From the NCBI GenBank assembly GCA_041530395.1, contig CP136945.1:2728001-2792000 (forward strand): a DNA stretch of 64,000 bases. Direction: 5' to 3'. The translations under genes and the position numbers were made by a program. Shown in pieces: positions 1 through 64,000 of this stretch. Numbering within the stretch: position 1 is the stretch's first letter; the number at the start of each line of letters is the position of its first letter. Below the pieces are notes generated by a model. That model was not told where the DNA came from. It did no database searches and saw only the letters and a list, made by a program, of their open reading frames with translations. This stretch comes from Thermosynechococcaceae cyanobacterium Okahandja. Its GTDB lineage: Bacteria > Cyanobacteriota > Cyanobacteriia > Thermosynechococcales > Thermosynechococcaceae.

Positions 1-2477
1 TGCCCCAAGGCCTGATCAAACTCTTGCAGAGCCGCCACCGCGGCAGCATGATCGGTTTCGCACGCTTGCAGTTGGCGTTGCAGGTGCTGCCAGTGTTGGT
101 GACTGGGGTTGGCCTCGAGGGTGCTGAGGGCAAGTCGTTCTGCCGCCAAGTCCGCCTCCAATTCCGGTAGCCGTGTTTGCAGCGCGGTCAGTTCGGCTTG
201 GCTGGCGTGCAATGCCTGCGCGACCTGTTGCTGCTGCTGTGCCAAGTCCTGCTGTTGGCGTTCAAGTTGTTGCTGTTGCTGTTGCAGTTGCTGCCAGTGG
301 CGGTGGCGATCGCGCTGGGTTTGGCGGGCTTCCGCTAGGGCGGCGCTTAGCTCGCTGACGGCTGTTTGCTGCTGGTGACGCTCTTGCAACAGGCGGGTGA
401 GTAGGCGCTCAATTTCACTGAGGCGATCGCGCAGGTGGCGCAGTTCCGCCGACTCGTGGGGTGGGGTACTCTGACCAAAGTGCAACGTTTGGGTGCGACT
501 CTGAGTGCCTCCGGTCATGGCCCCCGAAGGCTCAAGGAGTTCCCCCTCTAGGGTGACCATCCGGTACTGACCCAAGTAGCGGCGGGCGGCCTCAAGGGTT
601 TCAAAGACAACGGTACTGCCAAAAACGTAGGCAAAAATAGGGGCATACTCCGGCGCAAAGGTCACGAGGTTTAAGGCGTAGTCAAGGGCACCCCCTGCGG
701 CTAGGGGGGGCAAGGGTTTGGGGCGCGCTATTTTATTTAGGGGTAAAAAGGTGGCCCGCCCCGCTCGCTCCCGCTTCAGGATGGCGATCGCGGCGGCGGC
801 CACGCTATCATCAGCCACGACAATGTTGCCAAGGCGTGCCCCTGCGGCCACTTCTAGGGCCAGTTGGTACTCGGGGGCAACCTGTCCCAGTTGCGCCACC
901 GTACCCAAAACGCCGGGCAACTCAGCCGTTAAGATGAGGCGTACGGCGTAGCTGCCTTGGGTTTCCTGCACGGCCTGTTGGCGGGCTTCCAGTTGATCCA
1001 GTTCCCGCTGTTTTTGGCGTTGCTCCCGCTCCAGCCGCTGGTAGGTTTCCTCACTCAGACTCAGGTGTTGCTGGGCGGCGGCCAGTTGCTGCGCAAGGGT
1101 CTGCACCTCCTGCTCACTGGTGGCCATTGCCGTGGCTGCTGTGGCAAGGGCAGTGGTTACCTCTTGCTGCTGGGCGCTCAGGGTGGTAGCCGCCTGCTCT
1201 AGCTCGCCGTGGCGACGGCTCAGTTGTTGCGATCGCTCTAGCAAGCGCGACAGTTCACTGCGACCCGGCTCTAACTCGTGAATCAATTGATCAATCCGTT
1301 GCCGCCGTTGCTGATGCTCCGCAAACCATGCTTGAGCCGCCGTACTCAGGGTCTGAGCTTCTTGGCGCAGTTGTTGCAGCGTTGCCTCGGCGGTGGTCAC
1401 AGCCTCCACAAGGGACTGCCGTTGCTGCTGTTGCTGCGCCACCTCTGTGACCAGTTGCTGCTGCTGGGTCTGCTGGACTTGCCGTTGGGCTTGTAGCGCC
1501 CGTACCTGCTCCCCCAAGGACTGGTGCTGCTGTTGTAAATCCGCCTGCTGCCGTTGGCATTCCCGCTGTTGGGCGTGCAGCGCCGCCAATTGCGCCTGTA
1601 GCTGTAGGTACTCTTGTTCGCCGAGGGCTTTCACCTGCTGGTTAAGCTCCTCAAGCTGGATGGTGGCGGCGGCAATTTGCTCTTGGCATTGCTCTAGTTG
1701 CTGTTGGCGCGCAAGCTGCTCCTGCTCTAACTGCTGCCGTTGCGCGACCAGTGCCGCCTTTTGTTGTTCGTGGGCTTGCCACTGCCGCACCAATAACCAC
1801 TGTTCCCGTTCCTGTAGCTGCTCCCGCAGCGCTTGGTATTTTTGAGCTTGGAGGCGATCGCGATCGAGGCGATCCCGCTGCTGAATCAGTTCATTTTCAA
1901 CAATCCGAAAGCGCTCTTCCCGCTCCTTGACGGTATCCAGTTTTTCCCGCGCTTGGGCAATTTTGCGATCAAAGTCTGCCACCCCCGCCAGTTCATCAAT
2001 AATTTCGCGGCGGGCTTTAGCATTCATCGAGATAATACCCGTGACATCCCCCTGCAACACCACGTTGTAGCCTTGGGGGTAAATGCAAAACGCCTGTAGT
2101 TGCTCGTGTAGCTCGTTGAGGGTACAGGGTTGGTCGTTGATGGCATACGTCGAAGTATAAGTGCCCTGCTTCGTCACCCGCAGCCGCCGTGTCACCCGCC
2201 ATTCCGTAGTTTCATCCAAGGCAAATGTTACCGTTACGCGGGTTTCCACCACATTGTGCCCACGGCGGGTTTGGCTATGGTTCACTAAATCCGGCAGGCG
2301 CTCTGCCCGCATTCCTTTTGAGCCGGCCAAGCCAAGGGCAAACAGCAGGGCATCCAGTAGGTTGGATTTTCCTGAGCCATTGGGGCCAGAGATAACCGTA
2401 AACCCCGTCAGCAGCGGAATCAGCGTTGTGCCGCCAAAGGACTTAAAGTTGGTGAGTTCTAGCTGCTTAATATACAC
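1..2477 (-). CDS. smc: Chromosome segregation ATPase SMC, N-terminal ~825 residues (runs off the left edge)
   Basis: Condensin-type ATPase that organises and segregates the chromosome. The minus strand reads GTG TAT ATT AAG CAG, giving [17 protein letters not shown], an SMC N-terminus. Walker [10 protein letters not shown] lies at residues 31-39. Two long glutamine-rich coiled-coil arms flank a hinge-like region at about residues 510-680 (GVLGTVAQL, then [15 protein letters not shown]). The start is GTG because an in-frame TGA lies two codons upstream; no good Shine-Dalgarno is visible. The C-terminal ATPase half (signature motif, Walker B) lies beyond the window. It follows ctaE on the same strand after about 90 bases. 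The open frame, Walker A and hinge make the family call firm. Confidence 0.95.
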
Positions 2478-2570
2478 GGCTCAAGGAGGCATCGTCTAAT
2501 CCACTATACTGAGGATTTGCCCACCTCACCCAAGGCAGCATCCCACGGACTTGGCCGTGTTCGCAAGCCA

Positions 2571-3176
2571 CTAGAAGCGCGTCAGGATGTACAGCAAAAC
2601 AAATAAAATAATCCAAATGACATCCACAAAGTGCCAGTAGATTTCTGCCATGGCAACCCCTGTGTGCTTATGGGCACCGTAGTGTCCCGGGCGGCGCGAT
2701 CGCCACAGCACCCCTAAAATCAACAGCACCCCCACCAGCACGTGCAGACCGTGAAAGCCCGTCATCACATAAAAACAGTTGGCAAACACATTGGTGCGCA
2801 ACCCATAGCCTAGGGTGAGGTATTCATAGGCTTGCCCCGCCAAAAAGACCAGTCCCATCGCGGCTGTCAGCCAGTACCACTTGCGCATCCCCTTAACGTC
2901 ATCTTTCTTAATGGCCACATCGCCATAGTGGATGACAAAGCTACTGGAGACCAGAATAATGGTGTTAATTGTGGGCAAAAGTAACTCAACCTCCGTGCCC
3001 TCCGGCGGCCACTGTTCATTGAGGCCCCGCAGCAGCAAATAGGTGGCAAACAGCCCCCCAAACATTAAGGACTCTGAAATCAGGAATACCAACAGACCCA
3101 ATACCCGAAAGTCTGGATGCTCATGGTGATGATCAACAATAACCGGCGCATTTTCAGACTCGATAGTCCCCTGCAT
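2571..3176 (-). CDS. ctaE: Cytochrome c oxidase subunit III
   Basis: Integral-membrane subunit of the aa3-type terminal oxidase, which reduces O2 with electrons from cytochrome c or plastocyanin. The 201-residue length and about five hydrophobic helices fit the short cyanobacterial form. Family sequence includes ESLMFGGLFATYLLLR, FHGLHVLVGVLLI and the C-terminal YWHFVDVIWIILFVLLY. It is the last gene of ctaC-ctaD-ctaE, 45 bases after ctaD. No metal is bound by this subunit; it is thought to stabilise the core. Confidence 0.95.
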   Translation of the reverse strand: MQGTIESENAPVIVDHHHEHPDFRVLGLLVFLISESLMFGGLFATYLLLRGLNEQWPPEGTEVELLLPTINTIILVSSSFVIHYGDVAIKKDDVKGMRKWYWLTAAMGLVFLAGQAYEYLTLGYGLRTNVFANCFYVMTGFHGLHVLVGVLLILGVLWRSRRPGHYGAHKHTGVAMAEIYWHFVDVIWIILFVLLYILTRF

Positions 3177-3221
3177 GGCGATCGCTCCTAGGCTCTAAAC
3201 GGTTCACACCAAACGCTCAAC

Positions 3222-4895
3222 TTACTCTTCATCGTTTTCATCGTCCTCATCCTCCTCATCCCGCAACCGTTGGCGATGCACAATGCCGCCAAAGTCGTAG
3301 GGACCTTTGGTGACCACTGGCAGCACCTCCCAGTTTTCAATGAGCGGTGGTGAACTGGTGGTCCACTCAAGGCTGAGGCCGCCCCACGGGTTATCTCCTG
3401 CCACCTTACCCTTATTCCAACTCCAGATCACATTAATCAGGAACGGAATAATGGAAAAGGCCAAGACAAAGGCACCAATCGTACAGATGAGGTTAATTGG
3501 CTCAAACTGCGGATCGTACATTGCCACCCGGCGCGGCATCCCCTTCAGGCCTAACTCGTGCATCGGCAAAAAGGTGAGATTGGTGCCAATTAGCGTGAGC
3601 ACAAAGTGAACAATGCCTAGGGGTTCATTGAGCAATCGTCCGGTCATTTTCGGGAACCAGTGGTAAATCCCGGCATAGAGGCCAAAGACCGAGCCACCAA
3701 ACAGAACGTAGTGGAAGTGGGCAACCACATAGTAGGTGTCGTGGACGTGAATATCCACGGGGGCGGTTCCCAGCGTAACGCCACTCAACCCGCCCAACAC
3801 AAACATCGACAGCAGGCCAATGGCAAAGAGCATGGCGCTGTTGAGGCGAATTTTACCCCCCCAGAGGGTTGCTACCCAGCTAAAAATTTTTACCCCGGTT
3901 GGCACCGCCACAATCAGCGTGGAAATCGTAAAGAACATGCGCATCCATGGCGGTGTGCCACTGGTAAACATGTGGTGTACCCACACAAATAAGCCCACAC
4001 AGCAGATGGCCAAACTGGAGTAGGCGATCGCCTGATAGCCAAAAATAGGCTTACGGGCATGAACAGGAATCACCTCCGACATAATGCCAAAAATCGGCAA
4101 AATCATCAGATACACCGCCGGATGGGAATAAAACCAAAACAGGTGCTGGTAAATCACGACATTGCCACCGGCATCGGGTTTATAGAACGAGGTGCCAAAG
4201 TTAATGTCAAACAGCAACAAAATCAGCCCTGCCGCCAATACAGGGGTTGACACCAGCGCCAACAACGAGGTTGCAAGGGTCGCCCAGCAAAATAAGGGCA
4301 GTTGATCCCAGCGCATACTGGGCACCTTCATCTTCCAAATGGTGACAATGAAGTTCACCGACCCCATAATCGACGATGTCCCCACCAAGACAATCGCCAA
4401 AATCCACATACTCTGAGCCGTATTGGCGGTAATGGTACTCAAGGGCGGGTAAGAGGTCCACCCCGCTTGTGCCCCCCCAAAAAAGAAGCTGCCCAGCAGT
4501 AGCGCCCCCGCCGGCGGGTTGAGCCAAAAGGCCAAGGCATTGAGCCGTGGGAACGCCATATCCCGCGCCCCCACCATCAACGGCACCAGATAGTTACCAA
4601 AGCCACCAATGGCCGCCGGCACAATCCAGAGGAAAATCATGATTGTGCCGTGATTCGTCAAAAAAGCATTGTAGAGATTGGGGTCAAGAAAATCAGAATT
4701 AGCCGTTGCCAGTTCCGTCCGCATGGCCACCGCCATCAGGCCGCCAATCAGGTAAAAAATAAAGGCCGTCACAAGGTACTGAATGCCGATGACCTTGTGA
4801 TCGACATTAAAGGTGAAGTAGTCGTACCACTTCCAAGCTTTGGGGTGTTCCGGTAAGGACAACGGACGATCAAGGGGGAGTTGTGCTTGCGCCAT
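3222..4895 (-). CDS. ctaD: Cytochrome c oxidase subunit I, A2-type haem-copper oxidase
   Basis: Catalytic subunit carrying haem a, haem a3 and CuB. Twelve hydrophobic helices are readable. Ligand motifs include the CuB region FWFYSHPAVYLMILPIFG, the VHHMFTSG histidine pair, and HDTYYVVAHFHYVLFGG near the third haem ligand. The CuB helix reads YSHPAV, not GHPEV, so it lacks the D-channel glutamate of A1 oxidases and carries the Tyr-Ser signature of the A2 class. I start at MAQAQLP (557 residues); an upstream ATG would add 12 residues that do not look like family sequence. The C-terminus is very acidic (DEEDEDDENDEE). Confidence 0.95.
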   Translation of the reverse strand: MAQAQLPLDRPLSLPEHPKAWKWYDYFTFNVDHKVIGIQYLVTAFIFYLIGGLMAVAMRTELATANSDFLDPNLYNAFLTNHGTIMIFLWIVPAAIGGFGNYLVPLMVGARDMAFPRLNALAFWLNPPAGALLLGSFFFGGAQAGWTSYPPLSTITANTAQSMWILAIVLVGTSSIMGSVNFIVTIWKMKVPSMRWDQLPLFCWATLATSLLALVSTPVLAAGLILLLFDINFGTSFYKPDAGGNVVIYQHLFWFYSHPAVYLMILPIFGIMSEVIPVHARKPIFGYQAIAYSSLAICCVGLFVWVHHMFTSGTPPWMRMFFTISTLIVAVPTGVKIFSWVATLWGGKIRLNSAMLFAIGLLSMFVLGGLSGVTLGTAPVDIHVHDTYYVVAHFHYVLFGGSVFGLYAGIYHWFPKMTGRLLNEPLGIVHFVLTLIGTNLTFLPMHELGLKGMPRRVAMYDPQFEPINLICTIGAFVLAFSIIPFLINVIWSWNKGKVAGDNPWGGLSLEWTTSSPPLIENWEVLPVVTKGPYDFGGIVHRQRLRDEEDEDDENDEE

Positions 4896-4949
4896 AGCTC
4901 TCTCAAGAATGGAATAATCGATGCATATCAACGCTGACCACGGGGGTGC

Positions 4950-5933
4950 CTAAGGCACTGGTCGAGGGGGCTGAGCCGCCGCCTCCACTTGGGCAAGAAG
5001 TTGGGGGGTCACGCCAAAGTCTGCCCGATGACTGGCCACAAGGGACGGTGCCGGAAGGTTGGCTGTGGCTTGGTTCTGGCTCAGCCATGTTTGAAACTCG
5101 TCTGGCGTATGAACAATGACTTGGGTGCGCATGGCTCCATGATAGCCACCACAAAGTTCAGCACACACCACGGGATACGTGCCGGGCTTCGTTGCCTTAA
5201 ACCGCAATTCAGTGGGAACGCCCGGAATCGCATCCTGTTTGAGGCGAAACTGCGGCACCCAAAAGGAATGAATGACATCCCGTGCCGATAGGTTAAGCTG
5301 CACATCTTTGCCCACGGGAATATGGAGTTCACCCGAGACAATCCCCTGCTCGGGATAGGTAAAGATCCATGCGTACTGCATCCCGGCCACATCCACAAGC
5401 AGATCGGGCGCTTTCCCCTGCACATCAGGGCTAGCACCAATGCCCACCTCGGGTACGCGGCTGGCAATTAAGGCAGGGGGCAGATCGCTGGTGGTTTCTT
5501 GGGGGGCTTGGGCAACGATCGCCACCGAATGATCGGGATGATGACTCATGGAATGGGACGCATGATCGCCTGGGTTCAGCCCCCCCATCCGTTGAAAAAT
5601 ATCAACGCTATAGATGCCCAAGAAAATGACAATGAGGGCTGGAATCGCCGTCCAAAAGGCCTCAAGGGGCAGGTTGCCCTCCACAGGCACACCATCCCCC
5701 TCATCCCCCGCTCGGCGGCGGTAGCGAATCACAAACAGGATAATGGCACCCTGCACCACCAAAAACAGCGCCGTGCCAATGGTGAGCATAATGTCAAAGA
5801 AATTATCTACCAAGGGGGCTTGCTCCGAGGCTTGCTCCGGAAAAAGACCGTGGTTGTGCCCCACCCAAAAACTCACAAGGGTAACCACTACCCCAGCGGT
5901 CAACGTCCAAATTGAAGCGGGTATTTGTTCCAT
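4950..5933 (-). CDS. ctaC: Cytochrome c oxidase subunit II (CuA subunit)
   Basis: Accepts electrons from soluble donors at the CuA centre and passes them to subunit I. Two N-terminal membrane helices are followed by a histidine- and proline-rich loop and a cupredoxin domain. The CuA ligands are visible: DVIHSFWVPQF, then CAELCGGYHGAM (Cys-x3-Cys, His, Met). I start at MEQIPASIWTL, preceded by AAGGCAGG; the frame is open 11 codons further up. First gene of the ctaCDE operon, 54 bases before ctaD. Confidence 0.94.
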   Translation of the reverse strand: MEQIPASIWTLTAGVVVTLVSFWVGHNHGLFPEQASEQAPLVDNFFDIMLTIGTALFLVVQGAIILFVIRYRRRAGDEGDGVPVEGNLPLEAFWTAIPALIVIFLGIYSVDIFQRMGGLNPGDHASHSMSHHPDHSVAIVAQAPQETTSDLPPALIASRVPEVGIGASPDVQGKAPDLLVDVAGMQYAWIFTYPEQGIVSGELHIPVGKDVQLNLSARDVIHSFWVPQFRLKQDAIPGVPTELRFKATKPGTYPVVCAELCGGYHGAMRTQVIVHTPDEFQTWLSQNQATANLPAPSLVASHRADFGVTPQLLAQVEAAAQPPRPVP

Positions 5934-6019
5934 AGTGCCTGCCTTGGCGATCCAAGAAAATCCCATCCCGATCCTAGGCAGATTCCCTAGGGATGGGGGT
6001 TAAAATAACCTAAAGATTC

Positions 6020-6200
6020 GTGACATCCTCCCGACGCTGACCCTGCCCCCAACCCCCGCGTGCGGGGGCTAGGGGGTACAGCACGGGCTTCCCAACCTCA
6101 CGATTGGGCATTCCTGCCCCACGCCACTTGTCTAGGTCAACGACCCCCGACAGACCGACTTGACAGGCGGTTTCCCTTCCCCAGCGTCCCTAGGCTACTA
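6020..6200 (-). ncRNA. Predicted omegaRNA (TnpB guide RNA) and right end of copy 1
   Basis: In TnpB elements the 3' part of the tnpB transcript is the guide RNA, with the guide copied from DNA just past the right tip. This GC-rich stretch overlaps the tnpB end and is conserved in copies 2 and 3. It contains a strong hairpin (CCCCCGC-AC-GCGGGGG) between two GGTTGGG repeats that copies 2 and 3 lack. The encoded guide would begin GAATCTTTAGGTTATT, reading minus strand past 6020. The 5' boundary is a guess. Confidence 0.55.
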
Positions 6201-7341
6201 CATTTTCTAATCCACGATGCAACACCCTCTCTGCCGCCGCATGGTCACGATGCGTCCGATACCCACACTCCCGACAATGATGCTCTCTGATGCCCAACTC
6301 TTTCCTTACGGTGACAAGGCACTTAGGGCAGGTTTGACTGGTGCCGTTGGGATTGACTTTCGCAAAGTACACACCTCGCTTCCAACACACCCATGCCAGC
6401 AGAGATAAAAACTGTCCAAAGGCGGCATCCACACAATCTTTTCGCAGCATCCCTCGCGTCAATCCTATGACGTTGAGGTCTTCCGCAAAGATGGTTTGTC
6501 CTTGGTCACAAAGTTTATGAGCCGTTTTCAGATGAAAATCTTTCCGACGGTTCGCTATCCGATGGTGCTGTCTAGCCACTTTCGTTTGTGCCTTCTCCCA
6601 GTTGTGAGACCCTTTTTGTTTTCTCGCCGCTCTGCGTTGCAGCAATTGCAGCTTGCGTTGCGCCGACTTGAAAAACTGAGGGCGCTCTTGGAAAGAGCCA
6701 TCCGAAAGGGTTAAGAATCGCTCCAATCCAAGGTCAATGCCAATCGCCCGACCATGAACCGGAAGGTCAGGAATCGACACGTCCGACTCGATGGTGACCA
6801 CAACGTACCATTGCGTCCCCCTGACTCTGGACAATACCCTCACCTGCTTGACCGTGAACCCGTCAGGGATAGGGCGATGCCGGTTGATGGTCACTTCCCC
6901 GATTTTGGGCAGCTTGATAACGTTGCCCTTGATAGGGTTGTCCTTGAACTGGGGGAACACAAAGGACTTGAACTGACCAACTTTTTTGAAGCGCGGAAAC
7001 CCGTGTCCACGCTTCTGAAACGCTTCCCAAGTATCGTGCAGTCTACGAATCGTAGTTTGCAACACCTGAGAATGCACCCTGCTCAAATGGGGGAATTGCT
7101 TCTTGGCCTTGGGTAGGTTGTTTTGCTGACGCTGGTAAGACGGAAACGGTTCATCGGCAGGAATGATATATTCCTTCTCCAACGAGCATCGGTCTATCGA
7201 ACACTGACGCGCAGCCATCCAGTCTTTGAGTTCGCGCAAGGCGTAGTTATACACGCCTCTGCACATCTCCAGCCATTCCAGCAGTTCAATCTGTTGGCTG
7301 GCATCTGGATAGATGCGGTAGGTGTAGTTCATGGTTAGCAT
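6190..7341 (-). CDS. tnpB: TnpB RNA-guided endonuclease, family A (intact)
   Basis: TnpB is the compact RuvC nuclease ancestral to Cas12; it uses an RNA from the element's right end to cut target DNA. The 383 residues include YTYRIYPDASQQ at the N-terminus. RuvC residues are D203 (GIDLGLE), E287 (FAEDLN) and D366 (HRDHAAA). A zinc ribbon uses C338, C341, C356 and C359. All catalytic and zinc residues are present, so activity is plausible. The TAG stop is one base different from CAG in copies 2 and 3, which read on through the right end. Confidence 0.92.
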   Translation of the reverse strand: MLTMNYTYRIYPDASQQIELLEWLEMCRGVYNYALRELKDWMAARQCSIDRCSLEKEYIIPADEPFPSYQRQQNNLPKAKKQFPHLSRVHSQVLQTTIRRLHDTWEAFQKRGHGFPRFKKVGQFKSFVFPQFKDNPIKGNVIKLPKIGEVTINRHRPIPDGFTVKQVRVLSRVRGTQWYVVVTIESDVSIPDLPVHGRAIGIDLGLERFLTLSDGSFQERPQFFKSAQRKLQLLQRRAARKQKGSHNWEKAQTKVARQHHRIANRRKDFHLKTAHKLCDQGQTIFAEDLNVIGLTRGMLRKDCVDAAFGQFLSLLAWVCWKRGVYFAKVNPNGTSQTCPKCLVTVRKELGIREHHCRECGYRTHRDHAAAERVLHRGLENVVA

Positions 7342-7479
7342 AGTTACATTTCACCATGACTTGTAGCCGATGGTAAATGCTGGTCTCATCCCCATCAAGG
7401 GGAATCGACAAGCGCGGAGAGTCCATGTATCCCGACGCCAGCGCGGGACTTATCGCTCCCCGAACCCCTCAAAAGTTAA

Positions 7480-7741
7480 AGTACTGTTGCTTGAGCGCAT
7501 CGGGTACCAAGCCTGCTGGCTCTGTGGCGCAAGCAGAAAGCTCTAAAAAGCCCTAAAAAGACCTAATTGTTCGGTCGGTGTATTCGCAAAATCCCTCGGT
7601 TATTGTGGAGGTGGCTCAAGGAAGCAGTGTCAAGACTAATCACACCTAGGCCATCAAGATAAGTCCTAAGCACCCCTCTGCGTCAGCAGGTTTGGGGTAG
7701 TCTTAGAAAGCGAGGGTAGCGGTTCGGGCTAAAGCAGGTCT
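7480..7741. other. Intergenic region between the TnpB element and the GGDEF operon
   Basis: No gene is seen in these 262 bases. They hold a hairpin with arms TGCTTG-(AG)-CGC and GCGCAAGCA (7488-7535), followed by three close copies of CTAAAAAG or CCTAAAAAG-like sequence (about 7541-7565). The promoter of the downstream operon should lie here; I cannot place -35/-10 boxes convincingly. Confidence 0.4.
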
Positions 7742-9376
7742 ATGGCTATTTTGCTGTATCACAACAATGCAACAACGGCGGCTACACTTGTCTCGATGCT
7801 CACTGCGGTGGAGCAGCGGGTGGATGTGGTGGCTCGTACGGAGGATCTGTGGGGATTATTGGCCAGTCGCACCTACGCCTTGTTGATTGTGGATGACACA
7901 CACCTAGGAACAACGGTCGAACGGTTTGGCCAGCAGGTGCGCACCCATGGCTTTCAGGAACCTATTTTGGTGTTAACTCGCGGCGACGTGCCGACCCAAC
8001 CAACGGATCAGGTAATTTACTACCGCTATCCCTGTAGTCAAAGTGGACTGGTCAGTGTGGTTAAGCCACTGCTGAGTGCGATCGCCCCGCCATGGCCAGA
8101 GGTGGCCAATGAGTCTGGCTTGCCCTTAGTGCTGCACATTGATAACGATGCTGAACTGATCCATTCCCTAGAACACTATGCTGCTGATGCCGGGTTTCGC
8201 TATGTGGCAATAGATAGCTGGCCCCTTGTCAAGGCCTATGTCGAGGATTTTGTTCCCAATGCCGTGATTTTGAATCCTGAAGTGGTGCCCGACGAAGTCA
8301 CGAGCCGCGAATTTCTGCAGCAGTTACGGCAGCATCGCCCGCCGATCCCCGCCTTGGTGTTTACGGCCCATGACACCTGGCGCGATCGCCTCGCCGCCAT
8401 TCGCCTAGGATCACGAATTACCCTGAACAAACCCGTGGATATGGAGCGGCTGTTGCAAACCCTAGAACAGTTGCTGCAACCGCAGGAAGTTACCTCCGCC
8501 AGTATTCTGACGGTGGATGATGATCCCGTGACGCTGGCCATTCTCAAGCGCCTGTTGGAACCGTGGGGGATGAGTGTGACCCCGCTGCAGAACCCGGATC
8601 AGTTCTGGGATGTCCTAGAAGCCACCTGCCCAGAGTTGATCATTCTCGATGTGCAAATGCCCGGCATCAACGGGATTGAGCTATGCCAAGTGGTGCGTAA
8701 CGATCCCCGCTGGAGCCGCTTACCCATTTTATTTCTTACGGCGACCACTGATCCCGCGCTAGTGACGCAACTATTTGCCGCCGGTGCCGATGATTTTGTC
8801 AATAAGCCGATTGTAGGACCAGAACTAATCACGCGGATCATTAACCGCTTAGAGCGCACGCGACTGCTGAAGCGGTTAGCGGAGGTGGATCCCCTGACGG
8901 GCTTGTGCAACCGCCGTAAGGCCACCGAAGATATTGAGCGCTTTTTGCAGTTAGCAGAACGGCAGCAGCAGCCCCTGTGCCTTGCAGTTCTGGATCTGGA
9001 TCATTTCAAGAGTATTAACGACACCTATGGTCACGACGTTGGGGATCAAGTGCTGGTGACAACGGCCCGCATTTTGCGGCAGTCGTTGCGGATGGAGGAT
9101 GTGGTGGCGCGTTGGGGGGGAGAGGAGTTTTTAGTGGCCCTGTACGGCATTTCGTTGGAGGTGGCGCAACAGCGACTGGGGGTCTGTTTGCAGCGGCTGC
9201 GCGGCCACACCTTTCCGGTGCCCCATCAGGAGGGCTTCAAGGTGAGTTTTAGTGCGGGAGTGAGCCAATATCCGCAGCACGGCGACAGATTGCTACCACT
9301 GGTGAAGGCGGCGGATGACGCTCTTTACCAAGCCAAGGCGGCAGGTCGCTGTCGGATTGCCACAGCAATAGCGTAA
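7742..9376 (+). CDS. Multi-receiver response regulator with GGDEF diguanylate cyclase domain
   Basis: Predicted cytoplasmic enzyme making c-di-GMP from two GTP. Domain order in 544 residues: a degenerate receiver (1-115), a second receiver (128-245), a complete receiver (254-368) and a GGDEF domain (376-544). Only the third receiver has all key residues: the DDD acidic pocket, D303 in LILDVQMPG and K355 in NKP. The second has N178 where the phospho-acceptor Asp should be. The active site is GGEEF (459-463), and an intact inhibitory I-site RMED sits at 450-453, so product inhibition is likely. First gene of an operon with the ferredoxin (11-base gap). Confidence 0.92.
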   Translation: MAILLYHNNATTAATLVSMLTAVEQRVDVVARTEDLWGLLASRTYALLIVDDTHLGTTVERFGQQVRTHGFQEPILVLTRGDVPTQPTDQVIYYRYPCSQSGLVSVVKPLLSAIAPPWPEVANESGLPLVLHIDNDAELIHSLEHYAADAGFRYVAIDSWPLVKAYVEDFVPNAVILNPEVVPDEVTSREFLQQLRQHRPPIPALVFTAHDTWRDRLAAIRLGSRITLNKPVDMERLLQTLEQLLQPQEVTSASILTVDDDPVTLAILKRLLEPWGMSVTPLQNPDQFWDVLEATCPELIILDVQMPGINGIELCQVVRNDPRWSRLPILFLTATTDPALVTQLFAAGADDFVNKPIVGPELITRIINRLERTRLLKRLAEVDPLTGLCNRRKATEDIERFLQLAERQQQPLCLAVLDLDHFKSINDTYGHDVGDQVLVTTARILRQSLRMEDVVARWGGEEFLVALYGISLEVAQQRLGVCLQRLRGHTFPVPHQEGFKVSFSAGVSQYPQHGDRLLPLVKAADDALYQAKAAGRCRIATAIA

Positions 9377-9387
9377 GATAGCGGGGT

Positions 9388-9774
9388 ATGAGTAACACCT
9401 ATCGCGTCACCATTCACGTTCGTCCCCTCAAGCCGAGCGATCCCCCCCCTCAGACCTATACCCTTGAGGTGCCGGATAATCGCTACATTCTGCACTACGC
9501 GGAAAGCCAAGGGCTAGAGTTGCCCTTCTCCTGTCGCAACGGTGCCTGTACCACCTGTGCGGTGCGGGTACTCTCGGGCAGCATTGAGCAGCCGGAGGCT
9601 ATGGGGCTATCGCCCGCCCTCCAAGCTCAGGGTTATGCCCTCCTGTGCGTGAGCTATGCCCGCTCGGATCTGGAACTGGAAACCCAAGATGAAGATGAGG
9701 TCTATGAACTGCAATTTGGGCGCTACTTTGGCCAAGGACGGGTACAGTTGGGGCTGCCCCTCGATGAGGACTAG
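9388..9774 (+). CDS. Plant-type 2Fe-2S ferredoxin with C-terminal extension (FdC2-like)
   Basis: Soluble one-electron carrier. Cluster ligands are C49, C54, C57 and C87 (FSCRNGACTTCAV, then ALLCVSYA). It differs from PetF by a longer N-terminus and a C-terminal extension with QDEDEVYELQFGRYF. That extension is characteristic of the FdC2 ferredoxins of cyanobacteria and plants, whose physiological partner is not settled. The FdC2 assignment is by remembered motif. It lies 11 bases after the GGDEF gene and 3 bases before the phosphatase gene, so it is probably cotranscribed. Confidence 0.85.
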   Translation: MSNTYRVTIHVRPLKPSDPPPQTYTLEVPDNRYILHYAESQGLELPFSCRNGACTTCAVRVLSGSIEQPEAMGLSPALQAQGYALLCVSYARSDLELETQDEDEVYELQFGRYFGQGRVQLGLPLDED

Positions 9775-9777
9775 GGG

Positions 9778-10626
9778 ATGACCTTACGCCATTGCCCACT
9801 CCCAGAGGCTGAGCGGCAACGCCATCTTGAAATTGCCACCGAAGCTGCCCTTGCGGGTGGCGCGGTACTCCAGCAGTACTGGGGCAAACTTGCCGAGATT
9901 GAAGAAAAGGGGCGCGCGGGTGACTTGGTCACCATTGCCGATCGCCAGTCGGAGGCAGTGATACTGGATGTCTTGCAGCGCCACTGCCCCCACCATGCCA
10001 TTCTGGCGGAAGAGTCTGGCTTCTCAGGGGCGCAGGAGCATGAGTTTCTCTGGGCTATTGATCCCCTTGACGGCACCACCAACTATGCCCACCAGTACCC
10101 CTTTAGCGCGGTTTCTGTGGCTCTGCTGGTGGCTGGGGAGCCCCACATTGGCGTGGTTTACGATCCCTTCCATCGGGAATTATTTCGGGCGGCAACCGGG
10201 CTAGGTGCTACGCGCGATCGCCAGCGGATTGTGGTCTCCCGGACGGCGGAACTCAGTAAAAGCTTACTGGTCACCGGCTTTGCCTACGATCGCCGCGATA
10301 CCCCAGACAACAACTATGCCGAGTTTTGCTACTTAACCCATCTCAGCCAAGGGGTGCGCCGGGGCGGTGCTGCGGCCATTGACTTGGCCTATGTTGCCTG
10401 TGGCCGCCTTGACGGCTATTGGGAGCGGGGCTTATCCGCGTGGGATTTAGCGGCAGGCGTGGTGCTGGTGCGGGAAGCGGGGGGAGTGGTCACCGCCTAC
10501 GATCAATCCCCCTTTGATCTGACATCGGGACGCATTCTTGCCACCAATGGCCATTTACACGCCGCCCTCAGCCGGGCGCTCCAGCAAGTCAAGCCTTTAG
10601 GGTTTGCTTTTTTGCCCGCCGATTAA
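9778..10626 (+). CDS. Inositol monophosphatase family protein
   Basis: Mg-dependent phosphatase of the IMPase/FBPase/3'-nucleotidase (PAP) fold. The metal-binding motifs are visible: GDLVTIAD, LAEESG, WAIDPLDGTTNY and, near the C-terminus, WDLAAGVVLVREAGG. The 282-residue length is normal. Substrate (inositol-1-phosphate, histidinol phosphate or similar) cannot be decided from sequence. Its TAA overlaps the stop codon of the convergent small membrane ORF. Confidence 0.9.
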   Translation: MTLRHCPLPEAERQRHLEIATEAALAGGAVLQQYWGKLAEIEEKGRAGDLVTIADRQSEAVILDVLQRHCPHHAILAEESGFSGAQEHEFLWAIDPLDGTTNYAHQYPFSAVSVALLVAGEPHIGVVYDPFHRELFRAATGLGATRDRQRIVVSRTAELSKSLLVTGFAYDRRDTPDNNYAEFCYLTHLSQGVRRGGAAAIDLAYVACGRLDGYWERGLSAWDLAAGVVLVREAGGVVTAYDQSPFDLTSGRILATNGHLHAALSRALQQVKPLGFAFLPAD

Positions 10627-10784
10627 TCTCCAAGCAGCCACGCTAGGAGCAGCAGCAGGCTGCCCCACAGCACAACACTGGGAACATGCACCCAATTAAA
10701 GAACTCGATGGGTAACTGGATGGCAAACTGGGTCACCAACACGCTGATGTAGCACAGCACACTTAAGAGCACTAAAAAGACCAT
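10623..10784 (-). CDS. Small hydrophobic protein, two predicted membrane helices (53 aa)
   Basis: An uninterrupted frame from ATG at 10784: MVFLVLLSVLCYISVLV, a short polar link (PIEFFNWVHVPS), then a second hydrophobic stretch ending LLLLLAWLLGD. This is a plausible two-helix hairpin membrane protein. Its stop overlaps the stop of the phosphatase gene on the other strand. It lies 12 bases downstream of the SDR gene stop, on the same strand, so it could be the last gene of the peptidase-SDR operon. I do not recognise a family. Confidence 0.55.
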   Translation of the reverse strand: MVFLVLLSVLCYISVLVTQFAIQLPIEFFNWVHVPSVVLWGSLLLLLAWLLGD

Positions 10785-10796
10785 GGTGATGTATCC

Positions 10797-11501
10797 CTAG
10801 GCGTTGCCATAGATGGGGATCACTGCACCACTGATGGCTGCCGCCGCCTCAGAGATGAGAAAGGCAATCAGTTGGCCAATGGCCGCAGGCGGTACCCACA
10901 GGGCCGCTTGGTCAGCCCCCATGGCGGCTCGGTTACCGGGGGTGTCAATAATACTGGGGAGAATCACATTGGCGGTAATATTCATGCCCCGGGTTTCAGC
11001 GGCGATCGCCCGCGTAAAGGCCACAACCGCCGCTTTGGCGGCACAGTAGGCGGCCAATTCAGCCGTGGGTTCCACTGCCCCCCGGGAACCAATAGTGACA
11101 ATCCGACCGTAGCGCTGGGGCTGTAGCCGCTTGAGGGCGTGCTTACAGACCAAGAACGTTGTTTCAACATTGAGGCGAAAGCTGTGCTGCCAATCCCCTA
11201 GGGGAACGTTTGCCGTTGCGCCCATACTAAAGCCCCCCACCAAATGCACCACCGCATCGAGTTGGGGCATCCGGTTAATCAGCGCCGCCACTTCACTTTC
11301 GTTGTTCAGGTCAGCCGCCACAAACCGGACATTCGCTAACTCGGCTGCTGCCAGTTGTTGCTCCAGTTGCTCCCGCCCCGCCGCATCAATGTAGGGAATA
11401 GTGAGGGTATAGCCCTGAGCCAAGAGGACGGGCACAACCCCCTGCCCAAGGCCGCCGGTGCCCCCCGTTACTAGGACAGATCGATGGCCTAGCCCGCTCA
11501 T
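10797..11501 (-). CDS. SDR family NAD(P)-dependent oxidoreductase
   Basis: Classical short-chain dehydrogenase of 234 residues. The cofactor-binding motif VTGGTGGLGQGV is at the N-terminus, an NAG-like segment VHLVGGFSMG at about residue 86, and the catalytic Ser then Tyr-x3-Lys in IGSRGAVEPTAELAAYCAAK. Substrate unknown. Its ATG overlaps the stop of the upstream peptidase gene (ATGA), so the two are translationally coupled. Confidence 0.88.
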   Translation of the reverse strand: MSGLGHRSVLVTGGTGGLGQGVVPVLLAQGYTLTIPYIDAAGREQLEQQLAAAELANVRFVAADLNNESEVAALINRMPQLDAVVHLVGGFSMGATANVPLGDWQHSFRLNVETTFLVCKHALKRLQPQRYGRIVTIGSRGAVEPTAELAAYCAAKAAVVAFTRAIAAETRGMNITANVILPSIIDTPGNRAAMGADQAALWVPPAAIGQLIAFLISEAAAAISGAVIPIYGNA

Positions 11502-12220
11502 TTGCTGCTCCTTGGGTTGAGTTGCCGTGCTTTATAGAAGGTTTGCAAACTATGGCGATCGCCCACAAAGCGCCAGTGCCACGGTTCATAGCTCACCCCT
11601 TGCGGATTCCCCTCCGGAAATGAGAGTTCAAAACTAAAGCGGGCGGCATTGGCCTCTAACCACTCAAAGGCGGGGGTCTGGGCAAAGTCCACTTTCAGAT
11701 GCGTCTGGGGCTGACTGGCATCACCAATATCCACCGCATAGCCCGTGTGGTGTTCGCTGTAGCCGGGAGGGGCACTCACGAGCGCCCGCTCGCGGGCACC
11801 TTGGGCGCGTTGTTCCTTAATCTCAAAAAAAAGATAATCTTGATCGTGCTTCGAGCGGAAGCCCGACAGAGGCACAAGGACAATACCCGCCGCTTGCGCC
11901 GCCGCCGCCATGGCGCGAAATCGCTCCGCCGCTGCCCGCCGTAGCAAAATTTGCCCATCGGCACTAATGGGCACTAGATCACTCAGGGGTGCTTCTTCGT
12001 AGGGCAAGTGCCCCAGCAGGGTTTCCGGGAGTGGTTCCTGTTGCTCCACCACCTCCGGTGTGGCGGGGGTGCTAGAGCGGTTAACCCACCAGAGTCCACC
12101 CCCCAGACAAAGGCCAAGGGTGCCAGCAACAATCAGCCAGCGTCTATAAGCTGGTCGCTTGCCTAGGCCAACTACCGAGGTCGCCTGTAGGCGCTCTGCA
12201 ACCGGAATATCCTGCTCCAT
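11498..12220 (-). CDS. D-alanyl-D-alanine carboxypeptidase family protein (M15B, VanY/LdcB-like)
   Basis: Zinc peptidase that trims peptidoglycan stem peptides. One N-terminal membrane helix (RRWLIVAGTLGLCLGGGLWWV) anchors it, with the catalytic domain outside. Motifs: SGFRSKHDQDYLF, SEHHTGYAVDIGD (zinc His and Asp) and EPWHWRFVG (catalytic and zinc His region). I start at MEQDIPVAERL; the frame is open five codons further up to 12235. The start lies about 40 bases from TnpB element copy 2, which replaces whatever promoter stood there. Confidence 0.87.
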   Translation of the reverse strand: MEQDIPVAERLQATSVVGLGKRPAYRRWLIVAGTLGLCLGGGLWWVNRSSTPATPEVVEQQEPLPETLLGHLPYEEAPLSDLVPISADGQILLRRAAAERFRAMAAAAQAAGIVLVPLSGFRSKHDQDYLFFEIKEQRAQGARERALVSAPPGYSEHHTGYAVDIGDASQPQTHLKVDFAQTPAFEWLEANAARFSFELSFPEGNPQGVSYEPWHWRFVGDRHSLQTFYKARQLNPRSSK

Positions 12221-12222
12221 AC

Positions 12223-12660
12223 TCACACCTGCCAACCGAGGGGTTTGTTTAGACTATACGATCGTGACATCCTCCCGAGGCTGACCCTGCCCCCAACCTC
12301 ACGATTGGGCATTCCTGCCCCACGCCACTTGTCTAGGTCAGAGACCCCCGACAGACCGACTTGACAGGCGGTTTCCCTTCCCCAGTGTCCCTGGGCTACT
12401 ACATTTTCTAGTCCACGATGCAACACCACCTCTGCGGCAGCATGGTCACGATGCGTCCGATACCCACACTCCCGACAATGATGCTCTCTGATGCCCAACT
12501 CTTTCCTTACGGTAACAAGGCACTTAGGGCAGGTTTGACTGGTGCCGTTGGGATTGACTTTGGCAAAGGACACGCGTCTGCACGTCTCCAGCCATTCCAG
12601 CAGTTCAATCTGTTGGCTGGCATCTGGATAGATGCGGTAGGTGTAGTTCATGGTCAGCAT
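12223..12660 (-). pseudogene. tnpB remnant with in-frame internal deletion
   Basis: About 30 N-terminal codons (MNYTYRIYPDASQQIELL...LETCRRV) are joined in frame to the last ~60 TnpB codons (SFAKVNPNGTSQTCPKC onward). RuvC D203 and E287 are gone; the zinc ribbon and last Asp remain. The stop seen in copy 1 is CAG here, so the frame runs through the right end and stops 41 bases outside the element, overlapping the peptidase gene. A truncated protein could be made, but it cannot be a nuclease. Confidence 0.85.
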
Positions 12661-12786
12661 AGTTGTATTTCACCACGACTTGTAGCCGATGGTAAATGCT
12701 TGTCTCATCCCCATTGTGCACGCAGTGTGCCAAAGGCATGGGGAATCGACAAGTGCGGGACTTATCGCTCCCCGAACCCCTCAAAA
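12264..12786 (-). mobile_element. Family A TnpB element, copy 2 (523 bp, internally deleted)
   Basis: Both tips match copy 1: right tip GGGAGGATGTCAC ends at 12264, and left tip TTTTGAGGGGTTCGGGG abuts TTAAC (12787-12791), all on the minus strand. The interior has lost most of tnpB and part of the left-end region. The right end also lacks the GGTTGGG-flanked hairpin of copy 1. It is a MITE-like non-autonomous derivative between ychF and the M15 peptidase gene. Confidence 0.88.
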
Positions 12787-12800
12787 GTTAATTTGGAGCG

Positions 12801-12850
12801 TTAGACATTCAACTTAGACATTACCTACACATTAAAACTTACACATTAAA
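12801..12850. repeat. Short direct repeats at the end of ychF
   Basis: TTAGACATT occurs at 12801 and 12814, and TACACATTAAA at 12826 and 12840. The second pair includes the last codons of ychF (FNV-stop read on the minus strand), so the gene tail appears to be duplicated just outside the gene, next to TnpB element copy 2. Confidence 0.6.
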
Positions 12851-13930
12851 GCGAAACAGCATCACATCCCCTTCTTGGACAACGTAGTCCTTGCCCTCGC
12901 TGCGCATCAGCCCTTTTTCTTTGGCAACGTTTACCGACTGACAGGCCACTAAGTCCTTGTAACTGATGGTTTCGGCACGGATAAAGCCCCGCTCGAAGTC
13001 ACTGTGGATGACCCCTGCCGCTTGGGGGGCTTTGGCACCAATGGGTACGGTCCAAGCGCGGGTTTCTTTTGGCCCCGTTGTGAAAAAGGTTTGCAACCCC
13101 AAGAGCTTATAGGTGGCTCGAATGAGCGATCGCAACCCCCCTTCGGCCACCCCGAGGCTATCTAAATAGGCTTGGCGATCCTCGTCGGGCAACTCCACCA
13201 GTTCTGCTTCCACTTGGGCGGAGACAATCACTACCTCTGCGCCCTCCGCCGCCGCTTGGGTTTGAACCGCCTTTGTCCAGTCATTACCGCTGGCTAGATC
13301 CTGCTCGGCCACATTGGCCGCATAAATCATCGGTTTGCGGGTCAACAGCCCCAAAAAGCGTATAGCCGCCTTTTCTTCTGGTGTGAGGGGACATAACCGC
13401 GCCGCTTGCCCCTCATTGAGTACCGCAGCTAGTTTCTCTAGGGCTGCTAATTCAATCTGAGCCTCCTTTTGCGATCGCGCCGCCTTACGAGTGCGCTCTA
13501 GCCGCTTCTCAACCTGTGCCAGATCCGCGAGGGCTAACTCTAGGTTAATGACCGCCATATCCTCTACCGGATTGACCCGTCCGGCCACATGGACAATATC
13601 ATCATCCTCAAAGCAGCGCACCACATGGACAATGGCATCCACTTCACGAATATTGGCTAAAAATTGATTGCCCAGCCCTTCCCCCTTACTGGCCCCTTTC
13701 ACGAGCCCGGCAATATCAACAAATTCAACCCGCGTCGGTACAATTGCTGCCGAGTTAGAAATCTTCGCCAGGACGTTCAAGCGTTCATCGGGAACCGGCA
13801 CCACCCCCACATTGGGTTCAATGGTACAAAAGGGGAAATTGGCTGCCTCTGCTTTTGCATTGGCCACCAAGGCATTAAACAAGGTTGATTTGCCCACATT
13901 GGGTAATCCGACAATTCCGGCTCGCAGCAT
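12839..13930 (-). CDS. ychF: Redox-regulated ATPase YchF (Obg family)
   Basis: Ribosome-associated P-loop NTPase of 363 residues that prefers ATP. Motifs: G1 [12 protein letters not shown] (7-18), G3 [17 protein letters not shown], an NVAE sequence where GTPases have NKxD, and a C-terminal TGS domain ending [26 protein letters not shown]-type sequence. The NKxD loss is the known reason for ATP preference in the family. Length is normal; the start [11 protein letters not shown] is the family start. Confidence 0.96.
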
Positions 13931-14187
13931 GATGTTTAACGCTTTTCTCCCACAGTCTTTGCTGATCTCTAAGCAGCTTGGGGCTTAATTTTCACAGTCT
14001 TCGAGTGTAACACAGTTCCCGGGTCAAATCTATGCGGCGTTTTGATTCCTTGGTGGCAATAACAACGGCAGGCATAACAGTTCACGTAATGATAGCCATA
14101 GAGCACAACGGGTTTACCGGGGATGGCGATCGCGATTGCGTAACGAAAAATAATGTTAGAAATAAAGGAAGATAAAGGAGGCGATTG

Positions 14188-14775
14188 ATGTCTCACACAA
14201 CTGAATTAAGACTCGACAAAAAGGTTTGGACAGACGAAGAGTTTATGGCCTTGCCCAAGGATGGGCATCGCTATGAGATTGTGAATGGAGAACTGGTTGA
14301 CATGGGGAATTCAGGCGCATTACATGGCTATGTGTGTAGCCTGCTGTTGGCAGCCTTAGCCAGCCATGTCTTGGCTCAACAACTAGGTATTATTTTAGAC
14401 TCTAGTACTGCCTTCAAGATGCGAAATGGCAATAAGCGCTCTCCTAATATTTCCTTCTTTGCCAAAGAGCGTTTACAGAGCATGAGCGAGTTGCCAACCG
14501 GCTTTTTAGAAGGCGCACCTGATCTTGCGGTGGAAATTTTATCCTCCGGTAACACCGTGGCGGAAATAGAGGCGAAAGTGACTGAGTATTTTGATAATAG
14601 TGCCCGCTTAATTTGGGTCATTGGTCCAACGCAGCATTACGTCCTTGTGTACCGCTGTGCCCAACAACCCGATCGCCGCCTAAAATCTGTTGATTATTTG
14701 GATGGGGAAGGGGTCATTCCCGGCTTTACATTCCCTGTGGCAGATCTCTTTCAAAAGCCGGCGTTCTTAGGGTAA
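14188..14775 (+). CDS. Uma2 family (DUF820) PD-(D/E)XK nuclease-like protein
   Basis: 195 residues of a family greatly expanded in cyanobacteria and related to restriction endonucleases; function unknown. Seen: DEEFMALPKDGHRYEIVNGELVDM at the N-terminus (split here: EFMALPKDG, YEIVNGEL), GAPDLAVEIL with the second catalytic acid, and LIWVIGP near the C-terminus. The usual R-x-PD-hydrophobic motif reads RSPNISFFA, so the first catalytic Asp appears to be Asn. ATG 14188 is preceded by AAAGGAGG, which decides the start. Stands alone. Confidence 0.85.
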   Translation: MSHTTELRLDKKVWTDEEFMALPKDGHRYEIVNGELVDMGNSGALHGYVCSLLLAALASHVLAQQLGIILDSSTAFKMRNGNKRSPNISFFAKERLQSMSELPTGFLEGAPDLAVEILSSGNTVAEIEAKVTEYFDNSARLIWVIGPTQHYVLVYRCAQQPDRRLKSVDYLDGEGVIPGFTFPVADLFQKPAFLG

Positions 14776-14795
14776 TCGGCGGGGAAGGTGTCAGG

Positions 14796-15548
14796 TCAGG
14801 GAGAGGTGTTGCTGTTTTGTAGCACGGTCTCGAACAGAAGCAGGACCTGTTTCCATGCGTCGTGGGCGGCGGCGGCATCGTAGCTGTCGCGCTGATCGCA
14901 AAAGAAGCCATGATCGGCGGGATAAACGAAGATGTGGTGGCGGATGCCATGGTGGTGCAGCGCCGTTTCAATCTCTTTCACCTGCTCCATGAGAATACTT
15001 TGATCGCGATCGCCAAAGAAGGCGTAGAGGGTGCCGCGAATTTTGGGGGTGATCTCAAGGGTGGGCAGGCCGCCCCCCGGGGTCATGGTGGTAATGCCCG
15101 CCCCATAAAAGGAGGCGGTGGCTTTAATCTCTGGTAACTGCGCCACAAGATAGGCCACATGCCCCCCAAAGCAAAAGCCAATGGTACCAATGGCATCACC
15201 GTTCACGTTGGCTAGTCCTTTGAGGTAAGCAATGGTCGCTTGGGTATCGCTAAGGAGTTCCGCCGCCGTGGTTTGGTTTTTGTACTGCCGTCCCAAATCA
15301 ATGTCTGCTGGGGTGTAACCGGTCTCAAACTGGGGGGCAAACCGTTGGTACAACGCCGGGGCGATCGCCACGTAGCCCTGCCGCGCAATACGCTCAGTGA
15401 CATCGCGGATGTGGGCGTTCACCCCAAAAATTTCCTGAAACACAATCACAGCGGGATAGGCGCCTTGGGCAGTGGGTTCTGCCAAGTAGGCATCAAGGAG
15501 CAAATCGCCATTGACCACCTTTACCCAACGACTGGTAATCTCTGCCAT
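14796..15548 (-). CDS. Dienelactone hydrolase family protein
   Basis: Alpha/beta-hydrolase of 250 residues with a cysteine nucleophile in GFCFGGH, the signature of this family, followed by an Asp (FFGDRDQSI) and a His (YPADHGFFCDQ) that complete the triad. Probably cytoplasmic; natural substrate unknown in cyanobacteria. It starts 10 bases after the 61-residue gene on the same strand, so they form an operon. Confidence 0.92.
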   Translation of the reverse strand: MAEITSRWVKVVNGDLLLDAYLAEPTAQGAYPAVIVFQEIFGVNAHIRDVTERIARQGYVAIAPALYQRFAPQFETGYTPADIDLGRQYKNQTTAAELLSDTQATIAYLKGLANVNGDAIGTIGFCFGGHVAYLVAQLPEIKATASFYGAGITTMTPGGGLPTLEITPKIRGTLYAFFGDRDQSILMEQVKEIETALHHHGIRHHIFVYPADHGFFCDQRDSYDAAAAHDAWKQVLLLFETVLQNSNTSP

Positions 15549-15558
15549 GCGTGCCTTC

Positions 15559-15744
15559 CTATGCGGGAACCTCTAAGTCTGGGAATGTCCGTTTAATGTC
15601 CTCCACCAATTCATCGAGTTCCGCCAAGGCGGACTGAATGTCGATATTGATGGTGCCAGTACCGGGAAGCTCCATGAGTTTTTTCAGGCTCTCGCGCTTG
15701 GCAAGGATCACCTGTAGCCGTTCTTGGAGGGTTGGCAAATCCAT
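15559..15744 (-). CDS. Small conserved-looking helical protein (61 aa)
   Basis: Unrecognised. The sequence is charged and amphipathic (LQERLQVILAKRESLKKLM, then SALAELDELVEDIKRTFPDL) around a GTGTINID turn, consistent with a helical hairpin. It is the first gene of a pair with dienelactone hydrolase, separated by 10 bases. Codon use resembles its neighbours, so it is probably real. Confidence 0.65.
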   Translation of the reverse strand: MDLPTLQERLQVILAKRESLKKLMELPGTGTINIDIQSALAELDELVEDIKRTFPDLEVPA

Positions 15745-15992
15745 AGATGTTGAGATGTCTTAACAACCATTCCTACTTTAGCGGACAGGGGAGCCGCAGG
15801 CTATGGGGGCACGGCTCAAAGCTGCCATTTCTGTGAGACTCCGTGGAATGGGATAATACGTAAGGAGCATAGGGCAATTTATGAGAAGCTGTAAAGTCTC
15901 TTAAACTATATAAATTCACCACCCCGCAGTGATGTCAAATTTTGCCGCAAATTTGGCCGCTGCCCAGCCCTTCACCGCACATTTGAAGCAAC

Positions 15993-18044
15993 ATGCAAGA
16001 CCTGTTTTATGCTGAGATTCCCACACCCGATACCGGTGCCGTCATTGAATGGTTACACCAGCGGTTTCAGCCTGCGGTGGGGGCGATCGCCCCGCAGCCG
16101 ACAGGGGGATGCTGGCAATTGCCCCCTAGTCCCACGCAACTGGCGGTATTTTTCTGGAATTTACAGCGAACCACGTACCTCAAGGTGGTGCGCTGGGGCA
16201 ACGCGCCATGGCCACAGGAGGCCGCCTGTGTGCAGCAGTTAAAAACAGCCCTACGAGCCGCCTTTCCATTGCAGCCGGTGGTGCTACCCCCATGGCCGAG
16301 AGGGACATCTATTTTTGCCGCGTTGGCGGAGCGCTATCCCCTGACGGTGAAATATTTTCAGCGGATGCCCCAAGGGGAGGCGGATTTAGAGCGAGTGTAT
16401 TGGTGGGAACAGCGCTGGCGGGAAGGGGTGCAGCGTCCTACCCCTCCGGTGCCCATCCTCAAAAAGGCCGATACTCCCTCTCCAGAGCCGACCTACGACC
16501 TTGTGTATATCGGGGGTGCCCTTGGGGTTATTCATGCCGCCGTCATGGCCCGTTTGGGCTATCGGGTATTACTGATTGAGCGCCTGCCCTTTGGCCGTAT
16601 GAATCGGGAGTGGAACATTTCGCGGGCAGAGTTTCAGAATTTGATTGATCTGGGGCTGTTTAGCAGCGCCGAATTTGAAAGTGTCATTGCCCGCGAGTAC
16701 GTGGATGGGTTTAACAAATTTTTTGATGCCACCAGTTCTGCCCACTGCCGCGCCCCGGTACTCCACACCCCCACCGTCTTAAACATTGCCCTAGACTCCG
16801 CCCAGTTTTTGCAGCTGTGCGGCCAAAAATTACGACAAGCGGGGGGCGAGATCTGGGACTACACGGACTTTGTGGGGGCAACGGTACACCCCAATAGCGT
16901 GGTTGCCCAAGTGCGCCACCGCCACAGCGGCAACGAGCAACAGGCCATTGCCCGGGTCCTCATTGATGCGATGGGTACGGCATCTCCCATTGCCCGCCAA
17001 CTGAATGGGGGGCGTGCCTTTGACAGTGTGTGCCCCACAGTGGGTGCCATTGTCAAGGGACTTGCGCCGGAGGTATGGGATGGTCGCTATGGTGATGTGC
17101 TCCACAGCCATGGCGATAGTTCGCGGGGACGGCAGTTGATTTGGGAATTGTTTCCGGGAGCCGGGGAGGAGCGCACCATTTATCTCTTTCACTACCACCG
17201 CATTGAACCGGACTATCCCGGATCCCTATTGGAGCTTTACGAAGACTTTTTTAGTATTTTGCCGGAGTACCGTCGCTGCAACGTTGATGAACTCACGTGG
17301 GTCAAGCCGACCTTTGGCTATATTCCCGGCTATTTTAGCCACCATCGGGGCGATCGCGCCGTTGCCTTTGACCGGGTGCTGGCCATTGGCGATGCGGCCT
17401 CATTACAGTCGCCTTTGGTGTTTACCGGCTTTGGCTCCCTTGTGCGCAACCTACCCCGCTTAACGGATTTACTGGACACGGCCCTGCGCCATGATCTGGT
17501 GCAACAGTCCTTCCTCAACCAAATTCGCGCCTATCAGAGCAATACAGCAGTCACCTGGCTGTTTTCTCGGGGCATGATGGTGCCCAGCGATCGCCCCTTG
17601 CCCCCAGAGCGGGTCAATGCCATGCTCAATACCTTTTTTGGCATCCTCGGCCAAGAGTCACCGGAACTGGTGGATCGCTTTATTAAGGACCGCGCTGGCT
17701 GGTTACCCTTTAACCGGATGGCGCTGCGCGCGGCGTGGCAAAATCCGCAGCTACTGGGGTGGATCTGGCAAATGGCAGGTACGGCAGACTTGGTGCGCTG
17801 GCTGTTCAGCTACCTGAGTTTTAGCCTTGATGCCTTTTATCATGCGCTTTTTGGTCGCTGGCTGCCCCCCCTTGTGCGGCGCTGCCAACCATGGTTAGAA
17901 CCCCTTGCCCCCACGGTGTGGTTTTGGTTACTGGTGCAAAGCTATGCCCTCAACTATTCTGTGGGGCAACCGCGCCTAGAACGAGCCACCTCACCCCCCC
18001 CTCCCTCCCCCACCCCAGTTGATCAAGCCGTGTCTCCTCGCTAA
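15993..18044 (+). CDS. cruA: FAD-dependent lycopene cyclase, CruA type
   Basis: Predicted carotenoid enzyme closing the ionone rings of lycopene. In 683 residues the dinucleotide-binding fold starts near residue 169 (DLVYIGGALGVIHAAVMARLG), followed by ERLPFGRMNREWNISR and a late FAD segment RVLAIGDAASLQSPLVFTGFG (split: VLAIGDAASLQSP). The N-terminal ~160 residues and the hydrophobic C-terminus (residues 570-660) match the large CruA/CruP proteins. I favour CruA over CruP on length, without an alignment. A 248-base region upstream holds no gene. Confidence 0.75.
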   Translation: MQDLFYAEIPTPDTGAVIEWLHQRFQPAVGAIAPQPTGGCWQLPPSPTQLAVFFWNLQRTTYLKVVRWGNAPWPQEAACVQQLKTALRAAFPLQPVVLPPWPRGTSIFAALAERYPLTVKYFQRMPQGEADLERVYWWEQRWREGVQRPTPPVPILKKADTPSPEPTYDLVYIGGALGVIHAAVMARLGYRVLLIERLPFGRMNREWNISRAEFQNLIDLGLFSSAEFESVIAREYVDGFNKFFDATSSAHCRAPVLHTPTVLNIALDSAQFLQLCGQKLRQAGGEIWDYTDFVGATVHPNSVVAQVRHRHSGNEQQAIARVLIDAMGTASPIARQLNGGRAFDSVCPTVGAIVKGLAPEVWDGRYGDVLHSHGDSSRGRQLIWELFPGAGEERTIYLFHYHRIEPDYPGSLLELYEDFFSILPEYRRCNVDELTWVKPTFGYIPGYFSHHRGDRAVAFDRVLAIGDAASLQSPLVFTGFGSLVRNLPRLTDLLDTALRHDLVQQSFLNQIRAYQSNTAVTWLFSRGMMVPSDRPLPPERVNAMLNTFFGILGQESPELVDRFIKDRAGWLPFNRMALRAAWQNPQLLGWIWQMAGTADLVRWLFSYLSFSLDAFYHALFGRWLPPLVRRCQPWLEPLAPTVWFWLLVQSYALNYSVGQPRLERATSPPPPSPTPVDQAVSPR

Positions 18045-18064
18045 CCTTGGGAGGCAAAGGTGTT

Positions 18065-18499
18065 GTGGAGATCACAGAGGTGAATGCAGCGGAGCAAGCC
18101 GTTACCCTGCAAATGGCCAGTAAGCTGGGGGCGATCGTCCACCTGTTTAAGCAGTGCAACCACGATTTGCGCGCCGATTTACAGCCATGGGCAGACGACC
18201 CCCACACCCGCGATTTAGTGGATCCGGACTCCATTGATATGGGGTTTCACCTGCCCGGGTGGAGCCGCCGCTGGCAAGCCCGCAGTCTGTTGTTACAAAT
18301 TCGCCTCTACAGGGATCCAGACACCCCCCAACGCCGTGCCATTGGCCTAGACATTGTTGGCTTTAGCTACATGAGTGAGCAGTGGCGCTTCAGTAGCATT
18401 GGTGGCGGCATTTTTAGTGGCAATAACTTACCCTTGCCCGAGCTACAACACCAATTACGCCACCTGAGCCAAGCGATTCTAGACCTGCTCAATAGTTGA
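18065..18499 (+). CDS. Hypothetical cyanobacterial protein (144 aa)
   Basis: Unrecognised soluble protein. The GTG at 18065 is chosen because GGGAGG (18049-18054) sits 10 bases upstream; a TTG at 18047 would add six residues. Visible features are a short acidic/tryptophan segment (LQPWADDPHTRDLVDPDS) and a beta-rich middle (SLLLQIRLYRDPD, IGLDIVGFSY). It follows the cyclase gene by 20 bases and is probably cotranscribed, which suggests but does not show a link to carotenoid metabolism. Confidence 0.7.
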   Translation: MEITEVNAAEQAVTLQMASKLGAIVHLFKQCNHDLRADLQPWADDPHTRDLVDPDSIDMGFHLPGWSRRWQARSLLLQIRLYRDPDTPQRRAIGLDIVGFSYMSEQWRFSSIGGGIFSGNNLPLPELQHQLRHLSQAILDLLNS

Positions 18500-18516
18500 C
18501 TCGCTTGAGTGGGGTC

Positions 18517-21039
18517 TCAGGCCTCGGGAACATCTGCCGCCAATGGCTCAAGGAGATCAATAATGGCTTCAAACTGAAACTGGCGCGCCATGGTGGCCAG
18601 CCGAGTTTTCAGTGCTGGTGTTAGGCTGGGCAGGTGCTCGAGTTGCTCAACAAAGCGTTGGGTATTGGCTTCGAGTGCCGCTAGGTACAAATCGGTGATG
18701 GCTTCTTGGGACAGGTGCGCCAGTTGACTGGCAACAAAGGGCGTTGCCGCTGGGGTGGAATCGTCGGCAGCAGCCACCGGTTCTTCGTAAATGAATTCAA
18801 CCCCAAGATGTTTCCTCAAGGTCTCAAAAATAACGTGTTCGTTAAAGGGCTTACGCAAGAAATCATCACACCCGGCGGAGAGAATAATGGCCTGTTCCTC
18901 TTCAAGGACGCTGGCGGTTAGGGCAACGACGGCGGTGGCATTGCCTTTAGTGGTGGATTTGATATACTTGGTGGCTTCATAGCCATCCATGATGGGCATA
19001 CGCATATCCATCCAAATGAGGTGAGGTTCCCAGGTCTCCCAGCAGGCGATCGCCTCTTGACCATTGGCCGCCTCCTGTACTTCAAAGCCTAAAGGCTGGA
19101 GCAGCTTCACCAGTAATTGCCGATTCACAGCTTTGTCATCCACCACCAGTAGGCGGTAGGTGGGTTGGTTAGGGGCTAGACCCAAAACTGGCAGGTGACC
19201 CTCTGCCATGGCTGCTAAGGTTGGCCGCCCGGCCATCACGGGGAGGGTAATGTAAAACTGCGTGCCTCTGCCCGGCTGACTTTCAACGCTAATGCTCCCC
19301 CCCATCAACTGAATAAATTTTTGGGTAATGCTAAGACCTAAGCCGGTTCCCTCCTGCTTTTCCCGGCCGGCTTGACCTTGGCTAAAGGGCTGGAATAACT
19401 CCGCTAACTCCGCTGCCGCCATACCCACGCCTGTGTCGCCTACGGTGATGGCCAGTTCGTAATGCTCGTCTTGGCGGGTATGGGCATCCACTGTCAACCA
19501 GACGCGACCTTGGGGCGTAAATTTAATGGCATTGCTGAGGAGGTTAATGAGCACTTGCCGCATCTTTGTTTCATCGGCAGTCACGTACTGGGGAACGGCG
19601 GCACTATACTCAAGGGTGAGGTCTAAGCCAGCATTGACCGCCCGCAGGTGCAGCATATCGTCTAAATCTGCCAGTAGGCGATGCAAGTCAAAGTTGTGGG
19701 GGTTCAGGGTGGCTTTTTGGGCTTCAATTTTTGATAGATCAAGGATGTTATTAATAAGGGTGAGTAGATAGTCGCCACTGCGGTAAATGATGCCCGCGTT
19801 TTCGTAGTGATCGGGGGGCAGATCCTTACTGCGCAGCATCAGTTGCGAAAAGCCAATCACCGCATTCAGGGGCGATCGCAACTCATGGCTCATATTGGCA
19901 ATAAAGGCACTTTTAGCTTTGTTGGCAGCCTCCGCCTTGGTGGCTAGCTCAAGGGCATGGGTCTCGCTCTCCTGTAGCGCTTGGGTACGCTCTAGCACCC
20001 GCTGCTCGAGATCCGCATTCAGGCGATTCAGACGTTCCTGAGCCGCTTGGTTTTCGGAAACAATACCCAACACCGCAAGGGAGGTTCCGGCCAACACCCC
20101 CACAAACATCTGGAAGAGGAGGAGGGACTGGCTTTTCTCAAAGATGTGAAAAAAGACCCCCAATTGGTAGCTCGTGAGGATGGCGGCGACAGTGGCCACA
20201 ATGGCAGTCATGGATACAGTGACTCGATGGCCAAAGCGAAAGGCAGACCAAAGAATTGGCAGAAAATAGAGGTATTCAAGCGGCTGCTCCAGCAAAAAAA
20301 CAGCGTAGCTAATCAGACCGAGGCTCAGTAACAGGGCAAAAAACTCTCCTCCCCGCACAGAGGCGGACTGACCCGCTACTGGGGGTCTGCCCCAAGCTAC
20401 AAAGAGGGGGGCAATGACCAGCACCCCAATGCTGTCGCCAATCCACCAGTTGGCCAAAAATTGACCAAATTCCTGCCATGGTTTCCCTGCGTTGACAAAG
20501 ACAATGCTCACCCCCACCAGCGATTGCAGGAGCGTTCCGGTTAAAAAGGCACAGAGGGTAAAGGCGACCGCGTGCTGCACTTTGGCAAAAAGCTGGCGAC
20601 CCCCCAGTTGCTCCATCAGCACAACCGTCAGCCAAACACCCACCAGAATACCGGCTGAACCGATGATGTCCCCCCCCAAGGGATCGGGGCGGAGAACCAC
20701 ATTGACAATCAGGGCACCGAGGAGCACACCAAACCAGCGCGATCGCCCCCAAGCGAGCAGGCCGCCAACCGTCACCCCCGCCCCCGGCCAAATGGGGGAG
20801 CCATCGTTGGCAGCAATAATCGGCAGTTGGTAAAGGACAAGCCAACACGCTAGGGTATAAAGACCCGCAATGAGCAGAACGTCCCGCCACCAGCGGGGCT
20901 GTTGTAGGTGCTGCCTCAGGAATGCCCCAATTTGGTAGGTTAAGGATGCGCTGTGCTGCCGTTTTTTCACTTTAGGTGTGTTGAATCCGACGTTGACCAG
21001 CCGATGTACCGCCTGTGACTGACCACCTTCAGCATACAA
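18517..21039 (-). CDS. Hybrid sensor histidine kinase: MASE1, HisKA, HATPase, receiver
   Basis: 840-residue membrane sensor. A MASE1-like integral membrane sensory domain spans about 50-330 (SPIWPGAGVTVGGLLAWG, then WWIGDSIGVLVIAPL). A coiled coil leads to HisKA with H in NMSHELRSPLNAV (~385), an ATPase domain (GTGLGLSITQKF) and a receiver with D in LIWMDMRMPIMDGYEATK. The ~90 C-terminal residues match the short helical tail common in cyanobacterial hybrid kinases. The ligand is unknown. The 5' end overlaps the divergent DUF2127-like gene by 25 bases, so the true start may be a GTG near 20970. Confidence 0.9.
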   Translation of the reverse strand: MYAEGGQSQAVHRLVNVGFNTPKVKKRQHSASLTYQIGAFLRQHLQQPRWWRDVLLIAGLYTLACWLVLYQLPIIAANDGSPIWPGAGVTVGGLLAWGRSRWFGVLLGALIVNVVLRPDPLGGDIIGSAGILVGVWLTVVLMEQLGGRQLFAKVQHAVAFTLCAFLTGTLLQSLVGVSIVFVNAGKPWQEFGQFLANWWIGDSIGVLVIAPLFVAWGRPPVAGQSASVRGGEFFALLLSLGLISYAVFLLEQPLEYLYFLPILWSAFRFGHRVTVSMTAIVATVAAILTSYQLGVFFHIFEKSQSLLLFQMFVGVLAGTSLAVLGIVSENQAAQERLNRLNADLEQRVLERTQALQESETHALELATKAEAANKAKSAFIANMSHELRSPLNAVIGFSQLMLRSKDLPPDHYENAGIIYRSGDYLLTLINNILDLSKIEAQKATLNPHNFDLHRLLADLDDMLHLRAVNAGLDLTLEYSAAVPQYVTADETKMRQVLINLLSNAIKFTPQGRVWLTVDAHTRQDEHYELAITVGDTGVGMAAAELAELFQPFSQGQAGREKQEGTGLGLSITQKFIQLMGGSISVESQPGRGTQFYITLPVMAGRPTLAAMAEGHLPVLGLAPNQPTYRLLVVDDKAVNRQLLVKLLQPLGFEVQEAANGQEAIACWETWEPHLIWMDMRMPIMDGYEATKYIKSTTKGNATAVVALTASVLEEEQAIILSAGCDDFLRKPFNEHVIFETLRKHLGVEFIYEEPVAAADDSTPAATPFVASQLAHLSQEAITDLYLAALEANTQRFVEQLEHLPSLTPALKTRLATMARQFQFEAIIDLLEPLAADVPEA

Positions 21040-21506
21040 TTCACCATCGATCGTGGCTGCTGAAGCTGGCGATCGCCAAGAAAGTCCTGTTTGGGCTGAT
21101 CCTGCTCACGCTCTCGCTCATCAGTGGCTATAGCTGGCGGCACTACGATACGGTGATGCACTGGGCACATCAACACCTGCTCACGGCTGAGTTTGGGCTA
21201 GTGGCGTGGGGGTTACAGGTGCTATTGCAGCAAAGTGAACCAACCTTAAAACTGGTGGCACAGGTTTCTGGCGGATACGGTGTGCTCATTTTAATTGCGG
21301 CGGCAGGGGTCTGGTACGGCTACGGCTGGGCATACCTTTTATTTGCGCTCTTGGTCGGCTCGATGCTGCCGTGGGAAATTCGCGAACTTTGGGAGCACCC
21401 CTCGTGGGAAACTATGACCCTGCTGCTGATTAACGGTTTGATTTTTGCCTTCTTTTGCGTTGAAACCACCAAGGTATGGCACCAGCAGCGCATTAGTGCC
21501 CAGTGA
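21015..21506 (+). CDS. DUF2127-like membrane protein
   Basis: 163 residues with about four hydrophobic helices ([54 protein letters not shown]). The arrangement and the [15 protein letters not shown] loop fit the DUF2127 family of small inner-membrane proteins of unknown function. GTG 21015 is the only usable start in frame. It is convergent with proB, whose stop it overlaps by 14 bases. Confidence 0.7.
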
Positions 21507-22605
21507 CCACCAAGTTATCGCGGTGAATAATGGTATCGGCACCGCTATAGCCAAGGATGCTCGCTAGTTCTGTGGACTGCTGCCCCTGCACACGGCAAAT
21601 TTCCTCGCTGTTGTAGTTCACAAGGCCGCGGGCCACCTCAGTTCCTTCGGGATCGCAGAGCTTTACGGCATCCTGGGCCTGAAATTCACCGCTCACCTTT
21701 GTAATTCCTGCTGCCAACAGGGAGCGTCCGCCCTGAGTAATGGCCTTGACGGCTCCAGCATCGAGCCATAGCTCCCCTTTGGGAATGAGGGCGCGGGCAA
21801 TCCAGCGCTTACGGGCATTGATGGTTTTGGGTTTCGGCTCAAACTGGGTGCCCAACGACTCTCCTGCTAGCACCTTGAGGATATTCGTGGGCGATCGCCC
21901 GTCGGTAATGACCGTGCGCACCCCGGCCTCGGTGGCAATTTCTGCCGCCCGAATTTTGGTGGCCATACCACCCGTGCCCCAAGGGGAGCCTGCGGTGCCA
22001 ATCTGTACCATTTGGCTCAGGGTTGCGAGGGACTCAACCCGCTCAATGGGAACGGCGGTTTTGTCCAGCCGCGGATCCGCAGAGTAGAGGCGATCCACAT
22101 CCGTGAGCAAAAACAGCCAATCCGCCTCCACTAAGCTGGCCACTAAGGCTGAGAGGGTATCGTTATCGCCAAACTTGAGTTCATCTACCGCCACCGTATC
22201 GTTTTCATTGACGATGGGAATCACCCCCAACTCAAACAAGGCTTGGAAGGTATTGAAAATATTTAAGTAGCTTTGACGATCCACAAAGTTCTGGCGCGTG
22301 AGCAGGATTTGGGCAATCGGCTGGCGCAACACACCAAATAAATCATCGTACATGCGCATCAGGTGGCCTTGCCCTACTGCCGCCACGGCCTGTTTTTGGG
22401 CTAATTGCTGGGGGCGCTCCTGTAACCCCAAGCGCACCGCCCCGACTCCCACCGCTCCCGATGAGACCAGCACGACGCGATCGCCCCGCTGCCGACAGCC
22501 CCAAAGCACCTCCACCAGTTGGGCAATGGTGGCCAGCGCAACCGTTCCCTCTTTTCCCCCTGTCAAGCTAGAGGTGCCAATTTTAACAACGATTGTTTGC
22601 CCCAT
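21493..22605 (-). CDS. proB: Glutamate 5-kinase
   Basis: First step of proline synthesis: ATP-dependent phosphorylation of glutamate. The amino-acid kinase domain reads [52 protein letters not shown] and [17 protein letters not shown]-terminal PUA domain follows ([26 protein letters not shown]). Start at ATG 22605 gives 370 residues, normal for the two-domain enzyme; the frame stays open upstream only because it crosses a hairpin, not family sequence. Confidence 0.95.
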
Positions 22606-22631
22606 GGCAGTAATTCCACCATAAAAATATA

Positions 22632-22652
22632 CCCCCGCCCTGAGGACGAGGG
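22632..22652 (-). repeat. IS200/IS605-like terminal hairpin upstream of proB
   Basis: Read on the minus strand, CCCTCGTCC-TCA-GGGCGGGGG folds into nine pairs including two G-U. The neighbourhood (GAACCCTCGTCCTCAGGG, then GGGGGTATATTTTTATGG) resembles the right-end tips of cyanobacterial TnpB elements. No tnpB is nearby, so I read it as a solitary end remnant lying in the proB leader, 27 bases before the start codon. A leader regulatory hairpin is the alternative. Confidence 0.4.
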
Positions 22653-22743
22653 TTCTACCCTTAATTCTAATGCGAGTGCTAGTACTAGATGACATACAGC
22701 CCCGTATGAGGCTCGCCCCATCTCACAGTGGCTCCCCAAGAGC

Positions 22744-23673
22744 TTAGCGAGTCCTCGTCAATGTCTGAGGAAAGGCACTCAGGTGAATCAGGCGCTCTTT
22801 GGCCACAAGGGCACTACCAACCACCGTGTTGCTACTCAGACGGAGATCTATCCCTTCGGCCAACGCCGGAAAGGTGTCTGCTGGCGCTTGAGATACATCC
22901 CGCAGAAAGTCGGTTACCGTTTGGGGAGAAAGGGGGGGCGCATCTAAGGTCCGCTGTGCTTCAAGGGCATAACCGGTGAGCAGCTTGGGCAACAACTGCG
23001 CAAACGTGCCGGGAAAATCAAACAACTCCAGACCCCAAATTTTCCCATCGAGAGCAAAAATAGCCCCCACTTGGTTGGCAACCGCCTTAAATGCCGCTTT
23101 ATACTCCGCCAGCGTCGCCGATTGCTGAGCATACACATCCGCCATGGCCGACGTTGGGGATGTGCAGGCATAGAAGTCGATACATGAATCCACCTCCTGC
23201 CACACTTGGCCTTGGTTAGCGTCTCGCCGCCCACGGTTTTTCATGGAATGGGTGACTTGCTCGGCTTTTTTGGCACGCCCACTCGGGTGGTAGGTATGCC
23301 CTGCCGCCTTGAACGTGCGGGAGCGATAATGCCAGCGCCCTTGCTCAACACAACTCACAGGGATGGTTAAGTCGGTATGGGCTGGTACTAATAGGGTCAG
23401 GTTCAAGATGCGATTTTGCTTTGCCCCTTCCATGGCTTCGCCATCCAGTAGCAGCACAGAGCGATCGCCGGTGTTGCGACACAATAGCTCCGGTACACTA
23501 GCGGATTCAGACACTTCAGTGATGGTCACCCAGTTGTGCGTCATGGCCTCCTCTAGGAGCCAATAGTCGGGAGAGCCGGTCACTGAACGCAAGAGGGGCA
23601 CAACCGTCAGCCCACCAAAGGTCTGGAGCGTGCTGACCTCGATATCTTGCAGAAGCTGCTGTAGGATTTCCAT
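22744..23673 (-). CDS. ARPP-1 domain (DUF6569-like) protein
   Basis: 309 residues, no signal peptide or membrane helix. The pattern FGGLTVVPLL, LLLDGEAMEGAKQNRILN, IPVSCVEQGRW and the arginine/lysine-rich segment after it match what I recall of the ARPP-1 family, of unknown function. It stands between proB and apcD with its own 140-base upstream region. The family name is from memory and less certain than the description. Confidence 0.7.
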   Translation of the reverse strand: MEILQQLLQDIEVSTLQTFGGLTVVPLLRSVTGSPDYWLLEEAMTHNWVTITEVSESASVPELLCRNTGDRSVLLLDGEAMEGAKQNRILNLTLLVPAHTDLTIPVSCVEQGRWHYRSRTFKAAGHTYHPSGRAKKAEQVTHSMKNRGRRDANQGQVWQEVDSCIDFYACTSPTSAMADVYAQQSATLAEYKAAFKAVANQVGAIFALDGKIWGLELFDFPGTFAQLLPKLLTGYALEAQRTLDAPPLSPQTVTDFLRDVSQAPADTFPALAEGIDLRLSSNTVVGSALVAKERLIHLSAFPQTLTRTR

Positions 23674-23797
23674 AGAGCACCTCTATTAGGACTTCTAAAG
23701 AGTTATCCATGGGAAAAAGCGTGCCTATGCAGCAGAATCTGTAAGAATGTTGCAGGCATCCCTAAATTCTAGTGCCGGTGCCAGTCGTTGCCCGCCT

Positions 23798-23809
23798 AGG
23801 AGATCTCCT
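23798..23809. repeat. Perfect 12-bp palindrome downstream of apcD
   Basis: AGGAGATCTCCT lies 7 bases past the apcD stop. No T-run follows on the minus strand, so it is not a clear terminator. Overlapping it, CTGAATAAT is echoed at the apcD end as TTGAATAAT, suggesting a small duplication of the gene tail. Confidence 0.45.
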
Positions 23810-23815
23810 GAATAA

Positions 23816-24301
23816 TTAAGACATCTCTTGAATAATATAGTCGAAGTACGGAGCCGCGACTTCGGCATCTTCGGCACTCAGCAGCGCGAGGGATGCGTCC
23901 TTAAGACAGCGAATGGCCTCCACCATACCGGGCATGGGTACCCCCAAGGAGTTGTACATCTCCCGCACGCCAATAATGCCCGTGCGTTCAATCGGTTCCT
24001 TATCGCCCGCCAAAATACCGTAGGTAATTAAGCGCATGTACCAGCCGTAGTCCCGCAGGCAGAGGGCGCGTTGCTTTTGGCCGTAGGCATTACCGCCGGG
24101 AGAAATAAAGTCAGGTCGCTTCTGCCACAATTGCTTACTGGCTTGCTCTACCACCCGTTTTTCATTTTCAGCCAGCGTCGTGGCAATGCGTAGGCGTTGC
24201 GCCCCCGTTTGAAAGAAGTCACTAATAGTCTTGAGTTCGCCCGTGGTGGGGTAGCGCAATTCATCGTCCGCTTTAAGAAGAACCTGACTAATGACACTCA
24301 T
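23816..24301 (-). CDS. apcD: Allophycocyanin alpha-B subunit (ApcD)
   Basis: Minor core phycobiliprotein that carries one of the lowest-energy bilins and helps pass phycobilisome energy towards photosystem I. 161 residues from [18 protein letters not shown]. The phycocyanobilin attachment Cys lies in [18 protein letters not shown]. ApcD, not ApcA, is indicated by [20 protein letters not shown]-type sequence (shown in part: [15 protein letters not shown]) and the C-terminus [12 protein letters not shown]. Monocistronic as far as seen. An upstream ATG would add ten residues not found in the family. Confidence 0.93.
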
Positions 24302-24438
24302 ATTGCTAACACCGCTTAATACATTCCTCATTTTAGAGGACGGTGGTGCCGCGATCGCAGTTTTTTGCCATCTCCTACCCTAAAGAATGCCGCTGTCCTA
24401 CGCCATGGTTATTGTTGACATTCCCTCACCCGATGAAC

Positions 24439-24501
24439 AGCCGTTTGGGCTGGCAGAGACTATCGGCAGGGTTAGGGTGGGGGCATCCCACCGAAACGGC
24501 T
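24439..24501 (+). promoter_or_regulatory. Structured leader upstream of vipp1
   Basis: AGCCGTTT (24439-24446) pairs perfectly with AAACGGCT (24494-24501), enclosing a second hairpin GGTGGG-(GCAT)-CCCACC (24477-24492). Together they form a stable two-part structure ending about 40 bases before the vipp1 start. No riboswitch family is recognised. It could be a 5'-leader control element or a terminator-like fold without a T-run. Confidence 0.35.
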
Positions 24502-24542
24502 AAAATTAGGTTAAGCAAAATGGGCGTATGGGAGACATCATC

Positions 24543-25277
24543 GTGGGACTTTTTGATCGCATCAGTCGGGTAATCCGAAGCTGGATAAATGCCATTGTGG
24601 GGGCTGCCGAAGATCCTGAAAAGATGCTAGAGCAAAGCATGATTGAAATGCAGGATAACCTTGTCTCCCTACGGCAGGCCGTGGCTCAGGCGATCGCCTC
24701 CCAAAAACGCTTAGAGCAGCAGTTTAATCAGCATGAACAGCAGGCTCGTGAGTGGGAGCGGCGCGCTAAAATAGCCCTCCAGCACGGCGATGAACAACTG
24801 GCCCTCGAGGCCTTGAACCGCAAGAAAACCGCAACGAACGCGGCCATGGCGCTAAAGGGGCAACTGGAGCAATCGGTTACCCAAGTCAATGCTCTGAAAA
24901 AGCAAATGCAGCAGTTGGAAAGTAAAATTGCCGAGGCCAAAACCCGCAAGGACATGCTGGTGGCACGGGCACGGGCAGCAAAGGCATCAGCACAGATTCA
25001 GCAAACCTTTAGCAAAGTGAATACCAATGCCCCCATGGCGGCCTTCGATCGCATGGAAGAAAAAGTCATGGAAATGGAGGCGCGCTCCGAAGCCGTGGCT
25101 GAACTCAACACCGATACCCTTGAGGCAAAGTTTGCCGCTTTAGAGTCGGGCAGTGTGGATGAGGACCTAGCACGCCTGCGGGCAGAGTTGGCCAGTCCCC
25201 AGCAACTGCCGAGCGCCACTGCCCCTGCCTACGACCCAGAATTAGAAGCCCTACGGCGGCAACTCGAACAAAGCTAG
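24543..25277 (+). CDS. vipp1: Vipp1 (IM30), PspA/ESCRT-III family membrane-remodelling protein
   Basis: Thylakoid and plasma-membrane maintenance protein forming rings and rods. Almost wholly helical coiled coil: GLFDRISRVIRSWINAIVG, AAEDPEKMLEQSMIEMQ, then alternating charged heptads. The C-terminus DPELEALRRQLEQS matches the extra terminal helix of Vipp1, which PspA lacks, though the linker before it is short. I start at GTG 24543 (MGLFDR), with GGGAG nine bases upstream; an ATG five codons earlier is in frame. Operon with ecfT (10-base gap) and pabB. Confidence 0.9.
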   Translation: MGLFDRISRVIRSWINAIVGAAEDPEKMLEQSMIEMQDNLVSLRQAVAQAIASQKRLEQQFNQHEQQAREWERRAKIALQHGDEQLALEALNRKKTATNAAMALKGQLEQSVTQVNALKKQMQQLESKIAEAKTRKDMLVARARAAKASAQIQQTFSKVNTNAPMAAFDRMEEKVMEMEARSEAVAELNTDTLEAKFAALESGSVDEDLARLRAELASPQQLPSATAPAYDPELEALRRQLEQS

Positions 25278-25287
25278 CGGTTCATGC

Positions 25288-26196
25288 ATGGATCTGTTGC
25301 GATCGCTCCCCTTGGGGCTTTACCTTGAACACCCCACAACGTGGCTGCACCGCTTAGATCCTCGGGTCAAGCTGGGTTGGTTAATGACGTTTTTGCTGGC
25401 ACCGGTGCTAGCGGATGCCTCTTGGCGGCTGGTGCTCGTGGGCTGCTTAATAGGCCTCACCCTTGTGGGGGGCATTCCCCGCCGCGTCTGGCAACGTCAA
25501 CTACTCTGGCTGTTACTGCTGGGCGGTCTGATTTTCGTCATTACAGCCCTAATGCCCGACGGCATGGCCGTGAGCTATCAACCCCGCCGCCCCATTGAAA
25601 CGGAAGCCCCGGTCACCAGTTATCGCTACATCCTCTGGCACTGGCAGATGCAGGTTGGCCAGTGGCCGATTCATCTCCAGGTCTCCCAACGCTCCTTTGA
25701 TCTGGGCTTACGCCTAAGTACCCTCCTGTTTACGCTGCTCTACAGCACCCATCTGTTTTTGCTGACTACTGCGCCGGAGGAGGTGACCGCTGGCCTCGAA
25801 TGCCTAATGCAGCCCCTAAAACGCTTTAAGCTCCCCGTTGCTGAAATTGCCCTCACCCTCACCCTCTCGCTGCGCTTTATCCCCTTAGTGCTCGAAGAGG
25901 TGCAAAACCTCGGCCGTTCTGTGCGCACCCGCGCCATTAACTGGCGACTGGTAGGGCTAAAGGGCAGTGTAAAGCTGTGGTTAACCTTGGCGGTACGGCT
26001 GCTCGAAAATTTGCTCCTACGGGCAGAACAGGTGGCCTGCGCCATGCAGGTGCGGGGGTTCCAAGAGCCGGGCACCTACGATAACCCGTGGCACCATTTG
26101 CGTTTGCAGCGGCGAGACTGGGTCGCTTTAGTGGCCATGGCACTCTTCTGGCTGCTGCGGATTCAAGTGCCCGCTTGGGGGGTCTTGTTCTCGTGA
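25288..26196 (+). CDS. ecfT: Energy-coupling factor transporter transmembrane protein EcfT/CbiQ family
   Basis: Membrane coupling subunit of an ECF-type vitamin or metal importer. 302 residues with about six hydrophobic helices, HRLDPRVKLGWLMTF at the start, and near the end the coupling-helix signature RAEQVACAMQVRGF. The matching ATPases and substrate-binding subunit are not in the window, so the substrate is unknown. Stop overlaps the pabB start as GTGA. Confidence 0.85.
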   Translation: MDLLRSLPLGLYLEHPTTWLHRLDPRVKLGWLMTFLLAPVLADASWRLVLVGCLIGLTLVGGIPRRVWQRQLLWLLLLGGLIFVITALMPDGMAVSYQPRRPIETEAPVTSYRYILWHWQMQVGQWPIHLQVSQRSFDLGLRLSTLLFTLLYSTHLFLLTTAPEEVTAGLECLMQPLKRFKLPVAEIALTLTLSLRFIPLVLEEVQNLGRSVRTRAINWRLVGLKGSVKLWLTLAVRLLENLLLRAEQVACAMQVRGFQEPGTYDNPWHHLRLQRRDWVALVAMALFWLLRIQVPAWGVLFS

Positions 26197-27569
26197 TCAC
26201 CCCCTGTCAGCCGTGGGTGTGGGACTGCCTACCCCTAAAGGGACGCACTGGCCGCACCGTCTTTAGTCAACTGTTTTTAACGGAGCCGGTGGCGGTGCTC
26301 CTCGAAAGTCCGGGGAGCCAGCCGACACCCCAAGCTCGCTATTCCATCTGTGCGGGTCGCCCGCGGCGCGATCGCCAGTGGGTGTGTGGTCTTGGTGAGG
26401 TACTGCCCACCTTGCAACAGTTTCCCCAAACCCCTACCGTGCCCTCTGAGGTGGCGCATCTGCCCTTTACGGGAGGCTGGCTCGGCTGGCTCGGCTATGA
26501 ACTGGCTTGGGAAATTGAAGCCCTGCCCCCCCTCAAACCCGATCCGTTGCCCTTTCCGGTTGCCTTTTGGTACGAACCCCAAAGCTTTGCGATCTTAGAT
26601 CATCAGACGGAGGAGCTTTACTTAGCCGCCTCTTCCGCAGCAGACTTGGCCCTGTTGCAGCAACGCCTAGAGGATATGCCCAATGTTTCGGCTATCGAGA
26701 TTCCGGGGCGATCGCGGGCGATTGAATTGGCCGCTGGTTGGCAACCCCACACGTATCAGGCGGCGGTGCGTACCCTGTTGCACCACATTCGTATGGGCGA
26801 TATTTTTCAGGCCAATCTGTCGGCACGCTTTTGCCATCACGGTACAGTGCAACCATGGCAGCAGTACCTGCGCCTGCAACACATTAACCCGTCCCCCTTT
26901 GCCAGCTATTGGCAGACCCCTTGGGGCTATATTGTCAGTTGTTCGCCGGAACGCCTTGTGCATCTCAAGGGCAAGACGGTACAAACCCGCCCGATTGCCG
27001 GTACGCGCCCTCGCGGACAGACAGCCGCCGGCGATCGCGCCCAAGCCACCGACCTACTCAACAACACCAAAGAACAGGCCGAGCATATCATGCTGGTGGA
27101 TTTAGAGCGTAACGATCTGGGGCGCATCTGCCGTTGGGGTAGCGTTGTTGTTGATGAACTCCTGACCTTGGAGTACTACAGCCACGTCATCCACCTTGTC
27201 AGCAACGTGCGGGGCACCCTAGATACTGGCGTGACTCCAGCAGCGGTGATTCGCGCCCTCTTTCCGGGCGGCACCATCACTGGCTGCCCCAAAGTGCGCT
27301 GCATGGAGATTTTGGCCGCCTTAGAGCCATTCCCCCGCAACTTGTTCTATGGTTCCTGTGGCTACTGGGATCAGCGAGGACACTTAGACCTCAATATCCT
27401 GATTCGTACCCTCTTGGTTGCCGCCGATCGCCAAACAACTTGGGGGCAAGTAGGAGCAGGCATTGTGGCCGATAGTGAGCCTGAGCAGGAGTGGCAGGAA
27501 TCCCTCAATAAGGCCCAAGCCCTCCTCTTGGCGCTGGGCAGCCCAACCCGCGTGGGCACACACGCCTAG
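26193..27569 (+). CDS. pabB: Aminodeoxychorismate/anthranilate synthase component I (PabB-like)
   Basis: Chorismate-utilising enzyme, probably the first step to p-aminobenzoate for folate. The C-terminal chorismate-binding domain shows IRMGDIFQANLS, VSCSPERLVHL, RPIAGTRPRG, HIMLVDLERNDLGRI and PGGTITGCPKVRCMEI. The last, with GCPKVRCM, favours PabB over TrpE (GAPKVRAM). The PIxGT position is Ala, not the Lys of E. coli PabB. GTG 26193 overlaps the ecfT stop and gives 458 residues; earlier in-frame codons lie inside ecfT and are not family sequence. Confidence 0.88.
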   Translation: MITPCQPWVWDCLPLKGRTGRTVFSQLFLTEPVAVLLESPGSQPTPQARYSICAGRPRRDRQWVCGLGEVLPTLQQFPQTPTVPSEVAHLPFTGGWLGWLGYELAWEIEALPPLKPDPLPFPVAFWYEPQSFAILDHQTEELYLAASSAADLALLQQRLEDMPNVSAIEIPGRSRAIELAAGWQPHTYQAAVRTLLHHIRMGDIFQANLSARFCHHGTVQPWQQYLRLQHINPSPFASYWQTPWGYIVSCSPERLVHLKGKTVQTRPIAGTRPRGQTAAGDRAQATDLLNNTKEQAEHIMLVDLERNDLGRICRWGSVVVDELLTLEYYSHVIHLVSNVRGTLDTGVTPAAVIRALFPGGTITGCPKVRCMEILAALEPFPRNLFYGSCGYWDQRGHLDLNILIRTLLVAADRQTTWGQVGAGIVADSEPEQEWQESLNKAQALLLALGSPTRVGTHA

Positions 27570-28048
27570 GTGGGCAGACTGTCTATAACCACGTGCCACT
27601 CTAAACTCACGGGAGCCGGTACGGCAATTTCAATCCCCTCCTCCTGCAACGGTGGCCGCAGTAGCAGCGGTTTGTCGGGGGGCAGTTCATGGGCAAGGGG
27701 TTGCAGGTCAAACTGCCCCACGTTCGCCACCGTCTCTGCCTTGGGAAAATCATCCGCCGCCAGTAGGGTGTTCCCTGAGGGGGTGATCAGGGTGAGGGGG
27801 TCAGGGTGGCGAAAATGATACTGCTCCGGAAACCCCACCAACCGCAACTGTAGCTGTTCTTGGCGGGCAAAGAGAATCACCTGCCATGTCAGACCCCGGT
27901 TATCCCGTAGTTGATGCCGTGACTGCACGACCTGCTGTTGGGGTGCCTCTTCGATGGTACGAATCATGGCATGAACGGTGGGGGTGATGGCCACCCAAAA
28001 AGAGAGCGCTAATGCCCCTAGCACGAGAACCATGTTCCTTGGGCGCAT
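27566..28048 (-). CDS. DUF3122 domain protein, exported
   Basis: 160 residues with a signal peptide (MVLVLGALALSFWVAITPTVHA). Middle sequence SRHQLRDNRGLTWQVILF, LRLVGFPEQYHF, DPLTLITPSGNTLLA and VGQFDLQPLA matches the cyanobacterial DUF3122 family; role unknown. It follows the haem protein gene by 12 bases on the same strand and overlaps the convergent pabB stop by four bases. Confidence 0.82.
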   Translation of the reverse strand: MRPRNMVLVLGALALSFWVAITPTVHAMIRTIEEAPQQQVVQSRHQLRDNRGLTWQVILFARQEQLQLRLVGFPEQYHFRHPDPLTLITPSGNTLLAADDFPKAETVANVGQFDLQPLAHELPPDKPLLLRPPLQEEGIEIAVPAPVSLEWHVVIDSLPT

Positions 28049-28060
28049 GGCCGAGTCTCC

Positions 28061-28642
28061 TTAGTGTTGCGGTGAGTGTTGCAGCGCCTGCTGAATCTCA
28101 GGAATTGTTACGGCATACATGCCCCGCAGATCCCCAACCCGAAAATTGTAGGCGCGATCGGCGGGATACTTGGCCTGCACAAACGTGGGGCGGCGGTTTT
28201 TTGCCCCATGGCAGGCTAGGCAGCTTGCTTGCACATCGATGCGCCGGAAGTAATGGATCCCCTCTTGATCCGCCTGCCAAAACGCTTGCAGTTGACGGTT
28301 ATTTTCAAATTGTTGCAGGGCTTGAACGTCGCGAGCCGTTTGCGGTTGATGGGCGGGGTTGCGATACTTCAGTGCCACCTGACGCACCTGCCAGCCATTG
28401 GCAGCAGCAACCTCTTTTGCTCTTTTGCCCACGGGGGCACAGACGGCCTTAAAGGTTTCTAGGGTCGGTTCCGTTGTGCTCCCTTCTAAGGTTGAGGCTA
28501 ACCCTTGCCGTAGCTGATCCAGTTGCTCAATCTCGCTAACAGCCTTGCCCAGTTCAGTTGGGTCAACGCTAGCCCCAGCCGTTGGTAGCCAATTGAGCCA
28601 CAAACACAACACCAGCAGGCCACCGAAGAGAACCCGTACCAT
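28061..28642 (-). CDS. Tll0287-like c-type haem protein (DUF3365, PAS-like fold)
   Basis: Exported mono-haem protein. A signal peptide covers residues 1-24 and the haem motif CLACH is at 141-145. Cys68 in FKAVCAPVGKRA matches the unusual Cys axial ligand described for T. elongatus Tll0287, with the His of CxxCH opposite. Such Cys/His haems have very low potential and a sensory or redox-switch role has been suggested. SD AAGGAGA precedes ATG 28642. Transcribed with the DUF3122 gene; the 160-base AT-rich region upstream should hold the promoter. Confidence 0.88.
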   Translation of the reverse strand: MVRVLFGGLLVLCLWLNWLPTAGASVDPTELGKAVSEIEQLDQLRQGLASTLEGSTTEPTLETFKAVCAPVGKRAKEVAAANGWQVRQVALKYRNPAHQPQTARDVQALQQFENNRQLQAFWQADQEGIHYFRRIDVQASCLACHGAKNRRPTFVQAKYPADRAYNFRVGDLRGMYAVTIPEIQQALQHSPQH

Positions 28643-28806
28643 ATCCTATCTCTCCTTAAGTTAAAACAGGTGAAAACAATTCTTGAGGGCTGTCCCCATA
28701 CCCACCCTTGAGTGGAAAATAATTTAATACTATTTAACCAAATAGCTATATTTCATTATAAACAGACAGGCATTAAATTTTGCGGCGCGGCGAAGGAGGC
28801 GAAGGG

Positions 28807-29295
28807 TCATCCTGATTGGGGTTGGGCTTGCCACTGGCGGTAGGGATGCTCTGCCAAGTAAGCGTTGGTGTAGCGGTAGTCGTAGGTGACTTCGGTGCCA
28901 ATCCACGGCGGTAAGGTGAGGGGATAGTCGGTGTGGGGCAGTTCAATCTCGGCGAGTATCAGTCCTGCGGATGCCCCCCTAAATTCATCAATCTCCCAGT
29001 AGAGGTCACCCCAAGGCACCTGATAGCGGACTTTTTCAATGATGGGTTGCAGGCAGAGGTGCTCGAGCAGTTCGGTTGCGTCATTCACCGGAATGGGATA
29101 CTCGTACTCGCACCGCTGGGCACCGCTGGCTTTGCCCTTAATGGTGAGCCACGCTTGATTTGCCGCACGCCGGACCCGCACGGTTCGCTCTGGGGTGGTG
29201 GAAAGGTACCCTTGGGCAAATTCGCTCGCACTGGTCACAAGCGATCGCCATGTCTGTGCACTTACCAGAAACTTGCGTTCAATTTCAATGCCCAT
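28807..29295 (-). CDS. CYTH domain protein (inorganic triphosphatase family)
   Basis: 162-residue triphosphate tunnel enzyme. The N-terminal signature MGIEIERKFLV contains the metal-binding ExExK (E4, E6, K8). Later charged strands such as RTVRVRRAANQAWLTIKG, YEYPIPV and YWEIDEF line the tunnel. Likely hydrolyses inorganic triphosphate; CyaB-type adenylyl cyclase is less likely. Divergent from the sigma factor gene. Confidence 0.9.
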   Translation of the reverse strand: MGIEIERKFLVSAQTWRSLVTSASEFAQGYLSTTPERTVRVRRAANQAWLTIKGKASGAQRCEYEYPIPVNDATELLEHLCLQPIIEKVRYQVPWGDLYWEIDEFRGASAGLILAEIELPHTDYPLTLPPWIGTEVTYDYRYTNAYLAEHPYRQWQAQPQSG

Positions 29296-29447
29296 TGACC
29301 CCCCAAAAATTGATCCGTATCACAACTCGCCTTAAAGGCACATCACTGCCACACGGCTGTCAATTGCCGACAATACCCATTATCGAGAATAACGTTTGGG
29401 ATGTGTTCCCATCCTCAACCCTCGATGTTGTCATTCTGAGTTGCCCT

Positions 29448-30563
29448 ATGGTGGTTACGCCAATTCAACCGACACCCTTACGACCGTTGACAACTGATCT
29501 GGTGCGGCAGTATTTACAAGAGATTGGCCGTTTCCCTCTCCTCACGCCAGCCCAAGAGGTGACGCTTGCTCAACAGGTGCAACAGTACCAAGCTCTTTTA
29601 GACCTGTGGTCCCAGACCTCAGACCCTGACCTCAAAGCCTATGTGATGGCTCTAACGGAGCGCGATCGCCACCAGCGTCAATCCGGTCGTCCCCTCAGTC
29701 GTCAGCAGTGGGCAGCCGCCTTAAACCTCACGGTTGCGGAGTTGCAACAGCAGATACGGCAGGGGCGGCAAGCATGGGCCAAGGCGGCAGGCATCTCGCT
29801 GGCAGAACTGCAACGCATTGAGCGCCAAGGCAAGCACGCCAAAGCACAACTGCTGCAGGCCAACCTGCGCTTGGTGGTTAACATTGCTAAAAAGTACCAG
29901 CATCGCGGGGTTGAGTTTCTTGATCTCATTCAAGAGGGGAGCATTGGCCTTGAGCGCGCCGTAGAAAAATTTGACCCCACCAAGGGCTTTCGCTTTAGCA
30001 CCTATGCCTACTGGTGGATTCGCCAAAGTATTACCCGTGCCGTGGCCAGCCAAAGTCGCACGATTCGCCTTCCCATTCACATTGTCGAAAAGCTCAATAA
30101 AATTAAGCGGGCACAGCGGCACTTGGCCATTCAAAAGGGAGCCATGCCCAGCCTAGCGGATATTGCCGCCGAGCTAAACCTCGACACCGAGCAGGTGCGG
30201 GAGGTGCTCCTGGCCGTTCCCCGGACGGTTGCCCTAGAGCAGCGGGTGGGCACAGAGCAAGAGACGGAGTTACAGGAGTTGCTTGAGTCACCGACCCCCA
30301 CCCCCAATGATCTGCTGATGCGAGACGCTTTGCGCAGCGACCTGCAACAACTGCTCAGCGACCTCTCACCGCGGGAGCGGCAGGTGATTGAGCTTCGCTA
30401 TGGCCTCGGGGAACAGCCGCCCTTGGAAATGGCGGAAATTGCTGCCTTCCTCGGACTCAGCCGCGAACGGGTCCGCCAAATTGAGCATCGCGCCCTGCAA
30501 AAGTTGCGCCAACCCCAACGACGGCGGCAGATTCAAGAGTATCTGGAAGAATTTAACTTGTAA
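29448..30563 (+). CDS. Group 2 RNA polymerase sigma-70 factor
   Basis: 371 residues from MVVTPIQPTPL. Region 1.2 LVRQYLQEIGRFPLLTPAQE, region 2 NLRLVVNIAKKYQHRG...FSTYAYWWIRQSI (promoter -10 recognition and melting), region 3 and region 4 SPRERQVIELRYGL...LSRERVRQIEHRALQKLR are complete. No long region 1.1, so it is a non-essential group 2 factor; SigC is possible but not provable. An insert of about 60 residues (35-95) separates regions 1.2 and 2. The TAA stop sits at the very edge of the following TnpB element. Confidence 0.9.
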   Translation: MVVTPIQPTPLRPLTTDLVRQYLQEIGRFPLLTPAQEVTLAQQVQQYQALLDLWSQTSDPDLKAYVMALTERDRHQRQSGRPLSRQQWAAALNLTVAELQQQIRQGRQAWAKAAGISLAELQRIERQGKHAKAQLLQANLRLVVNIAKKYQHRGVEFLDLIQEGSIGLERAVEKFDPTKGFRFSTYAYWWIRQSITRAVASQSRTIRLPIHIVEKLNKIKRAQRHLAIQKGAMPSLADIAAELNLDTEQVREVLLAVPRTVALEQRVGTEQETELQELLESPTPTPNDLLMRDALRSDLQQLLSDLSPRERQVIELRYGLGEQPPLEMAEIAAFLGLSRERVRQIEHRALQKLRQPQRRRQIQEYLEEFNL

Positions 30564-31872
30564 ACTACCCGACTCCGACCACCTAAGCAGTACGGAGCGG
30601 GCTTTCAGCAGCCCTGAGAACAACGTCCTGCAACGAACAAGACATTGCTCCCGAACCTCTAGGGCGGTTTACAATCGCCCCCAACGTAGCGATATTTTTC
30701 GCTCCATTCACATCGGCATCACCGACCCAGCCGCAGGACAGATTTAGGCATTCAAACGTTTTGCCCTGTCGATTGCCGATCACCTTGCAGCAATGACAGG
30801 TTTTCGAGGTGTATCGAGAATCGACAAAATGCACCGCTACACCAAACTTTACGCCTTTGTAGGTCAAAAATTGGCGGAGCTGATAGAACGCCCAACTGTT
30901 AGACCGTCGCCGCTCCATCTTGGAGCGGGGCATTTGGTTGGTACGCTCTCGGATGCCTGTGAGATCCTCAAGTGCAATAGCCTGATTAGCGGCCTTAGCT
31001 TGCTGGATCAGTCGATAGCTGATGGTGTGGTTTACCCATGCTTGGAATCTTCGTTCACGCCCACTCAACCGTTGCAAGATTTGACGGCATCGACGCCGAC
31101 TCGACCTTGTGCCTTTGGACGCTTTGCGTTGCAACGAAGCCCGCACACGACTGTATTTGTCTCTGGTCTGTGTAACTTGTTCCCCGCTGAATTTTCCTCC
31201 TTCGGATGTGCAAGCGATGTCGGTACGCCCCAAGTCAACCCCCAGCACGTCGTCCGTGTCGGGGATAGCTGGCGGCTTAGACTCCAACTGGATGTGCAGG
31301 TAGAAGCTGCCATCCTTGCGCTTAACCAGTGTTGCCGACTTGGGGCTTTGCCCTTGCAGCAAATGCTTCTGGTAATGACCAATGTGCAGCTTGAACTTCT
31401 CTCTGCCTTTCAGCATGGTTAGGCTGACTGTCCAATCGGACTCTCTGAACGTGAAGGTGCGACGGTCGTAATTGGCGGAGGTTGGGGCAAACTCCTTAAC
31501 TGGCCTGCCCTTCTGTTTCGCTGCCTTACGGTTCGCACAGACACGTCGAATAGCGTGGATGGTCAGTTGGGCAGACAGTCCAGAATGCGCCCTAGCTTCC
31601 TTGTAAATCAAGGACTGTACGGCAATCTGGTTGGTCAACTTTGCAGGAGTCTTGGCATTCACAAACTCACAGCAGCTTGCAAAAGCGGAAAGCACCGCCT
31701 CAAGTTTTTCAACCTGCTGCGGCGTGACCGTCAATTTACAAGAGACTGTGAGAACTTGAGGCATTTTCAACTAGCAAAGTTTCTTGCTTCAATTGTAGCT
31801 TATCTGGCAGGCTCAGGAGTATCGCACTCCATCGCCTGCCGTGCATTCCTCCCGACCAGCGCGGGACTCCTG
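30563..31872 (-). mobile_element. tnpB-only element, family B (approximate ends)
   Basis: Lies between the sigma factor and ispE genes. The right-end region on the minus strand reads GTGGTCGGAGTCGGGTAG and then TTTAC, typical of cyanobacterial TnpB elements. The left end reads AGGAGTCCCGCGCTGGTCGG next to the ispE stop. With one copy the exact tips cannot be set. No tnpA is present. Its tnpB is only distantly related to family A. Confidence 0.65.
30583..31770 (-). CDS. tnpB: TnpB RNA-guided endonuclease, family B (intact)
   Basis: 395 residues. RuvC residues D179 (GVDLGRTD), E268 (ALEDLTG) and D353 (DADVNGAKN) are present, with a zinc ribbon C325, C328, C341, C346. The N-terminus (LTVSCKLTVTPQQVEKLEAV) and the WVNHTISYRLI segment differ from family A, so this is another TnpB lineage. 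The guide RNA is expected from about 30650 down to 30563 with the guide copied from the sigma-gene end. Confidence 0.9.
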   Translation of the reverse strand: MKMPQVLTVSCKLTVTPQQVEKLEAVLSAFASCCEFVNAKTPAKLTNQIAVQSLIYKEARAHSGLSAQLTIHAIRRVCANRKAAKQKGRPVKEFAPTSANYDRRTFTFRESDWTVSLTMLKGREKFKLHIGHYQKHLLQGQSPKSATLVKRKDGSFYLHIQLESKPPAIPDTDDVLGVDLGRTDIACTSEGGKFSGEQVTQTRDKYSRVRASLQRKASKGTRSSRRRCRQILQRLSGRERRFQAWVNHTISYRLIQQAKAANQAIALEDLTGIRERTNQMPRSKMERRRSNSWAFYQLRQFLTYKGVKFGVAVHFVDSRYTSKTCHCCKVIGNRQGKTFECLNLSCGWVGDADVNGAKNIATLGAIVNRPRGSGAMSCSLQDVVLRAAESPLRTA

Positions 31873-32823
31873 CTAGATCAGTTGAATGCCGTGGGCACAG
31901 CACTCGCACACCCAAAGGTCTAGGTCAGGATCCGGCAGCGCCTGCCGTACTTTTTGCAGTAGTTCGTACCCGGCATTCATGGTTTCAACGAGAGCAAACA
32001 CGGTGGGGCCTGATCCCGACATCAGACTGGCGATCGCCCCGGCGTTGAGAAATCTCTGCCGTAGTTGCGCCACGGCGGGATAGCGGGGCAACACCACCTT
32101 TTCTAAGTCATTTCTCAGGCTTTGCGCCAAGGCCACCACATCCTTCCGCTGAATCGCCTGCAGGAGAGCGGCAGAGCCACCCTCTTGGCGTGCTTTTTCC
32201 TGAGCCGCTGCCGTCTGGGCATAGCAATCTTGAAAGTCTTGGCGGTAGGTTTGGTAAGCCCATGGCGTAGCCACACTCAACGAGCGGTACTTCCCGAGAA
32301 CCACCGTCAGGTCTTGGAGATCGGGGAGGGGGGTGAGCTGCTCGCCACGTCCCAAGGCTAAAGCGGTGCCCCCGCTCAGACAAAAGGGCACATCTGATCC
32401 TAGTTGCTGGGCAAAGGTCTGTAGCTCCCCTTGGGTTAACCCTAACTGCCACAGCAGGTCTAAGCCTACCAAAACCGCCGCCGCATTGGTGGAGCCACCC
32501 GCCAACCCCGCCCCCATCGGAATCCGCTTATCAATGAAAATATCCACCCCGGGGCGATCGGGGAAATGCTTTTGCAGTAAGGCGGCCGCTTTGTAGGCCA
32601 GATTCCGCTGATCGCAGGGAACCGCTGGGTTTGTGCATTCAACCTTAATGTGGCGATCGCGCCGCGGCACCAGTTCGAGGCGATCGGCCAACGAGACCGC
32701 CTGCATCACCATCACTAATTCATGGTAGCCACTGCCATCTAGACAGTCGCCAATAATTTGCAGAAAAAGATTAATTTTGGCGGGTGCCAGCAAACGGTAC
32801 ACGCGACAGAACTCTCGCTGCAA
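31873..32823 (-). CDS. ispE: 4-diphosphocytidyl-2-C-methyl-D-erythritol kinase
   Basis: MEP-pathway kinase supplying isoprenoids for carotenoids and chlorophyll side chains. GHMP-kinase motifs: LAPAKINLFLQIIG at the N-terminus, PMGAGLAGGSTNAAAVL as the ATP loop, and MSGSGPTVFALVE. Length 316 is normal. A stretch of start-proximal residues (MQREFCRVYRLLAPAKIN) suggests the real start may be a few codons later. The stop lies directly at the edge of the family B element. Confidence 0.94.
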   Translation of the reverse strand: MQREFCRVYRLLAPAKINLFLQIIGDCLDGSGYHELVMVMQAVSLADRLELVPRRDRHIKVECTNPAVPCDQRNLAYKAAALLQKHFPDRPGVDIFIDKRIPMGAGLAGGSTNAAAVLVGLDLLWQLGLTQGELQTFAQQLGSDVPFCLSGGTALALGRGEQLTPLPDLQDLTVVLGKYRSLSVATPWAYQTYRQDFQDCYAQTAAAQEKARQEGGSAALLQAIQRKDVVALAQSLRNDLEKVVLPRYPAVAQLRQRFLNAGAIASLMSGSGPTVFALVETMNAGYELLQKVRQALPDPDLDLWVCECCAHGIQLI

Positions 32824-32965
32824 TGGAAAGGGTCTTGGCTCATCCTCTCACAGGATCTGTGCTTTGGCCAGTCTTGGGCACCCGGGTTGAGTTTACCCAG
32901 AGGAGATGCGTAGCATAGTACTAACTTGCCTTGCCCAATACGGCGGCGGTCTGCGGAGAACAACG

Positions 32966-35104
32966 ATGGCGACACAGGAGCGAGAGCAGGTACGCCACCT
33001 GTTAGTGCTCGAGGATACGGCGGGTCGGCGGCCAATTTTGCTGGAAGCAGCAACCTATTCGATTGGGCGTGACCCCACGAACTCCATTGTTCTGCACTCA
33101 AAATTGGTATCCCGTCAGCATGGCTTGTTATTGCGAGTGACCAGTCCCGACACAGAGAGCTATCTGTTTCGGCTCATTGACGGAGATCTGCAGGGTAAGC
33201 GCAGCACCAACGGTATTTTAGTGAATGGCCAGCGAGCGGTTTCCCACGACCTGCGCAGCGGCGACATGATTGTGTTTGGGGGGGATGTGCGGGCGCGCTA
33301 CCTGACCCTAACCAACATGACCGATACCGAGTTTAACGACTTTTGCCAAAGTACGGATGTGTTGGGGTTCCTCTCTAAAACCACCAACCCCTTTGCCACC
33401 CTCGTACCCGAGCATCACGCCAATATTGAAAACTTTAGTGAGGCTGCCCTTGTGCGCTTAGCCTCCTACCCGGAACTAACCCCCAACCCCATCTTAGAAG
33501 TGGATTTAGAGGGGACAGTTACCTACTTAAATCCGGCAGCCGTCATGCAGTTTCGGGATCTGCAGCAACGGCAACTCAGCCACCCGTTGTTACTGGGGTT
33601 ACCCGAACTGGCTCGCTATATGCAGCAAACCCAAGAAAAAGTGCATGTCCGCGAGGTGGAGTACCAACAGCGCATCTATGAGCAGTCCATTCACTACATC
33701 TACGAAAGTGAGTTGATTCGCAGCTATGTGATGGATGTAACCGATCGCAAGCGGGCGGAGGAGCAACTGCGCAACCAAGCGCGTCGCGAAGCCATTATTA
33801 ATCGCATTATCCAAGCGATGCGCACCACGCTCGTGGCGGCGGAAGTCTTGCAGATTACGGCGGATCTGTTACTGGAAGTTTTGGGGTCTAGCCTGTGCCT
33901 GATTACCCAAACCACAGCCACCGAGACCTCGACCGCTGCGGCGCACCTTCAACCTGTGCCACCCACGTTGCTGAGCCTGAATCGGGCGGTGATTGACATT
34001 TATGCGCCCGCATTAACAGCCGGTGAACAGGTGATGCTAGAGACCGAGAGCAGTGACCTTAGCGATTGGCTGCGGCAGCAGTTGATAAACCAGCGTGTTC
34101 AGGCGCTGGTGGTGACCCCCTTAATTTATCTGGGGCAACTGTTGGGGCACATTACCCTGATGGAGGTGGAGAGCGAAACAAATGAACGCACCTCCCTTTT
34201 TTGGGGCGATGGCCAAAGGTCGCAGGTCACGTTGCCCAAGGGCTGGACGGCTGAGGATGTGAGCCTCGTAAAAACGATTGCGGATCAGTGTGCAATTGCC
34301 ATCCACCAAGCGCAGCTATACCAGACCGTTCAGGCGCTAAATGCGGATCTGGAACGGCAGGTGCAGGCGCGGACGGCGGAATTAGAGCAAAAAATGCAGG
34401 AGCTAGAACGGCTGAATGCCCTCAAGGATGACTTCCTCAGTACGGTTTCCCACGAATTGCGCACCCCCATGGCCAACATGAAAATGGCCATCCACATGCT
34501 CAAGCATTACCCAATGGACGAGCGGCAGCAGCGCTATCTAGATATTCTCAGCAATGAGTGCGCCCGCGAAACAGAACTCATTAACGATTTGCTGGACTTG
34601 CAGCGGCTAGAAGCGGGTCGGAGTCAAATTCAACTGGAGTACATTGATCTGGATACGTGGTTGCCGACCGTCCTCGAGCCGTTTCGCCACCGGATGCAAC
34701 AGCGGCAGCAGTGCCTGAAAATTTTGCAGCCTAGCCACTTACCGCCGCTGCGTTCCAATCGTCACTCGCTGGAGCGTATTCTGGCAGAACTGCTGAACAA
34801 TGCCTACAAGTACAGTCCGGCAGGGGGGCAAATTACCTTATCGTTGCAACTGTTGGCGGGCGATCGCCTGCAAATTGACGTGAGTAACCCCTCAGAAATT
34901 CCCGACGCAGAACTGCCACGCATTTTTGAAAAGTTCTACCGCGTTCCCAACGCTGATCCGTGGCAGCAGGGGGGCACAGGGCTGGGTTTGGCCTTAACCC
35001 AAAAACTGGTGCAGCAATTACAGGGGGAAATTAGCGTTCGCAGTGGCGGGGGCTACACCACGTTTACCCTTGTTTTTCCGGTGGCAAAAACGGTTGAGGG
35101 TTGA
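32966..35104 (+). CDS. Sensor histidine kinase with FHA, PAS and GAF domains
   Basis: 712-residue cytoplasmic kinase. An FHA domain near residues 15-110 (YSIGRDPTNSIVLHS, then SRQHGLL) could bind phosphothreonine. A PAS region follows (NPILEVDLEGTVTYLNPAA), then GAF (~275-460), a coiled coil and HisKA with H in STVSHELRTPMANM, and an ATPase domain (GTGLGLALTQKLVQQL). No membrane helix. MATQEREQ at 32966 is chosen because GGAGA lies upstream. FHA on a histidine kinase hints at crosstalk with Ser/Thr kinases (inference). Confidence 0.92.
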   Translation: MATQEREQVRHLLVLEDTAGRRPILLEAATYSIGRDPTNSIVLHSKLVSRQHGLLLRVTSPDTESYLFRLIDGDLQGKRSTNGILVNGQRAVSHDLRSGDMIVFGGDVRARYLTLTNMTDTEFNDFCQSTDVLGFLSKTTNPFATLVPEHHANIENFSEAALVRLASYPELTPNPILEVDLEGTVTYLNPAAVMQFRDLQQRQLSHPLLLGLPELARYMQQTQEKVHVREVEYQQRIYEQSIHYIYESELIRSYVMDVTDRKRAEEQLRNQARREAIINRIIQAMRTTLVAAEVLQITADLLLEVLGSSLCLITQTTATETSTAAAHLQPVPPTLLSLNRAVIDIYAPALTAGEQVMLETESSDLSDWLRQQLINQRVQALVVTPLIYLGQLLGHITLMEVESETNERTSLFWGDGQRSQVTLPKGWTAEDVSLVKTIADQCAIAIHQAQLYQTVQALNADLERQVQARTAELEQKMQELERLNALKDDFLSTVSHELRTPMANMKMAIHMLKHYPMDERQQRYLDILSNECARETELINDLLDLQRLEAGRSQIQLEYIDLDTWLPTVLEPFRHRMQQRQQCLKILQPSHLPPLRSNRHSLERILAELLNNAYKYSPAGGQITLSLQLLAGDRLQIDVSNPSEIPDAELPRIFEKFYRVPNADPWQQGGTGLGLALTQKLVQQLQGEISVRSGGGYTTFTLVFPVAKTVEG

Positions 35105-35145
35105 TCCCCGATGATAAAATAGGGTGCTAACATTTTCAGGGTGCC

Positions 35146-36234
35146 ATGACCCTTTCGCGAGTCGCTTTACGTAGCCTACAGCAAGAGCTAGAGCAGCTAT
35201 TAGCGCGCTTGGACAGCCACCCCCATGGCGATCTGATCTACCAAGCTCTGCAAACGTTTACCGCCATTGCCGAGGAAGACTTGGAACGGCTGGACTGGAA
35301 AATTCTCCGCTCCTGCCTGCGGGATATGCACCAAGCCCTGCGGGTATTTGCCCCCTACCGCCACACCCGCAAAATTTCCATCTTCGGCTCGGCACGCACC
35401 CCCGATACCGAACCGGTCTATGACATGGCGGTGCGGTTTGCCCAAGCCGCCAGTGCTGCCGGATTTATGATTATTACGGGGGCGGGCGGCGGCATTATGG
35501 AAGCGGGCAATAAAGGCGCTGGCCCGGGAAAGTCCTTTGGCCTCAACATTGAACTGCCCTTTGAGCAGGGGGCTAACCCCTATATTGAAGGTGACCCGCG
35601 CCTGATTCACTTTAAGTACTTCTTTACCCGCAAGGTGTTTCTGCTCAAGGAAACGGATGCCATTGCCGTCTTTCCGGGGGGCTTTGGCACCCAAGATGAG
35701 GCGTTTGAGTGCTTGACCTTGTGCCAAACGGGTAAGGCACCGCCTACCCCCTTGGTGTTAATGGATGTGCCCGGGGGCACCTACTGGCAGCGCTGGGATC
35801 AACTCATCCAAGAGGAGTTTTGCCGTGCAGGCCTGATTAACGGTGAAGATCGGGAACTGTATCGCTTCTGCACCAGTGTTGAGGAGGGGTTAGAGTACCT
35901 CAGCGGTTTTTATCGGGTGTATCACTCCTGCCGCTACGTGGGCGATCGCCTCGTGTTGCGCCTGAATCAAGACATTAGCGATGCTGCCCTAGGGGAGCTT
36001 AACCGCGAGTTTGCCGATATTTTGGTTTCTGGCGCGATTGAGCGCACGCCGCCGTTACCCCGGGAAGTGGAGGATGAGCAACCCATCTATCACCCCCTCC
36101 TCACCCATACGCTGCACCTGCCACGGCTGATCCTGCACTTTAACCAGCGGGACTACAGCCGTTTATACCAACTCATCCACCGCCTCAATGGGTTGGCAAC
36201 GCCAGCCACCACCTATCACCCCGAGCGGAAGTAG
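35146..36234 (+). CDS. LOG family protein (TIGR00730-like)
   Basis: 362 residues with the LOG nucleotide-binding signature: SIFGSARTP, GAGGGIMEAGNKGA and PGGFGTQDEAFE. Small members release cytokinins as phosphoribohydrolases. This one is longer, with ~80 extra N-terminal residues (helical, LQQELEQLLARLDSHP) and a C-terminal extension, as in the large cyanobacterial paralogue. True substrate unknown. Confidence 0.88.
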   Translation: MTLSRVALRSLQQELEQLLARLDSHPHGDLIYQALQTFTAIAEEDLERLDWKILRSCLRDMHQALRVFAPYRHTRKISIFGSARTPDTEPVYDMAVRFAQAASAAGFMIITGAGGGIMEAGNKGAGPGKSFGLNIELPFEQGANPYIEGDPRLIHFKYFFTRKVFLLKETDAIAVFPGGFGTQDEAFECLTLCQTGKAPPTPLVLMDVPGGTYWQRWDQLIQEEFCRAGLINGEDRELYRFCTSVEEGLEYLSGFYRVYHSCRYVGDRLVLRLNQDISDAALGELNREFADILVSGAIERTPPLPREVEDEQPIYHPLLTHTLHLPRLILHFNQRDYSRLYQLIHRLNGLATPATTYHPERK

Positions 36235-36266
36235 GGGTTAGGCCTACGCACCGCAGCGACAACAGA

Positions 36267-36293
36267 GATTGACCAGATTGATCAGATTGACCA
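36267..36293. repeat. Three tandem 9-bp repeats upstream of purB
   Basis: GATTGACCA, GATTGATCA, GATTGACCA in direct tandem, ending 21 bases before the purB start. The spacing (about one helical turn) would suit cooperative binding of a regulator; none is identified. Confidence 0.7.
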
Positions 36294-36314
36294 TTACGTG
36301 TTGATACCACACCC

Positions 36315-37610
36315 ATGATTGAACGTTACACCCTTGCCCCCATGGGGAACCTTTGGACCGATGCCTACAAATTCCAAACGTGGCTTGATGTGGAACTCGC
36401 CGTTTGTGAAGCACAAGCTGAGCTAGGCTATATTCCTGCCGAGGCTGTTGCTGAGATTAAGGCCAAAGCCGCCTTTGAACCGCAGCGGGTGCTGGAAATT
36501 GAGGCGGAGGTGAAGCACGATGTCATTGCCTTCCTCACGAATGTCAATGAAAATGTTGGCGATGCGGGTCGCTACATTCACCTTGGTTTGACCAGTTCTG
36601 ATGTGTTGGATACTGGCCTCGCCTTGCAGTTGGTGGCCAGCCTCACGTTACTGCAAGAGCACCTCGAGTATCTGATTCAAGCGGTGCGCCATCGCGCCCA
36701 AGAACATCGCTATACGGTGATGGTGGGGCGCAGCCATGGCATTCATGCGGAACCCATTACGTTTGGCTTTAAGTTGGCTGGCTGGCTAGCAGAACTGCTG
36801 CGTCATCGCGATCGCCTGTGCCAGTTGCAGCGCACGATTGCTGTGGGCAAAATTTCGGGGGCAGTGGGAACCTACGCCAACATTGACCCCCGGGTAGAAG
36901 CCATTGCCTGCCAAAAGCTAGGCCTGCAACCGGATACGGCTTCAACGCAGGTCATTTCCCGCGATCGCCACGCCGACTATGCCCAGACCCTTGCCTTGGT
37001 GGGGGCCACCCTCGAGCGCTTTGCCGTCGAAATTCGCAACCTGCAGCGCACCGATGTTCTCGAAGTCGAAGAATTTTTCTCGAAGGGGCAAAAGGGTTCT
37101 TCCGCCATGCCCCACAAACGCAACCCGATTCGTTCCGAGCGCTTAACAGGCTTAGCGCGGGTACTGCGGGGCAACGCCATGGCGGCGCTTGAAAACGTTG
37201 CCCTGTGGCATGAGCGGGATATTTCCCACAGTGCGGTGGAGCGGGTGATTCTGCCCGACAGTTCCATCCTGTGCCACTTTATGCTGGTTGAGATGACCGA
37301 CCTGATTCAACATCTACAGGTCTATCCCGAGAATATGCGCCGCAATATGAACTGCTACGGCGGCGTGATCTTTAGTCAGCGGGTGTTGCTGGCACTGGTG
37401 GAAAAAGGGCTGAGTCGCGAAGCGGCCTATGCCCTAGTGCAAAAACATGCCCATGCGGCCTGGAACCGCAGCGACGGCGACTTTGCTGCCAACCTCAAAA
37501 ACGACCCAGCGGTGTTGCAGTACCTCAGTGTTGCCGAGCTAGAGGCCTGTTTTAACCCCGAGCACCACCTCAAACACCTTGAAGAAATTTACCAGCGCCT
37601 GAGCATTTGA
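36315..37610 (+). CDS. purB: Adenylosuccinate lyase
   Basis: Catalyses two fumarate-releasing steps of purine synthesis. 431 residues with the fumarase-superfamily signature GSSAMPHKRNPIRSERL, the catalytic-histidine segment GRSHGIHAEPITFGFK and GLTSSDVLDTGLALQ. Full length and unremarkable. Convergent with rlmD, seven bases apart. Confidence 0.96.
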   Translation: MIERYTLAPMGNLWTDAYKFQTWLDVELAVCEAQAELGYIPAEAVAEIKAKAAFEPQRVLEIEAEVKHDVIAFLTNVNENVGDAGRYIHLGLTSSDVLDTGLALQLVASLTLLQEHLEYLIQAVRHRAQEHRYTVMVGRSHGIHAEPITFGFKLAGWLAELLRHRDRLCQLQRTIAVGKISGAVGTYANIDPRVEAIACQKLGLQPDTASTQVISRDRHADYAQTLALVGATLERFAVEIRNLQRTDVLEVEEFFSKGQKGSSAMPHKRNPIRSERLTGLARVLRGNAMAALENVALWHERDISHSAVERVILPDSSILCHFMLVEMTDLIQHLQVYPENMRRNMNCYGGVIFSQRVLLALVEKGLSREAAYALVQKHAHAAWNRSDGDFAANLKNDPAVLQYLSVAELEACFNPEHHLKHLEEIYQRLSI

Positions 37611-37617
37611 GGAGGAG

Positions 37618-38967
37618 CTAGGGAGCGCTCAGGAGGGCTATGGTTTCCACGTGCGCCGTCTGGGGAAACATATCCAGCGGCTGAACCTTGAGGAGGTGGT
37701 AGCCACCGGCTGCGCACAGATACCCTAAATCTCGCGCCAAGGTGGCGGGATGACAACTCACATAGACAATGCGCGGCGGTCGCTGTTCTAAAATGGCTGC
37801 AAGAACGGCGCGATCGCACCCTTTGCGGGGCGGATCCAGCAGGATCACATCAACAGCCTGCCGCCATTGGGGCAGCCACTCTTCGGCAGCCGCACAAATA
37901 AATTCGGTATTGGTTAAGCCATTGTGGCGGGCGGTGGCGATCGCTTGGATCACGGAGTCAGCGTGGCACTCAACCCCTGTGACCCGACCGGCTAAGCGCG
38001 CCAAGGGCAGGCTCAGGGTGCCAATGCCGCAGTACAAATCTAGTAGGTGCTCTGTGCCCCTTAACCCTAGCCAATCCCGCAGAATTTCAATCAGCCGCTC
38101 TGCTTGGGCGGTGTTGACCTGAAAAAACGTGGTCGCGCCAATGTGAAATTCAACCCCCGCCAGAATTTCCCGCAGGTACGATCGCCCCGCCAACACCTGA
38201 GTGTAGTGGCCAAAGATGCGATTGCCCCGCTGGGAATTGAAGTTCACGCAGACCCCCACCACATCGGCAAACTGCTCGTACCAGCGCTGGGCTTGCGCCG
38301 GAACGTCCGGGGGCAGTTCCCCCGCCAACACTAGGGTAATCAGTTGTTCACCCGTGCGCTGACCAATGCGCAACCCCAGATGACGAAACCCGGGGGCTGC
38401 CGTCGTTTCATCGTAAATGGGCCATGGGTGCAAATCCGCTTTAATAGTGGCCAACAGCGGATTGAGGCGCGGGTCTTGCACCGGACATTGGTTGAGGTTG
38501 ACAATGCGGTGCGAGCCTTTTTGATAGTAGCCCGCCACAACTTGGCCATGGCGGCGACCCAAGGGGTAGGTCACTTTGTTGCGATAGCCTAAGGGAGCCG
38601 GAGCGGCCACAATGGGGAAAAAGGTTTGTGGCTGTACCTGAGCAATGCGGGCGATCGCCCCGTGGACAAGTTCTTCTTTAGCGGCTAACTGGGTGGGATA
38701 GTCCACACACTGCCACTGGCAACCGCCACACTTGTCCGCCACAATACAGGCAGACCGCACCCGGGCGGGCGAAGGGGCAAGAACTTCTAGGAGGACGCTG
38801 TGGGCGTACTGGGGTTTGACGTGTTGCAGGCGCACCCGCAGGCGATCGCCCGGAACCGCATCGGGCACAAACACGACCCGACCTTGCCAACGCCCCACAC
38901 CACTCCCCGTATGGTTCAGGGTGTCAATGGTTAACTCTAGGACTGCACCCTGTTGCCAAGTACTCAT
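37618..38967 (-). CDS. rlmD: 23S rRNA (uracil-5-)-methyltransferase RlmD/RumA family
   Basis: SAM-dependent RNA methyltransferase. N-terminal TRAM domain (LELTIDTLNHTGSGVG), an iron-sulfur ligand set CIVADKCGGCQWQC, SAM motif LLDLYCGIGTLSLPLA, LLDPPRKGCDRAV and the nucleophile region YVSCHPATLARDLGYL (His where Asn is usual after Cys). I start at MSTWQQG; a TTG three codons up is in frame. Target could be U1939 or U747 of 23S rRNA. Confidence 0.9.
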   Translation of the reverse strand: MSTWQQGAVLELTIDTLNHTGSGVGRWQGRVVFVPDAVPGDRLRVRLQHVKPQYAHSVLLEVLAPSPARVRSACIVADKCGGCQWQCVDYPTQLAAKEELVHGAIARIAQVQPQTFFPIVAAPAPLGYRNKVTYPLGRRHGQVVAGYYQKGSHRIVNLNQCPVQDPRLNPLLATIKADLHPWPIYDETTAAPGFRHLGLRIGQRTGEQLITLVLAGELPPDVPAQAQRWYEQFADVVGVCVNFNSQRGNRIFGHYTQVLAGRSYLREILAGVEFHIGATTFFQVNTAQAERLIEILRDWLGLRGTEHLLDLYCGIGTLSLPLARLAGRVTGVECHADSVIQAIATARHNGLTNTEFICAAAEEWLPQWRQAVDVILLDPPRKGCDRAVLAAILEQRPPRIVYVSCHPATLARDLGYLCAAGGYHLLKVQPLDMFPQTAHVETIALLSAP

Positions 38968-39140
38968 ACCGGTCAAGAACGTTACGCCTAGTTAAAAAAG
39001 CCACGGCAAGCTCTATTTTCGCTGCTATACTGCAAGCGGTGCAATCAGCAGCTTGTGTGGCGCTCCCCACTGGGGGGCAGCACGGCCATCAAACACACTG
39101 CCGCTGCCCATTTTGCTTGTATTTCTGGAGTTGATCGATC

Positions 39141-39665
39141 ATGCTTAAGCGTCTTTCGCCTTGGTTCGTTGCTCTGGCGCTGCCCATGGGGGCAATGGTG
39201 ATGACACCGGCCAAAGCAGCCAACTACGTCTCAATTACCTACGGCCCTTTTCAGCGCTCGTTTCCGATGTCGGAGCTAGAAGAGTACGTTGCTACTCAGC
39301 AGGCAACGGGGGAATTCCGCGCCTTGATGCGCCTTGTCCCCAAAGATGACCAAGCGAAGCTCATAGAATTCTTGGGTATGAGGCTACCCTTCAATGTTGT
39401 GCAGGTGAATGGCATCCTCAATAGCCCCATTGGTAAAGACCTATTGAAGCAATTTTCCCAAGTTACTATCCGTCGCGATAAGGCCGGGGAAGTGGCGCTG
39501 CGGGGCGCAATGCTGACGGCGGCCTCCTCCCCCGAAGGCTTGAGTATGATGTCCTTCCTGAAAAACTATCCGGCAGAGACGATTAACCTTGACTTGAGGA
39601 AGCTCAACCGGATGCTCAAGGATCAGAGCGGCCTGATGGGGATGCTGGGGAACCTGCGCCCCTAG
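39141..39665 (+). CDS. Exported DUF1400 domain protein
   Basis: 174 residues: a signal peptide (WFVALALPMGAMVMTPAKA) and then YGPFQRSFPMSELEEYVATQ, the pattern of the DUF1400 domain that often precedes an alpha/beta-hydrolase in cyanobacteria. Here it stands alone, with no hydrolase attached. Secreted to the periplasm by prediction; function unknown. A -10-like TATACT lies at 39026-39031. Confidence 0.82.
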   Translation: MLKRLSPWFVALALPMGAMVMTPAKAANYVSITYGPFQRSFPMSELEEYVATQQATGEFRALMRLVPKDDQAKLIEFLGMRLPFNVVQVNGILNSPIGKDLLKQFSQVTIRRDKAGEVALRGAMLTAASSPEGLSMMSFLKNYPAETINLDLRKLNRMLKDQSGLMGMLGNLRP

Positions 39666-39703
39666 GGGGGTGTCCTTAAAACTATGGCAATGGGTGGACA
39701 ATG

Positions 39704-39733
39704 GGGGTGTGGCGGTGTTGCACCCCTGTTTTT
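39704..39733 (+). terminator. Rho-independent terminator after the DUF1400 gene
   Basis: GGGGTG (39704-39709), an 11-base loop, CACCCC (39721-39726), then TGTTTTT. It lies between the DUF1400 gene and the RDD gene. Confidence 0.6.
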
Positions 39734-39798
39734 ATCGGCATTCTCAGCCGCAACCCGTATCATGGTAGGGTTGGCTCATAGGCACGACGGCAGACGCT

Positions 39799-40335
39799 AT
39801 GGTTCTTTCGCGTCAATATCCGCCACCCTTACCCCTTGCGCAACCTTGGCGACGGGCGATCGCCACCAGTATTGACTTTCTGGCAATCTGGCTTACAAGT
39901 GTGTTTGCCATTAGCCCGGGGGCAGCCATTCAATGGGGGCAACTGTTTGTCTTTGCGGTGGTGTGGTGGCTACTGCGGGTGGCGATGGTGAACCGCAATA
40001 AGGGGCAAAGCCCGGGGCACTGGCTGATGAATGTGCGCCTACTCGATGGGCGCGATCGCACCCCTGATTTGCTTTCCCTGAGCAAGCGGGAGTTAGTACT
40101 CGGTGCCTGCGCTCTGCTGGCCTTGGTGGGGGTAGAAGCCTATGGCATTAATTTTGCCCTGATTATTTTGCTGACCCCCCTAGCAGTGGACTGTAGCCTC
40201 GCATGGATTGACGAGGAGCACCGCACCCTCCACGATCGTGTGGGTGGCACGAAAGCCTACCGCTGCCGCCGTGGCTTTTATCTGGATCAGAAGCTGATTG
40301 AAATTGTAACTAAAATCCGCAAGGATGTGCGATAA
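39799..40335 (+). CDS. RDD family membrane protein
   Basis: 178 residues with the RDD pattern: WRRAIATSIDFLAIWL at the first helix (Arg and Asp), GQSPGHWLMNVRLLDG, and LHDRVGGTKAYR near the end. Three hydrophobic helices. Role unknown, possibly transport. Directly upstream of rpmG and rpsR, 35 bases apart, so it may share their transcript. Confidence 0.85.
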   Translation: MVLSRQYPPPLPLAQPWRRAIATSIDFLAIWLTSVFAISPGAAIQWGQLFVFAVVWWLLRVAMVNRNKGQSPGHWLMNVRLLDGRDRTPDLLSLSKRELVLGACALLALVGVEAYGINFALIILLTPLAVDCSLAWIDEEHRTLHDRVGGTKAYRCRRGFYLDQKLIEIVTKIRKDVR

Positions 40336-40370
40336 TTAGAGATCGGCTCACTGGATAGATAGGCAAGATC

Positions 40371-40565
40371 ATGGCTAAAGCAAAAGGTGCCAGAATTATT
40401 ATCACCCTCGAGTGCACGGAGTGCCGCACCAACCCTGCCCAGCGCTCACCCGGGGTTTCCCGTTATACCACCACCAAAAATCGGCGCACCACCACGGGTC
40501 GCCTAGAACTGAAAAAATTCTGCCCCCACTGCAACAAGCATACGATTCACAAAGAAATTAAGTAG
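40371..40565 (+). CDS. rpmG: 50S ribosomal protein L33
   Basis: 64 residues with two CxxC pairs (ECTECRT and FCPHCNKHT), the zinc-binding form, plus [10 protein letters not shown]. Start ATG 40371; rpsR follows after 36 bases as in many cyanobacteria. Confidence 0.96.
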
Positions 40566-40601
40566 TCCAGAGTAGCGCACTAGGGTTAAGGAACAATAGC
40601 T

Positions 40602-40817
40602 ATGGCATTTTATCGGCGACGTATTTCTCCCATTGCCCCCGGCGACCCCATTGATTATAAGGATGTGGATTTGCTGCGGCGATTCATTACCGAGCGGGGT
40701 AAAATTCTGCCGCGGCGGGTGACCGGCTTGACGGCCAAGCAACAACGGCAACTGGCGGTGGCCATTAAGCGGGCGCGGGTCATGGCGCTGCTGCCCTTCC
40801 TCAACGTCGAAGGCTAA
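40602..40817 (+). CDS. rpsR: 30S ribosomal protein S18
   Basis: 71 residues: [21 protein letters not shown] and [19 protein letters not shown] are the conserved S18 core. Last gene before a strong terminator. Confidence 0.97.
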
Positions 40818-40855
40818 ACCATTCTCCTGTCTGGGGAAATAATTCCACTGGGAGG

Positions 40856-40880
40856 GGGGGACGCGGAGTCCCCCTTTTTT
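40856..40880 (+). terminator. Rho-independent terminator after rpsR
   Basis: GGGGGAC-GCGGA-GTCCCCC followed by six T. A seven-pair GC stem with a five-base loop; ends the rpmG-rpsR transcript. Confidence 0.92.
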
Positions 40881-40922
40881 GTTGGCCGGATTCCCTTGCC
40901 CTTTGAGGATTTATGTGATAAT

Positions 40923-40941
40923 AATGAGAATGGTTATCATT
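40923..40941 (+). promoter_or_regulatory. Zur-box-like operator upstream of znuA
   Basis: AATGAGAAT-G-GTTATCATT is an interrupted palindrome with seven of nine arm positions matching, centred on 40932. It resembles the AT-rich 7-1-7 Fur-family sites bound by Zur in cyanobacteria. It overlaps the region just upstream of the znuA start (40955), which fits zinc-dependent repression. Fur or Zur cannot be told apart from sequence; the gene behind it favours Zur. Confidence 0.7.
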
Positions 40942-40954
40942 CACTTATTATGGT

Positions 40955-42043
40955 ATGGGATGCAAGCCTTGGGGACAACGACGTTGCTGGCGGCGATCGC
41001 TGGGGCGGGTACTGGTGATGGGTGTGCTGTTGGCTGGTTGTGCCCCCACTGAAACGGCGGACACGGACGTTCCGGCAGAACCGGTTGCGGCGCCGCGGTT
41101 GGCGGTGGTGACCACATTTTTGCCGATGACGGCCTTTACCAAAGCAGTGGTAGGCGATCGCGCCACGGTGACCCAGTTAGTGCCTGCGAATGTTGACCCC
41201 CACGATTTTCAGGCGCGGCCACAGGATGTGCAGGCGGTGGCTCAGGCGGCGGTACTGGTGAAAAACGGCCTTGAGATAGAAACATTTTTAGAGGGTCTGA
41301 TTAAGAACGCCAATAATCCGAACCTCACCGTCATTGATAGCAGTGTAGGCGTGGCTACCCTTGCTCACGAGGAGGACAAGGCTCACAGCCACGATCACGA
41401 TCATGAACACGGCCACAAGGAGGCGCATGATCATGAGCACCGCCATGGTGAGTTCAACCCCCACATCTGGCTGGATCCGGTGCGAGCCATCCAACAGGTG
41501 GAAACTATCCGCGATGGCCTGACGGCGGTGGATGCTGAAGGGGCGGCAACCTATGCAGCCAATGCGGCAGCCTTTATTAAGCAGTTACGGGCACTGGATG
41601 CAGAAGCCCGTGCCCAACTTGCGCCCTTTGCGGGGAAAACCTTTGTGGTCTATCACGACCTCGCGCCCTATTTTGCCGAGCGGTACAATCTAAAGGCTGA
41701 GTTTTTGGTGGGTGTACCGGAAGCCAGTCCGGCACCAGAGGATGTGCGGCGGGTGATGGCGGCGGTACAAACGAGCCAACTGAAAACCCTCCTTACCGAA
41801 CCTGGCCAAGAGGAGGTTTTTGCCAGCCTTGCCAAGGATATGGGGGTGAGCGTGAGCGTGTTTGACCCCTTAGAAACAGCGTCTAGTGCGGCTGACCTCA
41901 CGCCGGCGTATTTTCTGGCGACGATGCGGCAAAACATCCGTAATTTGGCGGCTGCCTTTGGTGCGCGAACTCAAGCCTATCGTTCCAGAGGGTCGGTGGC
42001 GGTTGTCTGGCCGGTAGCAGCGCTCTCGTTTGTGTATCCCTAA
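40955..42043 (+). CDS. znuA: Zinc ABC transporter substrate-binding lipoprotein
   Basis: Periplasmic zinc-capturing component. Lipobox VLLAGC sets the mature N-terminus. Metal ligands lie in VDPHDF, FNPHIWLDP and VYHDLAPYF. A long His/Asp/Glu loop (HSHDHDHEHGHKEAHDHEH) between them is typical of zinc-specific ZnuA and absent from manganese homologues. Five bases before znuC; preceded by the Zur-like box. Confidence 0.92.
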   Translation: MGCKPWGQRRCWRRSLGRVLVMGVLLAGCAPTETADTDVPAEPVAAPRLAVVTTFLPMTAFTKAVVGDRATVTQLVPANVDPHDFQARPQDVQAVAQAAVLVKNGLEIETFLEGLIKNANNPNLTVIDSSVGVATLAHEEDKAHSHDHDHEHGHKEAHDHEHRHGEFNPHIWLDPVRAIQQVETIRDGLTAVDAEGAATYAANAAAFIKQLRALDAEARAQLAPFAGKTFVVYHDLAPYFAERYNLKAEFLVGVPEASPAPEDVRRVMAAVQTSQLKTLLTEPGQEEVFASLAKDMGVSVSVFDPLETASSAADLTPAYFLATMRQNIRNLAAAFGARTQAYRSRGSVAVVWPVAALSFVYP

Positions 42044-42048
42044 ACCCC

Positions 42049-42780
42049 ATGGTGGATGAGTACCTTCTGGAGGTCGAAAATCTTTCGGTGTGGCGGGGCG
42101 ATCGCTGCGTTGTTGAGCATGTTTCCTTTTGCTTGCCGGCGGGAATGAACATGGCCATTGTTGGGCCGAATGGGGCGGGGAAAAGTAGCTTAATTCAAGC
42201 GCTGCTGGGGATTATCCCCTACCACAGTGGCCGTGTGACGCTGTTGGGCTACGGCATGAGCTATCGGCGGGCGCTGCCCTATGTGCGTCAGCAGGTGGCC
42301 TACTTGCCGCAAAATTTCGAGTGCGATCGCCGCATTCCCATTACCGTGGCAGAATTTGTCGGCTTAGGCTGGGGGTGTCAGACGTGGCAGTGGCCATGGC
42401 AGCACCGAGCGGAGCGCCACCGCGCCATTGCCCAGAGCCTCGGACGGTTGCACCTTGACCATTTGGCTCACCAACCGATGAGTACCCTTTCAGGCGGCGA
42501 AACGAAACGCGCCCTGCTGGCCTACTGCCTTGTGCAGCCGCGCCGCTTGCTCGTTTTAGATGAAGCCCCGGCCGGCCTAGATCACCATGCCGAACACCAG
42601 TTCTATGACCTACTAGCGGAACTCAAGGCCGAAGAGGGCTGGACCATTTTGCAAGTCTCCCACCATCTTGAGCGGGTCAAAGCCACCTGCGATCATGTCC
42701 TGTACTTAAACGGCTCCGTGCAGGGACTCGGCTCCCCAGAAGAGGTGCTCCAGCAGTTTGTGGCAACCCTGCCCCATTGA
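42049..42780 (+). CDS. znuC: Zinc ABC transporter ATP-binding protein
   Basis: ATPase driving the zinc importer. 243 residues: Walker A VGPNGAGKSSLIQ, Q-loop YLPQNF, signature STLSGGETKRALLA, Walker B LLVLDEAPAGLD and switch His in VSHHLE. The permease gene znuB, which normally comes next, is absent; the CRISPR leader begins instead. Confidence 0.92.
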   Translation: MVDEYLLEVENLSVWRGDRCVVEHVSFCLPAGMNMAIVGPNGAGKSSLIQALLGIIPYHSGRVTLLGYGMSYRRALPYVRQQVAYLPQNFECDRRIPITVAEFVGLGWGCQTWQWPWQHRAERHRAIAQSLGRLHLDHLAHQPMSTLSGGETKRALLAYCLVQPRRLLVLDEAPAGLDHHAEHQFYDLLAELKAEEGWTILQVSHHLERVKATCDHVLYLNGSVQGLGSPEEVLQQFVATLPH

Positions 42781-42968
42781 TCTGCTTCCGAGGGATCTGC
42801 CAAATGACCCCTAACCCGCATTTTTGTGTTGGATCCCTCGGAGTTGCTCTGGGAGAGACTTTGGAAGTTTTCTGCATTGTCGTAGAAAAAGTTTCACTCC
42901 CCTTGGGACGGGATCCCTCGAAATGGGGGGTTGCAAGTCGCTCAGGGAGCGGCTAGTATAGAAGTACT
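42781..42968 (+). promoter_or_regulatory. CRISPR leader
   Basis: Non-coding stretch between znuC and the first repeat. GGATCCCTCG occurs directly at 42831 and 42911 and inverted at 42788 (CCGAGGGATC pairs with GATCCCTCGG, loop of 34 bases). GAGGGATCTGCC followed by ATGACCCCTAACCCGC resembles leaders I recall from type I-D/III arrays. The repeats end in GAAAC on this strand, placing the leader on the left. Confidence 0.6.
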
Positions 42969-43384
42969 CCTTCCTCCTTGTGGGGAAGGCGATCGAATGG
43001 AAACATGCAATTCCTGAAGAAGCAGTCGAAAAAATCAACGCCCCTTCCTCCTTGTGGGGAAGGCGATCGAATGGAAACAACCATTGATTGTCGCAAGCAT
43101 ATTGCCTCCTTATCTTATTTCCTTCCTCCTTGTGGGGAAGGCGATCGAATGGAAACGATAAAATTGCTGGTCCCAAGTTTCCCCTGGGACCCAGTCCTTC
43201 CTCCTTGTGGGGAAGGCGATCGAATGGAAACAGCTGATAAACGTTATCGGTTACGCTATCAGCCGAGCGGAACCTTCCTCCTTGTGGGGAAGGCGATCGA
43301 ATGGAAACCAGACTTTTGTACATTTCCGCAACGCTGGCTTGGTATCGGCCTTCCTCCTTGTGGGGAAGGCGATCGAATGGAAAC
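42969..43384 (+). CRISPR. CRISPR array: six 36-bp repeats, five spacers
   Basis: Identical repeats start at 42969, 43043, 43121, 43196, 43273 and 43349. Each begins CCTTCCTCCTTGTGGGG and ends GAATGGAAAC. Spacers are 38, 42, 39, 41 and 40 bases. The length of repeat and spacer and the 3' GAAAC handle fit type III or I-D arrays of cyanobacteria. The inner CCTTCC/GGAAGG arms can pair across TTGTGG. The repeat contains GGCGATCG, close to HIP1. No cas1, cas2, cas6 or cas10 is in the window, so processing and acquisition must come from elsewhere or be lost. Confidence 0.97.
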
Positions 43385-43437
43385 TGCCAAGGGGGGTTTT
43401 CCTCCTTTTACCCCCTTGGCTCCCTATCTTCTGGAGC

Positions 43438-43486
43438 AACACAACAAGCAAGCCTGTCTCAACTTGCTTGTTGTGTTTTTTCTTGG
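43438..43486 (+). terminator. Strong terminator after the CRISPR array
   Basis: AACACAACAAGCAAG, a 10-base loop, CTTGCTTGTTGTGTT, then TTTTC. A 15-pair perfect stem. It should end the pre-crRNA and separates it from the downstream nuclease-like gene, which therefore needs its own promoter. Confidence 0.88.
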
Positions 43487-43568
43487 AAGAGAACTTTAAA
43501 TTTCTTCTTTATGGGATAGGGCAGGCGATCGGGTAGCAGTGCATAGAGCGGCAAAAACACTGGGATAT

Positions 43569-44681
43569 ATGGATGTAGTCCCTTTTGTGATTGCCATGGA
43601 AAGCACATTACACCAAATCCTGAAGTATGCGAGGAAAGACTGTTATCCTTATATTGTCCTGCCTGAAGCAATTGCCAGTTATCTGCAAGGGCCAACGCTA
43701 CCTCCAAAACCGACACCTCCCAGAAAACCTCTACTACCTCCGAAGCCCGAGCCGCCACCGATACCTGAAGTTCCTGCAAAAGTCATGGATAAACTACAGG
43801 CCGCAGTGGCCAGTGGTACTGCAATTGCTGGGTTAGCTGGCTTAATTATTCTTGAGGCTCCTAGCTTGTTGATCACAGCCGGTGCCTTAGGAGTCGTCGC
43901 TTTAGCTAAATTTGCTTACGAGGCATGGACCTACGAAGATCGACTGGAATATTACTATACCGTCTCATTGCCTAGGTATGAGAGGGAGAAGCAGATCTAC
44001 GAAGAAAGACTAAAAAGTCGAGAGGTTGAGGTTGAAAGAATAAAACGGGATTACGATAAAAAGCTTGAGCAACTGAACAGAGAGTATGAAGAGAAGGTCA
44101 AACACATAAAGCAACTGTGGGAGCAAGGTGAATCTATCCCTACTCTGACTGTTCGACAGCCTGATGCAAAAGGTAATCCTTGCATTGGAGCATACGAAAA
44201 TCATTTGCGACAATGGCTGGAAGAGAAGATCAAGAATGACTCTAATCTTCATATTCAGCTACTTCCACAAGGAACAGCATTGACAATAAAGGATTATTCA
44301 TATCCTTACACGCCAGATATTGGCATCCTTGTATCAAAGAACGATCACACTCTTTTCATTGACGTGGAAATAGACGAACCTTGGTACACTCACAACAACC
44401 AACGTTTTCCGTGTCATGCACTCGAGGATGAACGGCAGACTAGGCGAGATAATTTCTTTAAGGAAGGAGGATGGATCGTAGTTCGTTTCTCTGAGGATCA
44501 AGTTGCAGATGAAGGCAATGAATGTGTTAATTTCATATACGACTTGATTCAAGTTATATTGCAACCCACTTTTATAAGCCTGCGCGATTGGCCTATGAAT
44601 TATAAGCGGTGGAATGCTTCAGAAGCTCTAACTATTCAACGGCGTATAGCTTATGCTGAAGTTCTTGATGTCGAACTATAG
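43569..44681 (+). CDS. Membrane-anchored coiled-coil protein with PD-(D/E)XK-like nuclease domain
   Basis: Unrecognised as a whole. From ATG 43569, 370 residues (a GTG at 43539 and an ATG at 43596 are alternatives; none has a good SD). Numbered from the GTG: a proline-rich stretch (52-80), a hydrophobic segment or hairpin (91-125), a charged coiled coil (145-195) and a C-terminal domain (215-345). That domain has E220 in AYENHL, D260 in YTPDIGI, E277 in IDVEIDE, then DERQTRRDNFF, GGWIVVRFSEDQV, the order expected of DUF559/Vsr-like PD-(D/E)XK folds. It is clearly AT-richer than its neighbours. Placed between a CRISPR array and a CARF-HEPN gene, it may be a defence effector (inference). Confidence 0.75.
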   Translation: MDVVPFVIAMESTLHQILKYARKDCYPYIVLPEAIASYLQGPTLPPKPTPPRKPLLPPKPEPPPIPEVPAKVMDKLQAAVASGTAIAGLAGLIILEAPSLLITAGALGVVALAKFAYEAWTYEDRLEYYYTVSLPRYEREKQIYEERLKSREVEVERIKRDYDKKLEQLNREYEEKVKHIKQLWEQGESIPTLTVRQPDAKGNPCIGAYENHLRQWLEEKIKNDSNLHIQLLPQGTALTIKDYSYPYTPDIGILVSKNDHTLFIDVEIDEPWYTHNNQRFPCHALEDERQTRRDNFFKEGGWIVVRFSEDQVADEGNECVNFIYDLIQVILQPTFISLRDWPMNYKRWNASEALTIQRRIAYAEVLDVEL

Positions 44682-44703
44682 ATTATTACGAAGAGGAGTA
44701 CTT

Positions 44704-44749
44704 AAGGGTCTCTACGTGTTGAACGTTATGAAACTGAGTAGAGACCCTT
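44704..44749. repeat. Inverted repeat between the two CRISPR-adjacent genes
   Basis: AAGGGTCTCTAC (44704-44715) and GTAGAGACCCTT (44738-44749) are perfect 12-base arms around a 22-base loop. There is no T-run after it, so it may be a processing or regulatory hairpin instead of a simple terminator. Confidence 0.65.
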
Positions 44750-44916
44750 GAGTGATAAAGTTGTACTTGTTCCGTATTGACCTTTTGTCCACCGCTTTTG
44801 GGCATCCAAGACTGATTGAAGATGACTCAACCGCTTAACTTGACGGCTCTAACGCTGCTATGGTGCTTGGGTTGGCTCAAGAAAGCAACTGTTGATAGCC
44901 TTCACGAGGGTTTTTT

Positions 44917-46428
44917 ATGCAAACAGGGATGATTACCATTGGCAAGCGTCAGGTAGGCTGGCGCTGTCGGGATGGCATCGTTCGTAGTTTTGGTGCCGAT
45001 GGCGGCGCTGATCCTGCCCACGTTGATGAGTTATTCCGAGAGTTTGGCCAAGAGCGCGGTCAGCACGATGCTAAATCTCGGCATGGTGTCCGTTACCTTG
45101 GGGAGGTTGCCTACCAGTACTGCACTGCGCACCAAGACTTTTCTGCCGTCGTTTTGCTGTTGGATCAGGTGGTTTTAGACCAGTGTTTTAGCAACCCCAG
45201 TGAACCCACTGAAATTATTCTTGTGGGAACCGATCAACCCGATACCGTGGCTTGGCAGTTTCGCCGCGATGATACCTGCTGGCTGGCAGCACTGATGGCC
45301 GGTGCCATTCAGCAGCGATACCCCCACATTACCGTCAAAGTGTGGGTGTGCAATCAACCAATTAACAGTATCGAAAATCTGCGTCAATGGGTGGGGCAAC
45401 AGCTTCAGCAGTACTATGAGTATTTACTGCAAAACAATCTTTTAGAAAACTGGTCACTTCACCTTCAGATCAAGGGGTCTGTGCCGCAACTGTCCAGTGC
45501 GGTGGAATTGATGGCAGTGCTGGCAATGCGGCAGTTTCCGGTCAGCCACCTCATTCCCGAAGAACCCGTCCCCTTTTTTGCGCCAAGCACGCAATCCGCC
45601 CAGTCTGCCACCACCTTACAAAAGGTGCATTTAGGCCAAGTCTTTTGGCCGCTTGAGCAGCAGCGAATTGAAATGGCATGGCGGCAGGGTCACTTTGTGG
45701 CGGCCACATTCCTTTTAGAGTCCCATCGCAATCGCCATGAAGCACTCTACCAACTTGCTGATCGCCTCGCCATGGCGACAAACTGGCAAATCACGGAAAT
45801 GCTGAAAAAGCTACAGGGAGAACATTGGGTTTATCACAGAGCCACCAAGCGAGTTGTCTCTAGGCAACAACGTCAGCAGTGGCAGCAGGCCATTGAAAAA
45901 CGCTGTCCCCCCAATGCCGAAACGAAAGAAAGCAAGTTTCTCAAGATCTGGGAGTTAGAGTTACTGATTGAACTCAGCTTACGGCAGCAAAATTATACAT
46001 TTGCGTTTATGCAGTTCGCCCAGATGCTCGAGCGGCTGTTGTATTGGCGGTACGAGACCGAAGAATGGGCAAAGCAAGGGTATCTAGATTCAGAGCAGCA
46101 CTCGCCGCCCCAAGCTACAACGTGGCAGCCAGGCCCGGGGTTGGGTTGCCTATGGCACGCATGGCAAAGGTGTCACCACTGTTCAAACGACGATCCAAGG
46201 GTCAATAAGCTTAAACACATTAATGAGTGGAGAAATGGTGTTGTCCATAAGAATAGGTCTATTACCCGCAAGCAACTACAAGACATCGCCGCAACCTCAA
46301 GTGATACTCCAGAGGATATGCATGGGGGGTTAGTAGAGTTTCTGGAGGCGATCGTTCAGCCGCATCCTCGCCCTGACACTGGTGTGGCGCGATCGCTCTA
46401 CGAATGGGGACTCGAGCAATTACGCTGA
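44917..46428 (+). CDS. CARF-like and HEPN domain protein (Csm6/Csx1-like RNase candidate)
   Basis: 503 residues. A Rossmann-like CARF region runs from about 78 to 240: PTEIILVGTDQP (first strand-loop), ITVKVWVCNQP, then the ligand-loop-like IKGSVPQLSSAVELMAVLA. A helical middle follows. Near the C-terminus HINEWRNGVVHKN gives R439-x4-H444, the HEPN RNase motif. The layout fits type III accessory RNases switched on by cyclic oligoadenylate. The first ~75 residues (GKRQVGWRCRDGIVRSFG) are not explained. ATG 44917 has GAGGG upstream. Cas10, the maker of the signal, is not in the window. Confidence 0.72.
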   Translation: MQTGMITIGKRQVGWRCRDGIVRSFGADGGADPAHVDELFREFGQERGQHDAKSRHGVRYLGEVAYQYCTAHQDFSAVVLLLDQVVLDQCFSNPSEPTEIILVGTDQPDTVAWQFRRDDTCWLAALMAGAIQQRYPHITVKVWVCNQPINSIENLRQWVGQQLQQYYEYLLQNNLLENWSLHLQIKGSVPQLSSAVELMAVLAMRQFPVSHLIPEEPVPFFAPSTQSAQSATTLQKVHLGQVFWPLEQQRIEMAWRQGHFVAATFLLESHRNRHEALYQLADRLAMATNWQITEMLKKLQGEHWVYHRATKRVVSRQQRQQWQQAIEKRCPPNAETKESKFLKIWELELLIELSLRQQNYTFAFMQFAQMLERLLYWRYETEEWAKQGYLDSEQHSPPQATTWQPGPGLGCLWHAWQRCHHCSNDDPRVNKLKHINEWRNGVVHKNRSITRKQLQDIAATSSDTPEDMHGGLVEFLEAIVQPHPRPDTGVARSLYEWGLEQLR

Positions 46429-46467
46429 CAGCACCAGCCGTAAGATCTATCTTCTTTCTAGGGAAGG

Positions 46468-47712
46468 TTATTGAGGGGAACGTGACAAAATACTGGGGCG
46501 AATTTTATCCCCGTCCTGCAACGGCCGTCCCGATCGCACCACGTAGCGATCGCCCACGTCTAAGCCACTTAGAATTTCAACTTTGCCTTGGCGACGCTGG
46601 CCAAGCCGTACCTGCCGCTCAACGACGCGATCGCCCACCACCACAAAGACAGTGCCTTTGCGGGAGGAGAGCCGCCCTTCCTCGGCACCCGCCAAAGCGG
46701 TTTCGGAAATTAGCAGGCGGGGCGCATTGGCCGCCCTAAAGGTCACTCGCGCTAGCAGGCCACTGCCAAGGCGCTCGTCGCTATTATCAATTAGAATTTC
46801 AACAGGGATCAGCCGCGCATCTGCCGCTGCGGGCGAAATACGGCTAATCCGCCCCTTGTAGGTGCGATTGGGAACTGCATCAAACGTCAATGTGGCCTCT
46901 TGACCGGGGGCAAGTCGTCCTAGTTCTCGTTCCGACACCTCGACGATGACCCGCAACTGCTGTAAATCTCCTAAACGGAGTGCCTCACCCCCGGGTTGCA
47001 ACAGGTTCCCCACTTCCGTCAGGCGCTCGAGGACGATGCCATTCAGGGGCGATCGCATGAGGGCATAGCTAAGCCGCGCCCGCGCCTGTTGAACAAAGGC
47101 TGTCTGCGCTTGGACGCGCCCTTGAGCAACCGCCACCCCTTGCTGCGCCGTGATCACTTCCGCTTGGCGCGATCGCAACACTTGCCGCGCCGTCTGTGCC
47201 GCTGTACGAGCTTGCTCTGCCGCCTGAGCAGACACGGCACCATCCTGAAGCAAGGTTTCGAGGCGTTGGGCATCGCTTTCTGCCTGCTGCAACAGTAACC
47301 GCGCCTCTTCTACAGCAGTACGGGCACGATTCACCGCCGCCTGTGCCTGAATGACCTCATTGCGACGTGCCGCCAACTCCGCTTCTGCCTCAAAGACGGC
47401 GGTTTTCAGCACAATGGGATCAACTTCCGCCAAAACCTGTCCAGCGCGGACGCGATCGCCCACATCGACCCCTAAGCGCACCACTTGCCCTTCCACTTGC
47501 GATCGCACCATGACATCGCGATAGGGGCGGGTCGTTCCCGTGAAGGTTGTTTCTCCGTCTAATTGCCCGAGGGCGGCAACGGCAATATCTACCGCCACAC
47601 CATTTTCTTCAGGCCGTGCGACAGCGGGCGGATCTAAGCGGTTCATTGCTGACTGGCAGCCCCCCAAGAGCACGCCGATGGCGATCGCCCCCATTAGCCC
47701 TTTGCCAATCAT
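46468..47712 (-). CDS. RND efflux periplasmic adaptor (HlyD/MFP family) lipoprotein
   Basis: 414 residues. Lipobox VLLGGCQS, a biotinyl-lipoyl half-motif (VRSQVEGQVVRLGVDVGDRV), a long alpha-helical hairpin rich in Ala/Glu/Gln (TAVFEAEAELAARRNEVIQ onward), the second lipoyl half (LMRSPLNGIVLERLTEVGNL) and beta-barrel/MP domains. It would link an inner-membrane RND pump to an outer-membrane channel. The pump gene is not adjacent: the left neighbour is the CARF gene and the right is a TnpB element. Confidence 0.9.
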   Translation of the reverse strand: MIGKGLMGAIAIGVLLGGCQSAMNRLDPPAVARPEENGVAVDIAVAALGQLDGETTFTGTTRPYRDVMVRSQVEGQVVRLGVDVGDRVRAGQVLAEVDPIVLKTAVFEAEAELAARRNEVIQAQAAVNRARTAVEEARLLLQQAESDAQRLETLLQDGAVSAQAAEQARTAAQTARQVLRSRQAEVITAQQGVAVAQGRVQAQTAFVQQARARLSYALMRSPLNGIVLERLTEVGNLLQPGGEALRLGDLQQLRVIVEVSERELGRLAPGQEATLTFDAVPNRTYKGRISRISPAAADARLIPVEILIDNSDERLGSGLLARVTFRAANAPRLLISETALAGAEEGRLSSRKGTVFVVVGDRVVERQVRLGQRRQGKVEILSGLDVGDRYVVRSGRPLQDGDKIRPSILSRSPQ

Positions 47713-47767
47713 TCCATACCCCCCAAGCCACGCATTTTTGTCCTCAGGGTATCACACCGTGCTTAAC

Positions 47768-48815
47768 TAATGAGGGGTTCGGGGACCGATAAGTCCCGCG
47801 CTAGTCGGGATACATGGACGCCCCGCGCTTCTCGATTCCCCACGATGGGGATGAGACAAGCATTTACCAGTAGGCATGGTTTGCGGTCAACTGTCGCTAT
47901 GCTGACCATGAACTACTGTGTTTCCTCAGTTCAAGGACAACCCTATCAAGGGCAATGTTATCAAGCTGCCCAAGATCGGGGAAGTGCGTATCAACCTGCA
48001 TCGACCCATCCCTGACGGGTTCAAGGTGAAGCAGGTGAGGGTCGTGTCCAGAGTACGGGGGACGCAATGGTACGTTGTGGTCACCATCGAGTCGGACGTG
48101 TCGATTCCTGACCCTCCAGTTCATGGTCGGGCCATTGGCATTGACCTTGGATTGGAGCGATTCTTCACCCTTTCGGATGGCAGTTTCTACAAGCGACCCA
48201 AGTTGTTCAAGTCGGAGCAAGGCAAGCTGAAATTGCTGCAACGCAGAGCGGCGAGAAAACAAAAAGGGTCTCGAAACTGGGAAAAGGCTCAAACGAAAGT
48301 GGCTAAACAGCACCATCGGATAGCGAACCGTCGGCAAGACTTTCATCTGAAGACGGCACATCAACTGTGTGACCACGCTCAAACCATCTTTGCCGAAGAC
48401 CTGAGCACCGAAGGGTTAACGCGGGGGATGCTGCGAAAGGAATGTGTGGATGCCGCTTTTGGACAGTTTTTATCTCTGCTGGCATGGGTGTGCTGGAAAC
48501 GTGGGGTGTACTTTGCGAAAGTCAACCCCAACGGCACCAGTCAAACCTGCCCTAAGTGCCTTGTTACCGTAAGGAAAGAGTTGGGCATCAGAGAGCATGA
48601 TTGTCCGGAGTGTGGGTATCGGACGCATCGTGACCATGCGGCGGCAGAGAGGGTGTTGCATCGTGGATTAGAGAACGTAGTAGCCCAGGGACGCTGGGGA
48701 AGGGAAACCGCCTGTCAAGTCGGTCTGTCGGGGGTCTCTGACCTAGACAAGTGGCGTGGGGCAGGAATGCCCAATCGTGAGGTTGGGGGCAGGGTCAGCG
48801 TCGGGAGGATGTCAC
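47768..48815 (+). mobile_element. Family A TnpB element, copy 3 (1048 bp, 5'-deleted tnpB)
   Basis: TTAAC (47763-47767) then TAATGAGGGGTTCGGGG at the left, GGGAGGATGTCAC ending at 48815 at the right. The first three bases of the left tip differ from other copies (TAAT against TTTT). Like copy 2 it lacks the GGTTGGG-flanked hairpin near the right end. It lies 38 bases before hisH. Confidence 0.88.
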
Positions 48816-48853
48816 AGAGAGATACAATACGAGGGGCGCTCAGGAGACCCGCC
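47899..48853 (+). pseudogene. tnpB with frameshifting N-terminal deletion, open into hisH
   Basis: ATG CTG ACC ATG AAC TAC at 47899 is the tnpB start, but about 121 codons are missing and the junction shifts the frame. The remaining frame is open from GTG 47918, equal to V128 of copy 1. It keeps the RuvC motifs GIDLGLE, FAEDLS and HRDHAAA and the zinc ribbon, but lacks the N-terminal recognition region. The copy 1 stop is CAG here, so translation can continue through the right end and in frame into hisH. Confidence 0.85.
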
Positions 48854-49507
48854 GTGACTGCTCCAACAATTGCTATCCTTGACTACGACATGGGGAACCT
48901 CCATTCGGTGGCTAAAGCCCTTGATTTGGTGGGAGCTACACCCATCGTCAGCGATCGCCCCGCCGAAATACGGAGAGCCAATGCGGTTGTTTTACCCGGT
49001 GTCGGTGCCTTTGACCCAGCCATGGCGCACCTGCAGGAGCGGGAGCTCATACCGGTGATCCATGACGTGATTCGTAAGGGGGTGCCGTTCTTGGGCATTT
49101 GCTTGGGGCTGCAAGTGCTATTTGAGGCCAGTGCAGAGGGGACAGCCGCTGGCTTGGGGGTTTTTCCGGGCAGGGTAAGGCGCTTTCCTTCTACCCCCAA
49201 CCTCACCATTCCCCACATGGGCTGGAATCAACTCCTCCTTACCTCAAAAGAACTGCCGCTTTGGCAGGGCTTACCAGCGCAACCTTGGGTGTACTTTGTC
49301 CACTCTTATTTTGTTGAACCGGCTGAGCCACACTTGGTGGCCGCTAACGTGCAGCACGGTAACTATACGGTTACGGCGGCCATTGCCCACCAGAACGTCT
49401 TTGCCTGCCAGTTTCACCCCGAAAAATCCGGCACGACCGGCCTAAAAATACTCGCAAATTTTGTCGGCGTTGTGCGGCAGTCTGCCTGCGGGGCGATCGC
49501 CCCCTAG
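48854..49507 (+). CDS. hisH: Imidazole glycerol phosphate synthase, glutamine amidotransferase subunit
   Basis: Class I glutaminase that feeds ammonia to HisF in histidine synthesis. 217 residues: IAILDYDMGNLHSVAKAL, the nucleophile in FLGICLGLQVLFEAS, and the His-Glu pair in QFHPEKSG. GTG 48854 is chosen for the family start and AGGAG at 48842-48846; the frame continues upstream into the tnpB remnant. A TACAAT at 48823-48828 may be a new -10 box. The original promoter region was displaced by the element. Confidence 0.94.
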   Translation: MTAPTIAILDYDMGNLHSVAKALDLVGATPIVSDRPAEIRRANAVVLPGVGAFDPAMAHLQERELIPVIHDVIRKGVPFLGICLGLQVLFEASAEGTAAGLGVFPGRVRRFPSTPNLTIPHMGWNQLLLTSKELPLWQGLPAQPWVYFVHSYFVEPAEPHLVAANVQHGNYTVTAAIAHQNVFACQFHPEKSGTTGLKILANFVGVVRQSACGAIAP

Positions 49508-49562
49508 CCCACACCAACCCTGCTCCATAATGAGGATGGTTTGCAAAAAATCAGGGGGTCAA

Positions 49563-49582
49563 CTATTAATTATTCTCAATAA
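49563..49582 (+). promoter_or_regulatory. Possible Fur-family site upstream of furA
   Basis: CTATTAATTATTCTCAATAA, about 80 bases before the furA start. It contains ATTATTCTCAAT, similar to half of a Fur box, but the palindrome is weak. FurA autoregulation is usual in cyanobacteria. Confidence 0.3.
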
Positions 49583-49657
49583 GCCTCAATTCTTGCAAAT
49601 AAGCCCGTGGGTCGGTTATCATGCGAACCATAACCCGGCGGACTGAGCGAATCTCCT

Positions 49658-50179
49658 ATGCCACTTTACACAGCAGCAGCCCTCAAAGCCGAACTCAATG
49701 ATAAAGGGTGGCGGTTAACACCCCAGCGGGAAACCATTCTCAATATTTTCCAGAATTTGCCCAAGGGCAATCATTTAAGCGCCGAAGATTTGCACCACGA
49801 ATTACGCAAGCAAGGCCATTCCATTAGCCTGTCCACGGTGTACCGCACCGTCAAGTTAATGTCGCGGATGGGCATTTTGCGGGAATTAGAATTGGCGGAA
49901 GGTCATAAGCACTACGAGTTAAATACCATGTCCCCCCACCACCACCATCACATGGTGTGTGTGCAATGCAACCGGACGACAGAATTTGACAATGATTCGA
50001 TTTTGAAGCAAGCCCTCAAGCAAACCGATAAGTACGGTCTGCAAATGATTGATTGTCAGCTCACTATTTATACCATTTGCCCTGAGGCTCTACGACGCGG
50101 TTATCCGGGGTTGCCCGAGAACTGGATGTGCAGTAGCGCGATCGCCCACGGTGCCGAGCCACCCTCCCGCGCAAAATGA
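49658..50179 (+). CDS. furA: Ferric uptake regulator FurA
   Basis: Iron-sensing repressor. 173 residues: winged helix GWRLTPQRETILNIFQNLPKGNHLS-type start (seen as TPQRETILNIF), ISLSTVYRTVKLMSRMGI, then metal residues HKHYELN, HHHHHMVCVQCN and DCQLTIYTICPEA. The LPKGNHLSAEDLHHEL segment points to FurA, not Zur or PerR. The second CxxC of many FurA proteins is reduced to a single Cys (CPEA), and a C-terminal tail of about 25 residues is extra. Stop overlaps the DUF2808 gene as ATGA. Confidence 0.9.
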   Translation: MPLYTAAALKAELNDKGWRLTPQRETILNIFQNLPKGNHLSAEDLHHELRKQGHSISLSTVYRTVKLMSRMGILRELELAEGHKHYELNTMSPHHHHHMVCVQCNRTTEFDNDSILKQALKQTDKYGLQMIDCQLTIYTICPEALRRGYPGLPENWMCSSAIAHGAEPPSRAK

Positions 50180-50709
50180 TCAAATCCCTTATTGGCTTAG
50201 GTATTGCCTTGCTCGCCCCGGCAGCCATAGCGGTGGAGTTCCCCGATGGCCGGGTGGCCTTTGATCAGCCGCCAATTTTTGCTGAAGCCAATACCCCCTA
50301 CCCGCAAGTTTGGTTCCCTAGCCCCATCTATAACTTCATTTTGCGGGTGCCGGATGCGGCGGGTGAACCCCTTGAGCGCCTTGAAATTCAGCAGTTGCCG
50401 TCCCAGGAAACCCTTTATTTTCAGCCCCAACGCACCCGGGCCTTTGTGGGGACACGCCCGCGGCAGCGGATTTCCTTGGGTGAGGTGGTCTTTGACCCCG
50501 ATAACCAACTGCTTCAGATGACCTTTGATCCACCGGTGCCTCCGGGGACGTACCTGCGGGTAGAGGTCTCGCCAGTGCGTAACCCCCAGTGGGCGGGGGT
50601 CTATTTGTTTGGGGTCACGGCATTTCCGCGGGGGGGAGCGTTGGCCATTGGCCAGTATATTGGTACCGGGCGCTTGCAATTTTACCGTGGCTCAAACTTT
50701 CTCTTCTGA
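50176..50709 (+). CDS. Exported DUF2808 domain protein
   Basis: 177 residues with signal peptide (MIKSLIGLGIALLAPAAIA). The body (PIYNFILRVPDAAGEPL, LQMTFDPPVPPGTYLRVEV, AGVYLFGVTAFPRG) matches the cyanobacterial DUF2808 family, secreted beta-rich proteins of unknown role. ATGA overlap with furA suggests coupling to iron-responsive expression. Confidence 0.85.
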   Translation: MIKSLIGLGIALLAPAAIAVEFPDGRVAFDQPPIFAEANTPYPQVWFPSPIYNFILRVPDAAGEPLERLEIQQLPSQETLYFQPQRTRAFVGTRPRQRISLGEVVFDPDNQLLQMTFDPPVPPGTYLRVEVSPVRNPQWAGVYLFGVTAFPRGGALAIGQYIGTGRLQFYRGSNFLF

Positions 50710-50710
50710 T

Positions 50711-51607
50711 ATGACAATGGCGAGTCTGCCGCCGCCGCTACAACCGGGCGATCGCCTTGGGGTGGCCTTCCCTAGCGGCGTTCTGCGGGAACAAACCGCC
50801 TTTTGGCAGGGGGTCGCCTGTTGGCAGGCTCAGGGGTATGAGGTGGTAGTGGATGAAGCCGCCTTTCAGGGGTGGGGCTATCTTGCGGGTTCCGATGCCC
50901 AACGGCGCGATCGCCTCCGTCACTTATTGCAAGATAGTACTATTAAAGGGATTCTCTGTGGCCGTGGCGGTTTTGGTAGCACCCGCTTACTCGAAGCATG
51001 GGAGTGGTGCCCTAGCCCGCCCAAATGGCTCATTGGCTTTTCCGACATTACGGCGCTGCTGTGGAGCTATGCCAGCCACGGGGTTGCCGGTGTTCATGGG
51101 CCGGTGCTCACCACGCTGGCTGCCGAACCCCTCTGGAGTCAGACGCGGCTGTTTCAGTGTGTGCAACGGCAACCGTTACCCCCCCTCTTCGGTACCGGCT
51201 GGGGCGGCGGCCAAGTTCAAGGATGGCTACTGCCGGGCAATCTCACGGTGGCCACCCATTTGCTGGGTACCCCCGACTGTCCCGATTTCAAGAATGTGAT
51301 TCTTGCCTTAGAGGACGTGGGGGAAGCCCCCTACCGCATTGATCGGATGCTGACCCAGTGGCGACGCAGTGGGGCGCTCCAGCAGGTGAAAGGCATTGCC
51401 TTGGGGCGGTTTAGCCGCTGTGAGGACATGGCCACCCAACCCAACTTTCGTGTTCTCGACGTTCTTGGCGATCGCCTCGCAGATTTAGGCATTCCCATTG
51501 TCAGTGATCTGCCCTTTGGCCATGAGGGGGTCAATGCCGCCTTGCCCGTTGGCGTGCCTGCCGAACTCGACGGCGATCGCGGCCAGTTACGGCTGCTGAC
51601 CCCGTGA
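50711..51607 (+). CDS. ldcA: LD-carboxypeptidase (S66 family)
   Basis: Cleaves tetrapeptides in murein recycling. 298 residues from MTMASLPPPLQPGDRLGVAFPSG. The Ser nucleophile is in IGFSDITALLWS, the triad Glu in LEDVGEAPYRIDRML and the His in GHEGVNAALPVG. Starts 1 base after the DUF2808 stop; the frame is open upstream inside that gene but this is not family sequence. Confidence 0.9.
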   Translation: MTMASLPPPLQPGDRLGVAFPSGVLREQTAFWQGVACWQAQGYEVVVDEAAFQGWGYLAGSDAQRRDRLRHLLQDSTIKGILCGRGGFGSTRLLEAWEWCPSPPKWLIGFSDITALLWSYASHGVAGVHGPVLTTLAAEPLWSQTRLFQCVQRQPLPPLFGTGWGGGQVQGWLLPGNLTVATHLLGTPDCPDFKNVILALEDVGEAPYRIDRMLTQWRRSGALQQVKGIALGRFSRCEDMATQPNFRVLDVLGDRLADLGIPIVSDLPFGHEGVNAALPVGVPAELDGDRGQLRLLTP

Positions 51608-51923
51608 ATGACCCGGTGCTAATGTTTGCCTAGCCGTGAACGTTTGCCAACCCGCTCAGGGGTCATCCCCTTAGCTTTGCCCTATACTTGTGTCTAGTTT
51701 TAATGATCTTGGCATTTGGCACCCCCAAGCAAGCAGCAACACTGCCCAGCCAACCGCATTCCCGTTTAGTATGGAAGGTGAGGTGCTAAAAAAAATCTAG
51801 CGCCTATTCGTCTGATATATTGACGGTGGCTATACCCTTTTTCTCAGATCACCATGGGCTAGGTTCGTCTCCAGTAAATTCCGTTGTGTATAAGTATGTG
51901 CATTAGATAAGAGGTCAAGGGCT
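51608..51923. other. Intergenic region upstream of the hmpF-like gene
   Basis: 316 bases without a gene. A run of eight A is at 51789. Possible promoter pieces are TTGACGGTGGCTATAC near 51823 and TATAAG/TAGATA close to the start codon. No terminator with a T-run is seen. Nothing else recognised. Confidence 0.4.
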
Positions 51924-53606
51924 GTGCAGTATCTCGCGGAAGTCATTAAAAAAACGGGTTTCATGGGTACGAAATCCGAATTAAAGCTTCTCATGCGCGA
52001 ACAATCTGGATATTGGCACCCTATTTCCCAAAACGAGGAAACCATCGCCTTTGACAACAGCCGTGACTACGGTAATGGGGTGCTCGTGTTTGTGGAGATT
52101 GCTGCCAACCGGCAAATCCAAAACGTCGATGAAGCCTCGCGACGCTTAACCGGTATTTTGCACGGCTTTACACGGATGCGGGAGCGCTTCCAAAGCCAAG
52201 AAGAAGAAATTGAAGGGTGGAAACAGTCCCTATCGTACCAAGCCGAGGCCCTAAACCAGCGGGAAGCAGAATTTGAAATTCGCCGTGAAGAACTACAAGA
52301 GCTAGAAGCGCAAATTGCCAACTACGAACAACAGCTTGCGGAACTCAATAAACTACGTTCAGAGTTAATGGGTGAGGAAGAGCGCATTCAAGCGGAGCGC
52401 CAGAACCTCGAAAACCTGCGCCACCAGGTTCACCAAGAGCAGCAGCGCTGGGAGCAATTAAAATCCAGTCATAGCGTTGGCCTCTCGCCTGAGCAGATTC
52501 GCCAAGTGGATACCATTCTGCAACAACTGAGCGAGAGCCTCAATGGCAGTAACAATAGCGAGCTAGGCCACTGCCTACAGGTGTTGGAGCAACAGCAAGC
52601 CCTATTAACCCAGTACTGGCAGCAACTAGAGCAAATTGATCAAGACGTTGCCCAGCGGCAAGCGACCCTTGAGCAGCAACTCCAAGCCTTCCGCGACCAA
52701 GAACAGGCATGGCACACCGCCCAGGAACAATTTTGGCAAGATAGCCGCGCGATCGCCCTGCAAGAAGAACTCTGCCGCTACAAGCAATCGGTTCTCGAGA
52801 AAGAGCGACACCTCCTCGCTCAGCAAGAAGACATGATTCAACAGATGCGGCAGGCCATGGTCAGTGACCTTACCGAAGTGGTTGATGTCAACGCCCTCAT
52901 GAAAATGGCCATGGAGGATCTCGAAAAAGAAGTCGCCAATCGGGGTAACGACTTAAGGCGCGCCTCTGCCTTTGTGAACGATCAAGAAGAAGAACTTAAA
53001 ATGGCTCTCGAGTCCTTGATGGAACTCGAGCAAAAAGTGAAAGAGGCCAGTGACTTTGACCGCCTCCAGCTTGCTGCGGAACTTGAAGACGAACGGCAGC
53101 GGTGTAACCTCCTCAACCAAGCCCTCGAAGGCCAGCGGCAAAACATTCGCGAAAAAGAAGCCACCTATAAAATTTACTGCCAAGTGCTAGAAGCCCGCCG
53201 CGATCCCGCCTCACAGCAGGGGATTAGTCTGATTCCCATTCTCAGCGAACTAGAAAAACAGTTCCAAGAGTATGGTGTTGCCGTGAACCAATTAGCCGAA
53301 GAACTCCAGCACGCCTACACCGACCTCGAAAGTTTGCGCCACGACCTTGAAGAACGCCGCAAGCAGCAACAGCAGCAGCGGGATCAGCTTACCCAGAAAG
53401 AGCAAACCCTGATTGAAGAACAGCGGCTGATTGCCGCCAAGCGAGGCCAAGCAGAGCTACTGCGAGAATTCTTACAACCCGTGCAGGATCGCCTCAACCA
53501 ACTGCGCCAGTCCCTAGAGGATCTCAGAAGTAACCAACTCAATGGCCGCTCTGGTGCCCTCATTTCCGAACTCCAGCAGGTGGTCATGAATCTGGGGCAG
53601 CAATAG
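51924..53606 (+). CDS. hmpF: Large coiled-coil protein, HmpF-like motility factor
   Basis: 560 residues: a short globular N-terminus (MQYLAEVIKKTGFMGTKSEL, LLMREQSGYWHPI) followed by almost continuous coiled coil with Glu/Gln heptads from residue 85 to the end. The N-terminal pattern matches HmpF, a filament-forming protein needed for type IV pilus motility in filamentous cyanobacteria and conserved in unicellular ones. GTG start with AAGGG just upstream. The family call is from memory of the N-terminal motif. Confidence 0.7.
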   Translation: MQYLAEVIKKTGFMGTKSELKLLMREQSGYWHPISQNEETIAFDNSRDYGNGVLVFVEIAANRQIQNVDEASRRLTGILHGFTRMRERFQSQEEEIEGWKQSLSYQAEALNQREAEFEIRREELQELEAQIANYEQQLAELNKLRSELMGEEERIQAERQNLENLRHQVHQEQQRWEQLKSSHSVGLSPEQIRQVDTILQQLSESLNGSNNSELGHCLQVLEQQQALLTQYWQQLEQIDQDVAQRQATLEQQLQAFRDQEQAWHTAQEQFWQDSRAIALQEELCRYKQSVLEKERHLLAQQEDMIQQMRQAMVSDLTEVVDVNALMKMAMEDLEKEVANRGNDLRRASAFVNDQEEELKMALESLMELEQKVKEASDFDRLQLAAELEDERQRCNLLNQALEGQRQNIREKEATYKIYCQVLEARRDPASQQGISLIPILSELEKQFQEYGVAVNQLAEELQHAYTDLESLRHDLEERRKQQQQQRDQLTQKEQTLIEEQRLIAAKRGQAELLREFLQPVQDRLNQLRQSLEDLRSNQLNGRSGALISELQQVVMNLGQQ

Positions 53607-53620
53607 CAGCACGTAACATC

Positions 53621-54901
53621 CTAGGAGAGGCGGCTATCCCAAGCTCTAGCCGCATCCTCAATGGCCTGATCAACGGTTTTACGCCCCAGCAGTACTGCTT
53701 GCAGGTTTTCGTACAGTAGCCGTTGCAGTTCCTTAATGTCCCGTACCGGTGGAATGAGTACTTGGGCTTGCGCCATCTGGGCGGCACTCACAGCCCGGGC
53801 ACGCTCTACGGGGGTTGCGGTTGCCCCCACCGCCTGAAAATAGGGATCCGCTAGAGCAGCTTGGGTAGAGGGCAAAACATTCGCCGCTTTGGCAAAGGCC
53901 AGTTGATTTTGGTTATTGGTGACAAACAGGGCAAATTCAACGGCTAGCTCAGGATGCTGGGTTTGCTGCGGTACCAAGAGGTTCATGACGGCAACATTTT
54001 TCTTGCCCGTCTTGCCGGTCAACTGCGGCGCAGGTGCTGACACTGCCGCAATGGTGGGTGCATTAGTGGCAATCGTATTCAGGAATTCGGGGCTGGTCAT
54101 TAGCAGGGCTGTTTGCCCCGACTGGTAGAGTTCAATCCCTTGGCGATGCCCTTCGGTAAGGACTTGCGGTGGCAGCAACCCCTGACGGTAGAGATCCAGC
54201 CAGTATTGGAAGGCGGCTTTGCCCTCAGGGCTATTGAAGGCCGCCCGCCCTTGGGCATCCACAAGGGTAACTCCCATCTGCACCATGGATTCCATGAGTT
54301 CTGCTGAGTCTTCCGGCACCATGGTGATAAAGAAGGCGTATTTGCCGGTTTTCTCCTTGACGGCCTTGGCAACAGTGGCCAGTTCGGCATAGGTTTGGGG
54401 TGGGGTGGTCACCCCTGCGGCCTTGAGTAGTTCCTGATTGTAAATGGTTACCCGCGAGGTCAGGTACCACGGTACGGCAAAACTTTGGCCATCGAGGGTG
54501 GTGGCCTCCCAAATTTTGGGTAAATAGGTCTGGCGCACGGCTGGGGGCACATAATCATTGAGGTTCAGCCAGGCATTGCGGGCCGCTAGTTGGGAGGCAA
54601 AGTCCGGGTTCAGGTTGACCACATCTGGGGCGGTGCGGGCGGAGACGGCGGTTAAAATTTTGCTCTGCATTGCGGTCCAGGGGACATCAACCCAACGGAC
54701 ACTGACCCCGGGGTGTTGGGCTTCAAACTCGGCAATGAGAGCGTTGAAGTAATTGGTAAATTTGGGTTGCAGTTGCATGGTCCAGAATTCAATCTGGGTG
54801 CCCGTCTCCGCAGGGGGAGCCACACAACTGGGGAGTAGGGTTAGGCACACTCCCAACAGCAGCCAACAGCACCACTGGAGCCAACGGGGCAATCGGAACA
54901 T
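53621..54901 (-). CDS. Sugar ABC transporter substrate-binding lipoprotein
   Basis: 426 residues, family 1 extracellular solute-binding protein. Lipobox LLPSC. Seen: FEAQHPGVSVRWVDVPW, ARTAPDVVNLNPDF, FAVPWYLTSRVTIYNQELL, QTALLMTSPEFL and the C-terminal PPVRDIKELQRLLYENLQ. Probably binds glucosylglycerol, trehalose or another sugar; the permeases are not here. Start at MFRLPRW with GAGGAAG upstream. It follows mscL by 10 bases, which hints at osmotic function (inference). Confidence 0.9.
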   Translation of the reverse strand: MFRLPRWLQWCCWLLLGVCLTLLPSCVAPPAETGTQIEFWTMQLQPKFTNYFNALIAEFEAQHPGVSVRWVDVPWTAMQSKILTAVSARTAPDVVNLNPDFASQLAARNAWLNLNDYVPPAVRQTYLPKIWEATTLDGQSFAVPWYLTSRVTIYNQELLKAAGVTTPPQTYAELATVAKAVKEKTGKYAFFITMVPEDSAELMESMVQMGVTLVDAQGRAAFNSPEGKAAFQYWLDLYRQGLLPPQVLTEGHRQGIELYQSGQTALLMTSPEFLNTIATNAPTIAAVSAPAPQLTGKTGKKNVAVMNLLVPQQTQHPELAVEFALFVTNNQNQLAFAKAANVLPSTQAALADPYFQAVGATATPVERARAVSAAQMAQAQVLIPPVRDIKELQRLLYENLQAVLLGRKTVDQAIEDAARAWDSRLS

Positions 54902-54911
54902 GCACGCTTCC

Positions 54912-55325
54912 TCAAGAGGGGGGTAACTCTGCTGTGCAGGCGCGGCAGCGGGTTGCTGCAAGGGGAACAGTTTCCAGACAGTAGGGGCACTGGCGTTGTT
55001 CCGCGGGCGGGGGTGTTTTGGGTAACACGGGCAGCAGCAGTTTCAGGATCACAAACAAGCTCAGGGCAATAATCAAAAAGTCCAGCAAACTGCCCAGAAA
55101 GCTGCCAATTTTAATGCCGCTGGCCACGGTCACTTCCCGCCAATTACCCCCCGGGATCAGTGGGTTCAGTAAGGGCATGAGTAAATCTTCAACAAGGGAG
55201 GAGATAATCCGGCCAAAGGCACCACCAATAACGACGGCGATCGCCAGATCAATCACATTACCCTTGAGGGCAAAGGCACGAAAGTCTGCCCAAAATTGCT
55301 GTAGTTTGCGACGGCTGCGAGCCAT
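54912..55325 (-). CDS. mscL: Large-conductance mechanosensitive channel with zinc-ribbon tail
   Basis: Pressure valve releasing solutes on hypo-osmotic shock. 137 residues: FRAFALKGNVIDLAIAVVIGGAFG is the pore helix region (key part GNVIDLAIAVVIGGAFG), then SFLGSLLDFLIIALSLFVI. The C-terminus adds CPYCLETVPLAATRCRAC, two CxxC pairs forming a likely zinc ribbon, as in many cyanobacterial MscL proteins. Between clpR and the sugar-binding lipoprotein in one operon. Confidence 0.93.
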   Translation of the reverse strand: MARSRRKLQQFWADFRAFALKGNVIDLAIAVVIGGAFGRIISSLVEDLLMPLLNPLIPGGNWREVTVASGIKIGSFLGSLLDFLIIALSLFVILKLLLPVLPKTPPPAEQRQCPYCLETVPLAATRCRACTAELPPS

Positions 55326-55371
55326 AGCACCTCACTTGCCACTAAACGATCAACCATTCCCGCGCAGGGCG

Positions 55372-56025
55372 TTAGCTGAGGGTGGCGGGGAGTTTCGGTG
55401 CGGGTTCTGGCTCCAAAATCCGATCAATAATGCCGTACTCCTTCGCTTGCTGCGGTGTCATGTACAGCAGCCGATCCATATCGCGACTGATGCGCTCCGG
55501 AGGCTGTCCCGTATTTTGCGCCAGAATATCAATCATTGTGGCTTTGTTGGCCAGCACCTCTTTGGCGCGAATTTGAATATCGGAGGCTTGGCCTTGGGCA
55601 TAGCTTTTGGTTTGATGAAGCACAATCGTGGCATGGGGCAGGCTGGCGCGACAGCCCTTTGTCCCAGCCGAGAGCAGCATTGCGGCCATCCCCATCGCTT
55701 GGCCAATACAAATGGTGTGGACAGGCGGCTTGATGTAGCGCAGCGTATCACAGATAGCAAAGGCTTCGGTTTCAAAGCCAATCGGCTCGCCATCGTAACG
55801 GGAGGTTCCGGTGGAATTAATGTAAATGCGGATCGGCTTTTCGGGGTCGTCGTACTGTAGGTACAACAGTTCAGCAATAATCAACTCGGTTACCGCTGGC
55901 ACTAAGGGCATCCCGAGATAGACAATGCGCTCCTTCAACAGGAGTGAGGGCAGATCTGGTGGCGGTGTCCGGTAGTAGGCATCACCGTAGTAAGCCGCTT
56001 GGGCAGCAGTAATGGGCAACCGCAT
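55372..56025 (-). CDS. clpR: ClpR, catalytically inactive ClpP paralogue
   Basis: Structural subunit of the ClpP3/R protease core. 217 residues: PPDLPSLLLKERIVYLG, INSTGTSRYDGEPIGFETEA, then GQAMGMAAMLLSAG where active ClpP has GQAASMAA, so the nucleophile Ser is missing. LPHATIVLHQ keeps the His. RYDGEPIGFETEAFAI is a ClpR-specific insertion. Its usual neighbour clpP3 is not adjacent in this window; mscL follows. I start at MRLPITAAQAA; an earlier ATG adds seven residues. Confidence 0.92.
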   Translation of the reverse strand: MRLPITAAQAAYYGDAYYRTPPPDLPSLLLKERIVYLGMPLVPAVTELIIAELLYLQYDDPEKPIRIYINSTGTSRYDGEPIGFETEAFAICDTLRYIKPPVHTICIGQAMGMAAMLLSAGTKGCRASLPHATIVLHQTKSYAQGQASDIQIRAKEVLANKATMIDILAQNTGQPPERISRDMDRLLYMTPQQAKEYGIIDRILEPEPAPKLPATLS

Positions 56026-56066
56026 AGAACGCTCAGCGAATAACAAACTATCTGTACTCTAGCAAG

Positions 56067-56504
56067 TTATTGCTCGTTAGATCGGCGGCCTCGTGTGACG
56101 TGTTCGCCTGCCAACTCGTACAAGTAATTCATGATTTCATGATTTAATGCGCCAATCACCAAGTACAGCACCCCGCGATCGCGCACGAGGGTCGGCTGCC
56201 CCGTCCAACCGGCGCCACTCCAGCGGTGTAGCCCCTGAAAATTCGTGACCCCTGTCCCCAACAAAAAGCGATGCTGTAGCCGTAAGCCTTGGGGCACCCC
56301 TTGGCCATAGTAACAGCGCTGATCGTTACCAAGAAATGTCGAAATCAGGAGTTCCGTGTCCGGTTTTGCGGGCATCGTTAGGGTGGCCAGATCGCTGTCA
56401 CTTGGCATGGCAGCCTGAACCTCGCTCCACCGTCGCAGCATGAAGCTAGCCGCTACGCCAGTGCCGCCCCAAATCAAGAAACGGTTGATTTGCCGCCGTT
56501 GCAC
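56067..56504 (-). CDS. Hypothetical exported protein, possibly a truncated beta-propeller protein
   Basis: 145 residues with an N-terminal hydrophobic segment (FLIWGGTGVAASFML). The part TELLISTFLGNDQRCYYGQG and WSGAGWTGQPTLVRDRGVLYLVIGALNHE looks like the first blade of cyanobacterial PQQ-like beta-propeller proteins, which continue for hundreds of residues. Here the sequence changes character after GALNHE and stops, so it may be a broken gene. Neighbouring IS605 DNA fits that. Moderate trust that it is a gene, low for the family. Confidence 0.5.
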   Translation of the reverse strand: MQRRQINRFLIWGGTGVAASFMLRRWSEVQAAMPSDSDLATLTMPAKPDTELLISTFLGNDQRCYYGQGVPQGLRLQHRFLLGTGVTNFQGLHRWSGAGWTGQPTLVRDRGVLYLVIGALNHEIMNYLYELAGEHVTRGRRSNEQ

Positions 56505-56610
56505 TTTGGTTTTCCTCTATTCCCTAACCTTTAGAAGGAGAACAAGGGAAATTTAATGCCAGAGATCTTGCCGCCGTTCGTTAACTCTTCTCGCGGAATT
56601 CCCCATCCGT

Positions 56611-56817
56611 CTACACGGTGGGGATGGATAGCGACAGGGCGCAAGCTCTCCCACCGGATTGACTTTGAATATACTCTTTGACAGTCTCTAGCGGCGCACC
56701 TCCACAAGAAATGATGCACTTAGAATCATGCCAGAGTTTTGCTTTTCCCCAATAGACTTTATCGATTTCTTCCTTGAACTGTTGCCTGAGAATTCGACTA
56801 GATGTGGATAAGCTGAG
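56611..56817 (-). pseudogene. tnpA remnant (Y1 single-strand transposase, C-terminal third)
   Basis: 68 codons: SRILRQQFKEEIDKVYWGKA, LWHDSKCIISCGGAP, then LETVKEYIQSQ with the catalytic Tyr. The N-terminal part holding the HUH metal site is missing, and an in-frame TGA stands directly upstream at 56818. The element can no longer transpose by itself. The last codons lie inside the left-end hairpin. Confidence 0.8.
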
Positions 56818-56907
56818 TCATATCGATTTCTAGTCAGTCCCAAAAAATGGGCTATACTCATTGTAGTTGCAAATAGCGAGTCAGCACTAAATTGAGGAAA
56901 TCGTCTT

Positions 56908-58263
56908 GTGGTAACGAGAAGACAGACATTTCGACTGTATCCAAACAAGGCGCAAGAAAAAGCCTTGTTTGCGGCACGTCGTTTGCACTGTTATCTCTAC
57001 AATGCTTGTGTCTCGCATCGTCAATTCGAGTATAAGCATCATCGCAAGACGATTACCTACTTTGACCAGCAAAATCTCCTGCCCGCGTTCAAGGCGGAAT
57101 GGCCAGAATTTGCAGTGCTGCACTCGCAAGCACTGCAATCAACAGTGAAACGAGTTGATTTGGCATACCAGTCATTCTTCAAGGGATTGCACGGTAAGCC
57201 GAAATTCAAATCGATTCGCAAATACTCAGGATGGGGGTATCCTGCAAAGTCTGGGTGGAAAGTTGACAGCACTGGCACGCATGGAACGGTGAAGCTGAAT
57301 GATTTGGGTATCACCGTCAAGATGCGCGGCAAGGCAAAACATTGGGGGACTCCAACAACCCTAACCATTGTCTACAAGCCGTCTAGGCGCCAGTGGTTTG
57401 CATCATTCACTGTTGAGGTTGATACCCCCGCACCGAAGTTTGGCTCTGAGTCTGAACTGTCGTATCAGTCGATTGTGGCCTATGACTTGGGGACTGAAAC
57501 GGCTCTGACGTTGTTTGATGGGTCTAAATTTGAGGAAATCGAAAATCCTCGTTTCATCCACAAAAATGAAGAGCGAGTTCGCAAAGTTGCCAAACAAAAA
57601 CGACGGAAACGCGCCCCAAAGAAAGGGGTCAAGGCTTCCCGTCGTTGGCGGAAAATCAACAAACGGGAGTCTAATCTAAAAGCTAAGGTTGCACGTCAGC
57701 GTAGAGACTGGCAACACAAAGTCACTTCAGAGATTGCACGTCGTTATGACATCGGAGTGACTGAAAAGCTGAATACGAAAGGGATGACCCGTGCTGCAAA
57801 GAAAGGAAGTCAGCGTAAGAAGCAAAAAGCAGGACTGAACAAATCGATTCTCTCGGTCGGTTTTGGGACTCTCAACAGGATGATCTCGTACAAGATTGAG
57901 CAGAAAGGTGGGTTGGTGTTGCAGCTTCCAACACGGGACATCAAACCATCGCAGCGTTGTCCTAAGTGTGGAGCAATTCACCAAGAATGGGCTGAACTGG
58001 GGAATCGTCATCACGTTTGTTCTGACTGTGGTTTTGAGATTTCTAGGGACAGGGGGTCTGCGATGGTGATGTACAACGTTGCAACGAATCAGCAACCGGG
58101 GGTTGGAACGTCCCTCGTTAGTCTTGGATGTCTTAGCTCTACTTCAGAGACCCGTAAGCATACGGGTTCGATGAAGCAACTAGGGCAGAAGAAGAGACGG
58201 AAATCCTCTGCTACGGTGGAATCTGGGGTTTTAGAAACCCCATCCGCCTGTGCGGTGGGGTAG
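56908..58263 (+). CDS. tnpB: TnpB RNA-guided endonuclease, family C
   Basis: 451 residues from GTG. RuvC residues D193 (VAYDLGTETAL), E286 (GVTEKLNTKGM) and D381 (ISRDRGSAMVMYN) with zinc ribbon C351, C354, C371, C374. The N-terminus (RRQTFRLYPNKAQEKAL) and the very basic middle (KQKRRKRAPKKGVKASRRW) set it apart from families A and B. The final codons (SACAVG) are within the right-end hairpin, so coding sequence and guide-RNA scaffold overlap. Confidence 0.88.
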   Translation: MVTRRQTFRLYPNKAQEKALFAARRLHCYLYNACVSHRQFEYKHHRKTITYFDQQNLLPAFKAEWPEFAVLHSQALQSTVKRVDLAYQSFFKGLHGKPKFKSIRKYSGWGYPAKSGWKVDSTGTHGTVKLNDLGITVKMRGKAKHWGTPTTLTIVYKPSRRQWFASFTVEVDTPAPKFGSESELSYQSIVAYDLGTETALTLFDGSKFEEIENPRFIHKNEERVRKVAKQKRRKRAPKKGVKASRRWRKINKRESNLKAKVARQRRDWQHKVTSEIARRYDIGVTEKLNTKGMTRAAKKGSQRKKQKAGLNKSILSVGFGTLNRMISYKIEQKGGLVLQLPTRDIKPSQRCPKCGAIHQEWAELGNRHHVCSDCGFEISRDRGSAMVMYNVATNQQPGVGTSLVSLGCLSSTSETRKHTGSMKQLGQKKRRKSSATVESGVLETPSACAVG

Positions 58264-58387
58264 TTCATCCCTTATCATCCTAATCTCAAACTAATCTCAA
58301 AGGTCGGGGACTCTGCTCCTCTGAGACCCTAGGAGTATGTCAAAATAAGGGAGCGATCGCAAAGACATGTAGGTGATTTCTAGGACT

Positions 58388-59551
58388 ATGGGGCAAACTG
58401 GTGTACTACTGTTAAATCTTGGCGGGCCAGATCGGCCAGAAGATGTCCGCCCCTTCCTCTATAACCTTTTCTCAGACCCGGAAATTATTCGCCTCCCTTT
58501 TCGCTGGTTGCAAAAGCCGCTCGCTTGGTTTATTTCCACCAGTCGTGCCCGTAAGTCCCAAGCCAACTATGCCCAAATTGGCGGTGGCTCGCCCCTACGA
58601 CGCATTACCGAGCAACAAGCCAAAGCCCTTAAAGCTGCCCTCGCGGATCTGGGTATTGATGCGCATCTTTACATTGGGATGCGCTACTGGCACCCCTTTA
58701 CAGAAGAGGCGATCGCCCAAATTAAGGCAGATAATATTCGCGATCTGGTGGTTTTGCCCCTCTACCCCCAGTATTCGATCAGCACCAGTGGCTCCAGTTT
58801 TCGCCTCCTCGAAGCCCTCTGGGAAAACGATGCCGACCTGCGCCAGATTCGCTACACTCTCATCCCAGCGTGGTACAACCATCCGGGCTACGTGGCTGCC
58901 ATGGCGGATCTGATCCGGCAAGAGCTAGATCAGTGCCCCAACCCCGACAGCGCCACTGTCTTCTTTAGTGCCCATGGTGTGCCCAAAAGCTACGTCACCG
59001 ACGCTGGCGACCCCTATCAGGAGCAAATTGAAACCTGTGTTCGCTTGATCATGACGGCTCTTGGACGACCCAACCCCCACGTGTTGGCCTACCAAAGCCG
59101 TGTTGGGCCGGTGGAGTGGCTGCAACCCTACACCGAAGATATTATTCCCGAACTGGCCGCGCAGGGAGTCAAAACCCTTGTGGTGGTGCCCATTAGCTTT
59201 ATCTCTGAGCATATCGAGACCCTCCAAGAAATTGATATTGAGTATCGGGAATTGGCAGAAGAGGCGGGCATCGAAGTCTTCCGCCGTGTCCCCGCCCTCA
59301 ATGATCACGCGGGCTTTATTGCCGCCTTAGCTCAGCTTGTTAAAGAGGCTCTTGCTGCCCCCCCCCGCACGTTCGCAGATGTCAATACCCTGCGCAAGCG
59401 GGTGAAGCTCTACCCCCAAGAACGGTGGGAGTGGGGGATGACCTCCGCAGCAGAACGCTGGAATGGTCGCTTGGCCATGTTGGGGTTTATTGCCCTGATT
59501 ATTGAACTCATTAGTGGCCAAGGTCCGCTGCACATGCTGGGGTTGCTGTAG
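58388..59551 (+). CDS. hemH: Ferrochelatase with C-terminal chlorophyll a/b-binding-like helix
   Basis: Inserts Fe2+ into protoporphyrin IX. 387 residues: [30 protein letters not shown] (catalytic His), [16 protein letters not shown] and [13 protein letters not shown]. The C-terminal extension ends [19 protein letters not shown], a CAB/Hlip-like helix with the ExxNxR-type motif typical of cyanobacterial and plant enzymes, likely a membrane and pigment anchor. MGQTGVL is the family start. Confidence 0.95.
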
Positions 59552-59642
59552 CCCAACAAGCGGTCTGCTTCCCAAGGCTGTCCAAGCGCTATAATCTAGG
59601 TAAATAAAACGTAATAATCCTTAATAATTTACCTAGACCACC

Positions 59643-60638
59643 GTGACCACACTGTTGCAGCGCTTAATTCTCATTTGCCCCTTCTTTTTCTGGGGCACGG
59701 CAATGGTGGCAATGAAGGAGGTGCTGCCCCACACGTCGCCCTTTTTTGTGGCGGGGGTTCGGTTATTGCCGGCTGGGCTGCTGGTCCTGTTGGTGGCGAT
59801 CGCCCTAGGTAAACCACAACCGAGTACACCTGCCGCGTGGCGGTGGATTGGCCTCTTTGCGCTGATTGATGGCCTGTTATTTCAGGGCTTTTTGGCCACT
59901 GGCTTAAGTAAAACTGGGGCGGGCCTCGGCTCCGTGATGATTGACTCCCAACCCTTGGCGGTGGCCCTACTCTCCCGCTGGCTTTACGCCGAGCGCGTGG
60001 GGGGCTGGGGCTGGCTGGGACTACTCCTTGGGCTGCTGGGAATTAGTTGCATTGGCATTGGCGATGATCTGGTGCATCTCCTGCGGCAGTCGCAGCCGCT
60101 GGCGGCTATTCCTTGGTCCGACTGGGGGCAGCGGGGGGAACTGTGGATGCTGCTCGCCGCCCTGTCGATGGCGGTGGGCACCATTTTGATGCGACCGGTG
60201 GCGCGCCATAGCGATCCGGTGGTGGCTACAGGCTGGCACATGGTCTTGGGGGGAATTCCCCTGTTGGCGATCGCCAGCTTCCAGCAGCCAGCCCCATGGC
60301 AAGATTTGCTCTTCCCCGATCTGCTGAACTTGGGGTATGCCACCCTCTTTGGCAGCGCCATTGCCTACGGGATCTTTTTCTACTTTGCGGCCAAAGGCAA
60401 TTTAACCAGCCTCAGTGCCCTGACGTTTCTGACACCAGTGTTTGCCCTGACCTTTGGCCATCTGCTACTGGCGGAAACCCTAAGTCGGCTACAATTGCTG
60501 GGGGTCGGTTTAACCCTAATCAGTATTTATCTGATTAATCAGCGCCATGTTTTGGGGGGCTGGTGGCAGCAGTTGCCCCTCTCGGGACGCTTACGGCAGC
60601 CAGAAGCCGTCCCTGTCAATTTATCGGATCGCCCTTAA
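59643..60638 (+). CDS. EamA/DMT family transporter
   Basis: 331 residues, ten hydrophobic helices in two EamA repeats (FFFWGTAMVAMKEVLP at the start, then GLGSVMIDSQPLAVALL, and LNLGYATLFGSAIAYGIFFY, SALTFLTPVFALTFGHLLL in the second). Probable exporter of amino acids or metabolites; substrate unknown. GTG start. The TAA stop lies within TTAAC, the target of the 52-bp TnpB-end element. Confidence 0.88.
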   Translation: MTTLLQRLILICPFFFWGTAMVAMKEVLPHTSPFFVAGVRLLPAGLLVLLVAIALGKPQPSTPAAWRWIGLFALIDGLLFQGFLATGLSKTGAGLGSVMIDSQPLAVALLSRWLYAERVGGWGWLGLLLGLLGISCIGIGDDLVHLLRQSQPLAAIPWSDWGQRGELWMLLAALSMAVGTILMRPVARHSDPVVATGWHMVLGGIPLLAIASFQQPAPWQDLLFPDLLNLGYATLFGSAIAYGIFFYFAAKGNLTSLSALTFLTPVFALTFGHLLLAETLSRLQLLGVGLTLISIYLINQRHVLGGWWQQLPLSGRLRQPEAVPVNLSDRP

Positions 60639-60639
60639 C

Positions 60640-60691
60640 TTTTGAGGGGTTCGGGGGGCAAGGGGCAGCATCAGCGTCGGGAGGATGTCAC
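60640..60691 (+). mobile_element. Family A element, copy 4: 52-bp end-to-end remnant
   Basis: TTAAC (60635-60639) is followed by the left tip TTTTGAGGGGTTCGGGG, a few bases (GGCAAGGGGCAG), then the right tip CATCAGCGTCGGGAGGATGTCAC ending at 60691. Nothing else of the element remains. The GGGAGG within the right tip lies 10 bases before the ATG of the next gene and acts as its likely ribosome-binding site. Confidence 0.85.
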
Positions 60692-60694
60692 ACT

Positions 60695-61972
60695 ATGCTA
60701 AAGCGGGAACTGGGTCTGGGGGGAGCCATCCTCACCGGGCTAGGCTCGATGATTGGTACGGGTATTTTCGTGAGTCTTGGCCTTGCGACGGGTATTGCGG
60801 GTTCATGGGTACTGGTTGCCCTAGCTTTAGCGGCGGGCTTAGCGCTGTGCAACGGCCTCAATAGTGCTCAACTGGCAGCCAGCCATCCGGTAAGTGGGGG
60901 TACCTATGAGTACGGCTACCGCTACCTCAGTCCTGCGGTTGGGTTTACGGCGGGCTGGATGTTTTTGCTGGCCAAGTCAGCATCAGCCGCTACCGCCGCC
61001 TTGGGGTGTATGGGCTATCTGTTCAGTGTGCTGCCCGTGGCTGGCCTACCCGATGTTGTGCCGGTTGTCGGGGCGATCCTGCTCATTGGGGTGCTCACGG
61101 GGGTTGTGCTCCTCGGGGTGCAGCGCTCGAACCAAGTCAATTTGCTGATTCTTAGCATTACCTTCGTGAGTTTGTTGGCCTTTGTGGGAGCAGCCACCCA
61201 GTACGCTCAGCGCCACGGTTGGGTGGGGTTAACCCTCGGTTGGGATGCCCTACGGCTGCCGCATCTGCTACAGGCAACGGCTCTGATGTTTGTTGCCTAC
61301 AGCGGCTATGCCCGCATTACCGTTCTCGGCGAAGAAGTCCAAAACCCCCAACGCACCATCCCCCGCGCCGTTGGTTTGACGATTGGCCTTGTTCTGCTGC
61401 TCTACACCAGCGTGGCGATCGCGGCCCTAGGTGGGGTCGGTGCCACCGCCTTCGCGCAGGCGACCCATCAGCAGGCGGCGCCCCTCGAGATACTTGCCGC
61501 CAGTTTTGGCATTCCTTGGGTACCGGTTCTAATTGCGGTGGGTGCCCTCACGGCAATGGTGGGGATTTTGCTGAACCTGATTCTGGGGTTGTCGCGAATG
61601 GTGCTGGCCATGGCGCGGCGCGGTGATCTGCCCCCAGTCTTAGCCCGTCTCAATCGTGAGGGAACACGGCCAACGGCGGCGATTCTGACCGTTAGCTTGG
61701 GCATTTGCCTGCTGGTGCTCTTTGGCAATGTCAAAACCACGTGGTCCTTTAGTGCCTTTAGCGTTTTGATCTACTACGCCATTACCAACTGGGCAGCGCT
61801 ACAGTTGACATCGGGCGATCGCCAGTTTCCCCGCTGGGTTGCCATGGTTGGCCTGCTCGGGTGTACGGGGCTAGCCCTTTGGGTAGAACCAGTGGTGTGG
61901 CTCAGCGGTAGTGCCCTGATCGTCCTTGGCTTGGGGTGGCACTATTGGCTGCGCAGCGGAAAAGCCGCTTGA
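60695..61972 (+). CDS. APC family amino acid permease
   Basis: 425 residues, about twelve hydrophobic helices. GLGSMIGTGIFVSLGLATG in helix 1, SHPVSGGTYEYGYRYLSP, and TVLGEEVQNPQRTIPRAVG after helix 6 are APC-superfamily hallmarks. Substrate unknown. The ATG at 60695 lies four bases after the 52-bp element, whose GGGAGG serves as SD. Convergent with and overlapping the GerMN gene by 31 bases. Confidence 0.9.
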   Translation: MLKRELGLGGAILTGLGSMIGTGIFVSLGLATGIAGSWVLVALALAAGLALCNGLNSAQLAASHPVSGGTYEYGYRYLSPAVGFTAGWMFLLAKSASAATAALGCMGYLFSVLPVAGLPDVVPVVGAILLIGVLTGVVLLGVQRSNQVNLLILSITFVSLLAFVGAATQYAQRHGWVGLTLGWDALRLPHLLQATALMFVAYSGYARITVLGEEVQNPQRTIPRAVGLTIGLVLLLYTSVAIAALGGVGATAFAQATHQQAAPLEILAASFGIPWVPVLIAVGALTAMVGILLNLILGLSRMVLAMARRGDLPPVLARLNREGTRPTAAILTVSLGICLLVLFGNVKTTWSFSAFSVLIYYAITNWAALQLTSGDRQFPRWVAMVGLLGCTGLALWVEPVVWLSGSALIVLGLGWHYWLRSGKAA

Positions 61973-62532
61973 AACTGCTGGCGGCTCATGGGTTGGGTCA
62001 CCTCGAGTCCTTCGCCCCCCAATACCCGCAACGGCTCGCCGCTAACCGAAATCCACACGGGTGCATTAGGGTCACCGGCTGTAGCGGTATAAATTAGTTG
62101 GCCTAAGCGTCCTTGCATCGAAGCGCTGCCGCCACCCCGGACAAACTCCGCCGACAGGTCAATGTGAATGCCATCCGCTTTTACCTCAACTCGATTCAAG
62201 CGGGTATTGGCGGGAATACTAGTGGCCACATCGCCGTTGGCCGGCCCTGCCAATAGGCGCTCTAGGCGCGATTTAATCAGAAGTTCTGGCTGGGCGGGGT
62301 TTGCCTCCAGACGCATGGTGGTTGGCACCAGAACCAACGTGTCGTCCTTATTCACAAGCCAAAATACTTGTGTGTCCTGCTGCTGCGCCCCGGTTGTGAC
62401 GGGTGGTGGTGAATCGCCGCCAGCGAACCAAGGGGGATTGAGGGTAAGCCAGACAGCGGTTCCTGCCGAAGCCAAGCCCACTGCCGCCAGCACAATCAGG
62501 GCGGGACGGGAACGGGTTACTTTCGAGATCAT
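61942..62532 (-). CDS. GerMN domain protein, membrane-anchored
   Basis: 196 residues from MISKVTRSRP. One N-terminal helix (PALIVLAAVGLASAGTAVWL) then a periplasmic GerMN domain: FWLVNKDDTLVLVPTTMRL, IPANTRLNRVEVKADGIHIDL (partly shown: RVEVKADGIHIDLSAEF) and RLGQLIYTATAGDP. GerMN domains are found in sporulation and cell-wall proteins; role in cyanobacteria unknown. Last gene of the M23-rsmG operon. Confidence 0.85.
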   Translation of the reverse strand: MISKVTRSRPALIVLAAVGLASAGTAVWLTLNPPWFAGGDSPPPVTTGAQQQDTQVFWLVNKDDTLVLVPTTMRLEANPAQPELLIKSRLERLLAGPANGDVATSIPANTRLNRVEVKADGIHIDLSAEFVRGGGSASMQGRLGQLIYTATAGDPNAPVWISVSGEPLRVLGGEGLEVTQPMSRQQFQAAFPLRSQ

Positions 62533-62559
62533 TTGGCGTGCCTTTGTGTAGGGGTGCAC

Positions 62560-63264
62560 CTAACTATTTTGGGACGCAGTGGGACGGGCGATCGGTTCCC
62601 CACGTTGCAGGTAGAGGCAGTGGCGCTGCGCTTGAGTAAGGGGGGTCACAAAGCCTTGCAACTCCAAAACGTGAGCGGAGTAGCGACGCAGCAGGGGGAT
62701 TAGGGCAGCCTCCTCAGCCGCTGTCCACTGACCGCGATACAGAATCAGAATACCCCCCGGGCGCACGCGGGGCAAACCGTACTGGCAGCAGCGGGTCAGA
62801 TCGCCCACCGCCCGCATCACGGCCAAGTCGTAGGTGGAGGGGTGATTTTCTGCCCGCCCCCACTCAGCCCTGAGGTGCTTTAATTCAAGGTGTTGAGGCA
62901 GCGATTCAAGGAATCTTACCTTCTTTTGGGTTGCCTCCAGTAAGGTCACGTGCCAGTCAGGCCGGGCGATCGCCACCGGTACTCCCGGAAAACCACCGCC
63001 ACTGCCAATATCAATCACCCGCTGAATCGAAACACCCCAAGGTTCAGATGCTGACCCCAACCATGGGGCAATGCCCCGCAGCGAATCCCAGAGGTGTTTT
63101 TCCCAAAAATCCGTTGCGGCGGTAATACGAGTGAGGTTCACCGACTGGTTAGCCGTTAAAATTGCCCGGTAAAACCGCTGAAACTGCTCCTGTTGCTGCG
63201 GTGTGGGCTGCCAGTGCAGCGTCTCTTCCCACAGGGAGTCCAGAACGGGGTTAGCTGTCGCCAT
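62560..63264 (-). CDS. rsmG: 16S rRNA (guanine-527-N7)-methyltransferase
   Basis: GidB family. 234 residues: LTRITAATDFWEKHLWDSL, SAM motif VIDIGSGGGFPGVPVAI, LLEATQKKVRFLESL and DLAVMRAVGDLTRC. The 5' end overlaps the upstream 104-residue gene by 14 bases. A second in-frame ATG directly before makes the start 63264 or 63267. Confidence 0.95.
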   Translation of the reverse strand: MATANPVLDSLWEETLHWQPTPQQQEQFQRFYRAILTANQSVNLTRITAATDFWEKHLWDSLRGIAPWLGSASEPWGVSIQRVIDIGSGGGFPGVPVAIARPDWHVTLLEATQKKVRFLESLPQHLELKHLRAEWGRAENHPSTYDLAVMRAVGDLTRCCQYGLPRVRPGGILILYRGQWTAAEEAALIPLLRRYSAHVLELQGFVTPLTQAQRHCLYLQRGEPIARPTASQNS

Positions 63265-63565
63265 CACCCGCCGGCAGTTCTTTTTTGGCGGTGAGCACGT
63301 CCCATGCCGCTTTCAGCCGCTCCTCGAAGTCCTTGACCTGTACCGAGACCGTATCGGCGTTGGCCTTAAGGTCGGCGATCGCTGCTTCTAGAGCCTTTTG
63401 CACATCTGCGGGCAGCGCCTTCAATTGAGCCGCGGCAAATCGTTGCAAGGCAGCCATGAGCGCCTTTGCTGCCTCAGCCACTTCTTCAGGGTTGGCGGTA
63501 GTCGGTTCAGATGTGGCGGCATCAACCGTTTCCGTCGTTTCCGTAGAGGTTGGTTCTTCAGACAT
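63251..63565 (-). CDS. Acidic helical hypothetical protein (104 aa)
   Basis: Starts MSEEPTSTETTETVD, an acidic Thr/Glu-rich disordered N-terminus, then an Ala/Leu/Lys-rich amphipathic helical region (AAKALMAALQRFAAAQLKALP, KDFEERLKAAWDVLTAKK). No family recognised. An ATG three codons upstream (MAHMSEE) is an alternative. Overlaps rsmG. Confidence 0.65.
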   Translation of the reverse strand: MSEEPTSTETTETVDAATSEPTTANPEEVAEAAKALMAALQRFAAAQLKALPADVQKALEAAIADLKANADTVSVQVKDFEERLKAAWDVLTAKKELPAGDGDS

Positions 63566-63621
63566 ATGCGCCATTGCTCCCAAGCAAACATCTAATGGTG
63601 AGTATAGCTTTTTCAATTGGA

Positions 63622-64000
63622 TTACCGCCAAGCCTGCGTCATCCATAGACGCGGGTCCACGCACTCGCCGTTGACGTAGAGTCCCCAGTGCAAATGGGGG
63701 CCGGTAGAAGCACCCGTGTTCCCCACCGTGCCAATCACCTGACCCGCTTCCACCATTTGTCCCTCCTGCACCTGAATTTGATCTAAGTGTAAGTAAATCG
63801 TTAAAACTCCCTGACCATGATCAATGCCAACCGTATTGCCGTGAATTAAAAACCCTTGGGCTTCGCGGCCTACAAGGGCAACCCGGCCCCGCTGCGCCGC
63901 CAACACCGCGGATCCCCGCGGCCCCGCATAATCAAGACCCCGATGAAAATAGTCTTGGGCAAACACGCCGTTGTAGTAGCGGCGGACACCGTAGGGGGTG
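63622..64000 (-). CDS. M23 family metallopeptidase, C-terminal part (runs off the right edge)
   Basis: LytM/M23 peptidoglycan endopeptidase. Visible: YGVRRYYNG, DYFHRGLDYAG (zinc His and Asp of HxxxD), GNTVGIDHGQGVLTIYLHLD, and TGPHLHWGLYVNG with the HxH zinc/catalytic motif. The substrate-binding Asn-Thr before GIDHG is present. The N-terminus lies beyond the window. First visible gene of the operon with rsmG. Confidence 0.92.
   Translation of the reverse strand, partial: TPYGVRRYYNGVFAQDYFHRGLDYAGPRGSAVLAAQRGRVALVGREAQGFLIHGNTVGIDHGQGVLTIYLHLDQIQVQEGQMVEAGQVIGTVGNTGASTGPHLHWGLYVNGECVDPRLWMTQAWR

What the first reader, a model, noticed from the sequence alone, without database searches (positions are those of the whole stretch)
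44917..46428. CARF-HEPN-like RNase candidate with an unexplained N-terminal extension
HEPN motif R439-x4-H444 in HINEWRNGVVHKN and CARF-like strands around IILVGTDQP and IKGSVPQLSS. About 75 residues precede the CARF region, unlike standard Csm6/Csx1 in which CARF starts the protein. The extension may be an added sensor or partner-binding domain.
Basis: partly seen in the sequence, partly recalled or inferred. Interest (0 to 1): 0.62.

Follow-up and report, generated by a model that had tools for sequence, protein, structure and literature searches.

The report
Ordinary CRISPR-linked CARF-HEPN RNase gene
This cyanobacterial gene encodes an already catalogued kind of RNA-cutting CRISPR alarm protein, switched on by a small cyclic messenger; the supposed extra front domain is the normal start of its messenger-sensing domain, so it is a new member of a known kind.

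Summary
The ORF at 44917-46428 (503 aa) is real and is a CARF-HEPN protein. It matches the PADLOC family CARF1--CARF_HEPN over its whole length (473 bits, residues 1-502). The R439-N-x3-H444 motif holds in 30/30 (R) and 29/30 (H) homologues that reach it. The confident AlphaFold2 model aligns end to end with Csm6 structures.

The "75-residue N-terminal extension" is wrong as described. Residues 2-7 are CARF strand 1 and residues 5-15 carry a conserved motif (ITxGxRQxGW). CARF domains of solved structures align from model residue 1. What remains unusual is a roughly 40-residue, family-wide insertion (about 17-57) after strand 1.

Homologues were found only in cyanobacteria, and 38 of 45 sit with type III-B Cmr genes. 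Here the gene lies beside a six-repeat CRISPR array, far from the genome's single Cas10 locus. In its genus an intact effector occurs in exactly the 4 genomes with Cas10, and only fragments or nothing in the 7 without. It is probably a cyclic-oligoadenylate-activated RNase serving that unlinked III-B system. New member of a known kind; low interest.

The parts
44917..46428 (+). CARF-HEPN effector gene, 503 aa (PADLOC CARF1--CARF_HEPN)
   Evidence: ORF; PDLC01805 473 bits over residues 1-502; model pLDDT 90.4
44917..45636 (+). CARF domain, residues about 1-240 (strands 2-7, 98-105, 139-145, 180-184, 209-214, 234-238)
   Evidence: secondary structure; CARF domains of Can2, Card1, Cami1 and ring nucleases align to model 1-240
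44929..44961 (+). CARF motif I, residues 5-15 MITIGKRQVGW (consensus IITVGTRQVGW)
   Evidence: G9, Q12, G14, W15 in 33/33 sequences
44965..45087 (+). family-specific insertion, residues about 17-57, between CARF strand 1 and helix 1 (small hairpin, short helix, loop; the real content of the 'extension')
   Evidence: pLDDT 72-78 in most of it; 36-51 residues long in homologues and with 11 positions conserved at 90% or more
45469..45498 (+). CARF motif II, residues 185-194 IKGSVPQLSS
   Evidence: K186 30/33, G187 32/33, P190 32/33
45637..45924 (+). all-helical linker, residues 241-336
45925..46425 (+). HEPN domain, residues 337-503
   Evidence: HEPN structures 2hsb and 6m6u align to 334-486 and 339-483 (Z about 10)
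46231..46248 (+). HEPN catalytic motif R439-N-x3-H444 (RNGVVH)
   Evidence: R 30/30, N 30/30, H 29/30
42969..43384 (+). CRISPR array, six 36-nt repeats, five spacers of 38-42 nt; one mismatch in 35 from the array beside the Cas10 operon

Best explanation
The gene encodes a CARF-HEPN ancillary effector of a type III-B CRISPR system. When the Cas10/Cmr complex, guided by crRNAs, meets foreign RNA, the GGDD cyclase of Cas10 makes cyclic oligoadenylate. This binds at the CARF dimer interface formed by motif I (residues 5-15) and motif II (185-194), which activates the composite HEPN RNase site (R439/N440/H444 of two subunits) for unspecific RNA cleavage and growth arrest. The effector acts in trans: its gene has left the cmr operon in this genus and here lies beside a small array of the same repeat type. 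The messenger is probably cA4, because the genome's own III-B locus carries a CARF-RelE (Cami1-like) effector, Cami1 proteins are cA4-activated, and effectors with different messengers rarely share a locus. Shown: fold (predicted), motif conservation, operon association in relatives, presence of one Cas10 with GGDD, co-retention with Cas10 in the genus. Inferred: dimerisation, ligand binding, ligand identity, RNase activity.
For: Full-length match to PADLOC CARF1--CARF_HEPN (473 bits) and to Csx1/Csm6 (84 bits). Model pLDDT 90.4, pTM 0.77. Best solved matches are Csm6 proteins across residues 1-503: Foldseek E 3e-9 to E. italicus Csm6; Z 15.7 to S. thermophilus Csm6', 323 residues aligned, rmsd 5.4. 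HEPN R/N/H and CARF motif residues nearly invariant. 45 relatives found, all in cyanobacterial records; 38 of 45 have Cas10/Cmr genes in the fetched stretch, typically directly after cmr6, confirmed by RefSeq annotation of two plasmids. Own genome has one Cas10b with GGDD and CARF7-RelE (weak sequence match to Cami1 8phb). Cami1 is cA4-activated (PMC11229360) and different messengers rarely share a locus (PMC11229360). In 11 genus genomes intact effector matches Cas10 4/4 against 0/7 (Fisher p 0.003).
Against: No biochemistry. The gene is unlinked from Cas10 in this genome. Motif I has Lys10 where nearly all relatives have Thr, so ligand affinity could differ. A similar cyanobacterial Csm6-like protein, SyCsm6, showed no RNase activity and acted as a ring nuclease (PMC9676260). 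One homologue (L106) has Tyr instead of His. The genus association rests on few independent losses: the gene tree needs about three changes of state, and the shuffle test gave no clustering signal. The nearest folds include cA6-type Csm6, so cA4 is only a weak preference.
Confidence: 0.88

Rival explanations
1. It is mainly a ring nuclease: the CARF domain binds and cuts cyclic oligoadenylate and the HEPN RNase is weak or silent, so the protein damps the signal instead of executing it.
For: SyCsm6 of Synechocystis, a Csm6-like CARF-HEPN protein, degrades cOA and showed no RNase activity in vitro (PMC9676260). CARF ring nucleases align with residues 1-240.
Against: HEPN R, N and H are kept in nearly all homologues, which argues for a working RNase. 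In the operons examined it is often the only CARF gene recognised by the queries used, though those queries would miss other CARF types.
Confidence: 0.08
2. The N-terminal 75 residues are an added sensor or partner-binding domain in front of the CARF domain.
For: A roughly 40-residue insertion (about 17-57) is real and conserved across the family.
Against: Residues 2-7 form the first strand of the Rossmann sheet, motif I is at 5-15, and solved CARF domains align from model residue 1. The family model already begins at residue 1.
Confidence: 0.03
3. The gene is a decaying orphan no longer used: it has moved away from cas genes and a broken copy exists elsewhere in the genome.
For: Unlinked from Cas10; truncated second copy at G000:C1 about 1,415,600 (97% and 85% identical pieces); broken copies in 6 of 11 genus genomes.
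Against: The frame is intact over 503 codons with all motifs. In the genus, broken copies are found only in genomes without Cas10 (apart from the truncated extra copy here), and every genome with Cas10 keeps an intact one.
Confidence: 0.05

Closest known systems
PADLOC CARF1--CARF_HEPN, PDLC01805 (RefSeq calls members on two plasmids 'hypothetical protein')
   Same: full-length match from model position 1, same CARF-helical linker-HEPN layout, III-B operon association in relatives
   Different: this copy is outside the cmr operon; motif I Thr is Lys
Csm6 (E. italicus 6tug, S. thermophilus Csm6' 8pcw, T. thermophilus 5fsh)
   Same: whole-chain fold match, CARF then helical linker then HEPN with R-x4-H
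   Different: about 11-15% identity; no significant sequence match in the PDB (best profile hit E 0.085 to 8pcw); insertion after strand 1; III-B instead of III-A context; NCBIfam cas_csm6 only 11.5 bits against a cut-off of 150
Csx1 (cA4-activated CARF-HEPN)
   Same: domain architecture; PADLOC Csx1/Csm6 84 bits and Csx1 35 bits; type III-B setting
   Different: weaker profile and fold matches than to Csm6; ligand not tested
SyCsm6 of Synechocystis PCC 6803
   Same: cyanobacterial CARF-HEPN protein of a type III system
   Different: belongs to a III-D locus and acts as a ring nuclease (PMC9676260); its sequence was not compared here

Membership tests
CARF-HEPN ancillary effectors, PADLOC CARF1--CARF_HEPN | full-length profile match | tested here: met
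   473 bits, E 2.6e-142, profile 1-480 of 482
CARF-HEPN ancillary effectors, PADLOC CARF1--CARF_HEPN | N-terminal Rossmann-like CARF domain with conserved motif I and motif II | tested here: met
CARF-HEPN ancillary effectors, PADLOC CARF1--CARF_HEPN | C-terminal HEPN domain with conserved R-x4-6-H | tested here: met
   R 30/30, H 29/30; HEPN folds align to 334-486
CARF-HEPN ancillary effectors, PADLOC CARF1--CARF_HEPN | association with type III CRISPR loci having an active-looking Cas10 cyclase | tested here: met
   38/45 relatives with Cas10/Cmr genes in the fetched stretch; own genome Cas10 with GGDD but unlinked; presence tracks Cas10 in genus
CARF-HEPN ancillary effectors, PADLOC CARF1--CARF_HEPN | cOA-activated RNase activity | not testable with these tools
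   needs purified protein
Csm6, type III-A (NCBIfam TIGR02672 cas_csm6) | curated profile score at or above 150 bits | tested here: not met
   11.5 bits over residues 429-463 only
Csm6, type III-A (NCBIfam TIGR02672 cas_csm6) | Csm6 fold over the whole chain | tested here: met
Csm6 in the sense of PMC11229360 | activated by cA6 | not testable with these tools
   ligand not determined
Csx1 in the sense of PMC11229360 | activated by cA4 | not testable with these tools
   only indirect support: the CARF-RelE (Cami1-like) partner gene at the Cas10 locus

The most novel reading that the evidence does not exclude
The conserved roughly 40-residue insertion between CARF strand 1 and helix 1, with its own invariant residues next to motif I, forms a lid or contact that gives this cyanobacterial clade a distinct messenger preference or couples it to the Cmr complex; and in this genus the effector is maintained as a truly trans-acting, unlinked arm of III-B immunity.
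Probability: 0.12. Interest if true: 0.35.

Novelty: new member of a known kind. Interest (0 to 1): 0.17.

Why it matters
The gene itself is ordinary. Its modest value is that a cyanobacterial CARF-HEPN clade found mainly with III-B operons, annotated 'hypothetical protein' in the two RefSeq plasmid records examined, appears to have no solved relative by sequence. Its genus also offers a small natural experiment: effectors unlinked from Cas10 stay intact only where Cas10 survives, and decay in place where it is lost, which supports working in trans through a diffusible messenger.

Tried and rejected
Extra N-terminal domain: rejected by the model and the alignment. Neighbour 43539-44681 (DUF559-like nuclease domain with proline-rich and hydrophobic parts) as a conserved partner: no similar gene lies near any of the homologues. 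Structured RNA near the gene: no Rfam match. Promoter and terminator patterns no more frequent than in shuffles. Array against phage records: no match. Direct sequence match of the single protein to solved structures: none. Effector at the locus conserved in the genus (next to the rbgA-like and chlI-like genes): absent there in this genome. The other genus members were placed by a single short gene tree, so independent losses cannot be counted firmly. Pfam RabGGT_insert (17.6 bits, cut-off 24) treated as chance.

Full report
Observation. The ORF 44917-46428 (+) encodes 503 aa starting at ATG, with in-frame stops shortly upstream, so no longer N-terminus is hidden. Pfam and NCBIfam give nothing above their cut-offs (HEPN_RiboL-PSP 12.6 bits against 28.4; cas_csm6 11.5 against 150). 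PADLOC's CARF1--CARF_HEPN matches with 473 bits over residues 1-502 and profile positions 1-480 of 482. The known family model thus already includes the N-terminus.

Conservation. A scan of 84,980 species genomes gave 45 related loci, all in cyanobacterial records. In an alignment of 32 of them with the window protein first, G9, Q12, G14 and W15 are invariant, as part of IITVGTRQVGW at residues 5-15. R439 and N440 are kept in 30 of 30 sequences that reach that point and H444 in 29 of 30. The window protein has Lys10 and its genus relative L015 has Asn where nearly all others have Thr.

Fold. AlphaFold2 with that alignment gave mean pLDDT 90.4 and pTM 0.77. Strand 1 of the Rossmann sheet is residues 2-7, followed by a small hairpin, a short helix and a loop (about 17-57, pLDDT mostly 72-78), then helix 58-72 and the strands at 98-105, 139-145, 180-184, 209-214 and 234-238. 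Solved CARF domains (Can2, Card1, Cami1, ring nucleases) align from model residue 1 or 2 to about 240, and HEPN domains to about 334-486. Over the full length the best matches are Csm6 proteins (Foldseek E 3e-9 to 6tug; Z 15.7 to 8pcw with 323 residues aligned). So the 75 residues are CARF strand 1 with its motif, an insertion, and helix 1. The insertion is 36-51 residues in all homologues counted and has 11 positions conserved at 90% or more: a family trait of unknown role, not an extra domain of this protein.

Context. In 38 of 45 loci Cas10/Cmr genes lie in the fetched stretch; in 23 of the 37 with a cmr6 upstream the effector starts within 120 bases of it. Two plasmid records show the same order with RefSeq names, the effector being called hypothetical protein. 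In the window's genome (2.82 Mb, one contig) there is one Cas10, a type III-B Cas10b of 1022 aa with GGDD, at 1.588-1.591 Mb, with Cmr genes, Cas1, a CARF7-RelE gene and a 25-repeat array close by. The effector lies at 2.773 Mb beside a six-repeat array whose repeat differs from that array's at one position of 35. It is therefore unlinked from the cas genes but shares the repeat type.

Genus pattern. Genus g1 includes uncultured Thermosynechococcus: contig length 138604 is shared by G392:C20 and record NZ_CALJEM010000020.1. Of 11 genomes, 4 have Cas10 and exactly these have a full-length effector; the other 7 have fragments (6) or nothing (1). In the three other Cas10-bearing genomes the effector sits at one conserved place between an rbgA-like and a chlI-like gene, also far from Cas10, and the remnants in the others lie at that same place. 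In the window's genome that place is empty, and a truncated second copy exists at about 1.4156 Mb. Fisher p is 0.003 without correction for kinship; a short gene tree needs about three changes of state and its shuffle test shows no clustering of the label, so there may be two or three independent losses. Across 386 cyanobacterial genomes, 14 of 15 with a full-length effector have a Cas10 match against 147 of 371 others, by my reading of the two tables.

Mechanism. By established knowledge of the family, Cas10 makes cyclic oligoadenylate on target RNA recognition, the CARF dimer binds it and the HEPN dimer cuts RNA. All parts needed are present in this genome. The CARF-RelE gene near Cas10 resembles Cami1, which is cA4-activated; PMC11229360 reports that effectors with different messengers very rarely share a locus. 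This favours cA4, weakly, since the effector is unlinked here. None of the activity is shown by my data.

Verdict. It is a new member of a known kind.

Noticed in passing
43539-44681: ORF of 380 aa between the array and the effector gene with a DUF559 (nuclease-like) match at its C-terminal part (21.2 bits, cut-off 20.6), a proline-rich stretch and a hydrophobic stretch; no relative near other homologues of the effector.
   Followed up: partly
43500-43535 and 46447-46480: The two best partial matches in the window, outside the array, to the repeat variant CCTTCCTCTTTATGGGGAAGGCGATCGAATGGAAAC flank the DUF559 gene and the effector; they may be decayed repeats, but similar scores occur elsewhere by chance.
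   Followed up: partly
L065 5573-5984 (G000:C1 about 1,415,600): Truncated second copy of the effector gene in the same genome, two joined pieces 97% and 85% identical to the window gene, next to genes that in relatives lie near the Cas10 operon.
   Followed up: partly
L064 6037-6906; also L132, L133, L134: A DnaJ-domain gene directly follows cmr6 in the III-B operon of this genome, and related DnaJ-like genes stand in the same place in three relatives of the genus.
   Followed up: partly
47918-49507: A TnpB-like sequence runs in one open frame into a HisH-like (imidazole glycerol phosphate synthase glutaminase) sequence, giving a 529-aa ORF; related repeats lie at 6091-6961 and 12264-12573 (names by eye).
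   Followed up: no
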